DNA from: Prosthecobacter gellanilyticus
GTDB lineage: Bacteria; Verrucomicrobiota; Verrucomicrobiia; Verrucomicrobiales; Verrucomicrobiaceae
DNA: 64,000 nucleotides
NCBI RefSeq assembly: GCF_007992435.1
Contig: NZ_BKAG01000031.1
Coordinates: forward strand, 1 to 64,000
Direction: 5' to 3'
Part shown: positions 1-64,000 of the stretch, piece after piece
How positions within the stretch are numbered: the first letter of the stretch is position 1
How the letters are laid out: every line of letters starts with the position of its first letter
Translations under genes and position numbers: made by a program
Notes under the pieces: model-generated
Seen by the model: only the letters and a program-made list of their open reading frames with translations
Told to the model about the DNA's origin: nothing
The model's database searches: none

Positions 1-222
1 AAACCCATCGCCAGACTCCCTCCCCGAATCCTTCCCTGTCTTCCGCGTGTTCCGTAGGCTCATCTTCAAAGCCCCCAGCACACTCAAAACCCACCGAGTA
101 AAAAGCACATTCATCCCCCACCCTCCCCTCAAAACCCCCACCACCCAAGTGACCCAAGCGGACCCTTTGGACACCGCGCCCTCATTCTTCACAACCGAGA
201 ACAGTGAACCGAAAACCGAGAA
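1..222. other. Gene-free left edge
   Basis: No convincing coding region is visible here. A plus-strand open frame starting at 47 runs through this stretch and into the opposite-strand membrane protein gene, but its product is a proline/threonine-rich translation with no family resemblance. No palindrome, terminator or repeat stands out. Confidence 0.4.
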
Positions 223-849
223 CTACCTCATCCACCGCCTAGCCCCCACCCACAACAAAACAGGCACCACCGCACTCAGCCCCATCGCCATCCCCGGCTG
301 CGAGTTCCCCAGCGCCCCGATCGCCGCAAACGCAAACCCCACCGGGATCGACCCACACGCCAGTGACACTAGATAAGTACGCACATTCATCTTCACCAGT
401 CCTGCCAGGCACGAAACAGCCTCCGGCAGCACCGGCATCCAGCGAGACAGCGCCACCAGCCACCCACCGCGTTTGGCAAAAAGCTGCTCACCTTGCTTGA
501 GTCCATCCTCCCCAGCCAGCCACAGCGCCGCCGGTCTCCCTAACCAACGACACGCCCCGTAGGCTGTCGCCCCCGCCAGAAAAGATCCTGCCGAAGCCAG
601 CAGTCCGCCGATGAACCACCCATACATCAGTCCCAGCGCCGACATCACCACCGTGCTCGGCACGGGTAATAAAATGTCCGCCACCAGCAGCAGCACCCCT
701 GCCAGCCCGGCCCACTCCCCATACTGAGAGATCCAGGCCCGCGTCCCTTCCAGGCTCAGCACCGCATCAAACCTCTCCCCCCAGATCGCAAACGGCACCA
801 AAATCCCCGCCAGGATAACAACCAGGATGATGATCAGCGCACGAGACAT
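223..849 (-). CDS. VTT/DedA-type (TVP38/TMEM64-like) membrane protein
   Basis: This is a 208-residue integral membrane protein of the VTT (SNARE-associated Golgi/DedA) superfamily, whose members are thought to act in lipid or small-ion movement across the cytoplasmic membrane. An N-terminal hydrophobic helix (about residues 4-22) is followed by a periplasmic-looking stretch. The VTT core comes next: PVPSTVVMSALGLMYG (about 62-77), a long glycine/alanine-rich helix pair, then SRWMPVLPEAVSCLAG, which matches the family's R-x-x-P-x-x-P re-entrant motif. The last helix ends in a basic tail (ARRWMR). It starts at ATG 849 and stops with TAG at 223. It stands alone and points the same way as the acetylesterase genes upstream, 210 bp away. 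The specific substrate cannot be read from sequence. Confidence 0.8.
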   Translation of the reverse strand: MSRALIIILVVILAGILVPFAIWGERFDAVLSLEGTRAWISQYGEWAGLAGVLLLVADILLPVPSTVVMSALGLMYGWFIGGLLASAGSFLAGATAYGACRWLGRPAALWLAGEDGLKQGEQLFAKRGGWLVALSRWMPVLPEAVSCLAGLVKMNVRTYLVSLACGSIPVGFAFAAIGALGNSQPGMAMGLSAVVPVLLWVGARRWMR

Positions 850-1059
850 GTCGGGTCAGTAAGGATGAAAGTCAGCACACCCAATAACCGCTCCCCCACC
901 ACTCCGCACCCACATCCTCCCTATTATGTAGAGAGAGCTCAGCTCGGACTCACGTCCGCAAATCAGACACATAAGCCCCATCCGGCCTATGAGACCTATT
1001 TCCCCTCTTCTTTATTAGCGTCTCATCAGCGTCCTATTAGCGGTTAAAAAATCCCCGTC
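850..1059. other. Intergenic region with short tandem units
   Basis: No gene is supported here; a 60-codon plus-strand frame (865-1047) looks like chance. The region holds four in-register 9-bp units (966-1001) and three 11-bp units (1007-1039), annotated separately. Confidence 0.45.
966..1042. repeat. Imperfect 9-bp and 11-bp tandem repeats, GNCCYATNA type
   Basis: Four consecutive 9-mers fit one register: GACACATAA (966), GCCCCATCC (975), GGCCTATGA (984) and GACCTATTT (993). They are followed by 11-bp units ending in ATTA or ATCA (1007, 1018, 1029) with a shared GCGTC. The same 9-mer family recurs at 6544-6570 upstream of the aldo/keto reductase gene. This looks like a dispersed intergenic repeat family. 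Its function is unknown. Confidence 0.5.
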
Positions 1060-2610
1060 TCACTCCGTGCTAAAAGGAGAAGCCGGAATTCCCGCCCCAT
1101 TCACCAGGTTCCCCTTCGGGTTCCCCGCGAACGCGTAGTGCACCGTCTTCGGCTCCGTGATCTTCCCGTGCCACACGATCACCTTCTCACCCTCCACCTT
1201 CGCATTCGCCCACACAAACTTCCCGTCCACTCCAGCGATCGCGAAACCCTCCAGATTGCCCTCCTTGGCCTTCAGCCCTTCCGCATGATCAAAGCTCAGC
1301 GCCATCTTCCCGTTCCCAGCCGTCGATGATTTAAACAGTGGCCCCGTTGGCTGGGCGATCGCCTTCTGGTACACATCATGCAGCACCACGGTCGAGAGCC
1401 GCTTCGCGTAGTCCACCTTGTTCGTCGGGTGCCCGTTCAGTTCGCCCTTCAGATCCATCGTGATCGCCATGCTCGTGTGCGGCACGCTCAGCGCACGCCG
1501 CTGTCCATCTCGCACCGCCACACCCCAGCCCTTCGGCTCGGAAGGCAGCTTCTGCACACCCTTCACCGCCGGCAGCTGCACCCAGGCAAAGTGAAACTCA
1601 TCCCCCCAGCGCGCACGCCAGTCGCTGATCAGCAGTTGCATCTGCTGGCCATACAGCGGTGAAAACGGCCCCGCCGCATTGCGCTCGCCCTGATACCAGA
1701 TCACCCCGCGCATTGTGTAGGGCGCCAGCGGCTCGATCATCCCCGCATACAGCCCGCCCGGCTTCATCACCTGCAGGTTCTTGAAGGGCAGGGGAGCCTT
1801 CGCCACCGGCTGCTTCGCCTTGATCGCCGCCGCGCGCTCCTTCAGCCACACCGCTTTTTTCTCCAGGAACTTCTTCTGCTCCGCCTCCGGCACAAACCCG
1901 TCCAGCCGCTTCCCCCAGTCCTCCAGCAGCGGCTTCAGTTCCGGCACTTTTTGTTGGGCCGAAAGGCTCGTCCATCCTTCGATCGGCGTTCCTCCGACCG
2001 CCGAGGTCAAGATCCCCACCGGCTGCTGGATCTCCGCCAGCAGGTCACGCGCAAAAAAGTATCCCATCGCCGAAAACGGCCCCACCGTCTCCGGTGAGCA
2101 CACCTGCCACTTACCGGGCCGGTCCTTCGCCGCCGCACCCTCAGGCACCGGCAGCTCATAAATCGCAAACGGCGCATCATGAACAAACACGCGGATCTCC
2201 GGATGCTTCGCCGCTGCCACCACTGCATCCGCATCGTCCACAGACCCATGCAGCTCGCCTTTGATCTGCATCGCCATGTTGGACTGACCTGAAGCCAGCC
2301 ACACCTCCCCCACTAGCACATCCTTCACCACCTTGGAGTGCACCCGCAGCTCACGTCCTTCTTTGCTCGGCGACAGCGCCTCCAGCTTCACCTGCCAGTC
2401 ACCCTTCGCATCGGCCTTCACCGTCTTCTTCTGCCCGGCAAACTCCACCGTCACTTCCTCACCTGCATCCGCCCATCCCCAGATCGCCACCGGCTTCCCA
2501 GCCTGGACCACCATGTGATCAGAAATGACAGCCGGCAGCCTCACCTCGGCCTGAGCCGCGAGCGTGAAACAAAGGCCAAAGAGCGAGCAGAGCGAAGCGG
2601 AGGTCTTCAT
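1060..2610 (-). CDS. Secreted sialate O-acetylesterase (paralogue 1)
   Basis: This 516-residue exported SGNH-fold esterase should remove O-acetyl groups from sialic acids or other acetylated sugars in the periplasm or outside the cell. A signal peptide occupies residues 1-21 (ending AAQA). The family's N-terminal block SDHMVVQAGKPVAIWGWADAG is present, although that region is usually structural. The catalytic serine lies in SGQSNM at about 110, the oxyanion-hole block is IWYQGERNA near 305, and the C-terminal HPTNK block carries the catalytic histidine near 393. It lies 48 bp downstream of a close paralogue and is probably co-transcribed with it from the promoter carrying the operator at 4205. 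Length and motifs are typical of the family. The actual substrate (sialate versus other acetyl sugars) is open. Confidence 0.88.
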   Translation of the reverse strand: MKTSASLCSLFGLCFTLAAQAEVRLPAVISDHMVVQAGKPVAIWGWADAGEEVTVEFAGQKKTVKADAKGDWQVKLEALSPSKEGRELRVHSKVVKDVLVGEVWLASGQSNMAMQIKGELHGSVDDADAVVAAAKHPEIRVFVHDAPFAIYELPVPEGAAAKDRPGKWQVCSPETVGPFSAMGYFFARDLLAEIQQPVGILTSAVGGTPIEGWTSLSAQQKVPELKPLLEDWGKRLDGFVPEAEQKKFLEKKAVWLKERAAAIKAKQPVAKAPLPFKNLQVMKPGGLYAGMIEPLAPYTMRGVIWYQGERNAAGPFSPLYGQQMQLLISDWRARWGDEFHFAWVQLPAVKGVQKLPSEPKGWGVAVRDGQRRALSVPHTSMAITMDLKGELNGHPTNKVDYAKRLSTVVLHDVYQKAIAQPTGPLFKSSTAGNGKMALSFDHAEGLKAKEGNLEGFAIAGVDGKFVWANAKVEGEKVIVWHGKITEPKTVHYAFAGNPKGNLVNGAGIPASPFSTE

Positions 2611-2658
2611 AGCGAAAAAGTTCAGGTCTAAAAATTGGTAATACTTTTGGTTGGGCCA

Positions 2659-4167
2659 TTATTCCTTCCAGTCATCCGTCCGGAACGGCGATGCTGGCAG
2701 CCCCGCTCCATTAAAAAGCGTCGCCTCCGGCCCGGATTCCCACGCATAGCGTACCGCCACCGGCTTCGGCACATCGGGTGAGCTGATGACCACACCCTTG
2801 TCCTCAATCTTCGCCTGCGCCGGCTTCCACACCTTGTCCTCACCCGCAATGACAAAGCCTTTCAGCCCATCCTTCGCCGTCAGTCCACCTTCCGTGTGGG
2901 TGAACTCCACCACCACCTCGCTGCCGCGGATCGTGTGCTTCGCCAACAGCGGCCCGGACGTGGCCGCCACCATCTGATCATACACCTCGCCCAGTGCCCA
3001 CACAGCCAGCCGCTTGCCCACATCCTGCTTGTTCTTCGGGTGATTGTCGTTGTTGTCACCCACATCCAGCGTCACCACCATGCCGGTGTCCTTCACCTTC
3101 AGCGCCTGCAGTTGCGCCTCGCGCACAAACGCACGCCCCGGCCCGCTCTTCGTGTAACCAGGCAGCTGCACCCAAGCGAAAGGAAACTCATACCCCCAGC
3201 GCGTGCGCCAATCATTCACCAGCAGCGGCATCTGCAGTCGATACCGCAGGCCTGATTCAATGTTCGTGCAGTTGTGCTCCCCCTGATACCAGATCGCTCC
3301 TTGGATCGTGTAAGGAATCAGCGGCTTGAGACGACCCTCAAACAAATACGCCGGATAGTTCGAGCTCCGTCGCGGCTGGATCGGCATCGCTGGTTTGCGC
3401 GGTGCTTCCTTGCCCGCCGCCTTGGCCTTGCCCGCCGCCGCCTTCCATCGCTCCAGCTTCTTCGGATACTCCGCCTTCGCCTTCGTCGGATCAAAGCTCG
3501 CATCCGTCTTCTGCCATTCCTCGATGAAGGCCTTCAGCTCTGGAATCGGCAACTGCACCTCCTCACTCGTCCACGCCGCGATGTCCGTGCCACCCACCGA
3601 AGATTGCAGAACCCCCACCGGCTTGCCCAGCTTCTGATGCAGCTCTCTTCCAAAGAAATACGCCACCGCGGAAAGACCACCCACACTCTCCGGCGAGACC
3701 ACCGTCCACTCACCGCCGCAATCTGCCTGCGGCCCCGGCAGTGCGCTCTTGGTCACCGTAAACATGCGGATCATTGGAAACTTCGCCGCCGCGACTTCTG
3801 CCAGTGCATCGCGACTTCCCGCCACCTTGAAAGCCATGTTGGACTGCCCCGATGCCAGCCACACCTCACCCACCAGCACATCTTGAATGGTGATGCTGTT
3901 CGTACCGCTGACCTTCATGGTCTGCGACGCAGAGTCAGCCTGCAGTGGATCCAGCTTGATCATCCATTTGCCATCCTGGCCCGTCTTCGCGGACTTCTTC
4001 TGCCCGCCCAACTCCACCGTCACTTCCTCACCCGCATCCGCCCAGCCCCAGATCGCCACAGGCTTCCCGGATTGCAGCACCATGTGATCCGAGATCACGG
4101 ACGGCATCTTCACAGCGGCAAACGCGCTGGTGGCGGACAAAAGCAGGGTCAGGACGGCTTTCTTCAT
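2659..4167 (-). CDS. Secreted sialate O-acetylesterase (paralogue 2)
   Basis: This is a second exported SGNH-fold acetylesterase of 502 residues, sharing block order and wording with the gene downstream (SDHMVLQSGKPVAIWGWADAG, SGQSNM with Ser about 109, IWYQGEHN, HPKNK), so the pair is a tandem duplication. A TTG codon 9 bp upstream could start a longer form. ATG 4167 is preferred because it begins a clean signal peptide (MKKAVLTLLLSATSAFA). The gene is the first in its operon, and its start lies 38 bp from the palindrome TGGTAA-N7-TGACCA. It is transcribed divergently from a secreted alpha/beta esterase. A second esterase with slightly different substrate preference is a reasonable inference but cannot be shown here. 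Confidence 0.88.
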   Translation of the reverse strand: MKKAVLTLLLSATSAFAAVKMPSVISDHMVLQSGKPVAIWGWADAGEEVTVELGGQKKSAKTGQDGKWMIKLDPLQADSASQTMKVSGTNSITIQDVLVGEVWLASGQSNMAFKVAGSRDALAEVAAAKFPMIRMFTVTKSALPGPQADCGGEWTVVSPESVGGLSAVAYFFGRELHQKLGKPVGVLQSSVGGTDIAAWTSEEVQLPIPELKAFIEEWQKTDASFDPTKAKAEYPKKLERWKAAAGKAKAAGKEAPRKPAMPIQPRRSSNYPAYLFEGRLKPLIPYTIQGAIWYQGEHNCTNIESGLRYRLQMPLLVNDWRTRWGYEFPFAWVQLPGYTKSGPGRAFVREAQLQALKVKDTGMVVTLDVGDNNDNHPKNKQDVGKRLAVWALGEVYDQMVAATSGPLLAKHTIRGSEVVVEFTHTEGGLTAKDGLKGFVIAGEDKVWKPAQAKIEDKGVVISSPDVPKPVAVRYAWESGPEATLFNGAGLPASPFRTDDWKE

Positions 4168-4204
4168 GGTGCTCAAGATGACGTGCCCATACCTCGGATG
4201 TTTC

Positions 4205-4223
4205 TGGTAAGCCCAGGTGACCA
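4205..4223. promoter_or_regulatory. Operator copy 1, TGGTAA-N7-TGACCA
   Basis: This 19-bp inverted repeat (spacer GCCCAGG; one mismatch to the consensus TGGTCA-N7-TGACCA) is extended to 21 bp by flanking C and G. It sits between the divergent acetylesterase (38 bp from its ATG) and the secreted esterase (52 bp from its ATG), where it could control both. Five further copies occur at 23657, 40787, 47280, 50602 and 54951. Confidence 0.75.
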
Positions 4224-4274
4224 GCCTTCTCGCGTGCCAGCTTTGCCTCCCACCCCGCGTATTGGAGAGCGCTC

Positions 4275-5165
4275 ATGAATCCAGCCCTTCGTCTCCTCGT
4301 CGTTCTTCTCCTGCTCGGCACCTCGCTTCATGCCCAGGTGAAGCGCCCCGTCATGCCTCCGCACACCAAAACGGGAGATGTGGTCTACGGCCGCAAGTTC
4401 GGAGTCGCGCTCACGCTGGATGTCGTCATCCCGGAAAAGCCCAATGGCTTCGGCATCGTCTACATGGTCAGCGGCGGCTGGGTCTCCGGCTACTCGCCAA
4501 ACACGCCCGACCTCTACGTGCCCTTCCTGGAGCGCGGTTACACCGTCTTCTCCGTGCGCCACGGCTGCCAGCCCAAATTCATCATCCCCGAGATCACGCA
4601 GGACATCCACCGCGCCATCCGCTTCATCCGTCACAACGCCAAGCAGTGGAACATCAATCCCGACAAACTCGGCATCAGCGGCGGCAGCGCCGGCGGCCAT
4701 CTCTCACTGACCATGGGCGTCCACGGCACCGCCGGTGATCCGCAGGCCAAAGACCCCATCGACCGCGAAAGCAGCGCCATCCAGGCCATCGCCTGCCTCT
4801 TCCCGCCCACGGATTTCCTCAACTACGGCAAGCCCGGCGAAGACGCCGTCGGTGTCGGCACCCTCAAAAATTACAAAGCCGCCTTCGGCCCCGAGTCCGA
4901 CACCCCCGAAGGTCGCCAGCGCCTCGGCAAAGAAGTCTCCCCCATCTATTACATCACGGCCAAGCTCCCACCCACCTTCATCATCCACGGCGACCAGGAC
5001 ACTCTCGTCCCCATGCAACAAGCCGAAACCTTCGTCGCCAAAGCCAAGGAGCTTGGAGCCATTGCCAAACTTGTCGTTAAACCCGGCGCCGGCCACGGCT
5101 GGCCCGACCGCCAGCCCGACTACCAGCAGTTCGCCCTTTGGTTCGACGAGCACCTCCGCAAGTAG
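4275..5165 (+). CDS. Secreted alpha/beta hydrolase (BD-FAE/esterase-lipase type)
   Basis: This exported 296-residue esterase has a signal peptide at residues 1-20 (ends SLHA). The nucleophile elbow is GISGGSAGGH with Ser about 138, the acid residue sits in IHGDQDTLVP, and the histidine in GAGHGWPD near the C-terminus, so the triad is complete. The family removes acyl groups from sugars or aromatic esters. It is transcribed away from two sialate O-acetylesterases with a shared operator-like palindrome between them, which suggests a joint role in deacylating a glycan. The C-terminal half of the sialidase-like fusion at 21497-23611 has the same fold. A cluster of palindromes follows the stop codon. 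Confidence 0.85.
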   Translation: MNPALRLLVVLLLLGTSLHAQVKRPVMPPHTKTGDVVYGRKFGVALTLDVVIPEKPNGFGIVYMVSGGWVSGYSPNTPDLYVPFLERGYTVFSVRHGCQPKFIIPEITQDIHRAIRFIRHNAKQWNINPDKLGISGGSAGGHLSLTMGVHGTAGDPQAKDPIDRESSAIQAIACLFPPTDFLNYGKPGEDAVGVGTLKNYKAAFGPESDTPEGRQRLGKEVSPIYYITAKLPPTFIIHGDQDTLVPMQQAETFVAKAKELGAIAKLVVKPGAGHGWPDRQPDYQQFALWFDEHLRK

Positions 5166-5167
5166 CA

Positions 5168-5401
5168 CAGGCGTCCCGCCTGATAACGTGTGCAGCGGGC
5201 GTCACGCCCGCTCAAAGTGGGACAGGTTTGTAACCTGTCTCCTGGATCATCCCACGTCTCGCGCCTAGCCAACTAGATCAAACTCACCTGTCGATCTGCC
5301 TGGTCCCGTAGCGCCAAAGGCGCGCCCCATACCAGCCTGGGGCGTCTAGCCCCAGGTATCCGATACGCCGCGCACCGATAAGCGCTGAAAGCGCGCCCCA
5401 T
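5168..5401. repeat. Cluster of six short palindromes
   Basis: The 267-bp gap between two convergent genes contains a chain of perfect inverted repeats. CAGGCG-3-CGCCTG is at 5168-5182, AGCGGGCG-3-CGCCCGCT at 5194-5212 and GACAGGTT-3-AACCTGTC at 5221-5239. GCGCC-3-GGCGC is at 5311-5323, CCTGGGGC-5-GCCCCAGG at 5336-5356 and GCGCT-3-AGCGC at 5382-5394. The fourth and sixth are both followed by GCCCCAT. No open frame is supported. They resemble REP-type intergenic palindromes. One or more may also work as bidirectional terminators, but none has a T-tract. Confidence 0.75.
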
Positions 5402-5432
5402 GCACACGAAACGCGCTTTCCTCCCACCACCC

Positions 5433-6467
5433 TCACTTCACCGGAAACGGATTCCGTTCCTCAAACCCGCTCTGGTGCCAATACGGATAAATCTTCGGCT
5501 TGTCGCTCGCCGCATCCAGCTTCGCCACCTGCTCCTTCGTCAGGCTCCACCCCACCGCGCCCAGGTTCTGCCGGAGCTGCTCTTCATTGCGCGCACCGAT
5601 GACCAGTGTCGAAACCGTCGGCCGTTGCAGCAGCCAGTTCAGCGCCACCTGCGGCACGGTCTTGCCCGTCTCCTCAGCCACCTCGTCCAGCGCATCCACC
5701 ACCTTATAAAGATACTCATCTTCCACCTGCGGCCCCATCTGCTGGCTCAGCGTGTGATTGAGGCGGCTTGTCTCCGGTTTCGGCGCATTGCGACGGATCT
5801 TGCCCGTCAATCTCCCCCAGCCCAGCGGGCTCCACACCACCGCGCCCACCTTCTGGTCCACGCCCAGCGGCATCAGTTCCCACTCATACTCACGACCAAT
5901 CAGCGAGTAATACGTCTGGTTCGCCACATATTTGGTCAGGCCAAACTTGTCCGCATGTGCCAGCGCCTTCATGAGATGCCAGCCCGAGAAGTTGGACACA
6001 CCGATGTAGCGGATCTTCCCGGCGCGCACCAGGTCATCCAGCGTGCCCACCACCTCTTCCACCGGTGTCACCGCATCAAACCCATGAAGCTGGAAGAGAT
6101 CGATGTAATCCGTCCCCAGCCGCTTCAGCGCAGCCTCCACGGACCGCGTGAGATGCCAGCGTGAAGAACCCACATCATTCGGTCCTTCACCAAAGCGGAA
6201 GGTCGCCTTCGTCGAGATGAGCACCTTGTCACGGCGACCCTTGATCGCCTGTCCCAGGATCTCCTCCGCCAGCCCGTTGGAGTAAATGTCCGCCGAGTCA
6301 AACATGTTCAGCCCATGCTCCAAGCTCACATCGATGAGCCTCGAAGCCTCCGCCACATCCGAGGCTCCCCATTCTTTGAAGAACTCTGTGCCTCCGCCAA
6401 AAGTGCCCGTGCCCAGAGTAAGTGCCGGAACCTTGAAGCCCGACCCGCCAAGTTGTCTGTATTCCAT
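5433..6467 (-). CDS. Aldo/keto reductase
   Basis: This 344-residue cytoplasmic NAD(P)H-dependent oxidoreductase has an (alpha/beta)8 fold and reduces aldehydes or ketones. The catalytic tetrad is visible: Asp in NMFDSADIYSNG with Tyr four residues on, Lys in LISTKATF and His in LFQLHGFD. The nucleotide-binding end shows VSNFSGW and the late VIGARNEEQL block. It is full length and starts at ATG 6467. It is the last gene after the OYE and luciferase-like genes, separated by 115 bp that contain 9-bp tandem units, so it may have its own promoter. Its closest type is the general AKR group (YghZ/Tas-like). The substrate is not predictable. Confidence 0.9.
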   Translation of the reverse strand: MEYRQLGGSGFKVPALTLGTGTFGGGTEFFKEWGASDVAEASRLIDVSLEHGLNMFDSADIYSNGLAEEILGQAIKGRRDKVLISTKATFRFGEGPNDVGSSRWHLTRSVEAALKRLGTDYIDLFQLHGFDAVTPVEEVVGTLDDLVRAGKIRYIGVSNFSGWHLMKALAHADKFGLTKYVANQTYYSLIGREYEWELMPLGVDQKVGAVVWSPLGWGRLTGKIRRNAPKPETSRLNHTLSQQMGPQVEDEYLYKVVDALDEVAEETGKTVPQVALNWLLQRPTVSTLVIGARNEEQLRQNLGAVGWSLTKEQVAKLDAASDKPKIYPYWHQSGFEERNPFPVK

Positions 6468-6543
6468 AATGTTTGGTATCGTTAGTTAGGTTAAAAAAGA
6501 AAAACAAAGCTGCCCGCTATCATGGCAGCATGAGGCATCACAC

Positions 6544-6570
6544 GTCCCATCAGACCCATAAGCCCCATTC
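6544..6570. repeat. 9-bp tandem units (GTCCCATCA family)
   Basis: Three in-register units, GTCCCATCA, GACCCATAA and GCCCCATTC, lie between the aldo/keto reductase gene and the luciferase-like gene. They match the units at 966-1001, including the shared string ATAAGCCCCAT. Confidence 0.5.
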
Positions 6571-6582
6571 CGAAAAAACAAG

Positions 6583-7602
6583 TTAAGATCCCGTCGCTCC
6601 GATCTCCCGAAACACCTCCGCCGCAATCTCAAAGGACCTCAGCCTCGCTGCCTGGTCATGAATATGCGCCGTCGCGATCAGCTCATCCGCCTGCGTCTCT
6701 TCCAAAAGAGACTCGATCTGCCCCTTAAAACTCTCCGGACCACCCACCGCCGAGCAGCGTGTCATCCTATCCACATGTGCCGCTTCCACCGGACTCCAGA
6801 TCTTATGAATGTCATCCACCGGCGGCGGCAGTTGCTTCGGCCATCCCCGGATCAGATTCAAAAACACCTGCTGAAGCGAGGTAAACTGCCGCTCCGCCTC
6901 TTCATCCGTGTCCGCAGCAAACACATTCACCCCCACCATCACATGCGGCTTCTCCAGTTGCAGCGATGGCCTGAAATGACTTCGATAAATCTCCAGAGCC
7001 TGGTGCAGCATCTCCGGCGCAAAGTGGGAGGCAAAGGCAAACGGCAGGCCCAGCTCCGCCGCCAGCGAGGCACTAAAAGTGCTGCTGCCTAACAAATAAA
7101 TCGGCACATCCAGCCCCTGTCCAGGCACCGCCTTCACTCGCTGCCCCGGCTCAGCCTTGCTCAGATAGCTCTGAAGCTCTCCCACATCCGCCGGAAAGGT
7201 GTCACCACTGCTGCCCAGCCCGCGTCTCAAAGCCCGCGCCGTCGTCTGGTCGCCACCCGGCGCACGGCCGAGCCCCAGATCAATGCGCCCCGGATACAGC
7301 GATTCCAGCGTGCCAAACTGCTCCGCGATCACCAGCGGCGCATGATTCGGCAGCATGATGCCTCCGGACCCTACGCGGATGGTCGAAGTCCCGCCCGCGA
7401 TATGCCCGATCACCACGGAGGTGGCCGCGCTGGCCACACCCGGAATGTTGTGATGCTCGGCCACCCAGTAGCGATGATACCCCCATTTCTCCACATGCTG
7501 CGCGAGGTTCAGCGAATGCTTGAACGACTGCGCCGCTGTCTCGCCTTCCAGGATCGGTGACAGATCCAGGACGGAGTAAAACAGGCCTGCGTGCGGTTTC
7601 AT
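6583..7602 (-). CDS. Luciferase-like (LLM class, MsnO8-type) flavin monooxygenase
   Basis: This 339-residue cytoplasmic flavin-dependent oxidoreductase has the bacterial luciferase TIM-barrel fold. It opens with the family-typical [11 protein letters not shown] and [22 protein letters not shown], then [41 protein letters not shown], which is the signature stretch of the MsnO8/YhbW-like group. The ATG at 7602 overlaps the TGA of the upstream OYE gene by 4 bp, so the two are translationally coupled. Pairing with OYE and AKR suggests detoxification of electrophiles or quinones. FMN would have to be supplied by a separate reductase that is not in the window. Confidence 0.87.
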
Positions 7603-8648
7603 AGCGTAGGATAATCGGTGTAGCCCTGCGCTCCGTTCGCATAAAAAGTGGCCGGGTCAGGATCATTCAGCGCAGCCCCCTTCGCAAAGCGCTCGGGCAG
7701 GTCAGGGTTCGCCAGGAAGGGCACCCCAAAGGCCACCGCATCCGCGTTGCCGGCCGCCAGGATCGCGTTGCCACTCTCCAGGGTGAACTTCTCATTCGCC
7801 ACATACACACCGCCAAAAGCCTTCTTCAGCTCAGGCCCAATGCTGTCCGCTGCCTGATGCTCACGTGCCGCGATGAAGGCGATCTTCCGCTTGCCCAGCT
7901 CACGGGCCACATAGCCAAAAGTCTCTAAAGGATTCGCATCACCCATATCATGCGCATCACCACGCGGCGCCAGGTGCATACCCACACGATCAGCACCCCA
8001 CACCGAGATCGCAGCGTCCGCCACCTCCAGCATCAGTCGTGCGCGATTCTCAAGCGAGCCGCCATACTCATCTGTGCGCAGGTTGGTCTTCGTCTGAAGG
8101 AACTGGTCCAGCAGGTACCCATTGGCTCCATGCACCTCCACACCGTCAAACCCGGCAAGCTGCGCATTCTCCGCACCTTTTCGATAGGCCTCGATCACCC
8201 CCGGAATCTCAGCGAGCTCCAGCGCACGTGGCGTCACGAAAGACTTCTCAGGCCGCACCAAGCTCACATGCCCCGCAGGAGCAATCGCGCTCGGTGCCAC
8301 CGGCAGTGCTCCATCCAGAAACATCGGGTCAGACATGCGGCCCACATGCCAGAGCTGCAGGAAGATGCGGCCACCGGCTTCATGCACGGCCTGCGTCACC
8401 AGCTTCCATCCGGCCACCTGTTCTTTGGACCAGATGCCCGGCGTGTTCGCATAGCCTACACCCATCGGCGTGACGGACGTGGCCTCACTCAGGATCAGCC
8501 CGGCACTGGAGCGCTGACGATAATACTTCGCCATGAGCGCGTTCGGCACACGCTGCTGCCCGGCGCGGGAACGGGTCAGCGGAGCCAGGATAATGCGGTT
8601 GGGAAGGTTCAGGGCACCAACTTGAAGTGGATCGAGGAGAGTAGGCAT
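7599..8648 (-). CDS. Old Yellow Enzyme family alkene reductase (NemA-like)
   Basis: This 349-residue FMN-dependent ene-reductase takes electrons from NADPH and reduces activated C=C bonds or nitro compounds. Family blocks are in order: [68 protein letters not shown] and [16 protein letters not shown] longer frame begins at 8672, but ATG 8648 ([11 protein letters not shown]) matches the usual family N-terminus and leaves room for a promoter. It is the first gene of the redox cassette and is divergent from an ArsR-type regulator. An inverted repeat AGTTC-N9-GAACT (8666-8684) lies just upstream. Confidence 0.9.
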
Positions 8649-8665
8649 AAGTTTGTTTGTTCCGA

Positions 8666-8684
8666 AGTTCATAAATACAGAACT
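8666..8684. promoter_or_regulatory. Candidate operator for the ArsR-type regulator
   Basis: AGTTC-N9-GAACT is a 19-bp inverted repeat in the 56-bp divergent region between the OYE gene (ATG 8648) and the ArsR-type gene (GTG 8705). A further GAACT half-site occurs at 8696. Placement suggests control of both promoters. Binding by the neighbouring regulator is inferred. Confidence 0.45.
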
Positions 8685-8704
8685 AAAGAATCATTGAACT
8701 GCAA

Positions 8705-9058
8705 GTGAAATTTGTGTATGATGCTTTTATCAGACCTCTCCACCATCCTCCAGCCGACAGCATCACCCTTCCAGGCGTCCTCCACGCGCTGTCAGATCCA
8801 GTGCGCCTCAGCATCGTCGCCGAACTCCGCAAAGCCGAGGACGGTCTGAACTGCGTGGAGACCACGAGCCGACTGAAGTGCGCCATGCCCAAGTCCACCT
8901 GCTCGCAGCACTACCGCATCCTGCGTGAGTCAGGCATCATCCACAGCGAGCGCCGCGGCACAGAGCTCACCAGCCGCGTGCGCCGCAAAGAGCTCGATGC
9001 CCGCTACCCCGGCCTTCTGGACACCATCCTGAAAGCCTGGAAGCGCGAGCAAGAGTAA
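8705..9058 (+). CDS. ArsR/HxlR-like winged-helix regulator
   Basis: This 117-residue cytoplasmic transcription factor carries an ArsR-type winged helix: LHALSDPVRLSIVAELRKAE, then the recognition helix MPKSTCSQHYRILRESGIIHSERRGTELTSRVR. The start is GTG 8705, because no in-frame ATG precedes the conserved domain. Three cysteines (GLNCVE, LKCAM, KSTCSQ) surround the DNA-binding helix, which would allow thiol sensing of electrophiles. That reading is inferred from its divergent pairing with an OYE/monooxygenase/AKR cassette. Metal sensing is less likely because the typical CxC site is absent. A GC-rich hairpin follows the stop. Confidence 0.85.
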   Translation: MKFVYDAFIRPLHHPPADSITLPGVLHALSDPVRLSIVAELRKAEDGLNCVETTSRLKCAMPKSTCSQHYRILRESGIIHSERRGTELTSRVRRKELDARYPGLLDTILKAWKREQE

Positions 9059-9086
9059 TCGGACCATTCCTGGCCCGTGTAAGAGA

Positions 9087-9104
9087 GGGGGCAGGAATGC
9101 CCCC
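9087..9104. terminator. GC-rich hairpin between convergent genes
   Basis: GGGGGCA-GGAA-TGCCCCC forms a perfect 7-bp stem with a 4-nt loop, located between the convergent ArsR-type and 1487-residue protein genes. No T-tract follows on either strand, so a bidirectional terminator role is only probable. Confidence 0.5.
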
Positions 9105-9119
9105 ATCACGGTAATCGGG

Positions 9120-12100
9120 TCACTTCACCTTCAGCACCCCGCGCATGATGATCCCATGCCCGGGGAAGGAGCAGATGTAAGGATACTCACCCGGCGCAGG
9201 TGCGGTGAACTCAATCACCTCCTCCTTCGCGTGATCCAGCAGCTTCGTATGCCAGATCACATCGCCACCTTCAGGAATAAAGCCATTCTCAAAACCCTTC
9301 GCACCCATGGCGATCGCCGCATTCATGATGGCGTCCGCTTTGCCCGGTTTCAGGATCAGCAGGTTGTGCGGCATCACATCCGTGTTCGCAAAGGTAAGCT
9401 TCACCTTCTTGCCGGACTTCACCGTCAGTTCCTTCACGTCATACATGAGACGCTCAGGAATGGTCGCCACGCGGATCGTCGTCAGTTCTGGTGTGTCACT
9501 CAGCACACCGGACTTCTGCGCCTTGGCTTCCACCTCACCGGCGATGACCCCGCCCTTGGTCGTGGCTTCCACATTGAACCAAAGCTGCTGCACCACATTC
9601 GCCGCGTTGCGCGCATGAAGCTCAGGCGATTTCTGAAGCTGGCCTAACAGAGCCAGATCACGCACATTGTGCTGCTGATGCACCCACAGGGCTTCCAGCA
9701 GATGATGCGCATCCTCTTTCTTCGTCGCATCAAACTGCTTCATCCATTCTTTGGTCGCCGCGATGACCTCAGCCGTGGGTCGCTCACTGAGTTCCACACG
9801 CGTGCGATGACGCACACCATCCGCCGGATGCTTCAGATTCTCCAGAAGTGCGGGGATCGGCTGTCCATCAATGGCCACGGCCTTTTGCAACTCCCGGCCC
9901 TTCGCCGTCATGCGGTAGATGCGGCCATGCTTGTGGTCACGGTTCGGGTCACGCACGTTGTGCTGCATGTGGCCAATGATCACATTGTGCCAGTCGGCGA
10001 TGTACAGCGCGCCATCAGCGCCGAAGACCGTATCACTCGGACGGAAGTTCTTGTCACCGCTCATCAGCAAACCGCGTGACTTGTCCTCGGTGATGCTGCC
10101 ATCAGCCTGCACCGTCTTCACGGTGAGCTCGGCGCCTGCAGGCTCTCCCCACACCGTGCCAGACTCGGCATTGCGCGCCAGATCATAGTGCTTGATGCCC
10201 AGGAAGCCGATGACATTGGAGATCAGGAAGTCACCCTGCATGTCCTCCGGGAAATGCGTGCTGCTCACGATCTCGCTCGCCGTCACAGGCCGCACTTCCT
10301 TCTTCAGCAGCTCATGCATCTTGAAGCCATTGCCTTCGGGCCGCACCTGATACGCACGACCACCCGTGCCATCCGTGGCATACTGATAACCCCACGAGTC
10401 GAAAGCGATGCCGTGCGGATTCGGCGAGTTCGCTGCGTGCATGGCGATGGTGAACCGACGCGGATCAAAGCGATACATCGCGCTCGCTCCCGTTTGCAAA
10501 GACGAACCCCACGGATGCTCATGATTGTGCTGCATGAAGACACCGCTCTGCCAGTAAATGCCACCATCCGGTCCCATGATCAGGTTGTTGGCACCATGAT
10601 GCGTGTCCGCGAAGTCCACGCCTTGCAGGATGATCTGCCGCACATCCGCCACATCATCACCATCAGTGTCCTTCAGGAAAAGAATGTCCGGCGCACTGGT
10701 CACAATGACCCCGCCATTCCAGAACTCAAAGCCCAGCGGATTCTGCACGCGCGCAAACTCCGTCACGCGGTCGCACTTGCCGTCGTTGTTGTCATCGTGG
10801 CAGATCACCAGCGCATCCTTCATCTCCTTCAGCGGCTCCCATGTCGGATAGGTATGCCAGACCGCGGCCCAGATGCGGCCCTTCGTGTCCACCTGAAGCT
10901 GCACCGGGTTCACCAGCTGCGGAAACTGCGCCTCGTCCGCAAACAAGCTCACTTCAAACCGTGGATCAAAGGCCATGTGCTGGATGGCTTCCTGCCCGCC
11001 GATGTATTTCAGCGTGCCTTCCTTGACCGCGCTGGATGACTTGCTCTTGCCGCCGACATTTGAGATCACTGGCACAGGCTTCGGCACATTGCTGTCATCG
11101 ACCTTCTTGTCCTTGCCTGTCGCGCGTGCCCACACCTTCTCATCACGGTTGGCGGTCATCACATCCAGCATCGTCAGCTCATGCTGCAGCACCACCGCAT
11201 TGGTCTGGCCATCGGTGAAAGCCAGTGTGGAGCGGCCGCCCCACACATCGTTGCCATCACGGGCGCGATACCGTGCATTCCAGTGCATGTCCTTGTCCAT
11301 CACCGCTTCGCGCAGTTCTTCCATGGAGGGCGATGCACTCACCTGCTTGCCGATCAATGCCTTCGCAATCACTTCAGCGAGCTGACGATTCCCCTCAGAT
11401 GTCAAATGCACACCATTGATCGTTAGTGGCTCCTTCGCCGCTTGGAAAAGCTCCAGTGAAGGATGAAAGAGATCCACAAAAGCCACTCCCGCCTCCTTCG
11501 CCGCAGCCTCCGTGGCCTTCGTGTAAGCTTCGAGCTGTGCGTTGTGCTCCTTGCCGCTCGGCACGTTCACATTCTTCGTGTCCTCATGTGCGATGGGGCT
11601 GAAGAGCACTATGCGTGAAAAAGTCTTCCCGTTCGCCTTCGTGCCACGCACATACTTCACAAAGTCCAAAAGCTGCTTCTGATACTCTGCGGGCTTGTTG
11701 TCGAACGATTCGTTATACCCGAAGAACGCAAACACCGTGTCCGGCTTCACATGGCGGAGGTAATCCGTCATGTGCATGTGTCCGCCGCTGCGCGGGAAAG
11801 AGTTCGGCCGGTCACCACTCGCGCTCATGTTGCGGAAGCGCACGTTCAGCTCTGGCAGCGCGCTTTGCAGCAGCGTCTCCATCCAGCCATCATGCTGCAT
11901 GCGGTCGGGCAGCCCATTGCCCAGAATGGCAACTGTCTCGCCCTTCGTGAAGCTGAAGGGCAGGGCATCCTTGTAATCTGCTGGCACCGGGAAAAGCTGC
12001 GGCTCCGGCTTGCTGCCACCGCCGCTCGCTTCCTTCGCGGGTGCAGGTTTGCCAGGCTTCCCCTCAAACGTCAGATAGGTCAGCTTGCCACCGCTCTTGA

Positions 12101-13583
12101 TATCAATCGTCATCGACTCCGGTGCCGCCACGTTCTTGATCTCAAACACCGCTTTCCGCGAGTCATCCAGCAACTGCAGCGTAAAGCCACCCAGACGTTC
12201 AGGGAAACTTTTGCGGCTCCACAGGCCGATGCTGTCCACGGCCTGCGCGGCGCCTAGATCAACCTCCCACCAGGTATTGGGCTGATTCTCTTTCGTGTGA
12301 GTCTGCCCGCTCCTGCCCCAGTCCGGACTCTTGTTCCCATCAAAGGCTCTCTCGGCCACTCCACCATTGGTCGTGGTCGATTGCGATGCCTTGCCATCCT
12401 TCCCCACATTCTTGCCACCGCTCATGACTTCGACCTCGGCAATGTTTAGGCAGCGCTTGTCTCCAGGAAGCTCGATGCGCACATAGCGCGCGGGCTTGCC
12501 CGTCACGATGTTTGGCTTGGCATCCACATCCGTCTTCGCGGCCTGCGTCTCCTCTTTCTTCACCGGCTTCGGACCACTCCCCTTCGTGTTGTTGTTCGCC
12601 GGAATCGGGCTGGTGAAGCCCGCATACATCTCCGGCTTGATGCCACGCGCATAGGCTCCACCTGCAAAGGTGTTAGGCTTCCCGGCACCGACAAAGGCGA
12701 TGTTCATGTCCGCCTTGATCGCATTCTCCAGCCCCAGCGCCCAGAAGCATCCGTTCACCACCATGCGGCGATAGCCTTCATTCGTGATGTCTTCCGAAGT
12801 GCCATACAGCGTGGTGAAAACACGCCCTTCCTTGCCCGACTCCGACTTGTAGGTGCGTGTCCACTCACTTGGCATTGGCGGCTTTGTGCTGTCGGCAGGC
12901 GAGTCAGGTGTCATGCCATTCAGCGGTTGCGCCATCGTCAAAACATCACCCGAGATCGGCTTGCCCACATACCCACCGGCCTGCACCCAGATGTCCTTCA
13001 CTCCACGCAGGATCGGATGCTGCTTCATCGCATCCACAATGCTGATGCGCGTGCTCTGCTGATGATTCTTGCCGTAGTGTCCCACCCAGGTCTGTCCCAG
13101 CACCTGATGACCGAAGCCCTTCTCATAACCACTGACGTTGCTGTCGAAGGAGTACTTCGCATACGGATCATCCTTCGCCGTCTTGAATCCATGCGTCGCC
13201 GTGCGCAGTCCCACCACGGGACCACCGCGTTTCAAATAGGCATCAATATGCTTCATCTGCTCGGCAGGCAGCCCCTGGAAGCGCAGAAACACCACCGCCA
13301 GATCCGCGCTCTCCAGCGCCTCGAGTCCAGGGATATTCGACGGATCACCCGCCGAGATATTACCATCCTGATCAATATCAAAAAGCACCGTGCACTTGAA
13401 CCCATGATGTTTCGCCAGGATGCGCGCCAGGGCCGGCAGACTCTCCTCGGACCGATACTCATGATCCCCCGCGATGAAGACGACATGCTTGCCCTTGCCG
13501 GGCCCATCGGTGCCTTCATAAACAAGCGGCGCAGCGCAGGCAAACCCTGCGAAGGTGAAGAGTGCGAGGAGGAGATATTTCAT
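9120..13583 (-). CDS. Giant multidomain protein: ThuA, discoidin, SGNH, PVC dehydrogenase propeller, cupredoxin
   Basis: This 1487-residue exported protein has a signal peptide at residues 1-17. Domains read in order: ThuA-like glutamine-amidotransferase fold (about 20-285; VFIAGDHEYRSEE); F5/8-type discoidin carbohydrate-binding domain (about 350-500; WWEVDLGA); SGNH/GDSL hydrolase-like domain (about 535-755; AILGNGLPDRM, GYNES, GVHLTSEGNRQLA). A PVC-type membrane-bound dehydrogenase beta-propeller follows (about 860-1240), with calcium-loop-like DDNNDGKCD and DTDGDDVAD. Then comes a helical, HEAT-like stretch, and last an azurin/plastocyanin-like domain. That domain keeps type-1 copper ligands: His in MPHN, then Cys, His and Met in CSFPGHGIIM. 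The set suggests extracellular sugar binding, deacylation and oxidation with electron transfer to copper. It lies 97 bp downstream of the sigma-led operon. Substrate is unknown. Confidence 0.85.
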   Translation of the reverse strand: MKYLLLALFTFAGFACAAPLVYEGTDGPGKGKHVVFIAGDHEYRSEESLPALARILAKHHGFKCTVLFDIDQDGNISAGDPSNIPGLEALESADLAVVFLRFQGLPAEQMKHIDAYLKRGGPVVGLRTATHGFKTAKDDPYAKYSFDSNVSGYEKGFGHQVLGQTWVGHYGKNHQQSTRISIVDAMKQHPILRGVKDIWVQAGGYVGKPISGDVLTMAQPLNGMTPDSPADSTKPPMPSEWTRTYKSESGKEGRVFTTLYGTSEDITNEGYRRMVVNGCFWALGLENAIKADMNIAFVGAGKPNTFAGGAYARGIKPEMYAGFTSPIPANNNTKGSGPKPVKKEETQAAKTDVDAKPNIVTGKPARYVRIELPGDKRCLNIAEVEVMSGGKNVGKDGKASQSTTTNGGVAERAFDGNKSPDWGRSGQTHTKENQPNTWWEVDLGAAQAVDSIGLWSRKSFPERLGGFTLQLLDDSRKAVFEIKNVAAPESMTIDIKSGGKLTYLTFEGKPGKPAPAKEASGGGSKPEPQLFPVPADYKDALPFSFTKGETVAILGNGLPDRMQHDGWMETLLQSALPELNVRFRNMSASGDRPNSFPRSGGHMHMTDYLRHVKPDTVFAFFGYNESFDNKPAEYQKQLLDFVKYVRGTKANGKTFSRIVLFSPIAHEDTKNVNVPSGKEHNAQLEAYTKATEAAAKEAGVAFVDLFHPSLELFQAAKEPLTINGVHLTSEGNRQLAEVIAKALIGKQVSASPSMEELREAVMDKDMHWNARYRARDGNDVWGGRSTLAFTDGQTNAVVLQHELTMLDVMTANRDEKVWARATGKDKKVDDSNVPKPVPVISNVGGKSKSSSAVKEGTLKYIGGQEAIQHMAFDPRFEVSLFADEAQFPQLVNPVQLQVDTKGRIWAAVWHTYPTWEPLKEMKDALVICHDDNNDGKCDRVTEFARVQNPLGFEFWNGGVIVTSAPDILFLKDTDGDDVADVRQIILQGVDFADTHHGANNLIMGPDGGIYWQSGVFMQHNHEHPWGSSLQTGASAMYRFDPRRFTIAMHAANSPNPHGIAFDSWGYQYATDGTGGRAYQVRPEGNGFKMHELLKKEVRPVTASEIVSSTHFPEDMQGDFLISNVIGFLGIKHYDLARNAESGTVWGEPAGAELTVKTVQADGSITEDKSRGLLMSGDKNFRPSDTVFGADGALYIADWHNVIIGHMQHNVRDPNRDHKHGRIYRMTAKGRELQKAVAIDGQPIPALLENLKHPADGVRHRTRVELSERPTAEVIAATKEWMKQFDATKKEDAHHLLEALWVHQQHNVRDLALLGQLQKSPELHARNAANVVQQLWFNVEATTKGGVIAGEVEAKAQKSGVLSDTPELTTIRVATIPERLMYDVKELTVKSGKKVKLTFANTDVMPHNLLILKPGKADAIMNAAIAMGAKGFENGFIPEGGDVIWHTKLLDHAKEEVIEFTAPAPGEYPYICSFPGHGIIMRGVLKVK

Positions 13584-13591
13584 GGCTGGAA

Positions 13592-13620
13592 TCTGGCGGG
13601 AACCTTAGTACCGCGCCAGA
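13592..13620. promoter_or_regulatory. Inverted repeat upstream of the giant gene
   Basis: TCTGGCG (13592) and CGCCAGA (13614) form a 7-bp inverted repeat with a 15-bp spacer, starting 9 bp before the ATG of the 1487-residue protein. It could be an operator or an mRNA hairpin in the 97-bp gap to the preceding gene. Confidence 0.35.
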
Positions 13621-13680
13621 GGACCAAACCGGACAAAAAATGTGTTCAAGCCCTCACTTTGCGTTTGCCCCCCACGAACC

Positions 13681-17618
<3,938 letters not shown>

Positions 17619-17623
17619 AAGTT

Positions 17624-19945
17624 TCACTGGAGGAAAAGAAATTCCGGAGAGTTCAGCAGCGCCCAAAGAATATCCCGCTCAGGATCAGCACTGCCTTGGG
17701 TAAGCTTGGCCAGCTCCGCCACTTCATCGTCCGCAGGCTCGCGTACGAGCACCGCCTGATACAGAAGCCGCACACGCTCTTGTGCATTAGCCTTGGAGGC
17801 AGCGAGTGATCGTTGAAGCCAGGAGTCCTTCGCCAGAATCTCCCCTGTCAATTCACCATTCATCAGCGCGAGCGAGTGCGTCGTGTTCGGATCACGATTG
17901 AAGGCATCAATCTCACGCCGGTCCGACTGGCCAAACTGCCGCAGAAAATGCCCCAGCGCCAGTGGCAGCGGAATCTCCGAGGCCCGCACCATGCCAAAGG
18001 TGAGATGCTTCCATCGTGGATCCGTTTCTTTCGCAACGTATCCATGCCCCATTTGCATGGCTTTCAGTCGAGGACTGAAAAACTCCGCATTCTCCCGAGC
18101 ATGCTCAGACTGCAGTTGCTTGACCTTCGCCTCATCACCCGCATCGCGCGCCGCCTGACGTTCCTTGCTTTGCTCCACCAGCCGCAGTTGGAACTCACGA
18201 TTGCGCTTCCGGTATTCCATCTCATCCTTCGCCCGCTCGATGATCTCACCCGCACACATACGGCTCAGCTTGCGCAGCCGCTCAGGATCGATCTCCGATC
18301 CATCCGTGCGTCGCAGCGACTTCCGCTCATCCAGATCCTGTACAATCAGGGTCAGGCATGAATCCCAGATCTGCTCCGCAGAAAGCCGGCGCAGTTGCGG
18401 GCCGCGCAGATCAAAGGCCACCCCTGGCTGCGGCGTCTCTCGCACTGCAGCGCTTTGATAGAGTCGCGTGTTCAGCAGCGCTGCCGTGAAGCTGCGCTCA
18501 TCAAACTTCATCTGGATCATCGCCTGCGCTAGGATGTCCATCAGCGCCGCATGCTCCTTCGCAGGCAGCACTGAGAGACTGTCCACCGGCTCGATGAGCC
18601 CGACGCCCATCACCCGTTTCCAAAGCCTGTTTGCAATGTTCACCGCAAAGCGCGGATTGCGTGGCGACGTCAGCCATGCGGCAAAGGCTTCGCGTCGATC
18701 ACCTTCTGTGGCCGGTGCCTCATCACCAAACAGCGTGCGCGCCTCCACAGGCTTTTTGCGCAGCGTTTTGTCATACTCATAGGTCTCCGGAAAGGTGATG
18801 GACTTGCCCGTGTCCGTGGTCAGTCGCTTTAGCGTGGCAATCGTTCGGCTCACTCCTTGGCGCAGCGCCGTGTCAGCCTTCATGCTGTCCAGCTTCGCTT
18901 TGACCTCCGGCCACTGCTTCACATTCTTCTCGGAGAATCCCGCCGAGCTGCACATGTTCGTCACTCCAAAGGTGAACGCAGCCATCTGATAAAAGTCCTT
19001 CTGCGTCACCGGTTGCAGCGGATGATCATGGCATTGCGCGCACTCGATGCGCGTGCCCAGAAATACTCGCGTGAGGTTAGACATATGGTCCAGCGGCATG
19101 CCCATATCACGCACATAGAAGCCCACCGCTCCATTCTCCCAAAGATACCCGTTGGCGGTGATGAGCCGCCTCACATACTCGTCATAAGGCATGCTCGTGT
19201 GGATCGCCTCCTTCACCCATTCATCATAGAGCCATCCAGGCTGGCCCGGCAGACCTTGCGTGAGCAGCCGCAGCTGATCCGCCTTCCAGTTGAATAGATG
19301 ACTTTCATAGCCCTGGCTATTGATCAGTTCATCAATGAGTCGCGAGCGCTTGTCGCCTGCCTTGTTATCAAGAAATCGACGACTCTCCTCCAGGCTGGGG
19401 ATGCGTCCCATCACATCCAGATACACACGCCGCAGGAACACCTCGTCGCTGACCGGCGCATTTAGGTGGGTGCCACGCTTCTGATGATGCTCTTCCACCA
19501 GCCCATCAATCTTCACCGCCAGTTCACTCACCACTGTTGGTGCCTTGCTGATCTCCATCACCGGCCCGCGATGATCAAACTTCTGCCACTTGCCAAAGCT
19601 CGCACCACTGGCGATCCAGCGACGCAGCACTTCACGATCAGCCTCGCTCAGCGGCTGCGCTCCACCCTTCAGCGGCGGCATCACATCCTCATCGTTGATC
19701 GGCAGCGTGGCACGCGTGAGCAACTCGCTAGCCTCCGGCTTGCCTGGCACCAGCACATCACCCGCTTGGATGCCTGTCACGGAGTCCAGCAAGAGCCCGC
19801 CCTTCGGTTTCGACTGCTTCTCGCTGTGGCAGCTGAAGCAGTGATGATAGAGCACGGGCAGCACCTCTTTTTCGAAGTCAGGCGCGTCTTGCGCGGCACC
19901 GGCCGTCTTCGCCGCGAGAAGAAAGATGAGTAAAGAGCGCATCAT
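17624..19945 (-). CDS. DUF1549/DUF1553 protein with planctomycete-type cytochrome c domain
   Basis: This exported 773-residue protein has a signal peptide at residues 1-17. A planctomycete-type cytochrome c (PSC/PSD1) domain carries one haem motif CFSCH at about 36-40 with a following GGLLLDS. A DUF1549 domain contains YDEYVRRLITANGYLWENGAVGFYVRD and CAQCHDHPLQPVTQKDFYQMAAFT, whose CAQCH is a second CxxCH. A C-terminal DUF1553 domain contains ANRLWKRVMGVGLIEPVDSL and RRLSAEQIWDS. The two CxxCH motifs indicate haem binding and electron transfer. Its ATG overlaps the stop of the anti-sigma-like gene by 4 bp. With DUF1501 it likely makes a periplasmic redox unit acting on polysaccharide-derived compounds (inference). 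Confidence 0.9.
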   Translation of the reverse strand: MMRSLLIFLLAAKTAGAAQDAPDFEKEVLPVLYHHCFSCHSEKQSKPKGGLLLDSVTGIQAGDVLVPGKPEASELLTRATLPINDEDVMPPLKGGAQPLSEADREVLRRWIASGASFGKWQKFDHRGPVMEISKAPTVVSELAVKIDGLVEEHHQKRGTHLNAPVSDEVFLRRVYLDVMGRIPSLEESRRFLDNKAGDKRSRLIDELINSQGYESHLFNWKADQLRLLTQGLPGQPGWLYDEWVKEAIHTSMPYDEYVRRLITANGYLWENGAVGFYVRDMGMPLDHMSNLTRVFLGTRIECAQCHDHPLQPVTQKDFYQMAAFTFGVTNMCSSAGFSEKNVKQWPEVKAKLDSMKADTALRQGVSRTIATLKRLTTDTGKSITFPETYEYDKTLRKKPVEARTLFGDEAPATEGDRREAFAAWLTSPRNPRFAVNIANRLWKRVMGVGLIEPVDSLSVLPAKEHAALMDILAQAMIQMKFDERSFTAALLNTRLYQSAAVRETPQPGVAFDLRGPQLRRLSAEQIWDSCLTLIVQDLDERKSLRRTDGSEIDPERLRKLSRMCAGEIIERAKDEMEYRKRNREFQLRLVEQSKERQAARDAGDEAKVKQLQSEHARENAEFFSPRLKAMQMGHGYVAKETDPRWKHLTFGMVRASEIPLPLALGHFLRQFGQSDRREIDAFNRDPNTTHSLALMNGELTGEILAKDSWLQRSLAASKANAQERVRLLYQAVLVREPADDEVAELAKLTQGSADPERDILWALLNSPEFLFLQ

Positions 19946-20901
19946 GGCAGTGTCACCTCCGGCACATGGGCGAGCACGACCTGCACGCGATCCACATAGT
20001 GAGCTGGAAACGTATCTCGGGGTTCTGTCTTGCTCTTGCTGTCATTGCTCATCCCCACCTGGATCATGAGAAAATCCGTCTCTGGCGGCAACCGCAACTC
20101 ATTGCCGGCCTTTTGCCAAGTCGCCGGGTTGCCATCCAGCCTTACTCGCGTGCTGCTGGAGTTCGCCAGCATGCGCTCGCGAATGCTGCCCGTGAAGGCT
20201 CCGCTCTGCCGCTCCTTCACGAAGTCCGCATCCAGGGCATACAGTTTGAGCACACAGGAGAAGGGACCTTCAGTCGCGGAGAGATCACCATTGAAGAGAG
20301 CCGAGAGCCGCACCACGGCCGTGCCTTCACCTAACTCCTTTTTGTGCGGCCGCAGATCCAGCAGCCGGAAGGAGTCGCTGCTAAAACTCTCCGGCAGATG
20401 CTGGCCTTCATAGTCCGCTCGCACAAAGCGCAGCATCTGCTTGCCGGAGGCCGGTTTGACCCTGCCCATCGCTCCCGTGAACTCCGTGTAATCGCCACTC
20501 CAATGCCCTACCTCCATGGGCTGCTTCCCGTCCACCAAGGGCGCTGTGCCTGACTCAAAGCTGTCACTGAAAAGCTCGATCCGAGTTTGCAGTGATGGCA
20601 CGACATACCCCAGCACAAACGTGGCGCTAAACAACCCCAAAGCCAGCCCTGCTGCCGCTGCCGTGAGTGGCCTCCAGCTACCCCACGAGGTTCTCCGAGC
20701 CCGTTTGGAAGTTTCCGTCGAAGCCTGACTCAAATGCGCATGCAGACCCACCTCGATGTCCTGGTGCACAAACCAAAGCTGCCTTGCCTCAGCATTCTCT
20801 CGCAATGTTTCCTGAAGTTCGTCATGCTCCGACTCTGTCAGGGAGTCCGAGTCATGAGCCGTGAAGAGATGGAATAGCCGTTTCTGTTGTTCAGCATTCA
20901 T
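19942..20901 (-). CDS. Anti-sigma (FecR-like) membrane protein
   Basis: This 319-residue protein probably holds the sigma factor encoded just upstream. A short cytoplasmic N-terminal domain (MNAEQQKRLFHLFTAHDSDSLTESEHDELQETL..) resembles those of FecR-like anti-sigma factors. It is followed by one transmembrane helix (about residues 82-105; AAAAGLALGLFSATFVLGYVV). A beta-rich periplasmic domain of about 210 residues makes up the rest and has no family I can name. ATG 20901 is preferred over an upstream in-frame codon at 20934 because it overlaps the sigma factor's TGA by 4 bp. The stop overlaps the next gene by 4 bp as well. Confidence 0.75.
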   Translation of the reverse strand: MNAEQQKRLFHLFTAHDSDSLTESEHDELQETLRENAEARQLWFVHQDIEVGLHAHLSQASTETSKRARRTSWGSWRPLTAAAAGLALGLFSATFVLGYVVPSLQTRIELFSDSFESGTAPLVDGKQPMEVGHWSGDYTEFTGAMGRVKPASGKQMLRFVRADYEGQHLPESFSSDSFRLLDLRPHKKELGEGTAVVRLSALFNGDLSATEGPFSCVLKLYALDADFVKERQSGAFTGSIRERMLANSSSTRVRLDGNPATWQKAGNELRLPPETDFLMIQVGMSNDSKSKTEPRDTFPAHYVDRVQVVLAHVPEVTLP

Positions 20902-21443
20902 GAGGCAGCCTCCTGCATCCTGTGCATCACACACTCCGCCAGCAGACGGCGTAGGTGTGAAAGTTTGTTATACAGCGTGCTGCGCGGCCTGCCGGTGCGC
21001 TCCGCCAGCGCGGCGATGTCACCATGATCCGCGCAGGAAATCTTGAGCAGTTGCCGGTCTTCTTCGCGCAGATTCTGCAGGCACACCTCCAGCGCCTTCA
21101 CCCGCTGCTCCTGCTGCCGCGCATCCTCCAGCCTCTCCGCGGCCAGCAGCTCGAGCAAATGCTCGTCAAAGTGCCGGGCGGCACGTGAGGCTGTGCGCAG
21201 AAAGGTCTTCGCCTCGTAAAAGCAGATCGTGCTGGCCCAGGCCAGGAAATCCGTGCCCGGCTCAAAGGTGCCAAACTTCTGCCACATGAGCAGCGAGGCC
21301 CGTTGCAGCACGTCCTGCGCATCATGCCAGCGCCCCAGCAGCGAGAGCAGGTAGCCCAGCAGCCGGTCATGAGACGCCGTGAGCAGCGCCACAAATTCCT
21401 CGTGACGTTGTTCGGGGCTTCCGGCCTGGGTGGACTCTTTCAT
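20898..21443 (-). CDS. ECF-type sigma factor (Rhodopirellula/Verrucomicrobium family)
   Basis: This 181-residue sigma-70-like factor opens a five-gene operon. Region 2 is seen in LLGYLLSLLGRWHDAQDVLQRASLLMWQKFGTFEPGTDFLAWASTICFYEAKTFLR. Region 4 is seen in LREEDRQLLKISCADHGDIAALAERTGRPRSTLYNKLSHLRRLLAECV, which includes the HTH. The wording matches the family common in Verrucomicrobia and Planctomycetes. The palindrome CGGTAA-AC-TTACCG (21466-21479) lies 23 bp upstream in a 53-bp gap after the sialidase-like fusion gene, so the operon could be read both from its own promoter and from the upstream gene. Confidence 0.88.
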   Translation of the reverse strand: MKESTQAGSPEQRHEEFVALLTASHDRLLGYLLSLLGRWHDAQDVLQRASLLMWQKFGTFEPGTDFLAWASTICFYEAKTFLRTASRAARHFDEHLLELLAAERLEDARQQEQRVKALEVCLQNLREEDRQLLKISCADHGDIAALAERTGRPRSTLYNKLSHLRRLLAECVMHRMQEAAS

Positions 21444-21465
21444 TCACCATTGTATGACCGGAAGC

Positions 21466-21479
21466 CGGTAAACTTACCG
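21466..21479. promoter_or_regulatory. Palindrome CGGTAA-AC-TTACCG upstream of sigma factor operon
   Basis: A perfect 6-2-6 palindrome sits 23 bp before the sigma factor's ATG. Its core GGTAAAC is shared with three repeats upstream of the second sigma factor gene at 59054-59123. Autoregulation is possible. Confidence 0.45.
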
Positions 21480-21496
21480 AAGTTTTTTCAGGAACC

Positions 21497-23611
21497 TCAT
21501 TTTGACTTCACATAGCCCAGGTTGGCAAAGAACTCGTCCATCTTCGTCTTGGTCTCCTCATGCAGCTTCGCATCCTTGAACATGTAGGTGTGGATCGCTC
21601 CCGGAGGTGACACATACTCGATCCGGTTTCCCGCCTTCTTCATCTCCTCGACAAACACATTCGCCCCTCTGACCGGCGTCGTCGTGTCGCCATCTCCATG
21701 AAATAGCAGCGTCGGCGGCAGTCCGGCTCGCACCTGATGCGCTGGCGAGAGCTCCTTCCACTTCTCACCGATCTTCGCGTAGCCGTAACCCTCCAGCGAG
21801 GTGTCAATCACCGGCGAGAAAAGCACCAGCGCATTCGGATGGCAGGACACCTCCAGCTTCTCGTTCTTGTGATCCACGCCATCGAACATCGCCGTCGCCG
21901 CTGCCAGATGTCCTCCTGCCGATGAGCCATTCACAATGATCTTGTCCGGATCCACCCCGAGCTCTGCCGCATGCGCCCGCACATAGCGCACCGCCGCACG
22001 GGCATCCTTCACACATTCAAAGACCGTCACCGGCGTCCCAGGCTTGAAGAGCCGGTATTGCACACTGACCGCCACCATGCCGAGCTTCGCGCAATGATCC
22101 GCGAAGAGGTACATCGACTTCGGCCCGCCACTGGTCCAGCCGCCGCCATGAATGGCCACAAAGCACGGACGCTTGTCACTGGCCTTGAATCCTTCGGGCT
22201 CAAACACATCCAGCTTCAGCTCAATGCTGCCCACTTTCTTATACACGATCTGTCGCGTGGCCTTGATGCCGGCGGCCAGTTGCGTCGCATAGCTCGCCGT
22301 CTTCGCCTCAGGTGCCTTGTTGGCCACAAGCTGCGCTAGTTGAGTCTTGGTGGGCAGCTTGTTCAGCGCATCCTCACGGATCGTCAGATGCAGCACCTGC
22401 TGCCAGCGATGTGGCATGAAGAGATGCATCACCCCATCTTCCACAAAGGCATCCAGATACGAGCACTGCGAATTGAAGCCGCTCACCTTGTGAACCGGTG
22501 CCACCGCATTCGCCATGACAAACTTCGGCTCGCTCCAGGTGTGTCCTTCATCAGAGGAAAGGGAAGCCCACACCTCGCTGCGCATCTTCATGAGCTCGGC
22601 TTTGTCACTCAGCTCGCCATTGCCGGTCGTGGGCACCTTGTTGTGATGAAAGGCCACCAACGTCTTGCCATCAGAAAGCGGAAAGAGCATCGGCGGTGCA
22701 TCCGGATGCACCAGCGTGCTCGGCGCAGGCTTCGTCCAGGTCTTGCCATCATCCTGGCTCCACGCGGTGAAAAGATGCCCCTGCGGTGTGCGGGACATGA
22801 AGAGCACCTTGCCACCACCCAGGTTCAGCGGGCGACCTTCATCCATGCGGTTGAACCCTTCCGCTGCCCATCCATTCGGTCTCGCACCTGGCAGCACGTT
22901 CCAGGTCTTGCCCTTGTCCTCGGATCGAAGCAAATATTGTTGGGTCGTGAAAGGCTTCTTCGACCAATCCGCGAGGTGCGATCCCAGCAGCCAGGTGCCT
23001 GCATCCGTCTCCGTCATGCGCATCACGGACATGCCCATGAAGCTCGGATCATTTGTCGGCTCGATCAGCTTCACCTCTGACCACGTGCGCCCGTCATCAT
23101 CAGAGGTGCGCCACCCAATCGGAGCATTCTCACGCTTGCCCTCTTCCCATGTCCACTTGCCGGGAATCGGCTGTGTGCCGAAGCAATAGATCGTCTGCGT
23201 GCCCTTCGGAGTCAGCGGAATGAATCCATGCTGCCCATACGGAATGTCATAAGCCACCGCCGGCTTACTCCAGGTCTTGCCCTTGTCCGTGGACCGGCAA
23301 ACCATCATGGAGTTGATCTTCTCGCCCTTGCTTTTGGCATAGTGATCACCTTCTGGAAACATCAGCAGGTAGTCACCATTCGGCGTGACCGTCGCCCGCG
23401 TCTCCAGAATGCGCGTCTGCGTGCGATGCACCACCTGACCCCTCATCGCGGACGTGGAAAGCAGTCCCGTGGTCTTGTCGAGCACCAGCCCCTTGGGCAG
23501 AGCCTTGGCATTCACGTCGATCCCATTGACGGTCACCGTGTCCATCAACTGGAGCGGTTCCAGCGCCAGCAAGGGTGCCGTGGTGAGAAGCAGGAGGGCG
23601 AGCGGTTTCAT
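21497..23611 (-). CDS. Secreted fusion: Asp-box sialidase-like domain plus BD-FAE-type esterase
   Basis: The 704-residue product begins with a signal peptide (MKPLALLLLTTAPLLA). Residues about 30-410 are a six-bladed Asp-box propeller with RSTDKGKTWSK, TSDDDGRTWSE, RSEDKGKTWNV, WSQDDGKTWTK and SSDEGHTWSE. The first-blade region reads RILETRATV instead of the YRIP motif. Residues about 425-700 are an alpha/beta hydrolase with oxyanion HGGGWTSGGP, nucleophile NGSSAGGH, acid FHGDGDTTTP and a late His in GAIHTY. Both catalytic modules on one chain suggest coupled deacylation and glycan cleavage. ATG 23611 was chosen for the signal peptide. The operator at 23657 lies 46 bp upstream. Confidence 0.85.
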   Translation of the reverse strand: MKPLALLLLTTAPLLALEPLQLMDTVTVNGIDVNAKALPKGLVLDKTTGLLSTSAMRGQVVHRTQTRILETRATVTPNGDYLLMFPEGDHYAKSKGEKINSMMVCRSTDKGKTWSKPAVAYDIPYGQHGFIPLTPKGTQTIYCFGTQPIPGKWTWEEGKRENAPIGWRTSDDDGRTWSEVKLIEPTNDPSFMGMSVMRMTETDAGTWLLGSHLADWSKKPFTTQQYLLRSEDKGKTWNVLPGARPNGWAAEGFNRMDEGRPLNLGGGKVLFMSRTPQGHLFTAWSQDDGKTWTKPAPSTLVHPDAPPMLFPLSDGKTLVAFHHNKVPTTGNGELSDKAELMKMRSEVWASLSSDEGHTWSEPKFVMANAVAPVHKVSGFNSQCSYLDAFVEDGVMHLFMPHRWQQVLHLTIREDALNKLPTKTQLAQLVANKAPEAKTASYATQLAAGIKATRQIVYKKVGSIELKLDVFEPEGFKASDKRPCFVAIHGGGWTSGGPKSMYLFADHCAKLGMVAVSVQYRLFKPGTPVTVFECVKDARAAVRYVRAHAAELGVDPDKIIVNGSSAGGHLAAATAMFDGVDHKNEKLEVSCHPNALVLFSPVIDTSLEGYGYAKIGEKWKELSPAHQVRAGLPPTLLFHGDGDTTTPVRGANVFVEEMKKAGNRIEYVSPPGAIHTYMFKDAKLHEETKTKMDEFFANLGYVKSK

Positions 23612-23656
23612 GGTTGGAAACATGCCATGGAGACGGCTCCTCCTTAGCATTGTTGC

Positions 23657-23675
23657 TGGTCAGCCCAGATGACCA
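23657..23675. promoter_or_regulatory. Operator copy 2, TGGTCA-N7-TGACCA
   Basis: A perfect 6-7-6 palindrome (spacer GCCCAGA, flanked by C and G) lies in the divergent region between the sialidase-like/esterase fusion (46 bp to ATG 23611) and the small basic protein gene (61 bp to ATG 23736). The spacer differs by one base from that of copy 1 (GCCCAGG). Confidence 0.8.
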
Positions 23676-23735
23676 GGACTCGCGGATGGGTTACTTTCAC
23701 TCAACCACTCGACATCACTCCTCCGTATTGAGGGC

Positions 23736-23915
23736 ATGAAACTGAACAAACCTTGGAACAAGCCCGCGCCCAAGGGCGGCCCGAAGACCAAGCTCAACCC
23801 AGAGTCCATCGCCAAGGCCAAAGCCGCCGCCAAGAAAGCCGGGCGACGTTACCCAAACCTCATCGACAACATGCGCGCTGCCGCCGAGCAGCGCGAGGCC
23901 GAGGAAGGGAAGTGA
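23736..23915 (+). CDS. Small basic conserved-looking protein (59 aa)
   Basis: ATG 23736 to TGA 23915 encodes 59 residues, beginning MKLNKPWNKPAPKGG and ending with an acidic helix. It is lysine/alanine-rich with a KAGRRYPNLIDNMRAA core. I recall similar short proteins ending in YPNLVDNM in other bacteria, but cannot name a family. The frame shows gene-like codon choice, ends 6 bp before the convergent FAD oxidoreductase, and lies opposite the sialidase-like fusion with an operator between them. A nucleic-acid-binding role would fit the charge but is not shown. Confidence 0.6.
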   Translation: MKLNKPWNKPAPKGGPKTKLNPESIAKAKAAAKKAGRRYPNLIDNMRAAAEQREAEEGK

Positions 23916-23921
23916 CAGCGG

Positions 23922-25973
23922 CTATTTCGCCAGTCGCGCAAAGTTACGGATGATCGCGCGCACATTGTCACCACCGCACTGCTGACTGGCGGCAGCGCGC
24001 TGGTTCCAGTAATCCGGTGAGGCAAAGACCTTGCGTTTCTCCAGGGCCTCCAGCGCAGCTTCGCGAGAGCTCACTGTGCTGTCAAAATGCTTCGCCATCC
24101 TCAGCAGCATCGCTTCCACTTGCTGGCCATCGCAGCTCTTGCCCTTTCGTGCATGCGCCAGCCAGTAGTCACCGGACTCGACCACCTTCTTGTCCACCAA
24201 CGTCTTCACATCATTGGTTAGCTGGGCATTCGGTTCCGCTGTGGTCGCGCTCTCTTCCGGCTTCTCCGTCGGCTTGGCGACCCGCTTCGCATGCTCGAGG
24301 ATCTGCTTCTCAGCCAGCAAGCGATCCTTCAGCGCCGCATAAGGCACATTCTGCACAGACACCTTCCCATCGATGGCCATCGATGCCGCCGCACCGGCCG
24401 CATGCCCCACCATCATGAAGACAGGCTCCATGCGCACCGAGCCATAAGCCGCGTGCGAGGCCGAAAGGCAGCTCACCACCAGAAGGTTGTCGCACTGCTC
24501 AGCCTTGGGCCGCAGCGAGCGATAGCTAATCGGGAATGCCGAAAACCCACCGACATAGAACCCGCGCTCACGATGCAGCACACCCTTCTCATCGACATAA
24601 AGAGTGACCCCGTGTGAATCGAGCGGATACGAGGCCAGCGCCACGCCGTCCTCCGCATGACGACCGCTCTTCGCGTCGTGCTCCGTCACCACATACTCAC
24701 TGATCATGCGCCTTGCTTCACGCACATAGAGCTGATGTGGAAAGTGTCCCGTGTCGGCAAACTCATCCTTGGCCAGACCCCAGCGCTGCATCTCCGTGCG
24801 CACCTCGATGGGTAGCCGTTCATCATGTCCTAGAAACCACAGCAGCCCTAGCGTGTAGTCCTTGTGCAGTTGAAAAATCTCCTCCCGCTTCTTGTGGTCG
24901 GCATCCGGCCACTCGTAGCTTGGACCATACACATCGCTGCCAAACTCACTGCCGTTGTTGGAGTCGGTCTTGCGGTTGGGCACCAGTTCAAAATTCACCC
25001 CCAAGTCTCCGCCATTGCCTCGCAATCCCATGGCTGCATGCTTGCGCGGTCCCGGCTTCACATTCTTCATCGTCGCGATGTGCCGGGCCAGCAGTTCATA
25101 ATCGAGCGGATTGTAGCTCGCTGGCTTCTCGATCGGCACGCGATTCTCCGGAATGTCCGTAAGGCACACGCGGAAGTTGTATCCCTGAACGCGATGATCT
25201 CCGCTGCCCTTTGGAGCAGGCGGTTTTGGCTCCACTCGTGGCAGCAGGCCGCTCTTCGGATCACCGGCAATCACATACGGGCTGATCTTCGGAAACGGCG
25301 CGGGTGTGAAAGGGAAAGTGCCGTTCAGAGTCTCACCATACTCTGAGTTAGGCTCGCGACCCACGATGTACTTCACCCCGGCCTTCGCCATCAGGTCACC
25401 CTCATAGCTGGCATCAATGAAGACCTTCGCCTCAAACTCACGTCCGCTCTCCATCGCGATCTTCACGATCTTCGCGCCTTCCTTGACCACGCCCTTCTTT
25501 AAATCCAGTCGCTCACCCAGCACCACCTGCACTCCGGCCTCTTTTGCCATGTCATCAAACACGGCCTTCGCGGCACGCGGTTCGAAGAGAAATGCCGCCT
25601 TGATCTCTTCCATACGCGGGCCGTCCACGCCCCAGATTTTCGGAAGCCAGCTCAGGTAGTCCTCACGCTTCTGAAACCTCCAGTTCTCCGGCTTTTTGTA
25701 GAACTGATACACCCGCTGATAAAACTCACGCGAAAGCCCGCCTATCGTCTCCGTGCTGCCATTGTCCGTCATCCCCAGCCCGCCGCTGCTCATGCCGCCG
25801 AGACGTTGCGTGGACTCGATCAGCACCGTCTTCTTGCCAAGACGTGCCGCTTCCACCGCCGCGATCACACCACCACTGGTGCCGCCATAGATGCAAACGT
25901 CCGCCGTGATGGTTTCGGCGTGTAGTGGGGAGGTCGGCCCCAGGGTAAGAATGATGAGGAGTGGGTGTCGCAT
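23922..25973 (-). CDS. Secreted FAD-dependent oxidoreductase (FAD_oxidored), type A with C-terminal tandem module
   Basis: This 683-residue exported flavoprotein starts at ATG 25973 (signal peptide MRHPLLIILTLGPTSPLHA); the frame extends 312 bp further upstream but those residues do not look like a protein. The dinucleotide fold is at about 22-55 (ADVCIYGGTSGGVIAAVEAARLGKKTVLIE), followed by GGMSSGGLGMTDNG and KVFIDASYEGDLMAKAGVKYIVGRE. Late FAD-fold blocks are FPISYRSLRPKAEQCDNLLVVSCLSASHAAYGSVRMEPVFMMVGHAAG. A C-terminal tail holds two units of about 45 residues (DYW.., then PDYWNQ.., each ending near C-x-G-x2-V). It is the third gene of a same-strand group. Substrate is unknown. Confidence 0.85.
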   Translation of the reverse strand: MRHPLLIILTLGPTSPLHAETITADVCIYGGTSGGVIAAVEAARLGKKTVLIESTQRLGGMSSGGLGMTDNGSTETIGGLSREFYQRVYQFYKKPENWRFQKREDYLSWLPKIWGVDGPRMEEIKAAFLFEPRAAKAVFDDMAKEAGVQVVLGERLDLKKGVVKEGAKIVKIAMESGREFEAKVFIDASYEGDLMAKAGVKYIVGREPNSEYGETLNGTFPFTPAPFPKISPYVIAGDPKSGLLPRVEPKPPAPKGSGDHRVQGYNFRVCLTDIPENRVPIEKPASYNPLDYELLARHIATMKNVKPGPRKHAAMGLRGNGGDLGVNFELVPNRKTDSNNGSEFGSDVYGPSYEWPDADHKKREEIFQLHKDYTLGLLWFLGHDERLPIEVRTEMQRWGLAKDEFADTGHFPHQLYVREARRMISEYVVTEHDAKSGRHAEDGVALASYPLDSHGVTLYVDEKGVLHRERGFYVGGFSAFPISYRSLRPKAEQCDNLLVVSCLSASHAAYGSVRMEPVFMMVGHAAGAAASMAIDGKVSVQNVPYAALKDRLLAEKQILEHAKRVAKPTEKPEESATTAEPNAQLTNDVKTLVDKKVVESGDYWLAHARKGKSCDGQQVEAMLLRMAKHFDSTVSSREAALEALEKRKVFASPDYWNQRAAASQQCGGDNVRAIIRNFARLAK

Positions 25974-25998
25974 GGTTGCAAAGGTGGGTAGGAAGTAA

Positions 25999-27255
25999 TC
26001 ACGCGGGCTGGCAAGCCTGTGCCAAAATTTCCATCGTTTCGTGTTGCCGCTGCTGCACAAACGCTCGGGCTTTCGCCGCTTTTGCTTTCGCTGCCGCAGG
26101 ATCCATGGCGATGGCCAGCGCCGTTGGAGCCACGCGGGCCAGTTCCTCAGGCTTGTCGAGGTCAAAGAGCCAGTCGCCCAAACCAATGTCGCGCCACATG
26201 AAGCCCTTTGTCGTCTGCTCCACGAAGCGGCAGACAATCGCCGGAATGCCATTGCCAAGCGCCATGATGGGGCTGTGCATTTCATTGCTCACTAGTCCGG
26301 CGCTGCGCACATAGGTGCTGATCGCCTCATCGGTGAGCCAGAAATTCTCCCGCCACACCACCTTGGCCTTCACATCGTCCGGCAGCGGATCATAGAGCAG
26401 TTCCTTGCCGCTCTCCATCTGCGTCGAGTCCTCCGGACAGATCAGCACCTTCATGCCGGCCTCGCGAGTGATGGCGATGATCGCATCCCGCAGCGGCGCA
26501 TGATCATGCTCCTTCATCTCCTCGTTCCGCTGATGCTTGATCTCATCAAACGCATAGTTAGGCTTTACCTTCCAGTACGGTGCATTGCGCAGGTTCGGCA
26601 GGAAGCACATGTATTTCCCTTCTTCCAGCCCATGCTGTTTCAGGAAGCTGATCGCCGCCGCATCATTGCGCACATCTGCTCCGAATGCACCATCCGGACC
26701 ATATTCGATGATTGGCGCCTTCACTCCCGCATCCTTCACCACCTTCAGTGACATGCCATCGCGCAGGAAAACGAAGCTCGCCGTGTCGAGGATGGCTTTG
26801 CAGTACTCATCCAGACCATTGTTGCGCATGATCTTCAGTCCTGGATCTCCTGCCGCCGCCATGGTGATGCCATAGATGCCGTAAGGCTTGCCCGTCTCCT
26901 GCTTCCACGCCGCCACATCTCGATGCGCCGTGAGATACGGCCCGGAGCCATGAAGCAGGAAATCATTCGTGAAAGCTTCCTCCTTCGTCTTCACGATGTT
27001 CAGCTTCGGGAAGCGCTTCCGCAGCATCTCCTCCACCCCGTTCTTCACATCCATCGGCCATAGTGTCACCTCGGCCTGCGGGATGTGTTTCTCAATCAAG
27101 CCCAGCACACCTGGTGTGTGACCGATGTCGCCAATGTTCACCGTCTGCCAGGAGGATCGCAGCACGATGCGCGGAGCCTTGCCTGTCGCAGCAAGAGATG
27201 AGATCGACGCGAAGGCCGATGCTGTGGAGGTCGTAAGAAAATCGCGCCGGTTCAT
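25999..27255 (-). CDS. Tat-exported polysaccharide pyruvyltransferase-like protein
   Basis: The 418-residue protein has a Tat signal (MNRRDFLTTSTASAFASISSLAATG). The mature part matches the polysaccharide pyruvyltransferase (CsaB/WcaK) fold: SWQTVNIGDIGHTPGVLGLIEKHIP at the start, then FLLHGSGPYLTAH, FVFLRDGMSLKVVKDAGVKAPIIEYGPDGAFG and late EMHSPIMALGNGIPAIVCRF. Family members transfer pyruvate or sugars onto cell-surface polymers. Export by Tat is unusual for that role, so it may be a repurposed glycosyltransferase-fold protein. It is 12 bp downstream of one FAD oxidoreductase gene and 25 bp upstream of another, so the three are probably co-transcribed. Confidence 0.8.
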   Translation of the reverse strand: MNRRDFLTTSTASAFASISSLAATGKAPRIVLRSSWQTVNIGDIGHTPGVLGLIEKHIPQAEVTLWPMDVKNGVEEMLRKRFPKLNIVKTKEEAFTNDFLLHGSGPYLTAHRDVAAWKQETGKPYGIYGITMAAAGDPGLKIMRNNGLDEYCKAILDTASFVFLRDGMSLKVVKDAGVKAPIIEYGPDGAFGADVRNDAAAISFLKQHGLEEGKYMCFLPNLRNAPYWKVKPNYAFDEIKHQRNEEMKEHDHAPLRDAIIAITREAGMKVLICPEDSTQMESGKELLYDPLPDDVKAKVVWRENFWLTDEAISTYVRSAGLVSNEMHSPIMALGNGIPAIVCRFVEQTTKGFMWRDIGLGDWLFDLDKPEELARVAPTALAIAMDPAAAKAKAAKARAFVQQRQHETMEILAQACQPA

Positions 27256-27267
27256 GGAAAGAGAGAG

Positions 27268-29295
27268 TTATTTGGCCAGCAACTGCACGGCATCCCCGCC
27301 CACGATGCCATCCGTGTTTTCATTCCGAATCGTGATGACGGCTGGCTTGTCCACCTCAAAAGAAAACTCACCCAGGCTAAGAAACAGCCCGTCAATCGGC
27401 GGCGCCTTCTTCTGGTTCACCGTGATGGTTTCCGAACCTCCCGCATGCTGGATCTGCACCGGCACATTGCTCGCACGATTCGGAGCCGCGGCATACGACA
27501 CACGCACCTCATAGCGACCCGTCTTCGGCACCGTCAGCTTGTAGCTGATGCTGAGCCGGCCCTTCTCGGAATTGCCATCATGCGTGCTCGCACCATCCAC
27601 GGGTGTGCCATAGCTGCTGCCAATCCAGTGGCCGACCTTCTCCGCCGCACCATCATCCATCACAAGGCCTGGCAGCTTGCTTGAGCGCGGGATCTTCGCC
27701 AGCTCAGGGAGTTCCAGCACCGCCTTTTGTTCCAGCAGCTTGGCTCGCAAAGCCTTCACATCAATGCCCTGCACACTTTGTTTCGCACGCATTGCCTGCA
27801 CCGCCGCAAGGCCCGAGGCATGCCCGAGCGCCATGTACACGGGCTCCATGCGCAGCGAGCAGTAGGCGATGTGGCTCGCGGAGAGACACACAGGCACCAA
27901 CAGGTTCTCACACTCCGCACGCTTTGGCGTCAGGCTGCGATAGGCGATCTGATACGGAAGTGCCGGTGTGTCCTGGAAGCTGCCTTCATCCCGCACTGTG
28001 CCATCTTCCGCCAGGATGCGCTGCACGATATGGCAGTCGATCAGGAACGAGCCCATGCCCACACCGTCCTCTTTAAAAATGTCCGTCTGCAGATCCTTCT
28101 GCATCATGACATGCTCGCCGATCATGCGGCGACCCTCACGAATGTAGAGCGCATAAGGCCAGTGATTGTTGTCCGCGAACTCGTCTTTGCACAAACCCCA
28201 GCTCAGCGCCTGTTTGCGAAGACTCTCGGGAACCCGCTCATCATGTCCCAGGAACCAAAACATGCCCTGCGTGAAGTCAATGTGATCCTGCCAGATGCCT
28301 GCACGCGTGGCCGCATCACCATCGGGATAACCAAAATTCGCACCCGGATAGTCCGTGGAGAAAAGCCCCTGCGCATTCAGGTCATACTTGCCATGCGAGG
28401 TCAGCCCCAAGTGAAACAATCGACCAAAGCGGACTCCAGGAAATGCCTTGATCAATCGCAGCAGCAGCTCATACCGCGAAGCATCATAGTTCGCCGGCTT
28501 GGGGAAGGGGACGAAGATCTCCGGACGCTGCGTGACACAGATGCGGAAGTTGTAGGCCTGGGTGCGATGATCTGCATCACCCGGCTTCAGCTTCGTATCG
28601 GCCGGAAACACACCAAAGATCGGCTTTCCATCTACACCCACTCCCGAGATGCTCGTCGGTGTGCCGTGAATGTAAGACGGGCCCGTGCCGCCGATCCCCG
28701 GGCACTCGCTCTCCATCACCTCCACACTGCGCGGCCTGATCTGCATCGGATGATAGCCCGCCAGCGGCTCGCCATACTGCACGCGGCTCTCCCGTCCCAC
28801 GATGTAGCTCACCTTCGCCGCCGCCATGAGATCACCCTCATAGCTGGCATCCACAAACATCTTCCCGGTGTAGGTCGTTCCATCATTCGTAGTTAGGCTG
28901 TTGATCTTCGTGCCCTCCTTGGTGATGCTCTTCAAACCCTGCGCCGTGACCAACTTCACCCCGGCCTCATTCAGCATCGCCTGAAACGCTGCCAGATTCG
29001 CACTCGGTTCCGCATACCACATGTCGCTCCCTGCCTTGGAGGCCGCCGCACGCGCAAAGAACTCACGCGGAAATCCGCCGATGGTTTGCTCCTTCCCTAC
29101 ATCACTCTTGCACAATCCGCCCGTGACCATGCCACCGATCCATTTAGTCGGTTCGATCACCACCACAGATGCACCTTCACGTGCCGCCACAATCCCCGCC
29201 GCCAGTCCCGCTGGCGTGCCTCCATAGATGACGAGATCCGTTTCAGCGGCAAAGGTTGCGGATGTCAGGAGCAGGGAAGTGAGCAGTAGCTTCAT
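27268..29295 (-). CDS. Secreted FAD-dependent oxidoreductase, type B with golvesin-like C-terminal domain
   Basis: The 675-residue protein starts at ATG 29295 with a signal peptide (MKLLLTSLLLTSATFA). The FAD fold begins TDLVIYGGTPAGLAAGIVAAREGASVVVIEP, then GGMVTGGLCKSDVG and KMFVDASYEGDLMAAAKVSYIVGRE. The later block reads IAYRSLTPKRAECENLLVPVCLSASHIAYCSLRMEPVYMALGHASG. From about 565 to the end lies a golvesin/xanthan-lyase-like beta domain (KTGRYEVRVSYAAAPNRASNVPVQIQHAGG), presumed to bind carbohydrate. It lies 84 bp after the glycerophosphodiesterase gene and 12 bp before the pyruvyltransferase-like gene. Family members include enzymes oxidising sugars or xanthan-related compounds. The specific reaction is unknown. 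Confidence 0.87.
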   Translation of the reverse strand: MKLLLTSLLLTSATFAAETDLVIYGGTPAGLAAGIVAAREGASVVVIEPTKWIGGMVTGGLCKSDVGKEQTIGGFPREFFARAAASKAGSDMWYAEPSANLAAFQAMLNEAGVKLVTAQGLKSITKEGTKINSLTTNDGTTYTGKMFVDASYEGDLMAAAKVSYIVGRESRVQYGEPLAGYHPMQIRPRSVEVMESECPGIGGTGPSYIHGTPTSISGVGVDGKPIFGVFPADTKLKPGDADHRTQAYNFRICVTQRPEIFVPFPKPANYDASRYELLLRLIKAFPGVRFGRLFHLGLTSHGKYDLNAQGLFSTDYPGANFGYPDGDAATRAGIWQDHIDFTQGMFWFLGHDERVPESLRKQALSWGLCKDEFADNNHWPYALYIREGRRMIGEHVMMQKDLQTDIFKEDGVGMGSFLIDCHIVQRILAEDGTVRDEGSFQDTPALPYQIAYRSLTPKRAECENLLVPVCLSASHIAYCSLRMEPVYMALGHASGLAAVQAMRAKQSVQGIDVKALRAKLLEQKAVLELPELAKIPRSSKLPGLVMDDGAAEKVGHWIGSSYGTPVDGASTHDGNSEKGRLSISYKLTVPKTGRYEVRVSYAAAPNRASNVPVQIQHAGGSETITVNQKKAPPIDGLFLSLGEFSFEVDKPAVITIRNENTDGIVGGDAVQLLAK

Positions 29296-29379
29296 GCGGG
29301 GGGAAGGCGGGGTGAGAAAGTCATACGCCCGAGGGAGCAAACAGCCGCCGGGTTCATTTCACGAAAGGCAGTATCAGAA

Positions 29380-30186
29380 TCACTTCAATGGCTCGATGCC
29401 AAACTCGCGGGCGACTGGCATCGCGGTCGTGACGTCATTCACCAGCGGAAAGTTCACCCCGGCCTGCCACTGACGGCGCAGACCTTCAGGCGTCTCATCG
29501 TGGTAGTAGTTCACCTTCACACCCGCCTCATTCAGCAGCTTCACCGCCTCAGTCGGCACCACACCCTTGCCGAGTAGTTGAATGAAGGATGCCTTCATCT
29601 CGATTGTTTCCTGCGCATAAGCCATCGAGTCTCCCTGGCGTTCCATGTTGCAGATGAGAATGTCAGGCACCGCCGCGCGCGCAGTTTTCGCCTGATCTGC
29701 CATCGCCGCCAGGAAGGCCTGATGTTTGCGGCCAGTCTTTTCGATCACCTTCGCCGTGGCCTCGCCAAGCGCTGCGCCGCCCTTGAGATGGCAGTTGAGC
29801 CACACATTCTTTGGAAACACTGCCAGCCCCTCCTCAAAGGTCGGAATGCGTGTGCCGGCAAACTTGGCATTCATCTTCGCGCCTGTGTCCAGCCCCTTGA
29901 TCTCCGCCAGAGTGAGATCGCTCACCTTGCCTTTGCCATTCGTGGTGCGATCCACGGTCGTGTCATGCATCAGCACCAGCGCGCCATCCTTGGTGAGCTG
30001 GATGTCGAACTCAATCATGTGAGCTCCCAACCTCACGGCCTCCTCCAGCGCCGGAATTGTGTTCTCCGGATGCGTGCTCATGGCCCCTCTGTGTGCGCAA
30101 AGCCCGCGAGTGGGCAATAGCGGGTCGGCCGCGAAACTGGAATAAAGGGGAAGAAAAAGCGCGAGGAGGGCGAAACGAAAATTCAT
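29380..30186 (-). CDS. Secreted glycerophosphodiester phosphodiesterase (paralogue 1)
   Basis: This 268-residue exported GDPD hydrolyses glycerophosphodiesters to glycerol-3-phosphate and an alcohol. It starts at ATG 30186 (signal peptide MNFRFALLALFLPLYSSFA); an in-frame ATG at 30225 would add 13 residues. Active-site blocks are complete: CAHRGAMSTHPENTIPALEEA (general-acid His, and Glu of PENT), MIEFDIQLTKDG (metal-binding E-x-D) and LMHDTTVDRTTNG (second His). It is probably the first gene of a group with the downstream FAD oxidoreductase. Paralogue 2 lies beyond the CapA fusion gene. Confidence 0.9.
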   Translation of the reverse strand: MNFRFALLALFLPLYSSFAADPLLPTRGLCAHRGAMSTHPENTIPALEEAVRLGAHMIEFDIQLTKDGALVLMHDTTVDRTTNGKGKVSDLTLAEIKGLDTGAKMNAKFAGTRIPTFEEGLAVFPKNVWLNCHLKGGAALGEATAKVIEKTGRKHQAFLAAMADQAKTARAAVPDILICNMERQGDSMAYAQETIEMKASFIQLLGKGVVPTEAVKLLNEAGVKVNYYHDETPEGLRRQWQAGVNFPLVNDVTTAMPVAREFGIEPLK

Positions 30187-30302
30187 GGGGCCAGACGAAA
30201 CGAGCCGGTTGGGAAGCTTCTTCATAGGTTTCGTAAAACACCGTTTTCGTGCTGGATGAACGAACTCGGCGGATGCAACGTTCTAGCCTCCCATGCGCTC
30301 AG

Positions 30303-30315
30303 ACCAATACTTGGT
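30303..30315. promoter_or_regulatory. 13-bp palindrome ACCAA-TAC-TTGGT
   Basis: This perfect inverted repeat lies in the divergent region between the first glycerophosphodiesterase (ATG 30186) and the hydrolase-CapA fusion. It is 29 bp upstream of the preferred ATG 30344 and supports that start over 30293. Function as an operator is a guess. Confidence 0.35.
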
Positions 30316-30343
30316 TACCCGTGTCTCGCTTCGCCATGCTTTG

Positions 30344-32278
30344 ATGCAGGCTGCGAGTCTTCTCTCAGTGCTCTTCACCCTCGGCTTGTCCTGCCTCGAT
30401 GTGCAGGCGCAGACGCTACCCGCCAGGTTCGAACCCGGCGCTGGTCGTTTTGAGATCCAGCACGATGGCCGCTCTCTCCCTGTCTGGTATTTCCGCCCGG
30501 AGAAAACCACCCCTGACACACCCATCCTTATCGTCATGCATGGCGTGAACCGCGATGCCGACCGCTATCGCAATGAATGGATGCCTCATGCTCAGAAGCA
30601 TGGCTTCATCCTCGCTGCGCCGGAGTTTTCCGAAAAAAGCTTTCCTGGCACCGAAGGCTATTCCTTGGAAGCCAAAGGCGCCTTCGGTTTCATCGAACCT
30701 GTGTTTGATGCAGTGAAGGCTGCCACCGGAAACCGCAGCGACCGCTACCATCTCTACGGCCATTCTGCCGGAGCGCAGTTCGTGCATCGCTATCTCTACT
30801 TCGTCCCGCAGGCTCGCGTGGCCAAGGCCGTCGCGGCTAATGCGGGCTGGTGGACCATGCCAGACCTGACGGTCGATTTTCCCTATGGTTTGAAAGGCTC
30901 GCCGATTCAGGAAGACTCCGTCAAAGCCATGCTCCAGCGTCCGCTCGTGGTGCTGCTGGGCACTGCGGACACAGATCCCAATCACAAAAATCTGCGGCGC
31001 ACGCCTGAGGCCATGTTGCAGGGACCGCATCGCTTCGCCCGTGGCCAAACATTCTTTGCAACAGGCAAGAAGCAGGCTGCCAAGCTCGGCGTGTCTCTCG
31101 GCTGGCAGCTCGCCACCGCACCCGGTGTGCCGCATAGTGATGCTGGCATGTCAGCCTTCGCGGTGCAGTGGCTCTTCGGCCAGCCGGCCATCACGGGCCG
31201 CGATCCCCAGCATGTGCGTGTGCTCTTCGGTGGCGATACCAGCGGCGGCGAAAGCTACCAGGAGCAGTATCCCAAAGAGGGCGGAGTGAACATCCTCACA
31301 GAGAAAGGCTATGAATATGGCCTCACTCATCTGAAGCGCCTGCTGTCAGCCGCCGACTTCAATGTCATCAATCTCGAGACCCCGCTCACCACGCGTCGTG
31401 AAAGCCCGCTGAAGTCCAAGGACTACCTGCACTACAGTGATCCTGTGAAGCTGCCCGCGCTCTTCGCGCCGTATGCGCCTCTCGCCTTCTCGCTCGCGAA
31501 CAATCACACGCTCGATCACGGCCCCGAAGGTCTCGATGAAACCTTCGCTGCACTCACGACCGCTGGCATGGCGACCTTTGGCACGGGCAACAATCTCGCC
31601 TCTGCGGAGAAGCCCTTGCTTCAGGAACTCCGCATCGGTGGCAAATCAGCCACACTAGCCATCTTCGGCGCCTTCGAGTATCGCAAAGACTACGACCAGG
31701 ATTTCCACTTCTACGCGGGTGAGGACAAGCCGGGCTGCGCTCCTGTGGATGTGCCTGGCGTGAAGAAAGCCATCGCTGATCTTCGGCGCAACACACCAGA
31801 TGCCTTTGTGGTCTACTTCGTCCATTGGGGCGGTAACTATCTTTGGAAGAACGAAGAACAAACCACCACTGCCCATGCCTTGCGTGAAGCGGGAGTGGAT
31901 CTTGTGATCGGCCACGGCGCCCACCTCATGCAGGAGGTCGAGCACGACGGCAAAGGCTGGATCTTCTACAGCATCGGCAATCTCCTCTTCAATGCCCGTG
32001 GCCGTTACGCCGCCAACCACGCGCCGCCCTTCAGCTTGCCGTTGGTCGCCGACTTCTCCATGAAGGACGACAAACTGCAAACCAGCCTGCGTGTGTATCC
32101 CATCGTCAGTGACAACCAGCTCACCAACTATCAGCCGCGCTTTGTCACCGAGACAGAGTTGTCTGCTGTGGATGCCATGCTCGCCGACAAAAGCGCCTGG
32201 AATGCAGCTGCACGTGCCGCTGTGAAACGAGGTGCTGATGACGTTGGTCCCTACCTCGAGTTCGGAACCCCCAAGTAA
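30344..32278 (+). CDS. Secreted fusion: alpha/beta hydrolase plus CapA-type metallophosphatase
   Basis: The 644-residue product has two modules. After a signal peptide (MQAASLLSVLFTLGLSCLDVQA), residues about 25-285 form an alpha/beta hydrolase: VMHGVNRDADRY, nucleophile LYGHSAGAQF, acid near LGTADTDPNHK and a late GVPHSD. Residues about 295-600 form a CapA (poly-gamma-glutamate biosynthesis/PGA_cap) domain of the calcineurin-like fold: VLFGGDTSGG, FNVINLETPLT, FSLANNHTLDHG, VYFVHWGGNY and LVIGHGAHLMQEVE. An in-frame ATG at 30293 would add 17 residues; 30344 is preferred for the signal peptide. It lies between two glycerophosphodiesterase genes, hinting at phospholipid or teichoic-like polymer turnover. 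Confidence 0.82.
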   Translation: MQAASLLSVLFTLGLSCLDVQAQTLPARFEPGAGRFEIQHDGRSLPVWYFRPEKTTPDTPILIVMHGVNRDADRYRNEWMPHAQKHGFILAAPEFSEKSFPGTEGYSLEAKGAFGFIEPVFDAVKAATGNRSDRYHLYGHSAGAQFVHRYLYFVPQARVAKAVAANAGWWTMPDLTVDFPYGLKGSPIQEDSVKAMLQRPLVVLLGTADTDPNHKNLRRTPEAMLQGPHRFARGQTFFATGKKQAAKLGVSLGWQLATAPGVPHSDAGMSAFAVQWLFGQPAITGRDPQHVRVLFGGDTSGGESYQEQYPKEGGVNILTEKGYEYGLTHLKRLLSAADFNVINLETPLTTRRESPLKSKDYLHYSDPVKLPALFAPYAPLAFSLANNHTLDHGPEGLDETFAALTTAGMATFGTGNNLASAEKPLLQELRIGGKSATLAIFGAFEYRKDYDQDFHFYAGEDKPGCAPVDVPGVKKAIADLRRNTPDAFVVYFVHWGGNYLWKNEEQTTTAHALREAGVDLVIGHGAHLMQEVEHDGKGWIFYSIGNLLFNARGRYAANHAPPFSLPLVADFSMKDDKLQTSLRVYPIVSDNQLTNYQPRFVTETELSAVDAMLADKSAWNAAARAAVKRGADDVGPYLEFGTPK

Positions 32279-32282
32279 GCCC

Positions 32283-33209
32283 TCAGCGCTTCTCAAACAA
32301 ACCAGCTTTCCCCTTTGGGACCGCCGCTGATCCATACAGCATCGTTCCGAGAGGCACGGGAATATCCGTCTCGATGATGTCAGCGCCACGATTCAGAAAG
32401 GCGCGATACTCGGGCTCGAGCAGCTTGATGTCCTTCACCTCACCCTGGATTACCTTTCGGTCCAGGTTTCGCGAGGTGCCGATCATCGTGCAGGCACCTT
32501 TGCCGTGAATGTAGTCATAGAGTGCTTTGTCCTCAGGCGGGACGTGACCCACGAACGCCACCACATTCTTCCACGGCACGCCGAGCCCATCAAACTCCTC
32601 CGCCTTCGCCAGAGTTGGAATCATCACCTCCATGGTGATGTTCGGATTCACTCGATGAACCGCGACCACCTCTTTGAAGCTCGAAACAATGAGCATCACA
32701 TAGGCCTCAGCTTTGAGCCGTGTGACGATCTCAGCCCGTTCAACAGCCGTGACATCCTTCTGATCCAGCACCAGCACCGTCTTGCCTCGCGCCCACTCAA
32801 TGACCTCATCCAGCGTCGGCAGTTGATGCTCCGTGGCATGACCTTCGGTGTCCTTCAGTCGCAGTTGCTTCAGTTCAGCGAGAGTGGCATCCACGACTTT
32901 TCCAGTGCCGGTAGTCGTCCGCTCCAGCGTCGCATCATGATGCACCACAATCGCACCATCCTTGGTTCGGCGCGGATCAATCTCCAGCATCGAAAAGGTG
33001 TGCGCCAGAGTATGTTCAAAGGTGGCAATGCAGTTCTCCGGATAATCCTTCGCCGGACCTCCGCGATGTGCACTGACCAGTGGTAGTGGCTCCCCACTGT
33101 AGTGAAGCAAAGCCTGCAAATCCTGTGGCGTCTCCAGCTTCAGACGATGAAGAGGTTCAGCGGCGAGAGCCGTTGTCGCGAGGAGAAGAAGGGCGGCCAG
33201 ATGTTTCAT
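32283..33209 (-). CDS. Secreted glycerophosphodiester phosphodiesterase (paralogue 2)
   Basis: This 308-residue exported GDPD has a signal peptide at about residues 1-17 (ends ALAA). Catalytic blocks are LVSAHRGGPAKDYPENCIATFEH, MLEIDPRRTKDG and VHHDATLERTTTGTGK, so the E-x-D metal site and both histidines are kept. The C-terminus shows FLNRGADIIETDIPVPLG. It is longer than paralogue 1 and clearly diverged. It lies 30 bp downstream of an FAD oxidoreductase and converges on the hydrolase-CapA gene, with stops only 4 bp apart. Confidence 0.9.
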   Translation of the reverse strand: MKHLAALLLLATTALAAEPLHRLKLETPQDLQALLHYSGEPLPLVSAHRGGPAKDYPENCIATFEHTLAHTFSMLEIDPRRTKDGAIVVHHDATLERTTTGTGKVVDATLAELKQLRLKDTEGHATEHQLPTLDEVIEWARGKTVLVLDQKDVTAVERAEIVTRLKAEAYVMLIVSSFKEVVAVHRVNPNITMEVMIPTLAKAEEFDGLGVPWKNVVAFVGHVPPEDKALYDYIHGKGACTMIGTSRNLDRKVIQGEVKDIKLLEPEYRAFLNRGADIIETDIPVPLGTMLYGSAAVPKGKAGLFEKR

Positions 33210-33239
33210 AGGGACGGTAAAGTATGAAGAACCAAACGG

Positions 33240-35468
33240 TCACTTGCCAAGCCAGATCCAGCGCATGCCATCGATCGCCACGCGTCCGTCGACCTGTCCA
33301 TTGCTCACCTCGACGAAACCATCGCGGCCTGCCTTGAACTCGAACTCACCCACCGGCACCCAGTTAAATGCGGTGGTTTCCTTGCGCTGGTCGATCGTCA
33401 GCTTGTCATTGCCAACCGCATGCTTGATCAGCAACGGAGTGTTGGTCGCCTGCGCTTTGGATGGACGGAATCCGAGGCAGACCTGATAGCGTCCTTCACG
33501 CAGCAAGGTAGGCCTGAACTGAGCGCGTGCAGGTGCCAGCTTCCCACGCACCACCATGTCCCGATGAATCCCCGGACCATGAAACACATCGGAATAGCGC
33601 AGTGGCAGTCCGGCGATGTAGTCCGGGAACGTGCCATTCCAGCGACCAAAGAGCTCTGCATCAAAATCATCCATCGTCACGTCGAGGGCCTCGGCAATCC
33701 CCACTGGCACTTCAGCTGTCAGCAAGCGCCTTCTTCCCGCAGCGTCGGTGACCAGCAGACTGACCGCATGCTTCTTCTCCATCTCAAAGACATGCACCAC
33801 GCGCTCACCTTCCGCACTGACCTTGCCATCACCGCTGAAGTTCCATTGGATCTGCTTCAGCGCATCCTTGTTGTGACTTGTCGGGATGGCTTTGAAGATC
33901 ACCTTGTCGCCCGGCTTCGGGTGCGCCGGTGTCCAGGTGAGTTTAACTTGTGGCTGATACCCTGCATCAAGCACCGCGCCCTCCTTCAGCAGCGACTCAC
34001 GCAGCTTCTGCGTATCCACCTTCTGCACAGGTTTCTTGTTAGCTATTGCAAGGTGCGCCGCGTTGCCTGCGGCCTGACCGAGCATCATGTAAACCGGTTC
34101 CATCCTCAGTGAACAGTAGGCCACATGCGTGGCAGACACGCACACCGGCACTAGCAGGTTCTCCACATCTGGTGGCACCAGGCTACGATACGGAATGTCA
34201 TAGTTGTTCACCGCCACATGCCGCGTGTGCTCGGGCACAAGCCGGCCTCCCTCGCGCAGATGCTGCACCACATGACAGTCGATGCCGTAGCTGCCCGTGG
34301 CGATTCCATCCGCCTTCCACCGGTCTTGCGTCAGGTCAGACTCGCGCAGCAGATAGGCACCCACCATGCGGCGGCCTTCCCGCACATAGAGCTGAAAGGG
34401 AAAGTGTCCGCTGTCAGCAAACTCATCCTTCGGCAGGCCCCATTTGCACGATTCATTGCGAAAGGCCTCGGGCAGATCCGGATCATTCTGCGTGTAGTAC
34501 AGCAGGCTCAGCGCGCGATCGCGAATGCGCTCGGCAATGCGGTCCCGTGTGGCCCAGTCACCATCCGCATAACCCTCGCTGTTCCCGGCCCAGTCAAACC
34601 AGTTCACATCATACTTGGCTCCAGGGTGCGCCTTGTCGAGCGTGGTAAAAAAACTGCCAAAACTCGTCGCCTTGCCTTCCTTGGCTCGCTTCCCATAGGT
34701 CTCGACAAACGGCGTTGGATCGTAGCTTCCCGGCTTCGGAAACAGCACGCGATTCTCCGTGTTTGAGGTCACGGAGACCCGGTAGTTGTAGGCCTGCGTA
34801 CGGTGATCTGCCATGCCTCGCTGCTCCGTTGGCCCCATGCTCACACCGGCGAGTTGTTCTCCATATTCACTGCGCGCCTCGCGACCCACCCGATACGGCA
34901 CCTTCGCGCCAGCCATTAGGTCACCCTCATAGCTCGCATCGATGAACACATCGCCGGTAAAGGTGCGTGTCGTGCCTGCGCTGAGGTCATCCACGACCAA
35001 TCCAGTGACACGGTTTCCAGACTTCCCGCGATCTGCATCCAGCAGAGTGCCCTTGTAGCGGTGCTTCTTCCAAACCGTGATCTTCGGCTGCTCCTTGATC
35101 ATCTGCTCGAAGACGAGTTCCGCCACATGAGGCTCAAAGGTCGCACCATTGCGTGCAGCCTTCACTTCCTTGGAATCTGCACCGTATTTGTCTGAGTAAT
35201 ACTTCACGATGCGCTTGAAGAAATCATCCGCCAGTCCGCCGACCGTCGCACGATCTCCCATGTCCGTGGCCACCAGTCCTCCACTCACCATGCCACCCAC
35301 ATGTGCATTCAGTTCCACCAGCGCCACCTCATGACCTTGACGTGCCGCAGCAATGGCTGCCATGACACCGGCAGGCGTACCGGCATAGACCACGACCTCA
35401 CGGTGAATGGGCTCTTCAGCTCTTGTGAGACTGGCCAGGAGTAGGATGGGAAGGAGGCGATGAATCAT
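33240..35468 (-). CDS. Secreted FAD-dependent oxidoreductase, type C with PKD-like and golvesin-like domains
   Basis: The 742-residue protein has a signal peptide (MIHRLLPILLLASLTRA). The FAD fold reads EVVVYAGTPAGVMAAIAAARQGHEVALVE, GGMVSGGLVATDMGD and DVFIDASYEGDLMAGAKVPYRVGRE, and the later block IPYRSLVPPDVENLLVPVCVSATHVAYCSLRMEPVYMMLGQAAG. A PKD/Ig-like segment follows (about 520-595; WTPAHPKPGDKVIFKAIP). The final 130 residues are golvesin-like (LREGRYQVCLGFRPSKAQATNTPLLIKHAVG). It sits between a small membrane protein gene and the second glycerophosphodiesterase. Extra binding domains suggest a polymeric substrate (inference). Confidence 0.87.
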   Translation of the reverse strand: MIHRLLPILLLASLTRAEEPIHREVVVYAGTPAGVMAAIAAARQGHEVALVELNAHVGGMVSGGLVATDMGDRATVGGLADDFFKRIVKYYSDKYGADSKEVKAARNGATFEPHVAELVFEQMIKEQPKITVWKKHRYKGTLLDADRGKSGNRVTGLVVDDLSAGTTRTFTGDVFIDASYEGDLMAGAKVPYRVGREARSEYGEQLAGVSMGPTEQRGMADHRTQAYNYRVSVTSNTENRVLFPKPGSYDPTPFVETYGKRAKEGKATSFGSFFTTLDKAHPGAKYDVNWFDWAGNSEGYADGDWATRDRIAERIRDRALSLLYYTQNDPDLPEAFRNESCKWGLPKDEFADSGHFPFQLYVREGRRMVGAYLLRESDLTQDRWKADGIATGSYGIDCHVVQHLREGGRLVPEHTRHVAVNNYDIPYRSLVPPDVENLLVPVCVSATHVAYCSLRMEPVYMMLGQAAGNAAHLAIANKKPVQKVDTQKLRESLLKEGAVLDAGYQPQVKLTWTPAHPKPGDKVIFKAIPTSHNKDALKQIQWNFSGDGKVSAEGERVVHVFEMEKKHAVSLLVTDAAGRRRLLTAEVPVGIAEALDVTMDDFDAELFGRWNGTFPDYIAGLPLRYSDVFHGPGIHRDMVVRGKLAPARAQFRPTLLREGRYQVCLGFRPSKAQATNTPLLIKHAVGNDKLTIDQRKETTAFNWVPVGEFEFKAGRDGFVEVSNGQVDGRVAIDGMRWIWLGK

Positions 35469-35513
35469 GCGCCTGCCATCACGTTGGCGGTTGCGCCTGC
35501 CTTTCGCCTCAAA

Positions 35514-35948
35514 TCAAGTTTCAGCCCGTCTCCTGCACGCCCATAGCAAGGCAGCACCGAAGAATAGACAGCCGAGGCAGTCCATGCCCATCCACCATTT
35601 AGGAAGCCCTGCCTGCGTATCGATCCAGAGAAACACCGGTGCGCACACAAGATAGATGCGGCCCACCAGTCGCACCAGCGGCTGATAACGCACCACATCC
35701 GTAGACATTGTCCACAGCAGCACTGCCTGTCCCACATAGACTGCTCCACCGCCTGCCATCATATAAAGCATCAGCGGCGTCATCGGGGGCTGGCCAAAGC
35801 CCATGATCCAGGAGACCTTCTCTGCTGCGAGACGTGGCAAAATGACCGCAGGCAGTGCCAAAAGCGCGGCGAGTGCGGAGATGCGCAGGATCAGCCGCTG
35901 AAGTCGCACATGACCACAAGCCGCTTCTTCTGAAAATGGAGTGTTCAT
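35514..35948 (-). CDS. Four-helix membrane protein of unknown function
   Basis: The 144-residue product has four predicted transmembrane helices (about residues 17-40, 48-70, 80-98, 110-138: SALAALLALPAVILPRLAA, PLMLYMMAGGGAVYVGQAVLLW, VGRIYLVCAPVFLWI, CLGCLFFGAALLWACRRR). I do not recognise a family; it vaguely resembles small DoxX-like proteins. It starts 16 bp after the stop of the thioesterase-like gene and ends 45 bp before the FAD oxidoreductase start, so the group is probably co-transcribed. Confidence 0.65.
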   Translation of the reverse strand: MNTPFSEEAACGHVRLQRLILRISALAALLALPAVILPRLAAEKVSWIMGFGQPPMTPLMLYMMAGGGAVYVGQAVLLWTMSTDVVRYQPLVRLVGRIYLVCAPVFLWIDTQAGLPKWWMGMDCLGCLFFGAALLWACRRRAET

Positions 35949-35964
35949 TTTGGGTTAAAGGAAT

Positions 35965-36393
35965 TCACTTGGCTGGCACCCGCTGGATGAACCACTCCAC
36001 CGAAGCCGTCAGTGCATGCGTGCCGGACTCATCATGCAGTTCAACCGTGACAGAGATCAACGCACGTCCTTTGGCAGTCAGATCTGCATTGAGCTGTGCC
36101 AAGGCCTCTGGCGCAGTGATAACGGACGAATGCACGCTGCCATTCGCGGGCTTCCTAAACTTGGCCTCAATATGTCGCACCACCGGCACCACACCTTCAC
36201 TGGACCCAAAATGCTTCAGGAGATACTCGCCGCTGCTCGCCTCGGCCAAGGCCAGGAGCGCACTGGCATGCACAGTGCCGAGGTGGTTCAGATACTGCCC
36301 GCCAGCGGGCAGTTGCAGCATTTGGTTAGGTTCAGAGGCAGGTGTGATGCCCAGAAACGTATTGAAAGGAAGCTCGGTGACACTGTGCTTCAT
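35965..36393 (-). CDS. DUF4442/PaaI-like hotdog thioesterase
   Basis: This 142-residue cytoplasmic protein has a hotdog-fold pattern: GGQYLNHLGTVHASALLALAEASSGEYLLKHFG, with an HxGxxHASA turn, and GVVPVVRHIEAKFRKPANG with a C-terminal strand series (RALISVTVELHDESGTHALTASVEWFIQR). This fits DUF4442/YiiD-C-like acyl-CoA or acyl-ACP thioesterases. It is the likely first gene of a group running to the second glycerophosphodiesterase. Lipid-linked company supports an acyl role, but the substrate is unknown. Confidence 0.75.
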   Translation of the reverse strand: MKHSVTELPFNTFLGITPASEPNQMLQLPAGGQYLNHLGTVHASALLALAEASSGEYLLKHFGSSEGVVPVVRHIEAKFRKPANGSVHSSVITAPEALAQLNADLTAKGRALISVTVELHDESGTHALTASVEWFIQRVPAK

Positions 36394-36441
36394 GCGCGGG
36401 CATCTTGAGCCAGTCCTCGCGGCTGTCCAATTCGATTCTCC

Positions 36442-37548
36442 TCACTTCTGCGTCAGCCAATCAAGGTCAAAGCGGGCCAGTGTGAGGGTCTCATGCGCTT
36501 TTTTGACACCGCCTTCATACAGGCAGAGCAGGGTGCCATCCGGCAATTCTGCGAGACTGGAGTAGGCGGAAGCTCCGGCATGCAGCAGCTTCGCCGCTGG
36601 CCACGTCTTGCCATCGTCCGAACTCAAACGCACCGTGAGATCAATGCGCCTGCCGCTGGGCTTGTCGTTGATCGGCGGACCTGGATTCGGATTGCTGAAA
36701 AGCAACTGGCTGTCACCCAGATCAATGAGGCTGGCCTGGCACTTGGGGCAGGGGAGCTGCTTGTCGATCGTGATCGCGGACCACGTCTCACCACCATCCT
36801 TGCTCGTGGCAAGGCCGCGGAATCCTTCAAAGTTCCCCTGCATGCGCGTGTTCACGAGAAGAGAGCCATCCTCACGCTCGATCACCTGGCACTCGTTGCC
36901 ACCCGTATCGATCGGCGCGCTGTTCTTCCAGGTCTTGCCTGCATCATCGCTGTAGATCATGTGCGAGCTCCAGTGCTGCGTGCCGTCCGGCATGTTCGCC
37001 CGCTGATCACTCGGGATCACGAGCCTGCCTTTGTGCTCTCCATGTGTGAGTTGAATGCCGATGCCAGGCCCCGTGGCCACCCATACCCAGTTAGGCGGCA
37101 CCACGCAGCTGCTGAGGTCGCGCGGCGTGCTCCAGGTCACACCATCATCCTCGCTGGAGGTGATGAGCACCGCCTTGTTGTCACGGCAGAAGGGAAGCCA
37201 GATCGTGCCCGTGTTCGCATCCTGCACCGGGCATGGGTTGCCGATGGTAATCTTCGCCTCGCCACCTTCTTCATGCACGATCTGCTGGGCTGTCCATGTG
37301 CGCCCGCCATCCGTGCTGCGTTTCATCACCAGATCCAGATCCCCATGATCACCACCGCCGGTCTTGCGTCCCTCGCAAAAAGCCAGCACGCTACCTTTCG
37401 AGGTCACAAACAGCGATGGAATGCGATAGGTGTGATAGCCATCCGCCCCCGCTTTCCACAGCACTGTTTCCTCCACAGCGCTCCATGCCGAAACTGTCGG
37501 GACAAGCGCACAAACAACGATGGCAAGGGTGCGTAGGCAGGGCTTCAT
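36442..37548 (-). CDS. Secreted sialidase (BNR/Asp-box) with YRIP motif
   Basis: The 368-residue product starts at ATG 37548 (signal peptide MKPCLRTLAIVVCALVPTVSA). It keeps the sialidase first-blade motif HTYRIPSLFV and FCEGRK, and five Asp boxes: RSTDGGRTWTA, SSEDDGVTWST, YSDDAGKTWKN, TSKDGGETWSA and SSDDGKTWPA. The acid/base and nucleophile region near QVIEREDGSLLVNTRM also agrees. It should be an exo-alpha-sialidase (GH33-like) or relative acting on glycan ends outside the cytoplasm. It is the third gene of an operon, 5 bp after an FAD oxidoreductase, whose promoter carries the operator at 40787. Confidence 0.88.
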   Translation of the reverse strand: MKPCLRTLAIVVCALVPTVSAWSAVEETVLWKAGADGYHTYRIPSLFVTSKGSVLAFCEGRKTGGGDHGDLDLVMKRSTDGGRTWTAQQIVHEEGGEAKITIGNPCPVQDANTGTIWLPFCRDNKAVLITSSEDDGVTWSTPRDLSSCVVPPNWVWVATGPGIGIQLTHGEHKGRLVIPSDQRANMPDGTQHWSSHMIYSDDAGKTWKNSAPIDTGGNECQVIEREDGSLLVNTRMQGNFEGFRGLATSKDGGETWSAITIDKQLPCPKCQASLIDLGDSQLLFSNPNPGPPINDKPSGRRIDLTVRLSSDDGKTWPAAKLLHAGASAYSSLAELPDGTLLCLYEGGVKKAHETLTLARFDLDWLTQK

Positions 37549-37553
37549 ATGAA

Positions 37554-39557
37554 TCACTTCTGTGGCAGCTTTTGAGCGAGATTCTGGATGAGCGTCGTCA
37601 TGTTGCTCGCACCGCATTTTTGGCCGCTGACGGTATGCTTCTTCCAGTAGGGAATGCTCTTGATGATGCCTTCACGCTGAAGGGTCTCGATGGCATCATT
37701 AATCTGTGTGGTCGGTTGAAACTGAGACGCCGCGCGAATGATAAAGTCGGCCACCATGGCACCATCGTGGCTGGTCTTGCCGGCCCAGTCGTCCGCATTG
37801 GTGATGATCTTTCGCTTGGCGAGCAGTTTGAGATCAGTCTGGTATTGCTCCGCCGCATTTTGGACAGCCTTCACCACGCTTTCCGTCTTGGGCTCCACAG
37901 GATCAAGCACGGCGCGGCCTGCTTTCAAGCGCTCGGCAAGCACTGGATACGCGAGCGCGTGCGGTGTCGTCTTGTTTTCCAAGGATAGACTGGCGGCGGC
38001 AGCGGCGGCCTGAGCCATCTCCATGTAGACAGACTCCATGCGCATGGATCCATAGGCCACGTGGGTGGCGGAGGCGCAGACCGGCACAAGCAGGTTTTTG
38101 CACTGCTCAGCCTTGGGGAGAATGGACCGGTAGCTGATACCATAAGGTTTCACACCGCGGAAGAAATGCCCCTCCCAGACGAGGTGGCCTCGCTCATCCA
38201 CAAACATGCCCACCTTGTGGGAGTCGAGCGCATAAGAACCCACGGCGATGACATCTTGAATGGGCTCCCGAGCATCGGCGGCGACCTTTTTCCCATCAGC
38301 ATCGGCGGACTTGAGCGGGAAGTTATTCTCATTCATCACGTGCTCGCCCATCATGCGCCGCGCTTCGCGGATGTAGAGCTGTGTGGGCCAGTGACCGTTG
38401 TCGGTGAACTCATCTTTGGCTAGACCCCAGCAGGCCACTTCCTCACGGAAAGGTGCAGGCACACGGGGATCATTGCCCAGGAACCAGAAGAAGCCTTGAA
38501 CATAGCCGCGATGATCTGCGAGCAGCCGCTCACGTTCAGCATACGAGGCCTCAGGCCAGCCATAGCTGCCCGCAATGTAGTCAGTGGAGAAGGTGCCCGC
38601 GTTGTTGGAATCTGTCTTCAGATTCGGCATCGGCACGCGGGTGAAGTAACCCTTGCCTGGTGTGAGACTCTTTTTCCGCAGCATGTCACGCAGCAGCAGT
38701 TCGTAGTTGAGCGGATTGTAGTTGGCCGGCTTCGTGATGGGCACCCGGTTCTCTGGCACGGTGGTCAGGCAAAGCCGGAAGTTGTAGGCTTGGAAGCGAT
38801 GGTCTGCCGAGCCGTGCGGACCATAGGGCTTGGATTCGACTCGCGGCAGTAGACCGCTGCTGGCGTCTCCCTCCACGATGTAGGGACTGATGCTTACGAC
38901 ATCAGTTCCATGGAGTTGCACGCCGTTCATGCTTTCATCATGAGTCGCATTGGCCTCACGACCCACGGTGTAGGCCACGCCTGCGGCGGCCATGAGATCG
39001 CCTTCATAGGTGGCATCGATGAAGTATTGTCCGCTGATGACGAGGCCGCTCTCCATAGTGATTTTGCGGATGACTCCGCCTTCCTTCGTCACGCCGTTCT
39101 TGCCGCGGTCAAGACGCTCATCTCGCAGTACCTTCGCTCCAGAGTCCACGAGCCACTTTTCAAAAATCAGCCGGGCCACATGCGGCTCGAAGAACCACTG
39201 GCATTTCATGGACTCGCGATAAATCAGGCCATGCTTGGGGAGATACTCCGCGCGAGTTTCACGCGTCCACCTCTCGGGGTTCTCGTAGTGAGTGTAAACG
39301 TCCTCAAAAAAGCGGCGGGCCAGTCCGCCCACCGTCCAGTAGACACCCTTGTCAGACGCTCCGAGTCCACCGGTCATCATGCCGCCGAGAAATTTCTCAG
39401 GCACGATGAGGACCACGGAATGCCCGTGGGCAGTGGCTTCACGAACGGCTGCGATGCCTGCGGCGGTTCCACCATAGACGACGATGTCTCGATGAAGGAT
39501 GTCTTCAGCATCAACGGAACTACCGAGCAGCAGGAGGCACAGGAGACGGCGGATCAT
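37554..39557 (-). CDS. Secreted FAD-dependent oxidoreductase, type A with C-terminal tandem module
   Basis: This 667-residue flavoprotein has a signal peptide (MIRRLLCLLLLGSSVDA). The FAD fold begins DIVVYGGTAAGIAAVREATAHGHSVVLIVP, followed by GGMMTGGLGASDKG and QYFIDATYEGDLMAAAGVAYTVGREA, and later GISYRSILPKAEQCKNLLVPVCASATHVAYGSMRMESVYMEMAQAAA. The C-terminus carries two helical units like those of the oxidoreductase at 23922-25973 (DDWAGKT.., then PYWKKHTVSGQKCGASNM). It sits between two sialidase genes; its ATG overlaps the upstream stop by 4 bp. Oxidation of a sugar released by the sialidases is a reasonable idea. Confidence 0.87.
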   Translation of the reverse strand: MIRRLLCLLLLGSSVDAEDILHRDIVVYGGTAAGIAAVREATAHGHSVVLIVPEKFLGGMMTGGLGASDKGVYWTVGGLARRFFEDVYTHYENPERWTRETRAEYLPKHGLIYRESMKCQWFFEPHVARLIFEKWLVDSGAKVLRDERLDRGKNGVTKEGGVIRKITMESGLVISGQYFIDATYEGDLMAAAGVAYTVGREANATHDESMNGVQLHGTDVVSISPYIVEGDASSGLLPRVESKPYGPHGSADHRFQAYNFRLCLTTVPENRVPITKPANYNPLNYELLLRDMLRKKSLTPGKGYFTRVPMPNLKTDSNNAGTFSTDYIAGSYGWPEASYAERERLLADHRGYVQGFFWFLGNDPRVPAPFREEVACWGLAKDEFTDNGHWPTQLYIREARRMMGEHVMNENNFPLKSADADGKKVAADAREPIQDVIAVGSYALDSHKVGMFVDERGHLVWEGHFFRGVKPYGISYRSILPKAEQCKNLLVPVCASATHVAYGSMRMESVYMEMAQAAAAAASLSLENKTTPHALAYPVLAERLKAGRAVLDPVEPKTESVVKAVQNAAEQYQTDLKLLAKRKIITNADDWAGKTSHDGAMVADFIIRAASQFQPTTQINDAIETLQREGIIKSIPYWKKHTVSGQKCGASNMTTLIQNLAQKLPQK

Positions 39558-40750
39558 GGTGGTGGGGCGTTACTTTTCGTCAGCCATTCCAGATTAAATC
39601 GCGCGAAATGCAACTCATCCCAGTAATGCGTGCTGCCTTTGTCCGCGCGTTCATAGATGTAGCCGATCGTCTTGTCATCCAGCACCAAGATGTCTGAGTA
39701 CGATCCCGGATGCGGCCAGATGGTGCGTCCAGTGCTCCAGCTCTCGCCCTCATCATGACTCACACGGATCGTCAGATTGTAGCGCCCATACGGATGCTCC
39801 TTCTGCCGGATCGGCGAGGCCGGGCTGGAGAAGATCAGCGTCTTCTCATCAAACCTCTCCACACATCCGTGACAGCGTGGCGTGATGAGTTCCTCCAGCC
39901 GATGCAGGTTCTCCCAGGTCACACCACCATCTTTGCTGATCGCGGTGAGATGCCGAAGGTTGTCCGGTGAATCCTCGCTGCTCTCATTGCGTGAAATCAC
40001 CCGCACTGTGCCGTCATTCAACTCCATGAACTGGCACTCGCTTGTGTGCATGCCGATGTTTCCACCCAGCTTCCACGTGGCACCATGATCATCGCTGTAG
40101 AAGCTGTGCGCGAAACTGCGAAGGCGGCCTTTGCCGATATCCTCACGATGTCGCGCTGGCACGAGCAGTCGGCCTGACTTGAGCTGGACCATCGCATTGC
40201 CCGGTCCGCAGCCATAGCGCTGCACCCAGCCCTTCTCCCACTGCACCGCATGACTCTTCGGATTGCCCGCAGGCTCGTCTTCATCACCCTTGCCTTTCAG
40301 TGTGTCCCATTCGGGTTTGATGACTTGCTCATGAATCACCACCGGCCCCTGCCAGCTCAGGCCATTGTCCGTGCTGGTGAGGTGCGCGTATTGCTTCTTG
40401 TCCTTCAGGAAGAAAAGCCAAAGCTTCTTGGTCTCACGATCCAGCCCCACAGTGAGGTCCGTGCACACACGGTTTTCATCATCGAGGATCGTGATTTCAT
40501 CACTCCAGGTCTTGCCCTTGTCGGCGCTGCGTTTCATCACGATGTCGTGATTGCCGATGTCTCCCGGCCCGTCATTGCGCCTTTCGCAGATCACCAGGAT
40601 GTCGCCATTCGGGGCTGCGATGATCGAGGGGATGCGGTAGTTCGGCTTGTTCTTCGGCGTCAGCGCAAAGAGACGCGTTGTTTCAAACAACGGCTCGGCT
40701 GCGTTCAGGCATGCACACAGGCCAAATAGAAGCACAAAGGCAGATTTCAT
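39554..40750 (-). CDS. Secreted sialidase (BNR/Asp-box) with YRIP motif
   Basis: The 398-residue product starts at ATG 40750 (signal peptide MKSAFVLLFGLCACLNA). The catalytic motif NYRIPSIIA with CERRND and six Asp boxes (RSADKGKTWSD, TSTDNGLSWQG, YSDDHGATWKL, ISKDGGVTWEN, VSHDEGESWST and one weaker) are clear. Conserved MELNDGTVRVISRNES resembles the nucleophile region of sialidases. It opens an operon with an FAD oxidoreductase and a second sialidase. The operator at 40787 lies 37 bp upstream of its start. Confidence 0.88.
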   Translation of the reverse strand: MKSAFVLLFGLCACLNAAEPLFETTRLFALTPKNKPNYRIPSIIAAPNGDILVICERRNDGPGDIGNHDIVMKRSADKGKTWSDEITILDDENRVCTDLTVGLDRETKKLWLFFLKDKKQYAHLTSTDNGLSWQGPVVIHEQVIKPEWDTLKGKGDEDEPAGNPKSHAVQWEKGWVQRYGCGPGNAMVQLKSGRLLVPARHREDIGKGRLRSFAHSFYSDDHGATWKLGGNIGMHTSECQFMELNDGTVRVISRNESSEDSPDNLRHLTAISKDGGVTWENLHRLEELITPRCHGCVERFDEKTLIFSSPASPIRQKEHPYGRYNLTIRVSHDEGESWSTGRTIWPHPGSYSDILVLDDKTIGYIYERADKGSTHYWDELHFARFNLEWLTKSNAPPP

Positions 40751-40786
40751 GTGAGGCTTCAAACGTGACGCTCCCATGCCTCTCTC

Positions 40787-40805
40787 TGGTCAAAATCGAT
40801 GACCA
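40787..40805. promoter_or_regulatory. Operator copy 3, TGGTCA-N7-TGACCA
   Basis: A perfect 6-7-6 palindrome (spacer AAATCGA) lies 37 bp upstream of the first sialidase gene of the sialidase/FAD oxidoreductase/sialidase operon. It sits between that gene and the 21-bp-arm inverted repeat at 40817-40883. Confidence 0.8.
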
Positions 40806-40816
40806 TGAACCATTTG

Positions 40817-40883
40817 TTGGAGTGCAGGCTTTAGCCGCCTCTGGGAAACGCTTCCAAGACAACGGCTAAAGCCTGCACTCCAA
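40817..40883. repeat. Perfect 21-bp-arm inverted repeat
   Basis: The left arm is at 40817-40837 and the right arm at 40863-40883. They are exact reverse complements (arm begins TTGGAGTGCAGGC and ends TTAGCCG), separated by 25 bp. It lies between the sulfatase stop (40913) and the next operon. It could be a terminator-like RNA hairpin for the sulfatase transcript or a dispersed REP-type element; no T-tract is seen. Confidence 0.75.
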
Positions 40884-40912
40884 CGAGAGCTGGCGAGATC
40901 ATTGCTTGGAGT

Positions 40913-42337
40913 CTACTCCTTCTTGTCCCCCTTGCGCGGAGCCTTCGGAATGATCAGCGCCTCAGGTGGCAGTGGCGGATCGAAGTCACCACCGGCCAGG
41001 CTCTTCTTCACGGATTCCTTCCACGTCTCGAGAGATGCCGTCATCTTCTTCACACGCTCCGGCTCCTGCGTGGCGAGGTCCGTGGTCTCCTTGGGATCTT
41101 TGGAGATGTCATAGAGCAGCACCTCAGCCACAGGTCCCGCATTCTTGCGTGTCTTCCGGGCATTGCTCGCATGCGTATGCAGCTTGTAAGGCCAGTCGAT
41201 CAGTGTGGCATGCGCATTGTCACGACGCGCATCCGCCCAGAACGGAATCGGTTTGCCGCGTTCCGTCATCTGCTGGTCAAAGAGCGGCAGCAGGTTGATG
41301 CCATCCAGCGGCTGGATCTGCTTCTCGGCCTTGGCACCTGTGGCGGCGAGCACCGTTGGGTAGATGTCCACCGTGGAGCATGGCATGGCGCTAACCAAAG
41401 GTTTCGCAATGCGTGCAGGCCATTCCACAATGCCTGGCACGCGCACACCACCTTCCCAGAGCGTGCCTTTGGAGCCTCGCAGATTGCCCGTGCTCTTCGG
41501 CCCGGCATCACCACCATTGTCACTGGTGTACCAGAGCAGGGTGTTGTCAGCCACCTTCAGTTCACGCAGGGCCTCGCGCAGCCTTCCCACGCTGCGATCG
41601 ATCGCCGTGAGCTCGCCATAGTAGTTTTGAGCAGCTTCCGGCAGATCTTTATAGGCAGCCTTGTCCGCAGGCAGAGCCTCATGCGGCGTATGCGGATTGC
41701 CAAACCACACCACGGTGAGAAACGGCTTCTTCGCAGCAGCTTGGGAGCGGATAAACTTCAAGGCTTCGTCCGTGACGATGTCCGATCCTTCCCCCTGAAA
41801 CTTTTCCGCCACTCCCTGGCGGCCCAGCACCGGATCCAGATCAAAAAAATTGTCCGCCGACACCCAGGTATCAAAACCCATCTTCCCAGGTGAAAGTGGA
41901 TCATCTGCCAGAATGGCGCGCCCTGGAGGCGTCTTCGTGTTCCGGTCACCATTCTTGCCGTTGAGGTGCCATTTGCCAAAATGGCCCGTCGCATAGCCTG
42001 CACTTTGCAGAACCTTGGCTACTGTCACCTCTTGAGCACGAATCGGCGAACCCGGCCCAAAGGTTCCCATGCGGTGTGGATGCCGGCCTGTCATCACACT
42101 GGCGCGGGTGGGTGAGCAATTGAAGTGCCCCGTGTAGAAGCGGTCCATGCGCAGACCACTGGCGGCCAGAGAATCCAGATTCGGCGTCTTGAGCTCCGGA
42201 TGCCCATTGTAACCCGTGTCCCCCCAGCCCTGGTCATCCGCCATGATGAGCACCACATTCGGGCGGTCATTTTGTGCCTGAACGGCACAGGCGAGGCAGA
42301 ATAGAAGGCTTAAAGTGCAGAGGAGCTGATTTTTCAT
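40913..42337 (-). CDS. Secreted S1-family sulfatase
   Basis: This exported 474-residue sulfatase starts at ATG 42337 (signal peptide MKNQLLCTLSLLFCLACAVQAQ); an ATG 6 bp upstream is equally possible. The N-terminal metal site is IMADDQGWGD (about 32-41), and the formylglycine motif CSPTRASVMTGR has its Cys at about 74. WFGNPHTPHEALPAD, LLWYTSDNGG and LRGSKGTLWEGGVRVPG are classical arylsulfatase blocks, so the active site looks complete. It stands alone, divergent from a universal stress protein gene. Its substrate (sulfated glycan or aryl sulfate) cannot be told from this sequence. No sulfatase-maturing enzyme is in the window. Confidence 0.9.
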   Translation of the reverse strand: MKNQLLCTLSLLFCLACAVQAQNDRPNVVLIMADDQGWGDTGYNGHPELKTPNLDSLAASGLRMDRFYTGHFNCSPTRASVMTGRHPHRMGTFGPGSPIRAQEVTVAKVLQSAGYATGHFGKWHLNGKNGDRNTKTPPGRAILADDPLSPGKMGFDTWVSADNFFDLDPVLGRQGVAEKFQGEGSDIVTDEALKFIRSQAAAKKPFLTVVWFGNPHTPHEALPADKAAYKDLPEAAQNYYGELTAIDRSVGRLREALRELKVADNTLLWYTSDNGGDAGPKSTGNLRGSKGTLWEGGVRVPGIVEWPARIAKPLVSAMPCSTVDIYPTVLAATGAKAEKQIQPLDGINLLPLFDQQMTERGKPIPFWADARRDNAHATLIDWPYKLHTHASNARKTRKNAGPVAEVLLYDISKDPKETTDLATQEPERVKKMTASLETWKESVKKSLAGGDFDPPLPPEALIIPKAPRKGDKKE

Positions 42338-42475
42338 AAACATGAGCGGTTGGGCCGCCCCCATGAACGTGGCCCTCAGAGCTTTCTTCCCGGTCAATTT
42401 CACCACCTTGAGACCACCCTTGAAGAGTCGAGGGACGTATCGATTGAGGGAAAGACGTAACAACCCCCTGGAATC

Positions 42476-43000
42476 ATGAAAACCATTCTTGTTCTCATCG
42501 ACTTCTCCGACGTCACGAACCAGGTGCTGGAGCAAGCCCTGGGGATGTCGAGGTCATCCGACGGCGACGTGGTGCTCCTTCATGTGGTGCCGGAAGAGGC
42601 TCTGCTGGCAGTAGACTTTGCTCCGCCACCCACAGATTCAGATCCGGAAGTGTTCAATGCACGGCAGCGGCAGTTGGTCTCGCTCGGTAACTCTCTCAAA
42701 ACCCATGGAGTCCGTCTCAGGACGCAGCAGGTCCAGGGTGAGTTGCTGACCACGCTGCTCGCGCAAATCCAGGAGATCCAGCCTGACATCATCATCATGG
42801 GATCTCATGGGCATGGCGCGCTCGACAATCTCCTCGTGGGCAGCGTCACTGCCATAGTGCTGAAGCACGCCTCCCAGCCTGTGCTGGTGGTGCCAAGTGT
42901 GCGTGTGGATGACCGGCCTCCCATGGTGGAGGTCCAGGAGCATGAGCCTGTGTCCAGTCAGTTCCAAGGCTCAATGGCTGGACTGCCGTTCCCTCCATGA
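42476..43000 (+). CDS. Universal stress protein (UspA family)
   Basis: The 174-residue cytoplasmic protein begins MKTILVLIDFSDVTNQVLEQAL, typical of Usp. The ATP-binding stretch IIMGSHGHGALDNLLVGSVTAIVLKHASQPVLVVPS includes the G-2x-G-9x-GS pattern, so ATP binding is likely. The C-terminal 30 residues (VDDRPPMVEVQEHEPVSSQF..) are an extra tail. It lies alone, 138 bp from the sulfatase on the opposite strand, and converges on the serine hydrolase gene 70 bp later. Confidence 0.9.
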   Translation: MKTILVLIDFSDVTNQVLEQALGMSRSSDGDVVLLHVVPEEALLAVDFAPPPTDSDPEVFNARQRQLVSLGNSLKTHGVRLRTQQVQGELLTTLLAQIQEIQPDIIIMGSHGHGALDNLLVGSVTAIVLKHASQPVLVVPSVRVDDRPPMVEVQEHEPVSSQFQGSMAGLPFPP

Positions 43001-43069
43001 GTCCGCTGCGCCGTGATGATGCCTAACGAAAAATGATCCGCTCTTCGTCTTGAGGAGCGGGCGACATCA

Positions 43070-45100
43070 TCACGGCTGCAGACGGATCGTGCCTTGGCGT
43101 ACTGAGAAGCAGTCATCGCCGGAGAAAATGAGATGCACCTTTAGCCCGTCTGCGCTCATCCATTTCGCGGGCAGGTGCATCGTCTCGCCTGGTCCCACAT
43201 CCCACTCATCCGTCTGATAGGCGACCGTCCACGGCCCCCAAGGTTCTGGCGCATCATAGATGGTGAACCCACCGCGATAGCGTGTGTCCTCTCCGCACCC
43301 CATCTGGCACCAGAGGTAACGTTTAAGCGCCGGATTGTAGGAGATGCTGGATCGATAGCAGGCACCCGGGTTCTTGAGCAGCGCACCTCGATCGCGAATG
43401 TCGGCGGACCACTCGGGCACGCCGCCTTTCCCCAGCCTGGCCAAAAACGCGTAAGCGGATCGGTCTCTCAGCTTTTCCTTCGGCACACGGGCCATGACGA
43501 AGCGATCGGCTCGTTCATAGGCACTGTCAGAATCATGCGAGTAAAGGTAGACGAAACCATCCCGGGCACCTGTGTAGTCTTTGCCAAAGGTCACAAAACC
43601 CGGGCAGCCAAAGCTCTCGGCAAACTTCCAGTCCGCCCAGGTCCAGGTCACCCCATGATCCGATGACCAGCCGAGTTGCGAGTTCGCCGCATTGCGCACC
43701 AGCATGTAGAGCACGCCATCCACACTGAGCATGCCGCTGGCCTTCCGACCATGCTTCCCATCACCAATGGCCTCAGCCGTGCCGGAGCGAAGATTTGTGC
43801 CGGTGATCTCTGGCGGCGCTCCTGTGATCTTCACCAGTCCCAGGCTGAGCTTCTTTTCCACGAAAGGTTCGAAGCCCTTTCCATCACCATAGGCTGAATA
43901 GAGCGCATCATCGTCTGCCCAGGCCAGCGGCCAGTTGTCACTACCCTTCGCGAGACGAATGATCTTGTCTGCGGGCTCCCAATCAATACCTGCAATGAGC
44001 GGACTCGAGGCCACTGTGGACTTAACCCCCACCTTTGCGCTCTTGGAGTTCCTGGCCGCTGCGACAATCGGCAACAAAAAGGGTTTCAAAACTTCATAGT
44101 GATCCTCACCCTCCGTGCGTTTCCAAGATTGCCCTGCGCGAGCAACGACCATGTCCAGCGTCGGCATGACCACGATGAGGCTGTCGAAGAGTCCCCAGGT
44201 CCAGTAAGTGTCCAGCGGCAGGCCCTCGATCATCTCATCCGCATTGTTCCACCACAGCAGCCCATAGTGCTTCGCGGCATGTCCATAGTGTTCAGGATTG
44301 CGCACCTTCAGGCCGGGCACGCCGGGCTGCGCGGTGCGCACCTGATCCACATAATCACGTGGCAGGATCGCCTTGCCATTCCATTCACCACCCCGCAGCC
44401 ACATCAGACCGAAACGTGCCATCGCATCCATATTCGCACTAAACCCAGAGCCAAACTCACGGCTCTTGATGCCTTCCAGCAGCTCCGGCCGATACGCATG
44501 TTTTCGCCAAACCAAATCCGTTTTCAAAATGCCCAGCGGTGTGAAGATGCGTTCAAACATCACCTCATTCAGATCGCGTCGATAGGCCAGTGTCACGCAC
44601 TCAGCGAGCCAGTTGGGGCCCGAGTCACTGTAACTCCACTCAGTCCCCGGCTTGAAGAGCAGCGGCACATATCCGCCTTTCTTGTCAAAGCCTGCCGTCT
44701 GGGAGGCCAGATGCCAGAGAGTGATCTCATCAATCCATCCTGTCTTCGCATTTTCATCCGGCGGCACGCCGAAGGTCGGATGATGCTGCTTCGCCTTGTC
44801 GCTGAGCTTCATCTTCCCATCTGCGATGGCGAGTCCCAGCGCCGCTGCCCCGAAGGACTTCGAGGTCGACTTCAAATCATAGCGCTTCTTGAAGTCACCC
44901 CACGTCATCACCAGCTTCCCACCCTTGATGATGCAGCCCGAGCCTTCGCCTGTCAGTGCGTGGTCCCGAGCTTCATTCAGCTTCGCTTCATCCAGGCCCG
45001 CCTCGGCAGGCGTGGCACGTGCCCACTCAGCATCAGGATATTCCACCGCCTGCAGAGGCTGGGTCAGTAAAAGTGATAGCAGCAGAATCCGTGGGCGCAT
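43070..45100 (-). CDS. Secreted fusion: beta-lactamase-fold serine hydrolase plus DUF4185-like propeller
   Basis: The 676-residue product has a signal peptide at 1-18. Residues about 25-345 form a class C beta-lactamase/EstB-like domain: nucleophile SxxK as STSK (about 79), second motif YSDSG (about 157; Asp replaces the usual Asn of YxN) and a C-terminal WWNNADEMIEG block. Residues about 365-676 form a five-bladed-looking propeller with WSSDHGVTWTWADW, GFVYLYSHDSD and YERADRFVMARVPK, resembling DUF4185. It is the third gene after a sialidase-like protein and a ThuA protein, 15 bp behind the latter. A sugar-ester-cleaving role fits the neighbours. Confidence 0.78.
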   Translation of the reverse strand: MRPRILLLSLLLTQPLQAVEYPDAEWARATPAEAGLDEAKLNEARDHALTGEGSGCIIKGGKLVMTWGDFKKRYDLKSTSKSFGAAALGLAIADGKMKLSDKAKQHHPTFGVPPDENAKTGWIDEITLWHLASQTAGFDKKGGYVPLLFKPGTEWSYSDSGPNWLAECVTLAYRRDLNEVMFERIFTPLGILKTDLVWRKHAYRPELLEGIKSREFGSGFSANMDAMARFGLMWLRGGEWNGKAILPRDYVDQVRTAQPGVPGLKVRNPEHYGHAAKHYGLLWWNNADEMIEGLPLDTYWTWGLFDSLIVVMPTLDMVVARAGQSWKRTEGEDHYEVLKPFLLPIVAAARNSKSAKVGVKSTVASSPLIAGIDWEPADKIIRLAKGSDNWPLAWADDDALYSAYGDGKGFEPFVEKKLSLGLVKITGAPPEITGTNLRSGTAEAIGDGKHGRKASGMLSVDGVLYMLVRNAANSQLGWSSDHGVTWTWADWKFAESFGCPGFVTFGKDYTGARDGFVYLYSHDSDSAYERADRFVMARVPKEKLRDRSAYAFLARLGKGGVPEWSADIRDRGALLKNPGACYRSSISYNPALKRYLWCQMGCGEDTRYRGGFTIYDAPEPWGPWTVAYQTDEWDVGPGETMHLPAKWMSADGLKVHLIFSGDDCFSVRQGTIRLQP

Positions 45101-45115
45101 GCCCAGGGAACGCGG

Positions 45116-45925
45116 TTACTTGCCTGCTTTTGCAGCCGCTGCGGCCCATTTGATGCCTTCCAGGATGTGCCGGTGCACAAACGGCGTGCTCAGCGAGCGA
45201 AGGTCATGCCCGAACTCCGTGTAAAAGAATCGCCCGCCTGTCGCAGGCTCATGCGTCCAGGCGATGGGGTGATCCGCGCCCATGGCCTTGCCACCGCGTG
45301 TTTTGAAATAATCACGCACTGGGGTGTAGCTAGTCTCATCCACCCGCATCAGCACCTTGAAGCCAGGCAATCCAGTCACGACACGGTCATGGTTCGTCCA
45401 GTCAGCCTCGATCCAAAACTCCGCAGGCTGGTCACCGACGGCGGGGTGATCTTTCGCCGCAGGATCCACGATGACCTTGGCCTTGCTGAAGTCCGAGTCG
45501 CTGTTGAAGTCGCAACCGCCGAGTTGATTCAACCAGGGCCAGCCCGTCTGCCGTACCAGCGCTGCATGCAGTCCCACCACACCTTTCTTGCCGCTCGCAA
45601 ACCAGGCCTCGACTGACTTTCGCTGCTCTTCCGGAATGACCTTGTCGAGCTCGTTGGCGTTGTTCAGCAGGAGCACGTCATACTTCGCCAGCACCTGTGG
45701 CATCAGGTCTTTCGGATGCTCCGTGACATCGACCTCGAAGCCGTTTTCATGACCCAGCAGCACCAGCCAGCGATTGATGCCCGGAATATCCGGATGCCGG
45801 TAGAAAGCAGTGTCTGAATACACCAGCACCTTGGTGCCAGCACCGGAGGTGGTCGGTGTGGCCGTGTCATGCGCGACCGCCTGACCAAACAGAGAGAGGA
45901 GAGCGAGAACGAGAAGCTTCTTCAT
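45116..45925 (-). CDS. Secreted ThuA domain protein
   Basis: This 269-residue exported protein starts at ATG 45925 (signal peptide MKKLLVLALLSLFGQAVA). The ThuA fold (a glutamine-amidotransferase-like family) is recognised from VLVYSDTAFYRHPDIPGINRWL, YDVLLLNNANELDKVIPEEQ, GVVGLHAALVRQTGWPWL and GRFFYTEFGHDL. Some homologues act on sugars such as trehalose, or on keto-sugars in glycoside-oxidation pathways. It is the second gene of the operon read from the operator at 47280. A palindromic hairpin (45945-45973) lies in the 71-bp gap before it. Confidence 0.85.
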   Translation of the reverse strand: MKKLLVLALLSLFGQAVAHDTATPTTSGAGTKVLVYSDTAFYRHPDIPGINRWLVLLGHENGFEVDVTEHPKDLMPQVLAKYDVLLLNNANELDKVIPEEQRKSVEAWFASGKKGVVGLHAALVRQTGWPWLNQLGGCDFNSDSDFSKAKVIVDPAAKDHPAVGDQPAEFWIEADWTNHDRVVTGLPGFKVLMRVDETSYTPVRDYFKTRGGKAMGADHPIAWTHEPATGGRFFYTEFGHDLRSLSTPFVHRHILEGIKWAAAAAKAGK

Positions 45926-45944
45926 GAGAGTCGGTAAAACAAAA

Positions 45945-45973
45945 GGTGTCGGCGTGAATACCACACCGACACC
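45945..45973. repeat. Intercistronic hairpin
   Basis: GGTGTCGG (45945) pairs with CCGACACC (45966). After one mismatch, a further GTG/CAC extends the stem around a short AATAC loop. It lies between the sialidase-like stop and the ThuA start. It may trim or stabilise the polycistronic RNA, or attenuate it; no T-tract follows. Confidence 0.55.
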
Positions 45974-45996
45974 AACGTTCTCCAAAGGCCGTCATT

Positions 45997-47199
45997 TCAC
46001 GGCTGCTCCAGCCATTCCAGATTGAAGCGGGCCAGGGTCAGTCCGGCACCGGCAAACCCCGGCTTCGTGCCGCGGCCATAGAAACAGAGGATCGTGCCCT
46101 TTTGAGTAACAGCGATATCGCTGTACATGCTCGGCCCAGGCTCGATGGTCTTGCTCACCGGCCAGGTCTGAGCTTCATCGCGGCTGATCTTCACGCTCAC
46201 GTTCTTGCGTGCGCGACTCTTGCCAGGTTCAGGCGTGCTCTCGCGGCCGCCTTCCAGGTTATGAGGATTGGAGAAGAGGATGAGGCTCCTGCCATCATGG
46301 TGGTAACGAACGATGCCGCCCATGCAGATCGGCTCCAGCAGGGCGTCATCAAACTTCGGCGTGCTCCACTTCGTGGCACCGTCTGGACTCGTGGTGATGA
46401 GACGGCGATGCGCTTTCGATTCGCTGCGCACGTTCAGCATCACTCGACCGTCATCGAGCTCGATGGCCACGGTTTCATTCGGGTTGATCCATTCGTCCGT
46501 GCATGGCACGGCGATCTCCCCCGCCTTCCACGTCTTGCCCTGGTCATCGCTGTAAATGGTCGCCGTCACACTGGGGCGATGCGCATTCCCACCGGTGCCC
46601 GTGGAAAGCCACACCGGCACGACGAGACGGCCCGTCTTGGTCTGAATGCTGTGGTTAGGCCCGGTGGCGATCACCTTCCAGTCATAGTCTTTCTTGAAGG
46701 CATCGAATGTCGCGGTGATTTCCGTGGGCTTGCTCCAGGTCACGCCATCATCATCACTGCGCTGGTAAAAGGCACGCTCATACTCGAGGCAGAAAAGCAT
46801 GTGCACCGTACCGTCCTTGTCCGCGATGAGCACCGGATTGTTATAAGTCACGTCGTTCGGATCCACGTTCTTCATCTTCAGCGCGAAGGGGTTTTTCTTC
46901 TTCGGGCCGTCCACGTTCGCGATGCTCTTGGGCTCGCTCCAGGTCCTGCCATCGTCCGTGCTGCGGCGCAGCAGGATGCGGATGTCATCCCAGTCGCTCA
47001 CTCCAGCAGGGCGCTTGCGCGCCTCACACCAGGCCAGCACGCTGCCCTTGGCCGTCACCACCACGCCGGGGATATGGTAGATGTTGTAGGCAGGATCGTC
47101 ACCCACCTTGAAGAGGTCCTGTTTGTCGATGAATGGCTCAGCAGCGCCGAGCGCACCGCAAAGCGCGGTGAGAAGCAGGGAAAGGGCAGTGTTTTTCAT
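45997..47199 (-). CDS. Secreted Asp-box sialidase-like protein (YHIP variant)
   Basis: The 400-residue product has a signal peptide (MKNTALSLLLTALCGALGA). Asp boxes are RSTDDGRTWSE, RSDDDGVTWSK, YSDDQGKTWKA, TSPDGATKWST and ISRDEAQTWPV. The first-blade motif reads YHIPGVVV where sialidases have YRIP, so the arginine that binds the sialate carboxylate appears to be replaced. CEARK and the ELDDGRVMLNVRSE block remain. Activity on a substrate other than sialic acid is likely. It opens an operon with ThuA and a serine hydrolase. The operator at 47280 lies 81 bp upstream. Confidence 0.82.
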   Translation of the reverse strand: MKNTALSLLLTALCGALGAAEPFIDKQDLFKVGDDPAYNIYHIPGVVVTAKGSVLAWCEARKRPAGVSDWDDIRILLRRSTDDGRTWSEPKSIANVDGPKKKNPFALKMKNVDPNDVTYNNPVLIADKDGTVHMLFCLEYERAFYQRSDDDGVTWSKPTEITATFDAFKKDYDWKVIATGPNHSIQTKTGRLVVPVWLSTGTGGNAHRPSVTATIYSDDQGKTWKAGEIAVPCTDEWINPNETVAIELDDGRVMLNVRSESKAHRRLITTSPDGATKWSTPKFDDALLEPICMGGIVRYHHDGRSLILFSNPHNLEGGRESTPEPGKSRARKNVSVKISRDEAQTWPVSKTIEPGPSMYSDIAVTQKGTILCFYGRGTKPGFAGAGLTLARFNLEWLEQP

Positions 47200-47279
47200 G
47201 GTTGGTTAGTCGAAGGAAGATGGTTGGATCAGATCAAGGTCACAGGGAGAACCTACGCGCTCCACCGCGATGTCTTCGA

Positions 47280-47298
47280 TGGTCAATTCTGCTGACCA
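47280..47298. promoter_or_regulatory. Operator copy 4, TGGTCA-N7-TGACCA
   Basis: A perfect 6-7-6 palindrome (spacer ATTCTGC) sits 81 bp upstream of the YHIP sialidase-like gene, just before the end of the Imm-5-like gene (stop at 47307). This marks the start of a separate transcription unit within a run of same-strand genes. Confidence 0.78.
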
Positions 47299-47306
47299 AA
47301 GGCACT

Positions 47307-47732
47307 TCAATCTACAGATGTGCGCTTGCCCTTCATTTTGGGCGTCAACGCATGCCTGGCTTTGCAAACATACATCGGCACGGCCATCGCATGCGTCGGC
47401 ACATGCCACACCGCCACGGCTTGACCTGCGGCCCGCGCGGCAAACCGAGCCGCATCCGTTTTGGCCTCACGAGCAGCGGCATGTGCATCAAGTGCCAGTC
47501 TCCTCACCTCCACCATGCCCAGCGTGCGCACTCCGTCACCCCATGCCTGGATGGCTTCGATGGCCACTCGCGGCCGATCATCCTCGGGATGCTCTTTCTC
47601 GAAGATTGCCAGCACTCTTCCCGCCTCCTGCGCCGCCTTGACCGCGAACAGTCGATGGTATCGCCATCCTGGTTCAGTATCGCGATTGACCTTGGGCTTG
47701 CGTTTCGGCTTCGAAGTCGTGCGGTCACTCAT
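47307..47732 (-). CDS. Imm-5-like (putative immunity protein) domain protein
   Basis: This 141-residue, all-helical, basic protein shows the pattern RLFAVKAAQEAGRVLAIFEKEHPEDDRPRVAIEAIQAWGDG, then ARAAGQAVAVWHVPTHAMAVPMYVCKA. I associate this with the Imm-5-like family of putative immunity proteins (AAR.AG.AVA..HV..HA). No toxin partner is visible. It lies 15 bp after an alpha/beta hydrolase gene at the end of a sialidase-like/aldolase operon, an unusual place for an immunity gene; members of this family may have other cytoplasmic roles. Family assignment is by pattern only. Confidence 0.6.
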   Translation of the reverse strand: MSDRTTSKPKRKPKVNRDTEPGWRYHRLFAVKAAQEAGRVLAIFEKEHPEDDRPRVAIEAIQAWGDGVRTLGMVEVRRLALDAHAAAREAKTDAARFAARAAGQAVAVWHVPTHAMAVPMYVCKARHALTPKMKGKRTSVD

Positions 47733-47747
47733 GTCGGCATGAATCCG

Positions 47748-48569
47748 TCACTTTGCTGCACTGTCCAGCACTCCATGCTTGGTGAACCATTCGCGGATGA
47801 GCCGGAACACATCCTCCCGCATCGTTTGATCGATGGGATGTCCCTGGTCATCGGCGACGAGCCGGTCATTCGGCACTTTTTGTCGGTCCAGCACTTGTTT
47901 GAGCGCTAGCGACTGGTCGGGCCTCACGGTGGTGTCATTCATGCCATGAAGCATAAGAAACGGAGTTCGAATCTTCTCCGCCGTGCTGTTGGAGGGAGCG
48001 GCATAGCCTTCACGTGGAGAAAGACCGCTACCGGTGATGGCAGCCGCCTTCAGATCCGTTACCTGCGCGGCAAGACCAATGGTCACAAACGCGCCCATGC
48101 TGTGGCCATAAGCGGCGATGCGCTTCGCATCCACCTCCGGCATGCCACGCAGGATCTCGAGGCACACCTGGGCTCGGCGCAGATTCTCCTCACTGGCCCC
48201 GGCATTGGCCGGAGCACGGCCGCGACCACCTCCCTCGCCTTGGGCAGCGCGGCCCATGGCCTTGCCGCTGTGCGTGTACTCGGGAGCGATGCAGACGAGC
48301 CCCCATTTCACCATCTCGCGGGCCTTCATCATGCCAAAGCTATCCGCACTGCCGCCCATACCATGGCTGATGATCACGGCAGGGAAGGGGCCTTTGCCTT
48401 CCGGCTTCAAAAGAATGCCGCTGACCTGCGCTTCACCTTCGCCATGCGTCCAGCTCTCTCCCTGGAGAACAAACGCGGACTTTCCGGCGGCATTCGCCGA
48501 AGCAAACATGCCCAGCAAACTGGCGATGATGAAACGTGCGAGGTGTCGGTGAAGACATTCTCGGTCCAA
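47748..48569 (-). CDS. Secreted alpha/beta hydrolase (dienelactone hydrolase-like)
   Basis: The 273-residue product starts at a TTG (48569); an in-frame ATG at 48509 lies inside the signal-like helix (ARFIIASLLGMFASANA), so the TTG is preferred. The fold is clear: VIISHGMGGSADSFG, nucleophile AAYGHSMGAFVTIG, MLHGMNDTTVRPDQS carrying the acid, and DDQGHPIDQT with the histidine. It is the third gene of the operon begun by the sialidase-like protein at 49403, 24 bp downstream of the aldolase. Acyl-ester or lactone opening of a sugar derivative is consistent with its place. Confidence 0.8.
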   Translation of the reverse strand: MDRECLHRHLARFIIASLLGMFASANAAGKSAFVLQGESWTHGEGEAQVSGILLKPEGKGPFPAVIISHGMGGSADSFGMMKAREMVKWGLVCIAPEYTHSGKAMGRAAQGEGGGRGRAPANAGASEENLRRAQVCLEILRGMPEVDAKRIAAYGHSMGAFVTIGLAAQVTDLKAAAITGSGLSPREGYAAPSNSTAEKIRTPFLMLHGMNDTTVRPDQSLALKQVLDRQKVPNDRLVADDQGHPIDQTMREDVFRLIREWFTKHGVLDSAAK

Positions 48570-48574
48570 CCAAC

Positions 48575-48598
48575 TTTAGCGCCAAAGGTTGCGCTAAA
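48575..48598. repeat. Palindrome straddling the aldolase stop codon
   Basis: TTTAGCGC (48575) and GCGCTAAA (48591) are exact inverted repeats around CCAAAGGTT-like spacing, so the aldolase TAG at 48594 lies in the stem. The core GCGCCAAAGG also appears in the intergenic palindrome at 5311. It may be an insertion of the same small palindrome family or an intercistronic hairpin. Confidence 0.55.
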
Positions 48599-49406
48599 TG
48601 ATGGCGGCGGACGCCGATGTTCCTTCTCCGCTGATGCCAGCCGTCTTCCGGATGGCCTCCAGTTCCAGGCGCAGGTGCTTTTGAAACAGGGAGATGTCTG
48701 CGCTGTGAATCAGCATGTTCGCACCGAGATTCAGAAAGCGTGCCTGCTGGGACACATCACCCCAGAAATGAATGCCAGCACCGATTCCAGCGGCGCGTGC
48801 CTTGCGGAAGATCGTTTCACAAGCTTCGAGGAATTTTGGATGATCCCATTGCTCCGGCACGCCGAGGCTGCAGGAGAGATCATGCGGGCCGATGAGCACC
48901 GCATCCAGACCTGGCACAGCGAGAATGGCATCCAGTTCCTCAATGGCAGGAACGCTTTCGATGTTCACAATCAGCAATCGGTTCGCCGAGCCTGCCTCCA
49001 TGTAGCTCGCCAGGGCTGGCTCGGGCGCCTTGCCATCCAGCATCCATTGCAGACGCTGGCCTTTGATGGGCCGCAGCTTCACGGCTCCTCGCAGTGCCTG
49101 GGCTTGCTCCACGGTTTCCACATAGGGAGCAATCACACCCGCCGCGCCGCCATCCAGCACCATGGTGGCCGCATAGGGATCAGGGGACGGAATGCGCACG
49201 ATCGGCGGCAGACCAAGCGCGGCATAGGTTTGGCACATCCAGCTCAGCTCCGCGCGATCCAGAGCGATGTGCTCAGTGTCGATGAACACAAAGTCGAGCC
49301 CGCAGCCCTTCACCACCTCCGGCCATCGTGGTGATGGTGAGACGATGAGCGTGCCAAAGACATTCCGGCCTTCACGCAGGGCCGTGGCGAGTTCAGCGGC
49401 GGTCAT
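48594..49406 (-). CDS. HpcH/HpaI-family 2-keto-acid aldolase
   Basis: This 270-residue class II aldolase belongs to the family that splits 4-hydroxy-2-oxo acids into pyruvate and an aldehyde (GarL, YfaU, HpaI types). Seen are FVFIDTEHIALDRAELS, VRIPSPDPYAATMVLDGGAAGVIAPYVETVEQA, metal-ligand block IVNIESVPAIEELDAIL and IGPHDLSCSLGV. It has no signal peptide, so it acts in the cytoplasm. Its ATG overlaps the sialidase-like gene's stop by 4 bp, tying uptake products to aldol cleavage. This is the best hint that a 2-keto-3-deoxy sugar acid is produced. The exact substrate cannot be read. Confidence 0.87.
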   Translation of the reverse strand: MTAAELATALREGRNVFGTLIVSPSPRWPEVVKGCGLDFVFIDTEHIALDRAELSWMCQTYAALGLPPIVRIPSPDPYAATMVLDGGAAGVIAPYVETVEQAQALRGAVKLRPIKGQRLQWMLDGKAPEPALASYMEAGSANRLLIVNIESVPAIEELDAILAVPGLDAVLIGPHDLSCSLGVPEQWDHPKFLEACETIFRKARAAGIGAGIHFWGDVSQQARFLNLGANMLIHSADISLFQKHLRLELEAIRKTAGISGEGTSASAAII

Positions 49407-50551
49407 GGCTTGATCTTGATTTTGCCAAAGTGGATGTGCGTGCGTGCCTGGTCAGGCGTACCGCTGTCCCACACCGCGCGGTAGTCGCCGGGAGCCACCT
49501 CAATGAGCGTGGGGTAGGAGTTTTTGATGCCAGCCTCGTAGAAGGTTTTCTCCGCGCTCCATTCACCACCCTTGGGCTTCACCTTGTAGCGCAGCGAGGA
49601 GCGGCCAGCCTTCGCAGGCATGGCAGGACCGTCATTGTAGACATACACGTGCGCGCCAGCCGAGGTGCGGCCGAAGTAACCTTTGGAGCGTGCATTCCAG
49701 AGATCGGGCTCCTGCACCGCCGGGCTCCAGGTGCGGCCGCCGTCCTTGCTCACGCTGGAAAAGGCACGTGGAGGATCCAGCGCGGCTTTCTCCTCCCAGT
49801 TGGCTGTGCGCATTACCAGCTTGAGTTCGCCGTCATTGTCGCCGGGTGCGAGTCCGCCTTCATGCAGGAAGACCTTGCCTGTCTCCGGCTGCGGGATGAT
49901 GCCCTCGGCCTTCCACTCCAGCAGGCTGGTGCTGCTGAGGATGAATTGATCCCGTGAGCCGAGCGGATTGGAGCGCAATGTGTTGCGATGCGCGGGCAGC
50001 AGATACTTCGGATGACCATTCTCCATGATCGTCTCGATGCCTGCGACGACGATGAGCGGCTGGCTGTAGTGCATGGCCAGCTCCACCGGCGACCATGAGC
50101 GCCCACCATCGCCACTGAAAGCGGCGACAAGCTGCGCGTCCTCGCTGTGGCGATAGTTCATCGGGCAGCGCATGGCGAAGCACCACACCACATCCTGACC
50201 CGGCGGATGAAAGAGGATCGCATTCGCATAGGCGAACTGCATCGCCCCAAAGCGCTGGTTGTGATCAAACACGCACACGGGATAGCTCCAGGTGTCACCG
50301 TCATTGGTGGAGACACTCGCGTAGATATCGCCCATGTCCGTCTTCCCAGGAATGCCCGCGCCATAGGCCACGATGAGCTGCTTCGGCTTCCATTGGGTAA
50401 TATAGGGCTCCCAGAGCAGCGAGGCACCCGGATGCTGGTCCATGTGACGGACGACGCGGACATCAGTCACGTCACCTTTGTAGTCATCCGCAGCCGGGCT
50501 GCAGACTGGGGCAAGGCTCAAGGCCAGGAGAGAAAGGAAGGCACGCTTCAT
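49403..50551 (-). CDS. Secreted Asp-box sialidase-like protein lacking the RIP motif
   Basis: The 382-residue product starts at ATG 50551 (signal peptide MKRAFLSLLALSLAPVCSPA); a longer frame to 50608 was rejected. Asp boxes are VSTNDGDTWSY, FSGDGGRSWSP and VSKDGGRTWSP. The N-terminal strand reads DVRVVRHMDQHPGASLLWEP and no YRIP is present, so classical sialidase catalysis is doubtful. It heads an operon with the aldolase, alpha/beta hydrolase and Imm-5-like genes. The operator at 50602 lies 51 bp upstream, shared with the divergent acetylesterase. Confidence 0.8.
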   Translation of the reverse strand: MKRAFLSLLALSLAPVCSPAADDYKGDVTDVRVVRHMDQHPGASLLWEPYITQWKPKQLIVAYGAGIPGKTDMGDIYASVSTNDGDTWSYPVCVFDHNQRFGAMQFAYANAILFHPPGQDVVWCFAMRCPMNYRHSEDAQLVAAFSGDGGRSWSPVELAMHYSQPLIVVAGIETIMENGHPKYLLPAHRNTLRSNPLGSRDQFILSSTSLLEWKAEGIIPQPETGKVFLHEGGLAPGDNDGELKLVMRTANWEEKAALDPPRAFSSVSKDGGRTWSPAVQEPDLWNARSKGYFGRTSAGAHVYVYNDGPAMPAKAGRSSLRYKVKPKGGEWSAEKTFYEAGIKNSYPTLIEVAPGDYRAVWDSGTPDQARTHIHFGKIKIKP

Positions 50552-50601
50552 GGTTGGCAGATAACAGGGAGCAAAGACGCGCCGCCGTCTCTCCATGATG
50601 C

Positions 50602-50620
50602 TGGTCATTCCAGATGACCA
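50602..50620. promoter_or_regulatory. Operator copy 5, TGGTCA-N7-TGACCA
   Basis: A perfect 6-7-6 palindrome (spacer TTCCAGA) lies in the 128-bp divergent region between the sialidase-like gene (51 bp to ATG 50551) and the SGNH acetylesterase (60 bp to ATG 50680), so it could control both directions. Confidence 0.8.
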
Positions 50621-50679
50621 TGGTTGAGGAATGCTGCAAGACCCGGGCTTCGAGATCTGTTCACCGTCATCTCACCACC

Positions 50680-51372
50680 ATGATCCAGCGCATCGCCTTC
50701 CTCCTTCTCTTCTTCGTCGCGGCTCTTCAGGCCCAGGAAACCAAAACACGTGTGGCCCTCGCCGGTGACTCCACTGTGACCGACAAGGCTGGCTGGGGCG
50801 CTGCCTTTGCCAAGCTGCTTGGTCCGCAGTCTGAGTGCCTGAACTTCGCGGCCGGTGGCCAGAGCACCAAGAGCTTCCGTGAAGGCAAGACCAAGCCCTG
50901 GCAGAAGGTGTTGGATTCGAAACCCGCGTTCGTGCTGATCCAATTTGGTCACAATGACATGCCGGGGAAGGGCGAACATCGCGAGACCGATCCCGCCACC
51001 ACCTATCGCGAGAACCTCATCCGTTACATTGATGAGGCTCGCGCTGTCGGTGCCAAGCCCATCATCGTGACCTCCGTCGTGCGCCGTCTTTTTATCGATG
51101 GCAAGATCCGTGGTGAAGTCGGTCCCTGGGCTGAGGCGGCCAAAAAAGTGGGAGAAGACAAGAAGGTGCCCGTCGTGAATCTCTACGAGCGTAGCATGGC
51201 CCTTCACAATGAGATGGGGCCTGAGAAATCAGACTCCTTCAATCCGCTCGGCAAGGATGGCAAACCCTCGGACCACACTCATCTCAATGAACAGGGCGCC
51301 CAAGTCATCGCGGGCATCATCGCGGAGGAGATTCGCAAGGTGGAGCCTGATCTGGCAAAGTTGCTGAAGTAG
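50680..51372 (+). CDS. Secreted SGNH acetylesterase (rhamnogalacturonan acetylesterase-like)
   Basis: This 230-residue exported esterase starts at ATG 50680 (signal peptide MIQRIAFLLLFFVAALQAQ). SGNH blocks are complete: ALAGDSTVTDKAGWG (Ser in GDST), NFAAGGQSTKSF (Gly), IQFGHNDMPGK (Asn) and the late DHTHLNEQGAQVIA (Asp and His). The GDSTVTD wording is that of rhamnogalacturonan acetylesterase (CE12). It is divergent from a sialidase-like operon with a shared operator, and 94 bp upstream of a Tat-exported protein gene that may be co-transcribed. Removal of acetyl groups from a sugar polymer is the likely job. Confidence 0.88.
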   Translation: MIQRIAFLLLFFVAALQAQETKTRVALAGDSTVTDKAGWGAAFAKLLGPQSECLNFAAGGQSTKSFREGKTKPWQKVLDSKPAFVLIQFGHNDMPGKGEHRETDPATTYRENLIRYIDEARAVGAKPIIVTSVVRRLFIDGKIRGEVGPWAEAAKKVGEDKKVPVVNLYERSMALHNEMGPEKSDSFNPLGKDGKPSDHTHLNEQGAQVIAGIIAEEIRKVEPDLAKLLK

Positions 51373-51451
51373 TTTCTCGCGACGGATACGCGCTTTCATT
51401 TTCTTCTGGGCATGGGTGCGGAAGAAGCGTATGTTATCACGCACAACCTTC

Positions 51452-51456
51452 GGAGG
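51452..51456 (+). promoter_or_regulatory. Shine-Dalgarno GGAGG deciding the Tat-protein start
   Basis: GGAGG lies 9 bp before ATG 51466 and supports that start, since an upstream in-frame ATG (51412) has no comparable site and would disrupt the Tat signal. Strong Shine-Dalgarno sites are rare in this window. Confidence 0.65.
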
Positions 51457-51465
51457 TCTCCCACC

Positions 51466-52956
51466 ATGACACGCCGCCGTTCCTTCCTCGCGTCGACCAC
51501 AGGCGTGGGCGCGCTTGCGTTCCTTGGTCGACTTCCATCCGTGTCAGCGGAGGAAGCAAAAATGCCGCCGCATCTCGTGCGTTTTCATCCCGAGATTGAA
51601 CCCTTGGTTCGTCTGCTGGAGGACACGCCGCGCGAACGTGTTTTGGAAGAGGTGGCGGCACGTGTGCGGAAAGGCTTGAGTTATCGCGAGGTGCTCGCGG
51701 CTCTCATGCTCGCGGGTGTGCGCAGCGTGCAGCCTCGTCCCGTCGGTTTTAAGTTTCATGCCGTTTTGGTGGTGAACTCAGCACATCTGGCCAGCCTGGC
51801 GTCTCCAGACCGGGAGCGTTGGTTGCCGATATTCTGGGCGATAGACCAGTTCAAATCTTCACAGGCTGCGAATGTGAAGGAGGGGAACTGGCTGATGGGG
51901 CCGGTGGATGAGTCCACCGTGCCCCAGAGCCACCGCGCTGAGCAGGCCTTCATTGCGGCCATGGACAACTGGGACGAGGCTGCGGCCGATGCTGCCATCG
52001 TCGGCCTCGTGCGCACCACGGGCGCGAACAAACTGTTTGAAATCTTTGCCCGCTATGGTGCCCGCGATTTCCGGGACATCGGACACAAGGCCATCTATGT
52101 GGCGAACAGCTTTCGCACCCTGGAGGTCATCGGCTGGCATCATGCGGAGCCTGTGTTGCGTTCGCTCGCTTATGCCTTGCTGGATCGCTCAGGTGCCAAG
52201 GAGAATCCGGCCAAAGCGGATCTGCCGGCCGATCGCCCCTTCCGGCAGAATCTCGAGGCGGTGAAGAGGATCCGAGAAGGCTGGCTAGATGGCAAAGCGA
52301 ACGAAGGCGCCACCAAGGACTGCCTGCAAGCCCTGCGCACCGGCTCCGCTTCAGACCTCAGTGATCTCACCGTGAAAATGCTCAATGATGGTGTGGCACC
52401 TCAGTCTGTCTTCGATGCCATGTTTGATGGCGCGGGCGAGATGCTCATGCAGGCTCCGGGCATCGTCTCACTCCATGCCATGACCTTTACCAATGCCATT
52501 CACTATGCCTGGCATCATGTGCAGAGTGATGAAACTCGCCGCCTGCTGCTGCTTCAGAATGCGGCCTTCCTTCCTCTCTATAGAGGTGAGCGGCCTGACA
52601 AAGGCATCCACATCGATACCCTCGAACCCATGGCGACGCAGGCCAAGGGTGATGAGGCCGTGGCGGAGATCTTTGCCGAGATCGGCAAGGACCGTCTTGT
52701 GGCCGCGAAGAAGATGCTGGGCTACCTGAAGGAGCATTCCAACGCAGGCCCCATCGCCGATGCCGCGCGCCGTCTCGTCTTCCTCAAGGGCAACAATTCC
52801 CACGACTACAAGTTCAGCTCTGCCGTGCTGGAAGATCACGAGCATCTCAGCCAGCCTTGGCGAGACCGCCTGCTTGCCGCCAGCGTCTTTTACTTCCGAG
52901 GATCAGGGGAGAAGGACAACGATCTGGTGCAGCGCATCCATTCGGCGCTTGGTTGA
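51466..52956 (+). CDS. Tat-exported protein of unknown function
   Basis: The 496-residue product has a Tat signal (MTRRRSFLASTTGVGALAFLG). The rest is helical with histidine-rich turns: GWHHAEPVLRSLAYALLD, IVSLHAMTFTNAIHYAWHH and KFHAVLVVNSAHLASL. This gives a distant impression of questin-oxidase-like (DUF4243) proteins, which also place histidines on helices. I would not assign it. It follows the SGNH acetylesterase by 93 bp in the same direction, and converges on the sialidase-like gene at 52971 with 14 bp between stops. Confidence 0.6.
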   Translation: MTRRRSFLASTTGVGALAFLGRLPSVSAEEAKMPPHLVRFHPEIEPLVRLLEDTPRERVLEEVAARVRKGLSYREVLAALMLAGVRSVQPRPVGFKFHAVLVVNSAHLASLASPDRERWLPIFWAIDQFKSSQAANVKEGNWLMGPVDESTVPQSHRAEQAFIAAMDNWDEAAADAAIVGLVRTTGANKLFEIFARYGARDFRDIGHKAIYVANSFRTLEVIGWHHAEPVLRSLAYALLDRSGAKENPAKADLPADRPFRQNLEAVKRIREGWLDGKANEGATKDCLQALRTGSASDLSDLTVKMLNDGVAPQSVFDAMFDGAGEMLMQAPGIVSLHAMTFTNAIHYAWHHVQSDETRRLLLLQNAAFLPLYRGERPDKGIHIDTLEPMATQAKGDEAVAEIFAEIGKDRLVAAKKMLGYLKEHSNAGPIADAARRLVFLKGNNSHDYKFSSAVLEDHEHLSQPWRDRLLAASVFYFRGSGEKDNDLVQRIHSALG

Positions 52957-52970
52957 AGCCCGAACTTCAT

Positions 52971-54164
52971 TCACGGCCTGCTCCAAAGAATCTTCGCCAG
53001 CAGCACGCGGTTGTTTTCATCTTTGCGGGCTTCGGGAAAGGCCATCTCACTGCTGATCACCCAGGTTTCATCCGCATTCACGTCCACCGGCGCAAAGCCG
53101 CCGGTGAGATCCACACCACTCTCAGGCATGAGCACCTGCTCGGTGGCGCGGATGAGGTGCAGCTTCTCGGGATCGACTTGAGCGATGAAGATCGGAGCGC
53201 GATTGCGAAACACATGGTCGTTGTTCGCGCCCTTGCGGCTGTAGATGAGATAGAGGCCCTCAGCATGCGTGATCCAGTGCTGCTGGGCATTCGCGCTGAG
53301 CAGAGGTTTGCCATCATCAAATTTCCATTCGACGGTGGGCTGGTAGTTCAGTCCATCATCACTGCGCGTGATGTGGCCATTCTCCTCGCCGCGCATGGTG
53401 AGGAAGTAGCGGCCTTTGAAAGCGCAGACGGAAGGTTCATACAAACCGCGTGGAATGCTGATGGTATGCTCGCTACCGTGTTCATGGTAGGTCAGCGTCT
53501 CGCCATCAAAGGTGCAACGTGTCACGACGGTGGTGTAGGCACGCTTCTTCGGGTCGGCACGATAGCGCACGGGCAGCAGCAGATCGCCATTCGGCAGATC
53601 CACGCGCTGATGACAGCCAGCGTTCGGCTCGATGATGGGATTCCCGGCGTGGTCCTTCTCTGGCATGGCCATGATTTTCATGCCCGTCCACTTCTGCGTG
53701 TCAGGCGCATACACGGCATAGGCCACACGCTCCTGACTGCTGTCATCCTTGGCCTTGTTGTCATTCGCGTTGGCCAGGAAGCCAAAGCATTTGCCGGTGA
53801 TGAGCAGCGTCTTGGTCTTGGCGTGCCATTGAGGGCAGATGTCTCCCATGACACGCTCGACTCCGTCTTCATTGCGCTTGCGGAGCAACGCATCGATGCG
53901 CTGCGGCTTGCTCCACGTCTTTGCTCCATTTGTGGTCTCGGTCATGTAGATGTCCCGATAACCATGTGAGCCGCGTTTCTCGATCTCCTGGGTGGTCACG
54001 ATAACTCGTGCCGGATTCCCCGGAATCACGGCAGGCCGCGATTGAGACCAGTGATAGGCACCCTCGCTTGTCAGCACCGTGCTGTTCTTAATGCGGAAGT
54101 CCGCGGCGTGAAGCACGCCGCTGAATGAACCGATGATACCAAGGAGGAGAGTGAGCCTTTTCAT
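52971..54164 (-). CDS. Secreted Asp-box sialidase-like protein lacking the RIP motif
   Basis: The 397-residue product starts at ATG 54164 (signal peptide MKRLTLLLGIIGSFSGVLHA), 2 bp after the RraA-like gene's stop at 54167. A codon 9 bp upstream is a less likely start. The propeller reads IYMTETTNGAKTWSK, MKIMAMPEKDHAGNP, YLIYSRKGAN and similar; only degenerate Asp-box-like turns remain and YRIP is absent. A probable glycan-binding or glycan-cleaving propeller, but not a proven sialidase. It is the second gene of an operon controlled from the operator at 54951. Confidence 0.75.
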   Translation of the reverse strand: MKRLTLLLGIIGSFSGVLHAADFRIKNSTVLTSEGAYHWSQSRPAVIPGNPARVIVTTQEIEKRGSHGYRDIYMTETTNGAKTWSKPQRIDALLRKRNEDGVERVMGDICPQWHAKTKTLLITGKCFGFLANANDNKAKDDSSQERVAYAVYAPDTQKWTGMKIMAMPEKDHAGNPIIEPNAGCHQRVDLPNGDLLLPVRYRADPKKRAYTTVVTRCTFDGETLTYHEHGSEHTISIPRGLYEPSVCAFKGRYFLTMRGEENGHITRSDDGLNYQPTVEWKFDDGKPLLSANAQQHWITHAEGLYLIYSRKGANNDHVFRNRAPIFIAQVDPEKLHLIRATEQVLMPESGVDLTGGFAPVDVNADETWVISSEMAFPEARKDENNRVLLAKILWSRP

Positions 54165-54166
54165 GA

Positions 54167-54910
54167 TCACCACTCGCCGTCGCGTTTGAACTTGGCCTGC
54201 ACGTTCTTGCCAAATTGCGCGCCAGCAGCGGCGAGGTTGGCCAGGACCTGATCACTGCTCAAACCAGCACTGCCGCGGGCGGCGGGGATCACGGTCTCGC
54301 ATTCGTTGCTGTCCATGAAGCGCGAGGCTTCGAGGATGCGCGGCTGCTCCTCCGGCGCGATGACCAGGAAGCCATGCTTGTCCGCATGAATGAGATCACC
54401 GGGAGACACTTTGCGGCCAAAGACCTCGATCTCGCAGTTCCAGCGCACCGGATGCACATGGGCGTGACCCACACACAGGCGACGTGCGAGTGCCTTGAAG
54501 CCTGCATTCGTCATCTCATCCACATCACGGATGGCGCCATCAATGATGCTGCCCACGCAGCCGAGCGCGCGATGCATGTTGCTGTTCACCTCACCCCAGA
54601 AGGCGCCGATGGTGCGCGGCTTGTCCAGATCCTGCACGCAGACGATTTTTGGGCCTGGAATGCTGGCCACATAGCGGCGGTATTCGTTCCAGCCATCAGG
54701 ATTGGCTTCGCGATGCGCCTTGTTGCTCGGCTCGATGACCACGGTGATGGCATAGCCGACCATCGGTCCCATCTGCGGCATGAAGTCGCGGGTTTCTTCC
54801 AGGTTGAAGGCATCGGCTGCGGGATCGCGCTTCGTGATCTGTTCCCAGCCGTTGTAGATGGTGGGAGTGTTCCAGCGCTTGAGTTGAAGGAGTTCGGAGT
54901 AGGGGAGCAT
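54167..54910 (-). CDS. RraA-family aldolase/decarboxylase-like protein
   Basis: This 247-residue cytoplasmic protein belongs to the RraA/HMG-aldolase family. The signature CVGSIIDGAIRDVDEM holds the metal/substrate pair R-D (about residue 140), preceded by the GEVNSNMHRALG block. Catalytic family members are 4-hydroxy-4-methyl-2-oxoglutarate aldolases or oxaloacetate decarboxylases; others only inhibit RNase E. Operon location with a sialidase-like protein, and an HpaI-type aldolase elsewhere in the same regulon, favour a role in sugar-acid breakdown. ATG 54910 was chosen for a regular N-terminus. A frame to 55021 would run across the operator and into the divergent regulator, and was rejected. 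Confidence 0.83.
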   Translation of the reverse strand: MLPYSELLQLKRWNTPTIYNGWEQITKRDPAADAFNLEETRDFMPQMGPMVGYAITVVIEPSNKAHREANPDGWNEYRRYVASIPGPKIVCVQDLDKPRTIGAFWGEVNSNMHRALGCVGSIIDGAIRDVDEMTNAGFKALARRLCVGHAHVHPVRWNCEIEVFGRKVSPGDLIHADKHGFLVIAPEEQPRILEASRFMDSNECETVIPAARGSAGLSSDQVLANLAAAGAQFGKNVQAKFKRDGEW

Positions 54911-54950
54911 GGTGGGTGCTAACGAAACGAGGGAAGGGGTGATTTCTCTG

Positions 54951-54969
54951 TGGTCAAATGGGATGACCA
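54951..54969. promoter_or_regulatory. Operator copy 6, TGGTCA-N7-TGACCA
   Basis: A perfect 6-7-6 palindrome (spacer AATGGGA) sits between the RraA-like gene (41 bp to ATG 54910) and the regulator gene (25 bp to ATG 54994). Its closeness to the regulator start suggests autoregulation by steric block of the promoter. Confidence 0.82.
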
Positions 54970-54993
54970 AGGGCAGAATCAGCGCTCCCGACC

Positions 54994-56058
54994 ATGCACG
55001 CCGTCCCTCCCAGACCCTCACTGATCACTCATAGTGCCGACTTCCTGCGTGAGGCCTTGATGCGTGGCGAATGGGAGGACTTGCTGCCTTCCGAGCGCAC
55101 TCTGTGCACACGCCTGCGCATCAGCCGGCCGACTTTGCGCGCGGTGCTGACGCAGCTTGAACGCGAGAAGGTCATCAGTCCTGTGGAGAACAAAAAGCGT
55201 CGCATCCTCGCGGCAGCATCCACGGAGAAGCCAGTGGCATCATCCCGACTCATCGCATTGCTCACACCGGTGCCTGCGCAGTTGATGCCACCCTTCGTGC
55301 TGTTCTGGGTGGATGCACTGCGCGAGCTTCTGGCGGAGGCCGGGTATCAGCTGGAGGTGCATGCCAGCGCGCATTGCTTCACCGCAAAGCCTGCAGGAGG
55401 TCTGAAAAAACTGACCCAGCGTGTGCAGGCCGCCGCGTGGGTGATGTTTCGTTCCACACCTGTGATGCAACATTGGTTCGCGGAACAAGGCGTTCCAGTG
55501 ATCGTGGCTGGATCTTGCGCAGAAGATCTGGATGTGGCTTCGGTGGACATTGATTACCGGGCCACCTGCCGCCATGCTGCGGGGATGCTGAAGCAGAAGG
55601 GGCATCAGCGCATCGCCCTGCTGCTGCCGGACTCGTCCCACGGCGGCGATTCAGAAAGCGAGCATGGTTTTCACGAAGCTTTATCAGGCACAACTGCGAC
55701 GCCCTTTGTGCTGCGGCATCATGAGGGAACTTCTCAACTCATCGACTGCCTGGACGAGGCTCTGCGCCGCAAGCCGGCGCCCACCGCCTTCCTCGTGGCA
55801 CGTTCCATTCACACTCTCACCGTCATCACGCATCTGCTGCGCATGGGGCATCGTCTGCCGCGCGACTTCGCCGTGGTGTCACGGGATGATGATGCCTTTC
55901 TTGATCACGTCGTGCCACGCATCACACGTTATGCGGCGGATCCGGCCAAGTTCGCCAAGCGTCTCTCCAAGCTCGTTCTCGAGCTGGCCCAGACGGGCCG
56001 CACCAGCACGAAGCCCGTGCGCCTCATGCCGGACCTGAAGCGCGGTGAGACGGTGTGA
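54994..56058 (+). CDS. Hybrid regulator: GntR-type wHTH plus LacI-type sugar-binding domain (AraR-like)
   Basis: The 354-residue cytoplasmic regulator has an N-terminal GntR winged helix (about 12-70; FLREALMRGEWEDLLPSERTLCTRLRISRPTLRAVLTQLEREKVISPVENKKRRIL). A periplasmic-binding-protein-like effector domain of the LacI/GalR type follows (about 85-350; RLIALLTPVP, PVIVAGSCAEDLDVASVDIDYRATCRHAAGMLKQKGHQRIALLLPD, PTAFLVARSIHTLTVITHLLRMGHRLPRDFAVVSRDDD). This is the AraR architecture. It should bind DNA as a dimer and release it, or act, upon sugar binding. It is divergent from the RraA-like gene and preceded by one of six identical operators, so it is the best candidate to control them all. 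Confidence 0.88.
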   Translation: MHAVPPRPSLITHSADFLREALMRGEWEDLLPSERTLCTRLRISRPTLRAVLTQLEREKVISPVENKKRRILAAASTEKPVASSRLIALLTPVPAQLMPPFVLFWVDALRELLAEAGYQLEVHASAHCFTAKPAGGLKKLTQRVQAAAWVMFRSTPVMQHWFAEQGVPVIVAGSCAEDLDVASVDIDYRATCRHAAGMLKQKGHQRIALLLPDSSHGGDSESEHGFHEALSGTTATPFVLRHHEGTSQLIDCLDEALRRKPAPTAFLVARSIHTLTVITHLLRMGHRLPRDFAVVSRDDDAFLDHVVPRITRYAADPAKFAKRLSKLVLELAQTGRTSTKPVRLMPDLKRGETV

Positions 56059-56069
56059 CCGACTCTGAC

Positions 56070-57455
56070 TCAGAGCTTTTTGAAGATCCCCTGCAGCACG
56101 TCATTGAGCCCTTCACCACGCATCAGGTTCTTGAGGAGGCGGTCGAGCTTCGGTTTGATCTCAGGATCTGAGAGCTTGCCCTCGGACTCAATGTCAAAGG
56201 TCATGCGCCCGTGTTCATCCGCCAGTGCTTTGGCCAGGCCGCGTGTGATGGAGTCGCCCAGTTTGGCCTTGGAAACGCCCTGCTGGAGCCGGGCCTGCAG
56301 TTCGGGTCCGCAGGAGAGCCGGAAATCGATGTTATGCTTGTCGATCGCGGCATTGGCATAGGACTTCTTTTCGAGCGCCACCTCATACTCGGGAAAGACG
56401 AACCGTGTGTCACTGCCGAGAATGAACGTGTTGCTGGAGAATGTCCCGTTCACGATGGCAGGCTCCATCAGCGGCCCGCCGACGACTACCGGTGAAAGGT
56501 CGATGCCGTATTCGAGCAGCTTCTTCATCTCCTTGCCTGCGGCATCTCCCATGGTGATGTGACCCGCGATGACAGAGCCCTTGTCCAGGCTCAGCTTCAG
56601 CACGGAGTAAGGCTTCCACTCGCCCGTGGTCGGATTGATGGGGGTGATGGTGCTGTCACCGCTGAGCTTGAGATCCGCCAGCTGCGCCGGGCGCTTCACC
56701 CCGCCGATGCGGGCCTGGCCGTTGATCGTGATGTGGCTGCTGAGCTTGGCGGTGATGCGGTTGTGATTCGTCAGGTCTGTCGGGTCAATGTCGAAGCCGG
56801 AGATATTGAAGTTCAGATCCTGGATCTGCACCGTGGTATGGGAGGAGCTCTGGATGGTGAGGCTGCCGTTTTCGATGCTGGCATTGCTGACGGCGAAGGC
56901 CAGCCCGTCCTTCGTGCGGACGATCTCCTCGTCCGGCGTCTCTGCCGCAGTGACCGGCTGCAGCTCTGTGTTCGCAACGGCGGGAGGAGTCGGCACTTCA
57001 TCCTTTGAGCGTGGCTTTTTAAAGAGGGACTCCAGGGAGCTCTTCCCCTGCTCATCCTGACCCTCCATGACCACCGGGGAGATGATGCGGAACTGCTCGA
57101 TGAAGAGCCGACGGTTCATCAGGTCATCCAGTTTCACCTCCAGGACGACTTCCGGAATGGTGATGGGGGCCGCTGCGGTGGCCATGGGGGCACGCTCGGC
57201 CAGGGGTTTGCCTTCCTCCCCGTCACGCGGGCCGATTTTCACGCCGTGGAAGCTCAGTCGCGCGGGTTTGGAGAAAAGGCTGAGCTTCGTATCATCCACG
57301 TGGACACGGCAGTTCGTGTTCTTTTCCACCAGGGAGACCCAGAAATCCGGCCCCATCTGGCGCAGAACCCACCAGGACAGTCCGCCGAGAGCCACGGAGC
57401 CCAGCAGGCCGAGCATAAAGAGGATGATCAAGGCGGTGCGGAGAGGCTTTTTCAT
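56070..57455 (-). CDS. AsmA-like membrane-anchored protein
   Basis: The 461-residue protein has one N-terminal membrane anchor (LRTALIILFMLGLLGSVALGGLSWWVL). The rest is beta-rich with AsmA-like wording (LSLFSKPARLSFHGVKIGPRDGEEG, VVLEVKLDDLMNRRLFIEQFRIISPVV, SLTIQSSSHTTVQIQDLNFNISGFDIDPTDLT). AsmA-family proteins lie in the periplasm and help shape the outer membrane or move lipids. A low-complexity linker of about 40 residues (near 150-190) is present. It ends with a helical tail (GLNDVLQGIFKKL). It converges on the regulator gene, with stops 11 bp apart. Confidence 0.75.
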   Translation of the reverse strand: MKKPLRTALIILFMLGLLGSVALGGLSWWVLRQMGPDFWVSLVEKNTNCRVHVDDTKLSLFSKPARLSFHGVKIGPRDGEEGKPLAERAPMATAAAPITIPEVVLEVKLDDLMNRRLFIEQFRIISPVVMEGQDEQGKSSLESLFKKPRSKDEVPTPPAVANTELQPVTAAETPDEEIVRTKDGLAFAVSNASIENGSLTIQSSSHTTVQIQDLNFNISGFDIDPTDLTNHNRITAKLSSHITINGQARIGGVKRPAQLADLKLSGDSTITPINPTTGEWKPYSVLKLSLDKGSVIAGHITMGDAAGKEMKKLLEYGIDLSPVVVGGPLMEPAIVNGTFSSNTFILGSDTRFVFPEYEVALEKKSYANAAIDKHNIDFRLSCGPELQARLQQGVSKAKLGDSITRGLAKALADEHGRMTFDIESEGKLSDPEIKPKLDRLLKNLMRGEGLNDVLQGIFKKL

Positions 57456-57578
57456 GGGGTACAGGCTAGGCTTGAGAAAGAAAATGGCAAGAGCTGCAAG
57501 ATCATGTGCCTTTCTCCTTGCGCTCTTCTCAATCTAACCCACTATGCGCGCCCGCTTCCAACTTTGGATGCCGGTTTT
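57456..57578. other. Upstream region of tRNA gene and AsmA-like gene
   Basis: This 123-bp divergent spacer should hold promoters for both the tRNA (plus) and the AsmA-like gene (minus). I see no clear -35/-10 pair, palindrome or open frame. Confidence 0.35.
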
Positions 57579-57655
57579 CGGGACGTAGCTCAGCCTGGTA
57601 GAGCGCTTGCTTTGGGAGCAAGAAGTCGTGAGTTCGAATCTCGCCGTCCCGACCA
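57579..57655 (+). tRNA. tRNA-Pro (anticodon TGG)
   Basis: The 77-nt cloverleaf is complete. The acceptor stem CGGGACG pairs with CGTCCCG at the 3' end, followed by A and an encoded CCA. The anticodon stem CTTGC/GCAAG encloses TTTGGGA, with anticodon TGG at 57613-57615 (reads CCA and, by wobble, other proline codons). The T-loop GTTCGAATC is standard. It is the only RNA gene in the window. Confidence 0.96.
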
Positions 57656-57672
57656 CTCTCAGAGAGAGTGGT
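57652..57672. terminator. Hairpin overlapping the tRNA 3' end
   Basis: ACCACTCTC-AGA-GAGAGTGGT is a perfect 9-bp stem with a 3-nt loop that uses the tRNA's last bases. It is followed by GAAAATAG and not by T's, so it may serve 3'-end processing or transcription slowing more than classical termination. Confidence 0.5.
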
Positions 57673-57760
57673 GAAAATAGCAGGGCCGCGAGCCCAGCTT
57701 GTATTTGCCTTCTGGCCTCTCCGCTCCGTATCTTGGCGGATCACTGCTCAGACGTCATTC

Positions 57761-58255
57761 ATGCCCTCCGCTCTCTATAACGCCACCCTCTCTACTTTTA
57801 AGGCTCAAGGCTGGACCTACCGCCCTGTGGCAGGCATTGAGGTTCTGGAGGCGGATTTCGAGGCCCATCACACGAAGGTGCCGCTGCACGTGCAGATCCA
57901 TGGGGAGTCAGGTATCGCCAGCGTGGTCTCACGCTGCACCCTCCAGGTGCCAAACACCCATCGTCTCCAGGTCAGCGAGCTGCTCATGCGGACGAACAAG
58001 GAGCTGAACATCGGCAACTTTGAGCTCGATTGGGACAGCGGTGTGGTGATGTTTCGCGTGACGAATATTTTTGCCGCCGGCCCTTATGAGGAGCGTGTGA
58101 TCGCGAGTCTTGTGCATACCTCCATCGGCGAGATGGACCGCCTCACCCCCTTTCTCGGGGAGATTTGCAAGACGCCGAAGGGCGAGCTGCTCTTTCTCAA
58201 GGTGTCAGACCTGATGAAGCGGGAGGATCTGCTGCCGCCCGCGCCTGAGAGCTAG
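57761..58255 (+). CDS. YbjN-domain-like protein
   Basis: The 164-residue protein resembles the YbjN/type III chaperone-like family: an N-terminal LSTFKAQGWTYRPVAGIEVLEADFEAHHTKVPLHVQIHGE, then LQVSELLMRTNKELNIGNFELDWDSGVVMFRVTNIF and a helical C-terminus. It is cytoplasmic with no catalytic motif. ATG 57761 was chosen over an in-frame upstream codon (57668), which would begin inside the tRNA-overlapping hairpin. The next gene follows by 17 bp. Confidence 0.78.
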   Translation: MPSALYNATLSTFKAQGWTYRPVAGIEVLEADFEAHHTKVPLHVQIHGESGIASVVSRCTLQVPNTHRLQVSELLMRTNKELNIGNFELDWDSGVVMFRVTNIFAAGPYEERVIASLVHTSIGEMDRLTPFLGEICKTPKGELLFLKVSDLMKREDLLPPAPES

Positions 58256-58272
58256 ACCGCCCTCCAGTTTGT

Positions 58273-59046
58273 ATGCGCTACCTCCTGCATAATCATCCGG
58301 CCTTTCCCGGTTTGCTGTCGAAGGAGGATCTTTACTCTCTGGTGGAGCGCGGCTCCCTCGGACGCGGAGACTTGTGCACAGACGTGCAAACGGGACGTGA
58401 CCACACCGTGGGAGATGCCATCAGCGGCATGCGGCCGCCTCATGCGAAGGCCCCCGCACGCATTGACCGGCCTGCTTATCAGGAGTTTCGCGCGGATGAT
58501 CCCTTTGACGCTGACGAGCCTCTTTCTGAGGAGGATGAGGCTGAAACGGAAGATGGAGAGCAGGAAGAGGAAGAAGAGCCTGCCGAGCCTGAGCTGCAGT
58601 TCACGGAGAGCGGGGAGCGGCTTTACTATTCATCCCACCCGGCCTGGCTCAAATACTGGCGGGCGCTGTTCCTCATGCTGCTCTTCTTCACCGCAGCCGG
58701 CCTGCTTTTCAGCATGGAGGAGGGGTATGCGCTCGTCTGCGGCCTGGCTGGCATCGCTACTTTCATCTGCGTCACCATCGCGCGCAGCTCTCATGACTAC
58801 ATCGTCACGGAGGAGCGTGTGGAGTACGTCTGGGGCATCTTTGGGCGCAGTTCAAAAGAGGTCCGCGTCTGTGATATCCGCAGCCTGGATGTCTGGGAAA
58901 GAGGCCTGAAAGGCTGGCTCGGCCTGGGCACGCTGGACGTCTCCTCCGCCGGCAATGCGGACGTGGAAGTCCGCTTCCGTGACATCCGCCGCGCCCATGA
59001 GGTGAAGCAGATCATCCGCCAGCTCCAGCGTGGCGATGAAGAATAG
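58273..59046 (+). CDS. Membrane protein with acidic linker and PH-like (bPH2/YdbT-type) domain
   Basis: The 257-residue protein has an N-terminal GYF-like part (MRYLLHNHPAFPGLLSKEDLYSLVERGSLGRGDLCTD), a strongly acidic linker (about 80-105, nearly all Glu/Asp), two membrane helices (about 133-172) and a PH-like C-terminal domain (HDYIVTEERVEYVWGIFGRSSKEVRVCDIRSLDVWERGLKGWLGLGTLDV). The last matches the bPH2 repeat of YdbS/YdbT. It follows the YbjN-like gene by 17 bp. Likely a cytoplasmic-membrane protein of structural or signalling type. Confidence 0.8.
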   Translation: MRYLLHNHPAFPGLLSKEDLYSLVERGSLGRGDLCTDVQTGRDHTVGDAISGMRPPHAKAPARIDRPAYQEFRADDPFDADEPLSEEDEAETEDGEQEEEEEPAEPELQFTESGERLYYSSHPAWLKYWRALFLMLLFFTAAGLLFSMEEGYALVCGLAGIATFICVTIARSSHDYIVTEERVEYVWGIFGRSSKEVRVCDIRSLDVWERGLKGWLGLGTLDVSSAGNADVEVRFRDIRRAHEVKQIIRQLQRGDEE

Positions 59047-59053
59047 AGAGCCG

Positions 59054-59130
59054 TTGACGGTAGTTTACCAAACCAGCCAGCCGCTGCCCACAACGGTAAA
59101 CCATCGTCAACAACGGTAAACCACAGTAAA
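59054..59130. promoter_or_regulatory. GGTAAACC repeat region upstream of second sigma factor
   Basis: A 16-bp imperfect inverted repeat links TTGACGGTAGTTTACC (59054) with GGTAAACCATCGTCAA (59095), differing at two positions. CAACGGTAAACCA is then repeated directly at 59091 and 59111 (20-bp period), and a third GTAAAC follows at 59125. The core GGTAAAC is shared with the palindrome before the first sigma operon (21466). A regulatory role is likely. Confidence 0.55.
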
Positions 59131-59168
59131 CTTCCGGGAGGCCCCAAGAAACCGCGCGCCCCTTCGTC

Positions 59169-59726
59169 ATGCCTTCTGAACCCGCCCCCATGCACGACGC
59201 CGAGCACACCTTCCTCCTCGCCGCCCTGGAGCGCTATGAGCGACCGCTGATCCGCTACGCCCATAGCTTCACCAGCGACATCGAAGAAGCCCGCGACGTG
59301 GTGCAGGACGTGTTCATCAAGCTCAGTCAGAACGCTTCGTCCGTCGATCCGTCGCGTCTCGCCGCCTGGCTCTTCACCGTGTGCAAGAACCGCGCGCTCG
59401 ACCACCAGCGCAAACACTCACGCCTCATCGTCATGGAAACAGAATCCTTTGACCTGGAAGTCTCTCCCTCTCCCCGCCCGGGAGATGAGCTGGAGTCTCG
59501 CGAGACCGCGGCCACCCTGCGCGGCCTGATTGAAAAGCTCCCCACCCGCCAGCGTGAGGCCGTCACGCTGAAGTTCATGTCCGGCCTGGACTACAAAGAG
59601 ATCAGCCAGGTCATGAAGACCAGCATCGGCAATGTTGGTTATCTCATTCATCACGGCGTGCAGGCCCTGCGCACCCAGTGGCAGACGCTCGAGGCCGAGC
59701 CTCAAAGCACCGCCTGTGCCCATTGA
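59169..59726 (+). CDS. ECF sigma factor
   Basis: The 185-residue sigma-70-family factor shows region 2 (FLLAALERYERPLIRYAHSFTSDIEEARDVVQDVFIKLSQNA, then RLAAWLFTVCKNRALDHQRKHSR) and region 4 (LRGLIEKLPTRQREAVTLKFMSGLDYKEISQVMKTSIGNVGYLIHHGVQALRTQW). It starts at ATG 59169; ATG 59190 is possible. It lies 27 bp before a large anti-sigma/VWA protein gene, its probable partner. The upstream GGTAAAC repeats suggest self-control. Confidence 0.9.
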   Translation: MPSEPAPMHDAEHTFLLAALERYERPLIRYAHSFTSDIEEARDVVQDVFIKLSQNASSVDPSRLAAWLFTVCKNRALDHQRKHSRLIVMETESFDLEVSPSPRPGDELESRETAATLRGLIEKLPTRQREAVTLKFMSGLDYKEISQVMKTSIGNVGYLIHHGVQALRTQWQTLEAEPQSTACAH

Positions 59727-59753
59727 ACCGCCACCTTTTTCCACTTTCCGCTT

Positions 59754-62453
59754 ATGAAATCAGAAAACCTCACCGCCTGGGCGCTGAATGAACTCAGTGC
59801 CGATGAGCAGGCGAAGCTCGAGGCCGAGCTCCAGGCTGATCCTGCCGCGCAGGAGGCCGCCAAGTCTAACAAGGAGTTTTGTGGGTTCCTCAGCCGTGAG
59901 CTGCGGGATGACTCCATGGCCCTCACGCCAGAGCAGCGCGCGCTTTTGATCAAGGCACCGGCTCCCAAAGTGTTGAGTGCCGCCTCAGCGTTCGAACCGA
60001 GGCCGCTCCGCTGGTGGCAGCGGCCTGCCATCCCCATGACTGCTGCGGCGGGCATTGTGGTGGGCGGCCTGCTGACGACTCTCTACATGCTGCCGATGAT
60101 GGAGAAACGAGCGCAAGACGCTGTGGCGGCCGCGAACAAACAAAGCTCCCGGGAAGTGCGTGTGGCGATGGAGCCGTCAAAGCCCGTCAAGACCGGCAAG
60201 GGCATCCCGGCCAATGTCGGCCTGCCTCCATCGAGCGTGGCGTCGGCTGACAAGGACAAAAAGATTGAGGCCCTGCTGGCCGCGGCGGGCAAGGCCCGGC
60301 TTGGAAACCTGGGCACCGGTGATGAGGCCCCGCCGCTGCCGATCAGGACGGATCTCGACAAGCAGATCCTTGATCCCAACGGGCCTCATAATCCTCTCCT
60401 GGGGCCGCCTTCCATCGCCCAGCAGATTGCCAGCCTGAATGCGGCCGATGCTCCGGACAATCTTTTGGGTGGCCGCTTTTCGTGGCTGAAGAACGGGCAG
60501 ACTGGCGACTTTGACTACAGCGAACTCGATGTGTCCGCCAACCTCACCTATGGCCAGGGCTTCGCCAAATTCCAGGAGGCTGCTGCTATCACGGGTGCGG
60601 ATGAACTGGGCTCTGTGTCGGTGGGTAGTGTTGGCAGTCCAGTTCCCGCCTCACCCCCAGTCGCGCTGATCGCTGGCAACGGAAACGTGATGCAGTCTGG
60701 AGCAACTGCCGGCGTTGCGGGTCGGGGCGACACTTCCGTGGGTGCAGTCAATACCTACAGCGGCCGCACCACGACGGTGTCGACCTCGACGCCAGGCCTC
60801 GCATTGGCGGGCTCGGGTCAATTTCAAACCGTGGGTGGTGTGACCAACAGCGGTGCCGGTTCGATGGTCCTGAACGGAGGCAACACCTACACGGGCGGCA
60901 ACGTCGTGGTATCCGGGGGGATGGTCGTTTCAAATCCCGTGCCTGCTGCGGCTGCGGCTGGTTTCGTTAGTTTGGATGGGGATCACTCAGCGCGCCGTCT
61001 GGAGAAGACGGAGGACTACAAGACGATCGTCGAGAACCCGCTCACCAGCGTTGCGCGTGAGCCTCTCTCCACCTTCTCCACGGATGTGGACACCGCCTCG
61101 TATGCAAATGTCCGCCGTTTCCTGAATCAAAACACCAAGCCGCCACGCGATGCAGTGCGCATTGAAGAACTGATCAACTACTTTCCGAGCAGCGAGCCCG
61201 CGCCTGCGGCCGATGCCAAGCAGCCCTTCGCCGTCATGGTGGAGATGGCCGCCTGCCCCTGGCAGCCTCAGCATCGCCTCACCCGCATCAACCTGAAGGG
61301 CCGTGACATTCCTGTCGGTGACAAGCCCAGCAATCTGGTCTTCCTCGTGGATGTCTCCGGCTCCATGGATCACCCCGAGAAGCTTCCCCTCGTTCAGCGC
61401 AGCCTGCGCATGCTGACCGAGCGCCTCGGTGAAAATGATCACGTGGCCATGGTGACCTATGCTGGTGGCACACGGGTGGTTTTGCCCTCCACGAATGGCG
61501 TGAAGAAGGCGGACATCATCGCCGCCATTGATGAGCTGAAGGCTGGCGGCAGCACGCATGGCAGCGCTGGCATCCAGCTGGCCTATGAGCAGGCCGTGAG
61601 CGGCTTTATCAAGGGCGGCGTGAACCGTGTCATTCTTTGCACGGATGGTGATTTCAATGTCGGCATCAGTGATCCGAAGGAGCTCGAAGGCTTCATCACA
61701 AAGAAGGCCCGCAGCGGCGTCTTCCTCAGCGTGCTAGGCTTTGGCACGGGCAATCTGAAGGACCGCACCATGCAGACCCTGGCGGACAAAGGAAATGGCA
61801 ACCACGCCTACATCGATAGTGTCAGCGAAGCGCGTAAAGTTCTCGTGGAGCAGATGCAGGGCACGCTGGTGACCATCGCCAAAGACGTGAAGATCCAGGT
61901 CGAGTTTAATCCCGCCGTCGTGCGTGAATATCGCCTCATCGGTTATGAGAAGCGCCTGCTGGCCAAGGAAGACTTCAACGATGACACGAAGGATGCGGGT
62001 GAGATCGGTGCCGGTCACAGCGTCACGGCCCTGTATGAGCTCGTGCCTGCGAACCTGCCTCCAGGCACCGCCCCGGCTCCGTTGGTCGACAAGCTCAAAT
62101 ACCAGACGGACTCCGTGCAGCTCGCCGCGCCAGCTCCGGTCAAAACACTCAACCCGGCCTCTAATGAAGCCCTGACCGTGAAGCTGCGCTACAAGGAGCC
62201 TGAAGGCACCACCAGCAAGCTCATCGAGGTGCCGGTGAATGATGACGCGCGTGCTTTGGAGAAGGCCAGCGCTGAGTTCAAGTTCACCGCTGCGGTGGCG
62301 GGGTTCGGAATGCTGATGCGTGAGTCCAGCTACACGGGCGCGTTGACCTGGGACATCGTTCGCACCCTCGCTCGTGAAGGGAAGGGGAGTGATGCGCTGG
62401 GCTATCGCGGTGAGTTCCTCCAGCTCATCGAGAAAGCAGCTTCCGGAAAGTAA
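59754..62453 (+). CDS. Anti-sigma/VWA (YfbK-like) membrane protein with autotransporter-like repeats
   Basis: The 899-residue protein starts with an anti-sigma-like cytoplasmic domain (MKSENLTAWALNELSADEQAKLEAELQADPAAQEAAK), then a membrane helix (about 92-112). A glycine/threonine-rich stretch follows (about 325-400) in which NTYSGRTTTVSTST and NTYTGGNVVVSGGMVV resemble the autotransporter-associated PATR repeat. A YfbK-type N-domain (about 424-500) precedes a VWA domain with MIDAS DVSGSMDHPEKL (about 533) and a DUF3520-like C-terminal domain. It is paired with the sigma factor upstream. Sensing of cell-surface events through a metal-binding adhesion domain is a plausible role. Confidence 0.85.
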   Translation: MKSENLTAWALNELSADEQAKLEAELQADPAAQEAAKSNKEFCGFLSRELRDDSMALTPEQRALLIKAPAPKVLSAASAFEPRPLRWWQRPAIPMTAAAGIVVGGLLTTLYMLPMMEKRAQDAVAAANKQSSREVRVAMEPSKPVKTGKGIPANVGLPPSSVASADKDKKIEALLAAAGKARLGNLGTGDEAPPLPIRTDLDKQILDPNGPHNPLLGPPSIAQQIASLNAADAPDNLLGGRFSWLKNGQTGDFDYSELDVSANLTYGQGFAKFQEAAAITGADELGSVSVGSVGSPVPASPPVALIAGNGNVMQSGATAGVAGRGDTSVGAVNTYSGRTTTVSTSTPGLALAGSGQFQTVGGVTNSGAGSMVLNGGNTYTGGNVVVSGGMVVSNPVPAAAAAGFVSLDGDHSARRLEKTEDYKTIVENPLTSVAREPLSTFSTDVDTASYANVRRFLNQNTKPPRDAVRIEELINYFPSSEPAPAADAKQPFAVMVEMAACPWQPQHRLTRINLKGRDIPVGDKPSNLVFLVDVSGSMDHPEKLPLVQRSLRMLTERLGENDHVAMVTYAGGTRVVLPSTNGVKKADIIAAIDELKAGGSTHGSAGIQLAYEQAVSGFIKGGVNRVILCTDGDFNVGISDPKELEGFITKKARSGVFLSVLGFGTGNLKDRTMQTLADKGNGNHAYIDSVSEARKVLVEQMQGTLVTIAKDVKIQVEFNPAVVREYRLIGYEKRLLAKEDFNDDTKDAGEIGAGHSVTALYELVPANLPPGTAPAPLVDKLKYQTDSVQLAAPAPVKTLNPASNEALTVKLRYKEPEGTTSKLIEVPVNDDARALEKASAEFKFTAAVAGFGMLMRESSYTGALTWDIVRTLAREGKGSDALGYRGEFLQLIEKAASGK

Positions 62454-62529
62454 TGTGATGAGATGTGATGCAGTCTGATCTTATCATCATCTGACCACAC
62501 AAAGAGCTTCTGCCCTGGGAGAAAACCGT

Positions 62530-62565
62530 GTGTGATGGCGCGTTTATAGCGCCTCGTCATCACAC
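62530..62565. promoter_or_regulatory. Hairpin upstream of MFS transporter gene
   Basis: GTGTGATG (62530) pairs with CATCACAC (62558), and inside it GCGC pairs with GCGC around GTTTATA. It lies 13 bp before ATG 62579 and could hide the ribosome-binding region or terminate the upstream transcript. Confidence 0.5.
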
Positions 62566-62578
62566 GCTCTCCCGTTGC

Positions 62579-63877
62579 ATGTCCGCTGAATCACCCACCA
62601 AGGTCCGCCATCAGATTCTCGTCACCGCGACCTTGGTGGCCTTCCTGATGTATCTGGACCGCATCTGTCTGACGCAGATCATCACTTCGGATTCCTTTGA
62701 GCGGGAGTTTTCCTTTTCAAAGCAGGAGGTGGACTGGGTCACAGGTGCCTTCTTCTGGGCCTACGCGCTTTTTCAGGTGCCTGCAGGCTGGCTCAGTGAT
62801 CGCTTTGGTGCGCGCATCCTCATCACCATCTACATCGCCGCATGGTCGCTCTTCACCGCGGCCACGGGATTTGCCACCGGCTTCTGGACCCTCCTTTTCG
62901 CCAGATTGCTCTGCGGACTGTCCGAGGCGGGCTACTATCCCGCCAGCAGCAGTCTTGTCACACGGTGGTCGCACATCGCGAACCGCGGCTCTGCGAGCAG
63001 TCTCATCTCCTTGGGTGGCCGGGCGGGCCTCTTCCTGGCGCCCATCCTGACCGTGAAGGTCATCAGCGGTTTGGGCGACTGGCGCTGGGCTGGCTGGGTT
63101 TATGGCGCGAGCGGTCTCATCGTGGCCCTGATTTTCTGGCGGGTCTTCCGCGAGCATCCGCGTCTGCATCCACGATGCAATGCATCGGAGGTGGCGTTGC
63201 TGGCCGAGGGCCGTGGTGACTTCCTGCCGGCCAAGGATCCGCCACGGCGCTTCCCGCTGGCCGCAGCCATCCGCAGCCGCAGCCTGTGGATGGCCAACGC
63301 AGTGCAGTTTTTTACCAATATTGGTTGGGCCTTCACGGCGCTGACCTTCCCTCGTTACTTGAAAGAGGTGAAGCACTTTGATGATGAGACGAACGGCTGG
63401 ATCACCAGCGGCGCGCTGTTCATCGGCATTGGCGGCATCATCGTGGGCGGCCTGACGACCGATATGATCTCGCGACGGTATGGGAAGCGGTTGGGGCGCA
63501 TGCTGCCCATGTCCGTGACGAAGTTCATCGCAGCCGGTCTCTATCTGGTGGCACTCTACATGGATGCGCCCTGGACCATCCTGCTGGCTTTTGGCATGGT
63601 CTCTTTCTTTGGAGACTTCGGCCTGCCCGCCATGTGGACGACCATGCAGGACATCAGCGGCAAGTATCAGGCGCAGCTTTTCGGCTGGGGGAACATGTGG
63701 GGAAATTTTGGCGCGGCCATCATGCCGCTGCTCTTCACCGCCGCTCTCAAAGCCTGGGACACAAACCATGACTATCACGAAGGCGTCTGGCTTTGCGCCG
63801 CAGCCTTTGTGCTCGCCGGACTCTTCGCGCTCGGGGTGAACGCGGAGAAACCCGTCATTGAAGAGGCCAGGCCCTGA
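62579..63877 (+). CDS. MFS transporter of the ACS (anion:cation symporter) type
   Basis: The 432-residue protein has the twelve-helix MFS layout. The ACS-family N-terminus FLMYLDRICLTQIIT, the A-motif GWLSDRFGARILI and LLFARLLCGLSEAGYYPASSSLVTRWS match hexuronate/organic-acid transporters such as ExuT and related sugar-acid carriers. Helix 7-8 region shows TDMISRRYGKRLGRM, the second A-motif copy. ATG 62579 is preferred because an upstream frame (62528) runs across the hairpin. A 432-residue length is normal. It may take in acidic sugars released by the sialidase-like proteins, but it is 5 kb from the regulator and has no operator copy. Confidence 0.87.
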   Translation: MSAESPTKVRHQILVTATLVAFLMYLDRICLTQIITSDSFEREFSFSKQEVDWVTGAFFWAYALFQVPAGWLSDRFGARILITIYIAAWSLFTAATGFATGFWTLLFARLLCGLSEAGYYPASSSLVTRWSHIANRGSASSLISLGGRAGLFLAPILTVKVISGLGDWRWAGWVYGASGLIVALIFWRVFREHPRLHPRCNASEVALLAEGRGDFLPAKDPPRRFPLAAAIRSRSLWMANAVQFFTNIGWAFTALTFPRYLKEVKHFDDETNGWITSGALFIGIGGIIVGGLTTDMISRRYGKRLGRMLPMSVTKFIAAGLYLVALYMDAPWTILLAFGMVSFFGDFGLPAMWTTMQDISGKYQAQLFGWGNMWGNFGAAIMPLLFTAALKAWDTNHDYHEGVWLCAAAFVLAGLFALGVNAEKPVIEEARP

Positions 63878-63883
63878 CCGCCG

Positions 63884-64000
63884 TCACTTGCCCAGCAGCA
63901 TCAGGATGCCGGCCACCAGAGCCAGGATGGGCACGATGATGCCTGCCGAACCAAGATTGATATGGAAGACGCCAGTCAGGCCCACGAGAACGAGGTAGAT
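63884..64000 (-). CDS. Small membrane protein (partial; runs off the window)
   Basis: The last 39 codons, ending at TGA 63884, read IYLVLVGLTGVFHINLG.. and finish in LALVAGILMLLGK. This is the C-terminal end of a small hydrophobic protein with two membrane helices. The start lies beyond the edge. It converges on the MFS gene with 6 bp between stops. I recognise no family from this fragment. Confidence 0.7.
   Translation of the reverse strand: MYLVLVGLTGVFHINLGSAGIIVPILALVAGILMLLGK

Follow-up and report, generated by a model that had tools for sequence, protein, structure and literature searches.

A five-domain protein of Prosthecobacter gellanilyticus with a predicted type-1 copper domain in a tail position that relatives may give to cytochrome c

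A single gene in the window, by which we mean the whole 64,000-nucleotide stretch of Prosthecobacter gellanilyticus DNA that was analysed, encodes a chain in which ThuA, discoidin and SGNH-like domains precede a beta-propeller and a C-terminal cupredoxin, and among relatives of this chain the position just after the propeller is taken either by a cupredoxin or by a class-I cytochrome c. This suggests that the C-terminal end of the chain carries electrons. The best explanation that we can offer, to which we would give a probability of slightly under one half (about 0.47), is that the protein works in the periplasm or outside the cell, acting on glycosides and carrying electrons. The domains, the copper ligands, the interchange of carriers and the presence of the join in many genomes are observed; the direction of electron flow, the class of substrate and the redox role of the propeller are what we infer from comparison with relatives and known structures. 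The features of the gene are as follows.

9120..13583, minus strand: whole gene, an uninterrupted reading frame with an ATG start, 1487 codons and a stop, encoding 1487 amino acids
13530..13583, minus strand: signal-peptide-like start, residues 1-18, read by eye from the translation
12738..13448, minus strand: divergent ThuA domain, residues 46-282 (Pfam)
12072..12389, minus strand: discoidin (F5/8 type C) domain, residues 399-504 (Pfam)
11370..11939, minus strand: SGNH-fold domain, residues 549-738 (Pfam, alignment, Foldseek)
9900..10994, minus strand: beta-propeller, TIGR02604/DUF7133, residues 864-1228 (Pfam, NCBIfam, AF2, structure comparison)
9561..9857, minus strand: helical, HEAT-like stretch, residues 1243-1341 approximately (secondary structure of the AF2 model)
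9123..9455, minus strand: azurin/auracyanin-like cupredoxin, residues 1377-1487 (Pfam, ligand alignment, structure matches)

The first-pass annotation, made from the letters alone, had read five domains in one exported polypeptide, and each of the five was found over its curated cut-off. When bit scores were compared with the Pfam gathering scores, all five matches lay above them: ThuA at residues 46-282 (42.2 against 33.4), F5_F8_type_C at 399-496 (37.8 against 28.2), Lipase_GDSL_2 at 565-733 (45.2 against 32.9), DUF7133 at 864-1228 (203.8 against 27) and Copper-bind at 1377-1487 (40.4 against 21.2). The propeller was also recognized by the PVC-type model TIGR02604 at residues 876-1229, with 178.5 bits against a curated NCBIfam cut-off of 122.2. 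The chain is probably periplasmic or secreted, export being read by eye from its signal-like start.

The same annotation had asked whether the domain order recurs in other genomes or whether the join is an error of assembly. When 56 genomes near that of the window (its own included) were searched, 50 held a match to the chain, and no fewer than 16 of the other 55 carried a match that ran, unbroken in a single frame, from query residue 1-13 to residue 1486-1487 (57-84 % identity). A scan of named genomes confirmed at least 578 relatives, of which the best 80 loci were kept; these gave 80 aligned SGNH-propeller sequences from 76 loci, the remaining four (L142, L165, L177 and L195) giving none, as their SGNH part was cut. 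Among the 80 sequences from these best loci, 33 have the order ThuA-discoidin-SGNH-propeller-cupredoxin, 14 of them with a further haem domain. The named loci are mostly labelled Verrucomicrobiota or Planctomycetota, L163 and L211 being among the few exceptions. Because so many genomes hold the same order, an assembly error or chimaera can be ruled out. The description of the SGNH domain as an insertion had to be given up, as the SGNH-propeller pair recurs both with and without ThuA and discoidin, and the latter two are the variable additions to that pair. In two genomes (G015 and G028) ThuA and the rest of the chain are encoded by separate genes with other genes between them, in one of the two a VanY/peptidoglycan-binding protein; each half of the split genes (L115:2581-8469; L116/L117) has a signal-like start as judged by eye. 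The split arrangement was considered as the ancestral state and rejected: both sequences sit within the clade of fused chains, so that later fission is likelier.

A conserved operon was likewise looked for and rejected, only seven of the 14 neighbouring genes in the window matching anything in the loci of relatives, and these mostly scattered. Members of one BLAST-linked family, of which a sulfatase (L130:10882-12450 and relatives) is the example, lie in 18 of the 46 orthologue loci, hinting at sulfated glycans. In five loci (L130:3003-6218, L138, L139, L140 and L154) a second SGNH-propeller-cupredoxin gene, about 35 % identical, lies in tandem behind the five-domain gene. Within the window itself, the protein encoded directly upstream (13681-16350, 889 aa) matches nothing in Pfam or NCBIfam at E 0.01; a DUF1501 protein overlaps a PSCyt1/PSCyt2/PSD1 protein at 16347-19945; BNR sialidase-like and BD-FAE esterase domains share one chain at 21497-23650; and at 43070-45100 a beta-lactamase-fold domain is followed in the same chain by a DUF4185 match below cut-off.

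The four ligands of a type-1 copper site that had been picked out in the C-terminus (His1406, Cys1471, His1476 and Met1480) are all there and do not vary in any of the 62 aligned chains, with the azurin-like spacing Cys-x4-His-x3-Met; we therefore describe this domain as a predicted type-1 copper site. Its nearest solved structures are auracyanins and azurins (6kol at 39 % identity, 2aan at 34 %), and since the azurin equivalog TIGR02695 scored 41.3 bits, under its cut-off of 105.1, we call the domain auracyanin/azurin-like.

To describe the tails we used 105 aligned SGNH-propeller sequences, selected for long matches to both SGNH and propeller and comprising 100 different sequences, as some contigs occur twice. 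They were sorted by the domain that follows the propeller, leaving uncounted five that were cut at the 3' end. The 100 uncut sequences end in a cupredoxin alone (68), a cupredoxin and a haem domain (19), one haem domain (10) or two haem domains (3); with duplicates removed (n=95) the counts in the same order are 63, 19, 10 and 3. These tails can be described with two slots. Slot A, just after the propeller, holds a cupredoxin in 87 of 100 and a class-I cytochrome c in 13 (82 and 13 among the 95 distinct sequences), and there is no case of both or of neither; slot B holds a TIGR02603-like haem domain in 22 of 100 and is otherwise empty. Thus in single-haem sequences the class-I cytochrome stands where the cupredoxin would, the haem domain that follows a cupredoxin is TIGR02603-like, and in two-haem sequences the class-I domain comes first and the TIGR02603-like one second. 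Such an exchange is seen in G041, where the part corresponding to residues 549-1352 is 60 % identical and the chain ends in CxxCH. Plastocyanin and cytochrome c6 are known to exchange for one another, and a two-slot tail would be the intramolecular counterpart of that exchange. The genome from which the window comes encodes 31 propellers over cut-off, 28 ending in CxxCH, three in a cupredoxin and none in both; ten weaker propeller matches comprise one that ends in a cupredoxin, six with CxxCH and three with neither. Other chains of this genome combine related parts: a 1338-aa chain (L089:7873-11886, contig C5) carries a xylose-isomerase-like barrel, a laminin-G domain, a weak propeller match and a C-terminal cupredoxin; a 1660-aa frame (L086:3322-8301, contig C24) has two ThuA matches flanking a propeller and CxxCH; and a 3-keto-disaccharide hydrolase domain (PF06439), a cupredoxin and PA14 are found in one chain of contig C34 (L114:3849-6245).

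How often slot A changed its occupant depends on the breadth of the tree. A careful tree of 77 sequences, for which 28 of the 105 (near-duplicates and cut sequences) were left out, requires five changes in slot A (5-5 over the bootstrap range), four being forced by its starred branches, and a single clade of all 13 cytochrome-bearing sequences is rejected (p-AU 2e-5, with a warning from the tool that long branches meet). In a core tree of 69 sequences, from which eight further deep ones were removed, the best topology needs three changes, two being forced by starred branches, and a single cytochrome clade is not rejected (p-AU 0.325). The safe statement from these sequences is that slot A was exchanged at least once within the core and more than once in the wider family. 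The linker between copper and haem domains is common to the 19 copper-then-haem sequences, the distant L210 included, which favours one origin of this joint followed by losses. If the joint arose once, the lineage of the window chain would be copper-only by loss, gain and loss being alike on the tree. A tblastn search at E 0.01 of 67 stretches downstream of copper-only genes (the window among them; 65 of at least 500 bases) gave no remnant of a lost cytochrome.

That the C-terminal domain may serve as an internal electron acceptor was also part of the first-pass annotation. The comparison with relatives lends this proposal partial support: the ligands are conserved, and the domain is exchanged for, or followed by, a cytochrome c, while the acceptor role itself is what such a pattern would imply. 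Copper ligands are intact in all 24 sequences of a further alignment (A3), 16 of which have both copper and haem domains. Slot A is shared by two unrelated electron-carrier folds, and the copper ligands are preserved in front of a haem domain. The most economical reading is that the propeller hands electrons to the tail; that they flow from a sugar to copper is suggested by the dehydrogenase fold of the propeller. An AF2 model of the copper-haem form (pLDDT 76.7, pTM 0.59) is too weak to judge contact between the domains.

A challenge to this reading comes from a characterized relative. According to the accessible part of its description, Lac161_ORF7, encoded on a cosmid assigned to Verrucomicrobia, comprises TIGR02604, HEAT_2 and cytochrome c domains, the last with CxxCH and the HEAT_2 domain lying between propeller and cytochrome; the purified haem-bearing protein liberated glucose from lactose, with a Km of 1.8 mM and a kcat of 13.2 per s, and was named a novel beta-galactosidase family by its authors, the measured act being cleavage of lactose and not oxidation (PMC5342196). 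The family therefore acts on glycosides, with cleavage as the activity measured. This leaves two possibilities: the propeller may work as a glycosidase, with the carrier serving some other end, or the sugar may be oxidized on the way to its cleavage. The first of these, a propeller that cleaves glycosides as hydrolase or lyase and passes nothing on to the tail, also draws on the close scores of lactonase-type propellers given below, but it leaves the strict either/or of two unrelated redox folds in slot A, and the retention of copper ligands in front of a haem domain, to some other purpose of the carrier; we consider it unlikely, although a substantial competitor. Cleavage via a keto-sugar intermediate would be compatible with both readings. 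Oxidation of lactose to 3'-ketolactose in the periplasm has been described, with cleavage by hydrolases of the 3-keto-disaccharide type proposed, in the portion of that report available (PMC9007349), and the chain of this genome that combines a 3-keto-disaccharide hydrolase with a cupredoxin (L114) is a further clue in this direction. By analogy, a reaction that first oxidizes the sugar to its keto form and then cleaves it would agree with both the lactose activity of Lac161_ORF7 and a redox tail.

What kind of propeller this is also bears on whether it would pass electrons to the tail. An AF2 model of residues 542-1487, built with 62 sequences, had pLDDT 91.4 and pTM 0.82. In the structure comparison (VIA-align 2), its propeller matched best the PQQ aldose dehydrogenase 3a9g (Z 27.9, rmsd 2.8, 282 aligned), followed by AA12 (Z 26.5), 2ism (26.4) and sGDH (24.1), and so has the fold of the PQQ sugar dehydrogenases; lactonase and DFPase propellers came just below these dehydrogenases (Z 23-24), and with scores so close the fold alone cannot separate the dehydrogenase from the lactonase type. 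The PQQ-binding residues of CcPDH are given, in the part of the source available, as His363, Arg430 and Asn431 (PMC6881789). When these catalytic positions were mapped by motif, the His (His996 in the window chain) was found in 104 of 105 sequences and the Asn (Asn1055) in 105 of 105. With this fold, and with His996 and Asn1055 in place, the propeller would most likely oxidize a sugar.

The same observations could also point to a conventional PQQ enzyme working with scavenged cofactor. Against this, the position of the CcPDH Arg430, just before the Asn, holds Pro in 96 of the 105 sequences by the same motif-based mapping, and a propeller profile searched against the PDB at E 1 gave 11 matches with no PQQ enzyme among them. 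Genes for PQQ biosynthesis also argue against it: PqqC had no match in the 99.9 %-complete genome of the window, in a search in which no control matched, and across 288 genomes of the phylum it matched in eight at E 0.001, with six over cut-off, results which show that the PqqC search works. These six (G062, G091, G103, G121, G201 and G313) all belong to family f8 and have genomes of 2.2-2.5 Mb. PqqE-like matches lie far under cut-off. Use of scavenged PQQ thus appears rather unlikely.

Electron flow in the opposite sense, in which the copper domain would feed the propeller or a partner and the protein would be a reductase, is suggested by nitrous oxide reductase, likewise a union of propeller and cupredoxin. 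The same two folds lie in one chain here, and N2O reductases are among the Foldseek matches, but at a query TM-score of 0.15-0.18 and an rmsd of about 25, and so there is no shared arrangement; dehydrogenases are the first structural matches of the propeller, and with its single Cys the copper site looks mononuclear and not CuA-like. A reductase is therefore improbable.

The first-pass annotation had also proposed that the chain would deacylate as well as oxidize, and the alignment does not support the deacylation. In the window chain Ser and Asp of the SGNH triad are replaced by Gly557 and Asn723, and His726 is kept. Across the 105 aligned sequences the nucleophile position is Gly in 76, Thr in 12, Ala in ten and Ser in seven, so that the catalytic Ser is gone in 98; the acidic position of the block-V Asp-x-x-His is Asn in 103, with Ala and Met in one each, and the block-V His is retained in 102. 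Not one of the 105 has a canonical triad, and none with Ser also has the acid, from which it follows that the SGNH domain is not a canonical esterase. That SGNH strips acyl groups and the propeller oxidizes the product is therefore very improbable, even though the SGNH fold is present (a Pfam match over cut-off and Foldseek matches to 8zbc and 7br2) and the block-III Gly and Asn are retained along with the block-V His. The ThuA domain is also divergent: in the window chain and eight other fused ThuA domains, as read by eye from the alignment, two His are replaced by Arg and by Thr/Ala, and both His are present in all eight usable sequences among the 18 ThuA matches of the same genome. One ThuA sequence in the wrong frame (L008) was ignored. 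The two His have only a putative role in catalysis. A single-sequence search of the ThuA stretch against the PDB gave no match at E 0.01. Judging from the residues lost, the modules in front of the propeller (ThuA, discoidin and SGNH-like) most probably hold or orient a glycan and carry out no canonical catalysis.

Our current working hypothesis is that the ThuA, discoidin and SGNH-like modules would bind or position a glycan and that the propeller would oxidize a sugar with the help of a cofactor, perhaps on the way to its cleavage. The predicted type-1 copper domain at the C-terminus would then serve as internal acceptor, through which electrons leave for another carrier. In relatives, a class-I cytochrome c could do this in the slot of the copper domain, or a TIGR02603-like haem domain after the copper could complete a probable propeller-copper-haem relay. 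A protein encoded on contig C18 of the same genome (L113:3201-4541) begins, as judged by eye, with a membrane-helix-like stretch and an Ala/Pro-rich linker in front of its cupredoxin, and it is a guess that this cupredoxin could be the next carrier after copper tails. Taken to its full extent, the hypothesis would define PVC glycan oxidoreductases as a class built on one propeller chassis, in which the electron exit is modular and the SGNH and ThuA modules, catalytically silenced, hold the substrate; the carriers of the two-slot copper/cytochrome tail would replace one another or act in series, and the cofactor would be other than PQQ. As a whole this is a tentative proposal, with the odds leaning against it.

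Should it be true, a redox-assisted reaction might explain the cleavage of glycosides by TIGR02604 proteins. One genome alone holds the 31 propellers of this family mentioned above, and our literature search gave one characterized member, Lac161_ORF7, a haem protein that cleaves lactose by a chemistry left unexplained in the accessible text (PMC5342196). The available part of another report states that the functions of the PSCyt proteins of Verrucomicrobia are wholly unknown (PMC5615132), and a survey of azurin genes counted 238 of 3147 Verrucomicrobia genomes with one, the words fusion and dehydrogenase being absent from its accessible portion (PMC8779525). A search of the literature, with most subscription papers outside its reach, gave no account of the window chain or of the copper/haem exchange. 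Working as proposed, the protein would be a natural propeller enzyme with a built-in electron exit, a design now engineered for sensors according to the accessible parts of two reports (PMC12011955, PMC6472588). With a blue chromophore beside the propeller, it could be followed optically and directly which substrate reduces the chain, the cytochrome-bearing relatives serving as matched control.

Among the closest known systems are the PVC-type heme-binding CxxCH proteins (TIGR02604 with TIGR02603, Lac161_ORF7 included), which share the propeller model that the window chain matches over cut-off, have the same succession of a helical stretch and a C-terminal redox carrier, and are represented by the 28 CxxCH-bearing paralogues in the genome of the window. 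The window chain differs from them in that its 1487 residues contain no CxxCH haem site, a cupredoxin standing in the place of the carrier, and in having ThuA, discoidin and SGNH-like modules in front. With the PQQ aldose and pyranose dehydrogenases (sGDH, PaeASD 3a9g and AA12 CcPDH) it shares the propeller fold (Z 24-28) and, as mapped by motif, the His and Asn positions, and the fungal AA12 enzyme CcPDH likewise has an electron-transfer domain of its own, a cytochrome b, in the part of the source available (PMC6881789); unlike these enzymes, the window chain has Pro in place of Arg, a copper carrier at its C-terminus and a genome in which PqqC was not found. Auracyanin and azurin have the same fold and ligands as its cupredoxin, but here the cupredoxin is the last domain of a long chain and not a free protein. 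Finally, the engineered fusion of PaeASD with cytochrome b562 likewise joins a propeller sugar dehydrogenase to a redox carrier; as described in the accessible text (PMC12011955), that fusion is man-made and carries haem b, and the window chain could be its natural copper counterpart.
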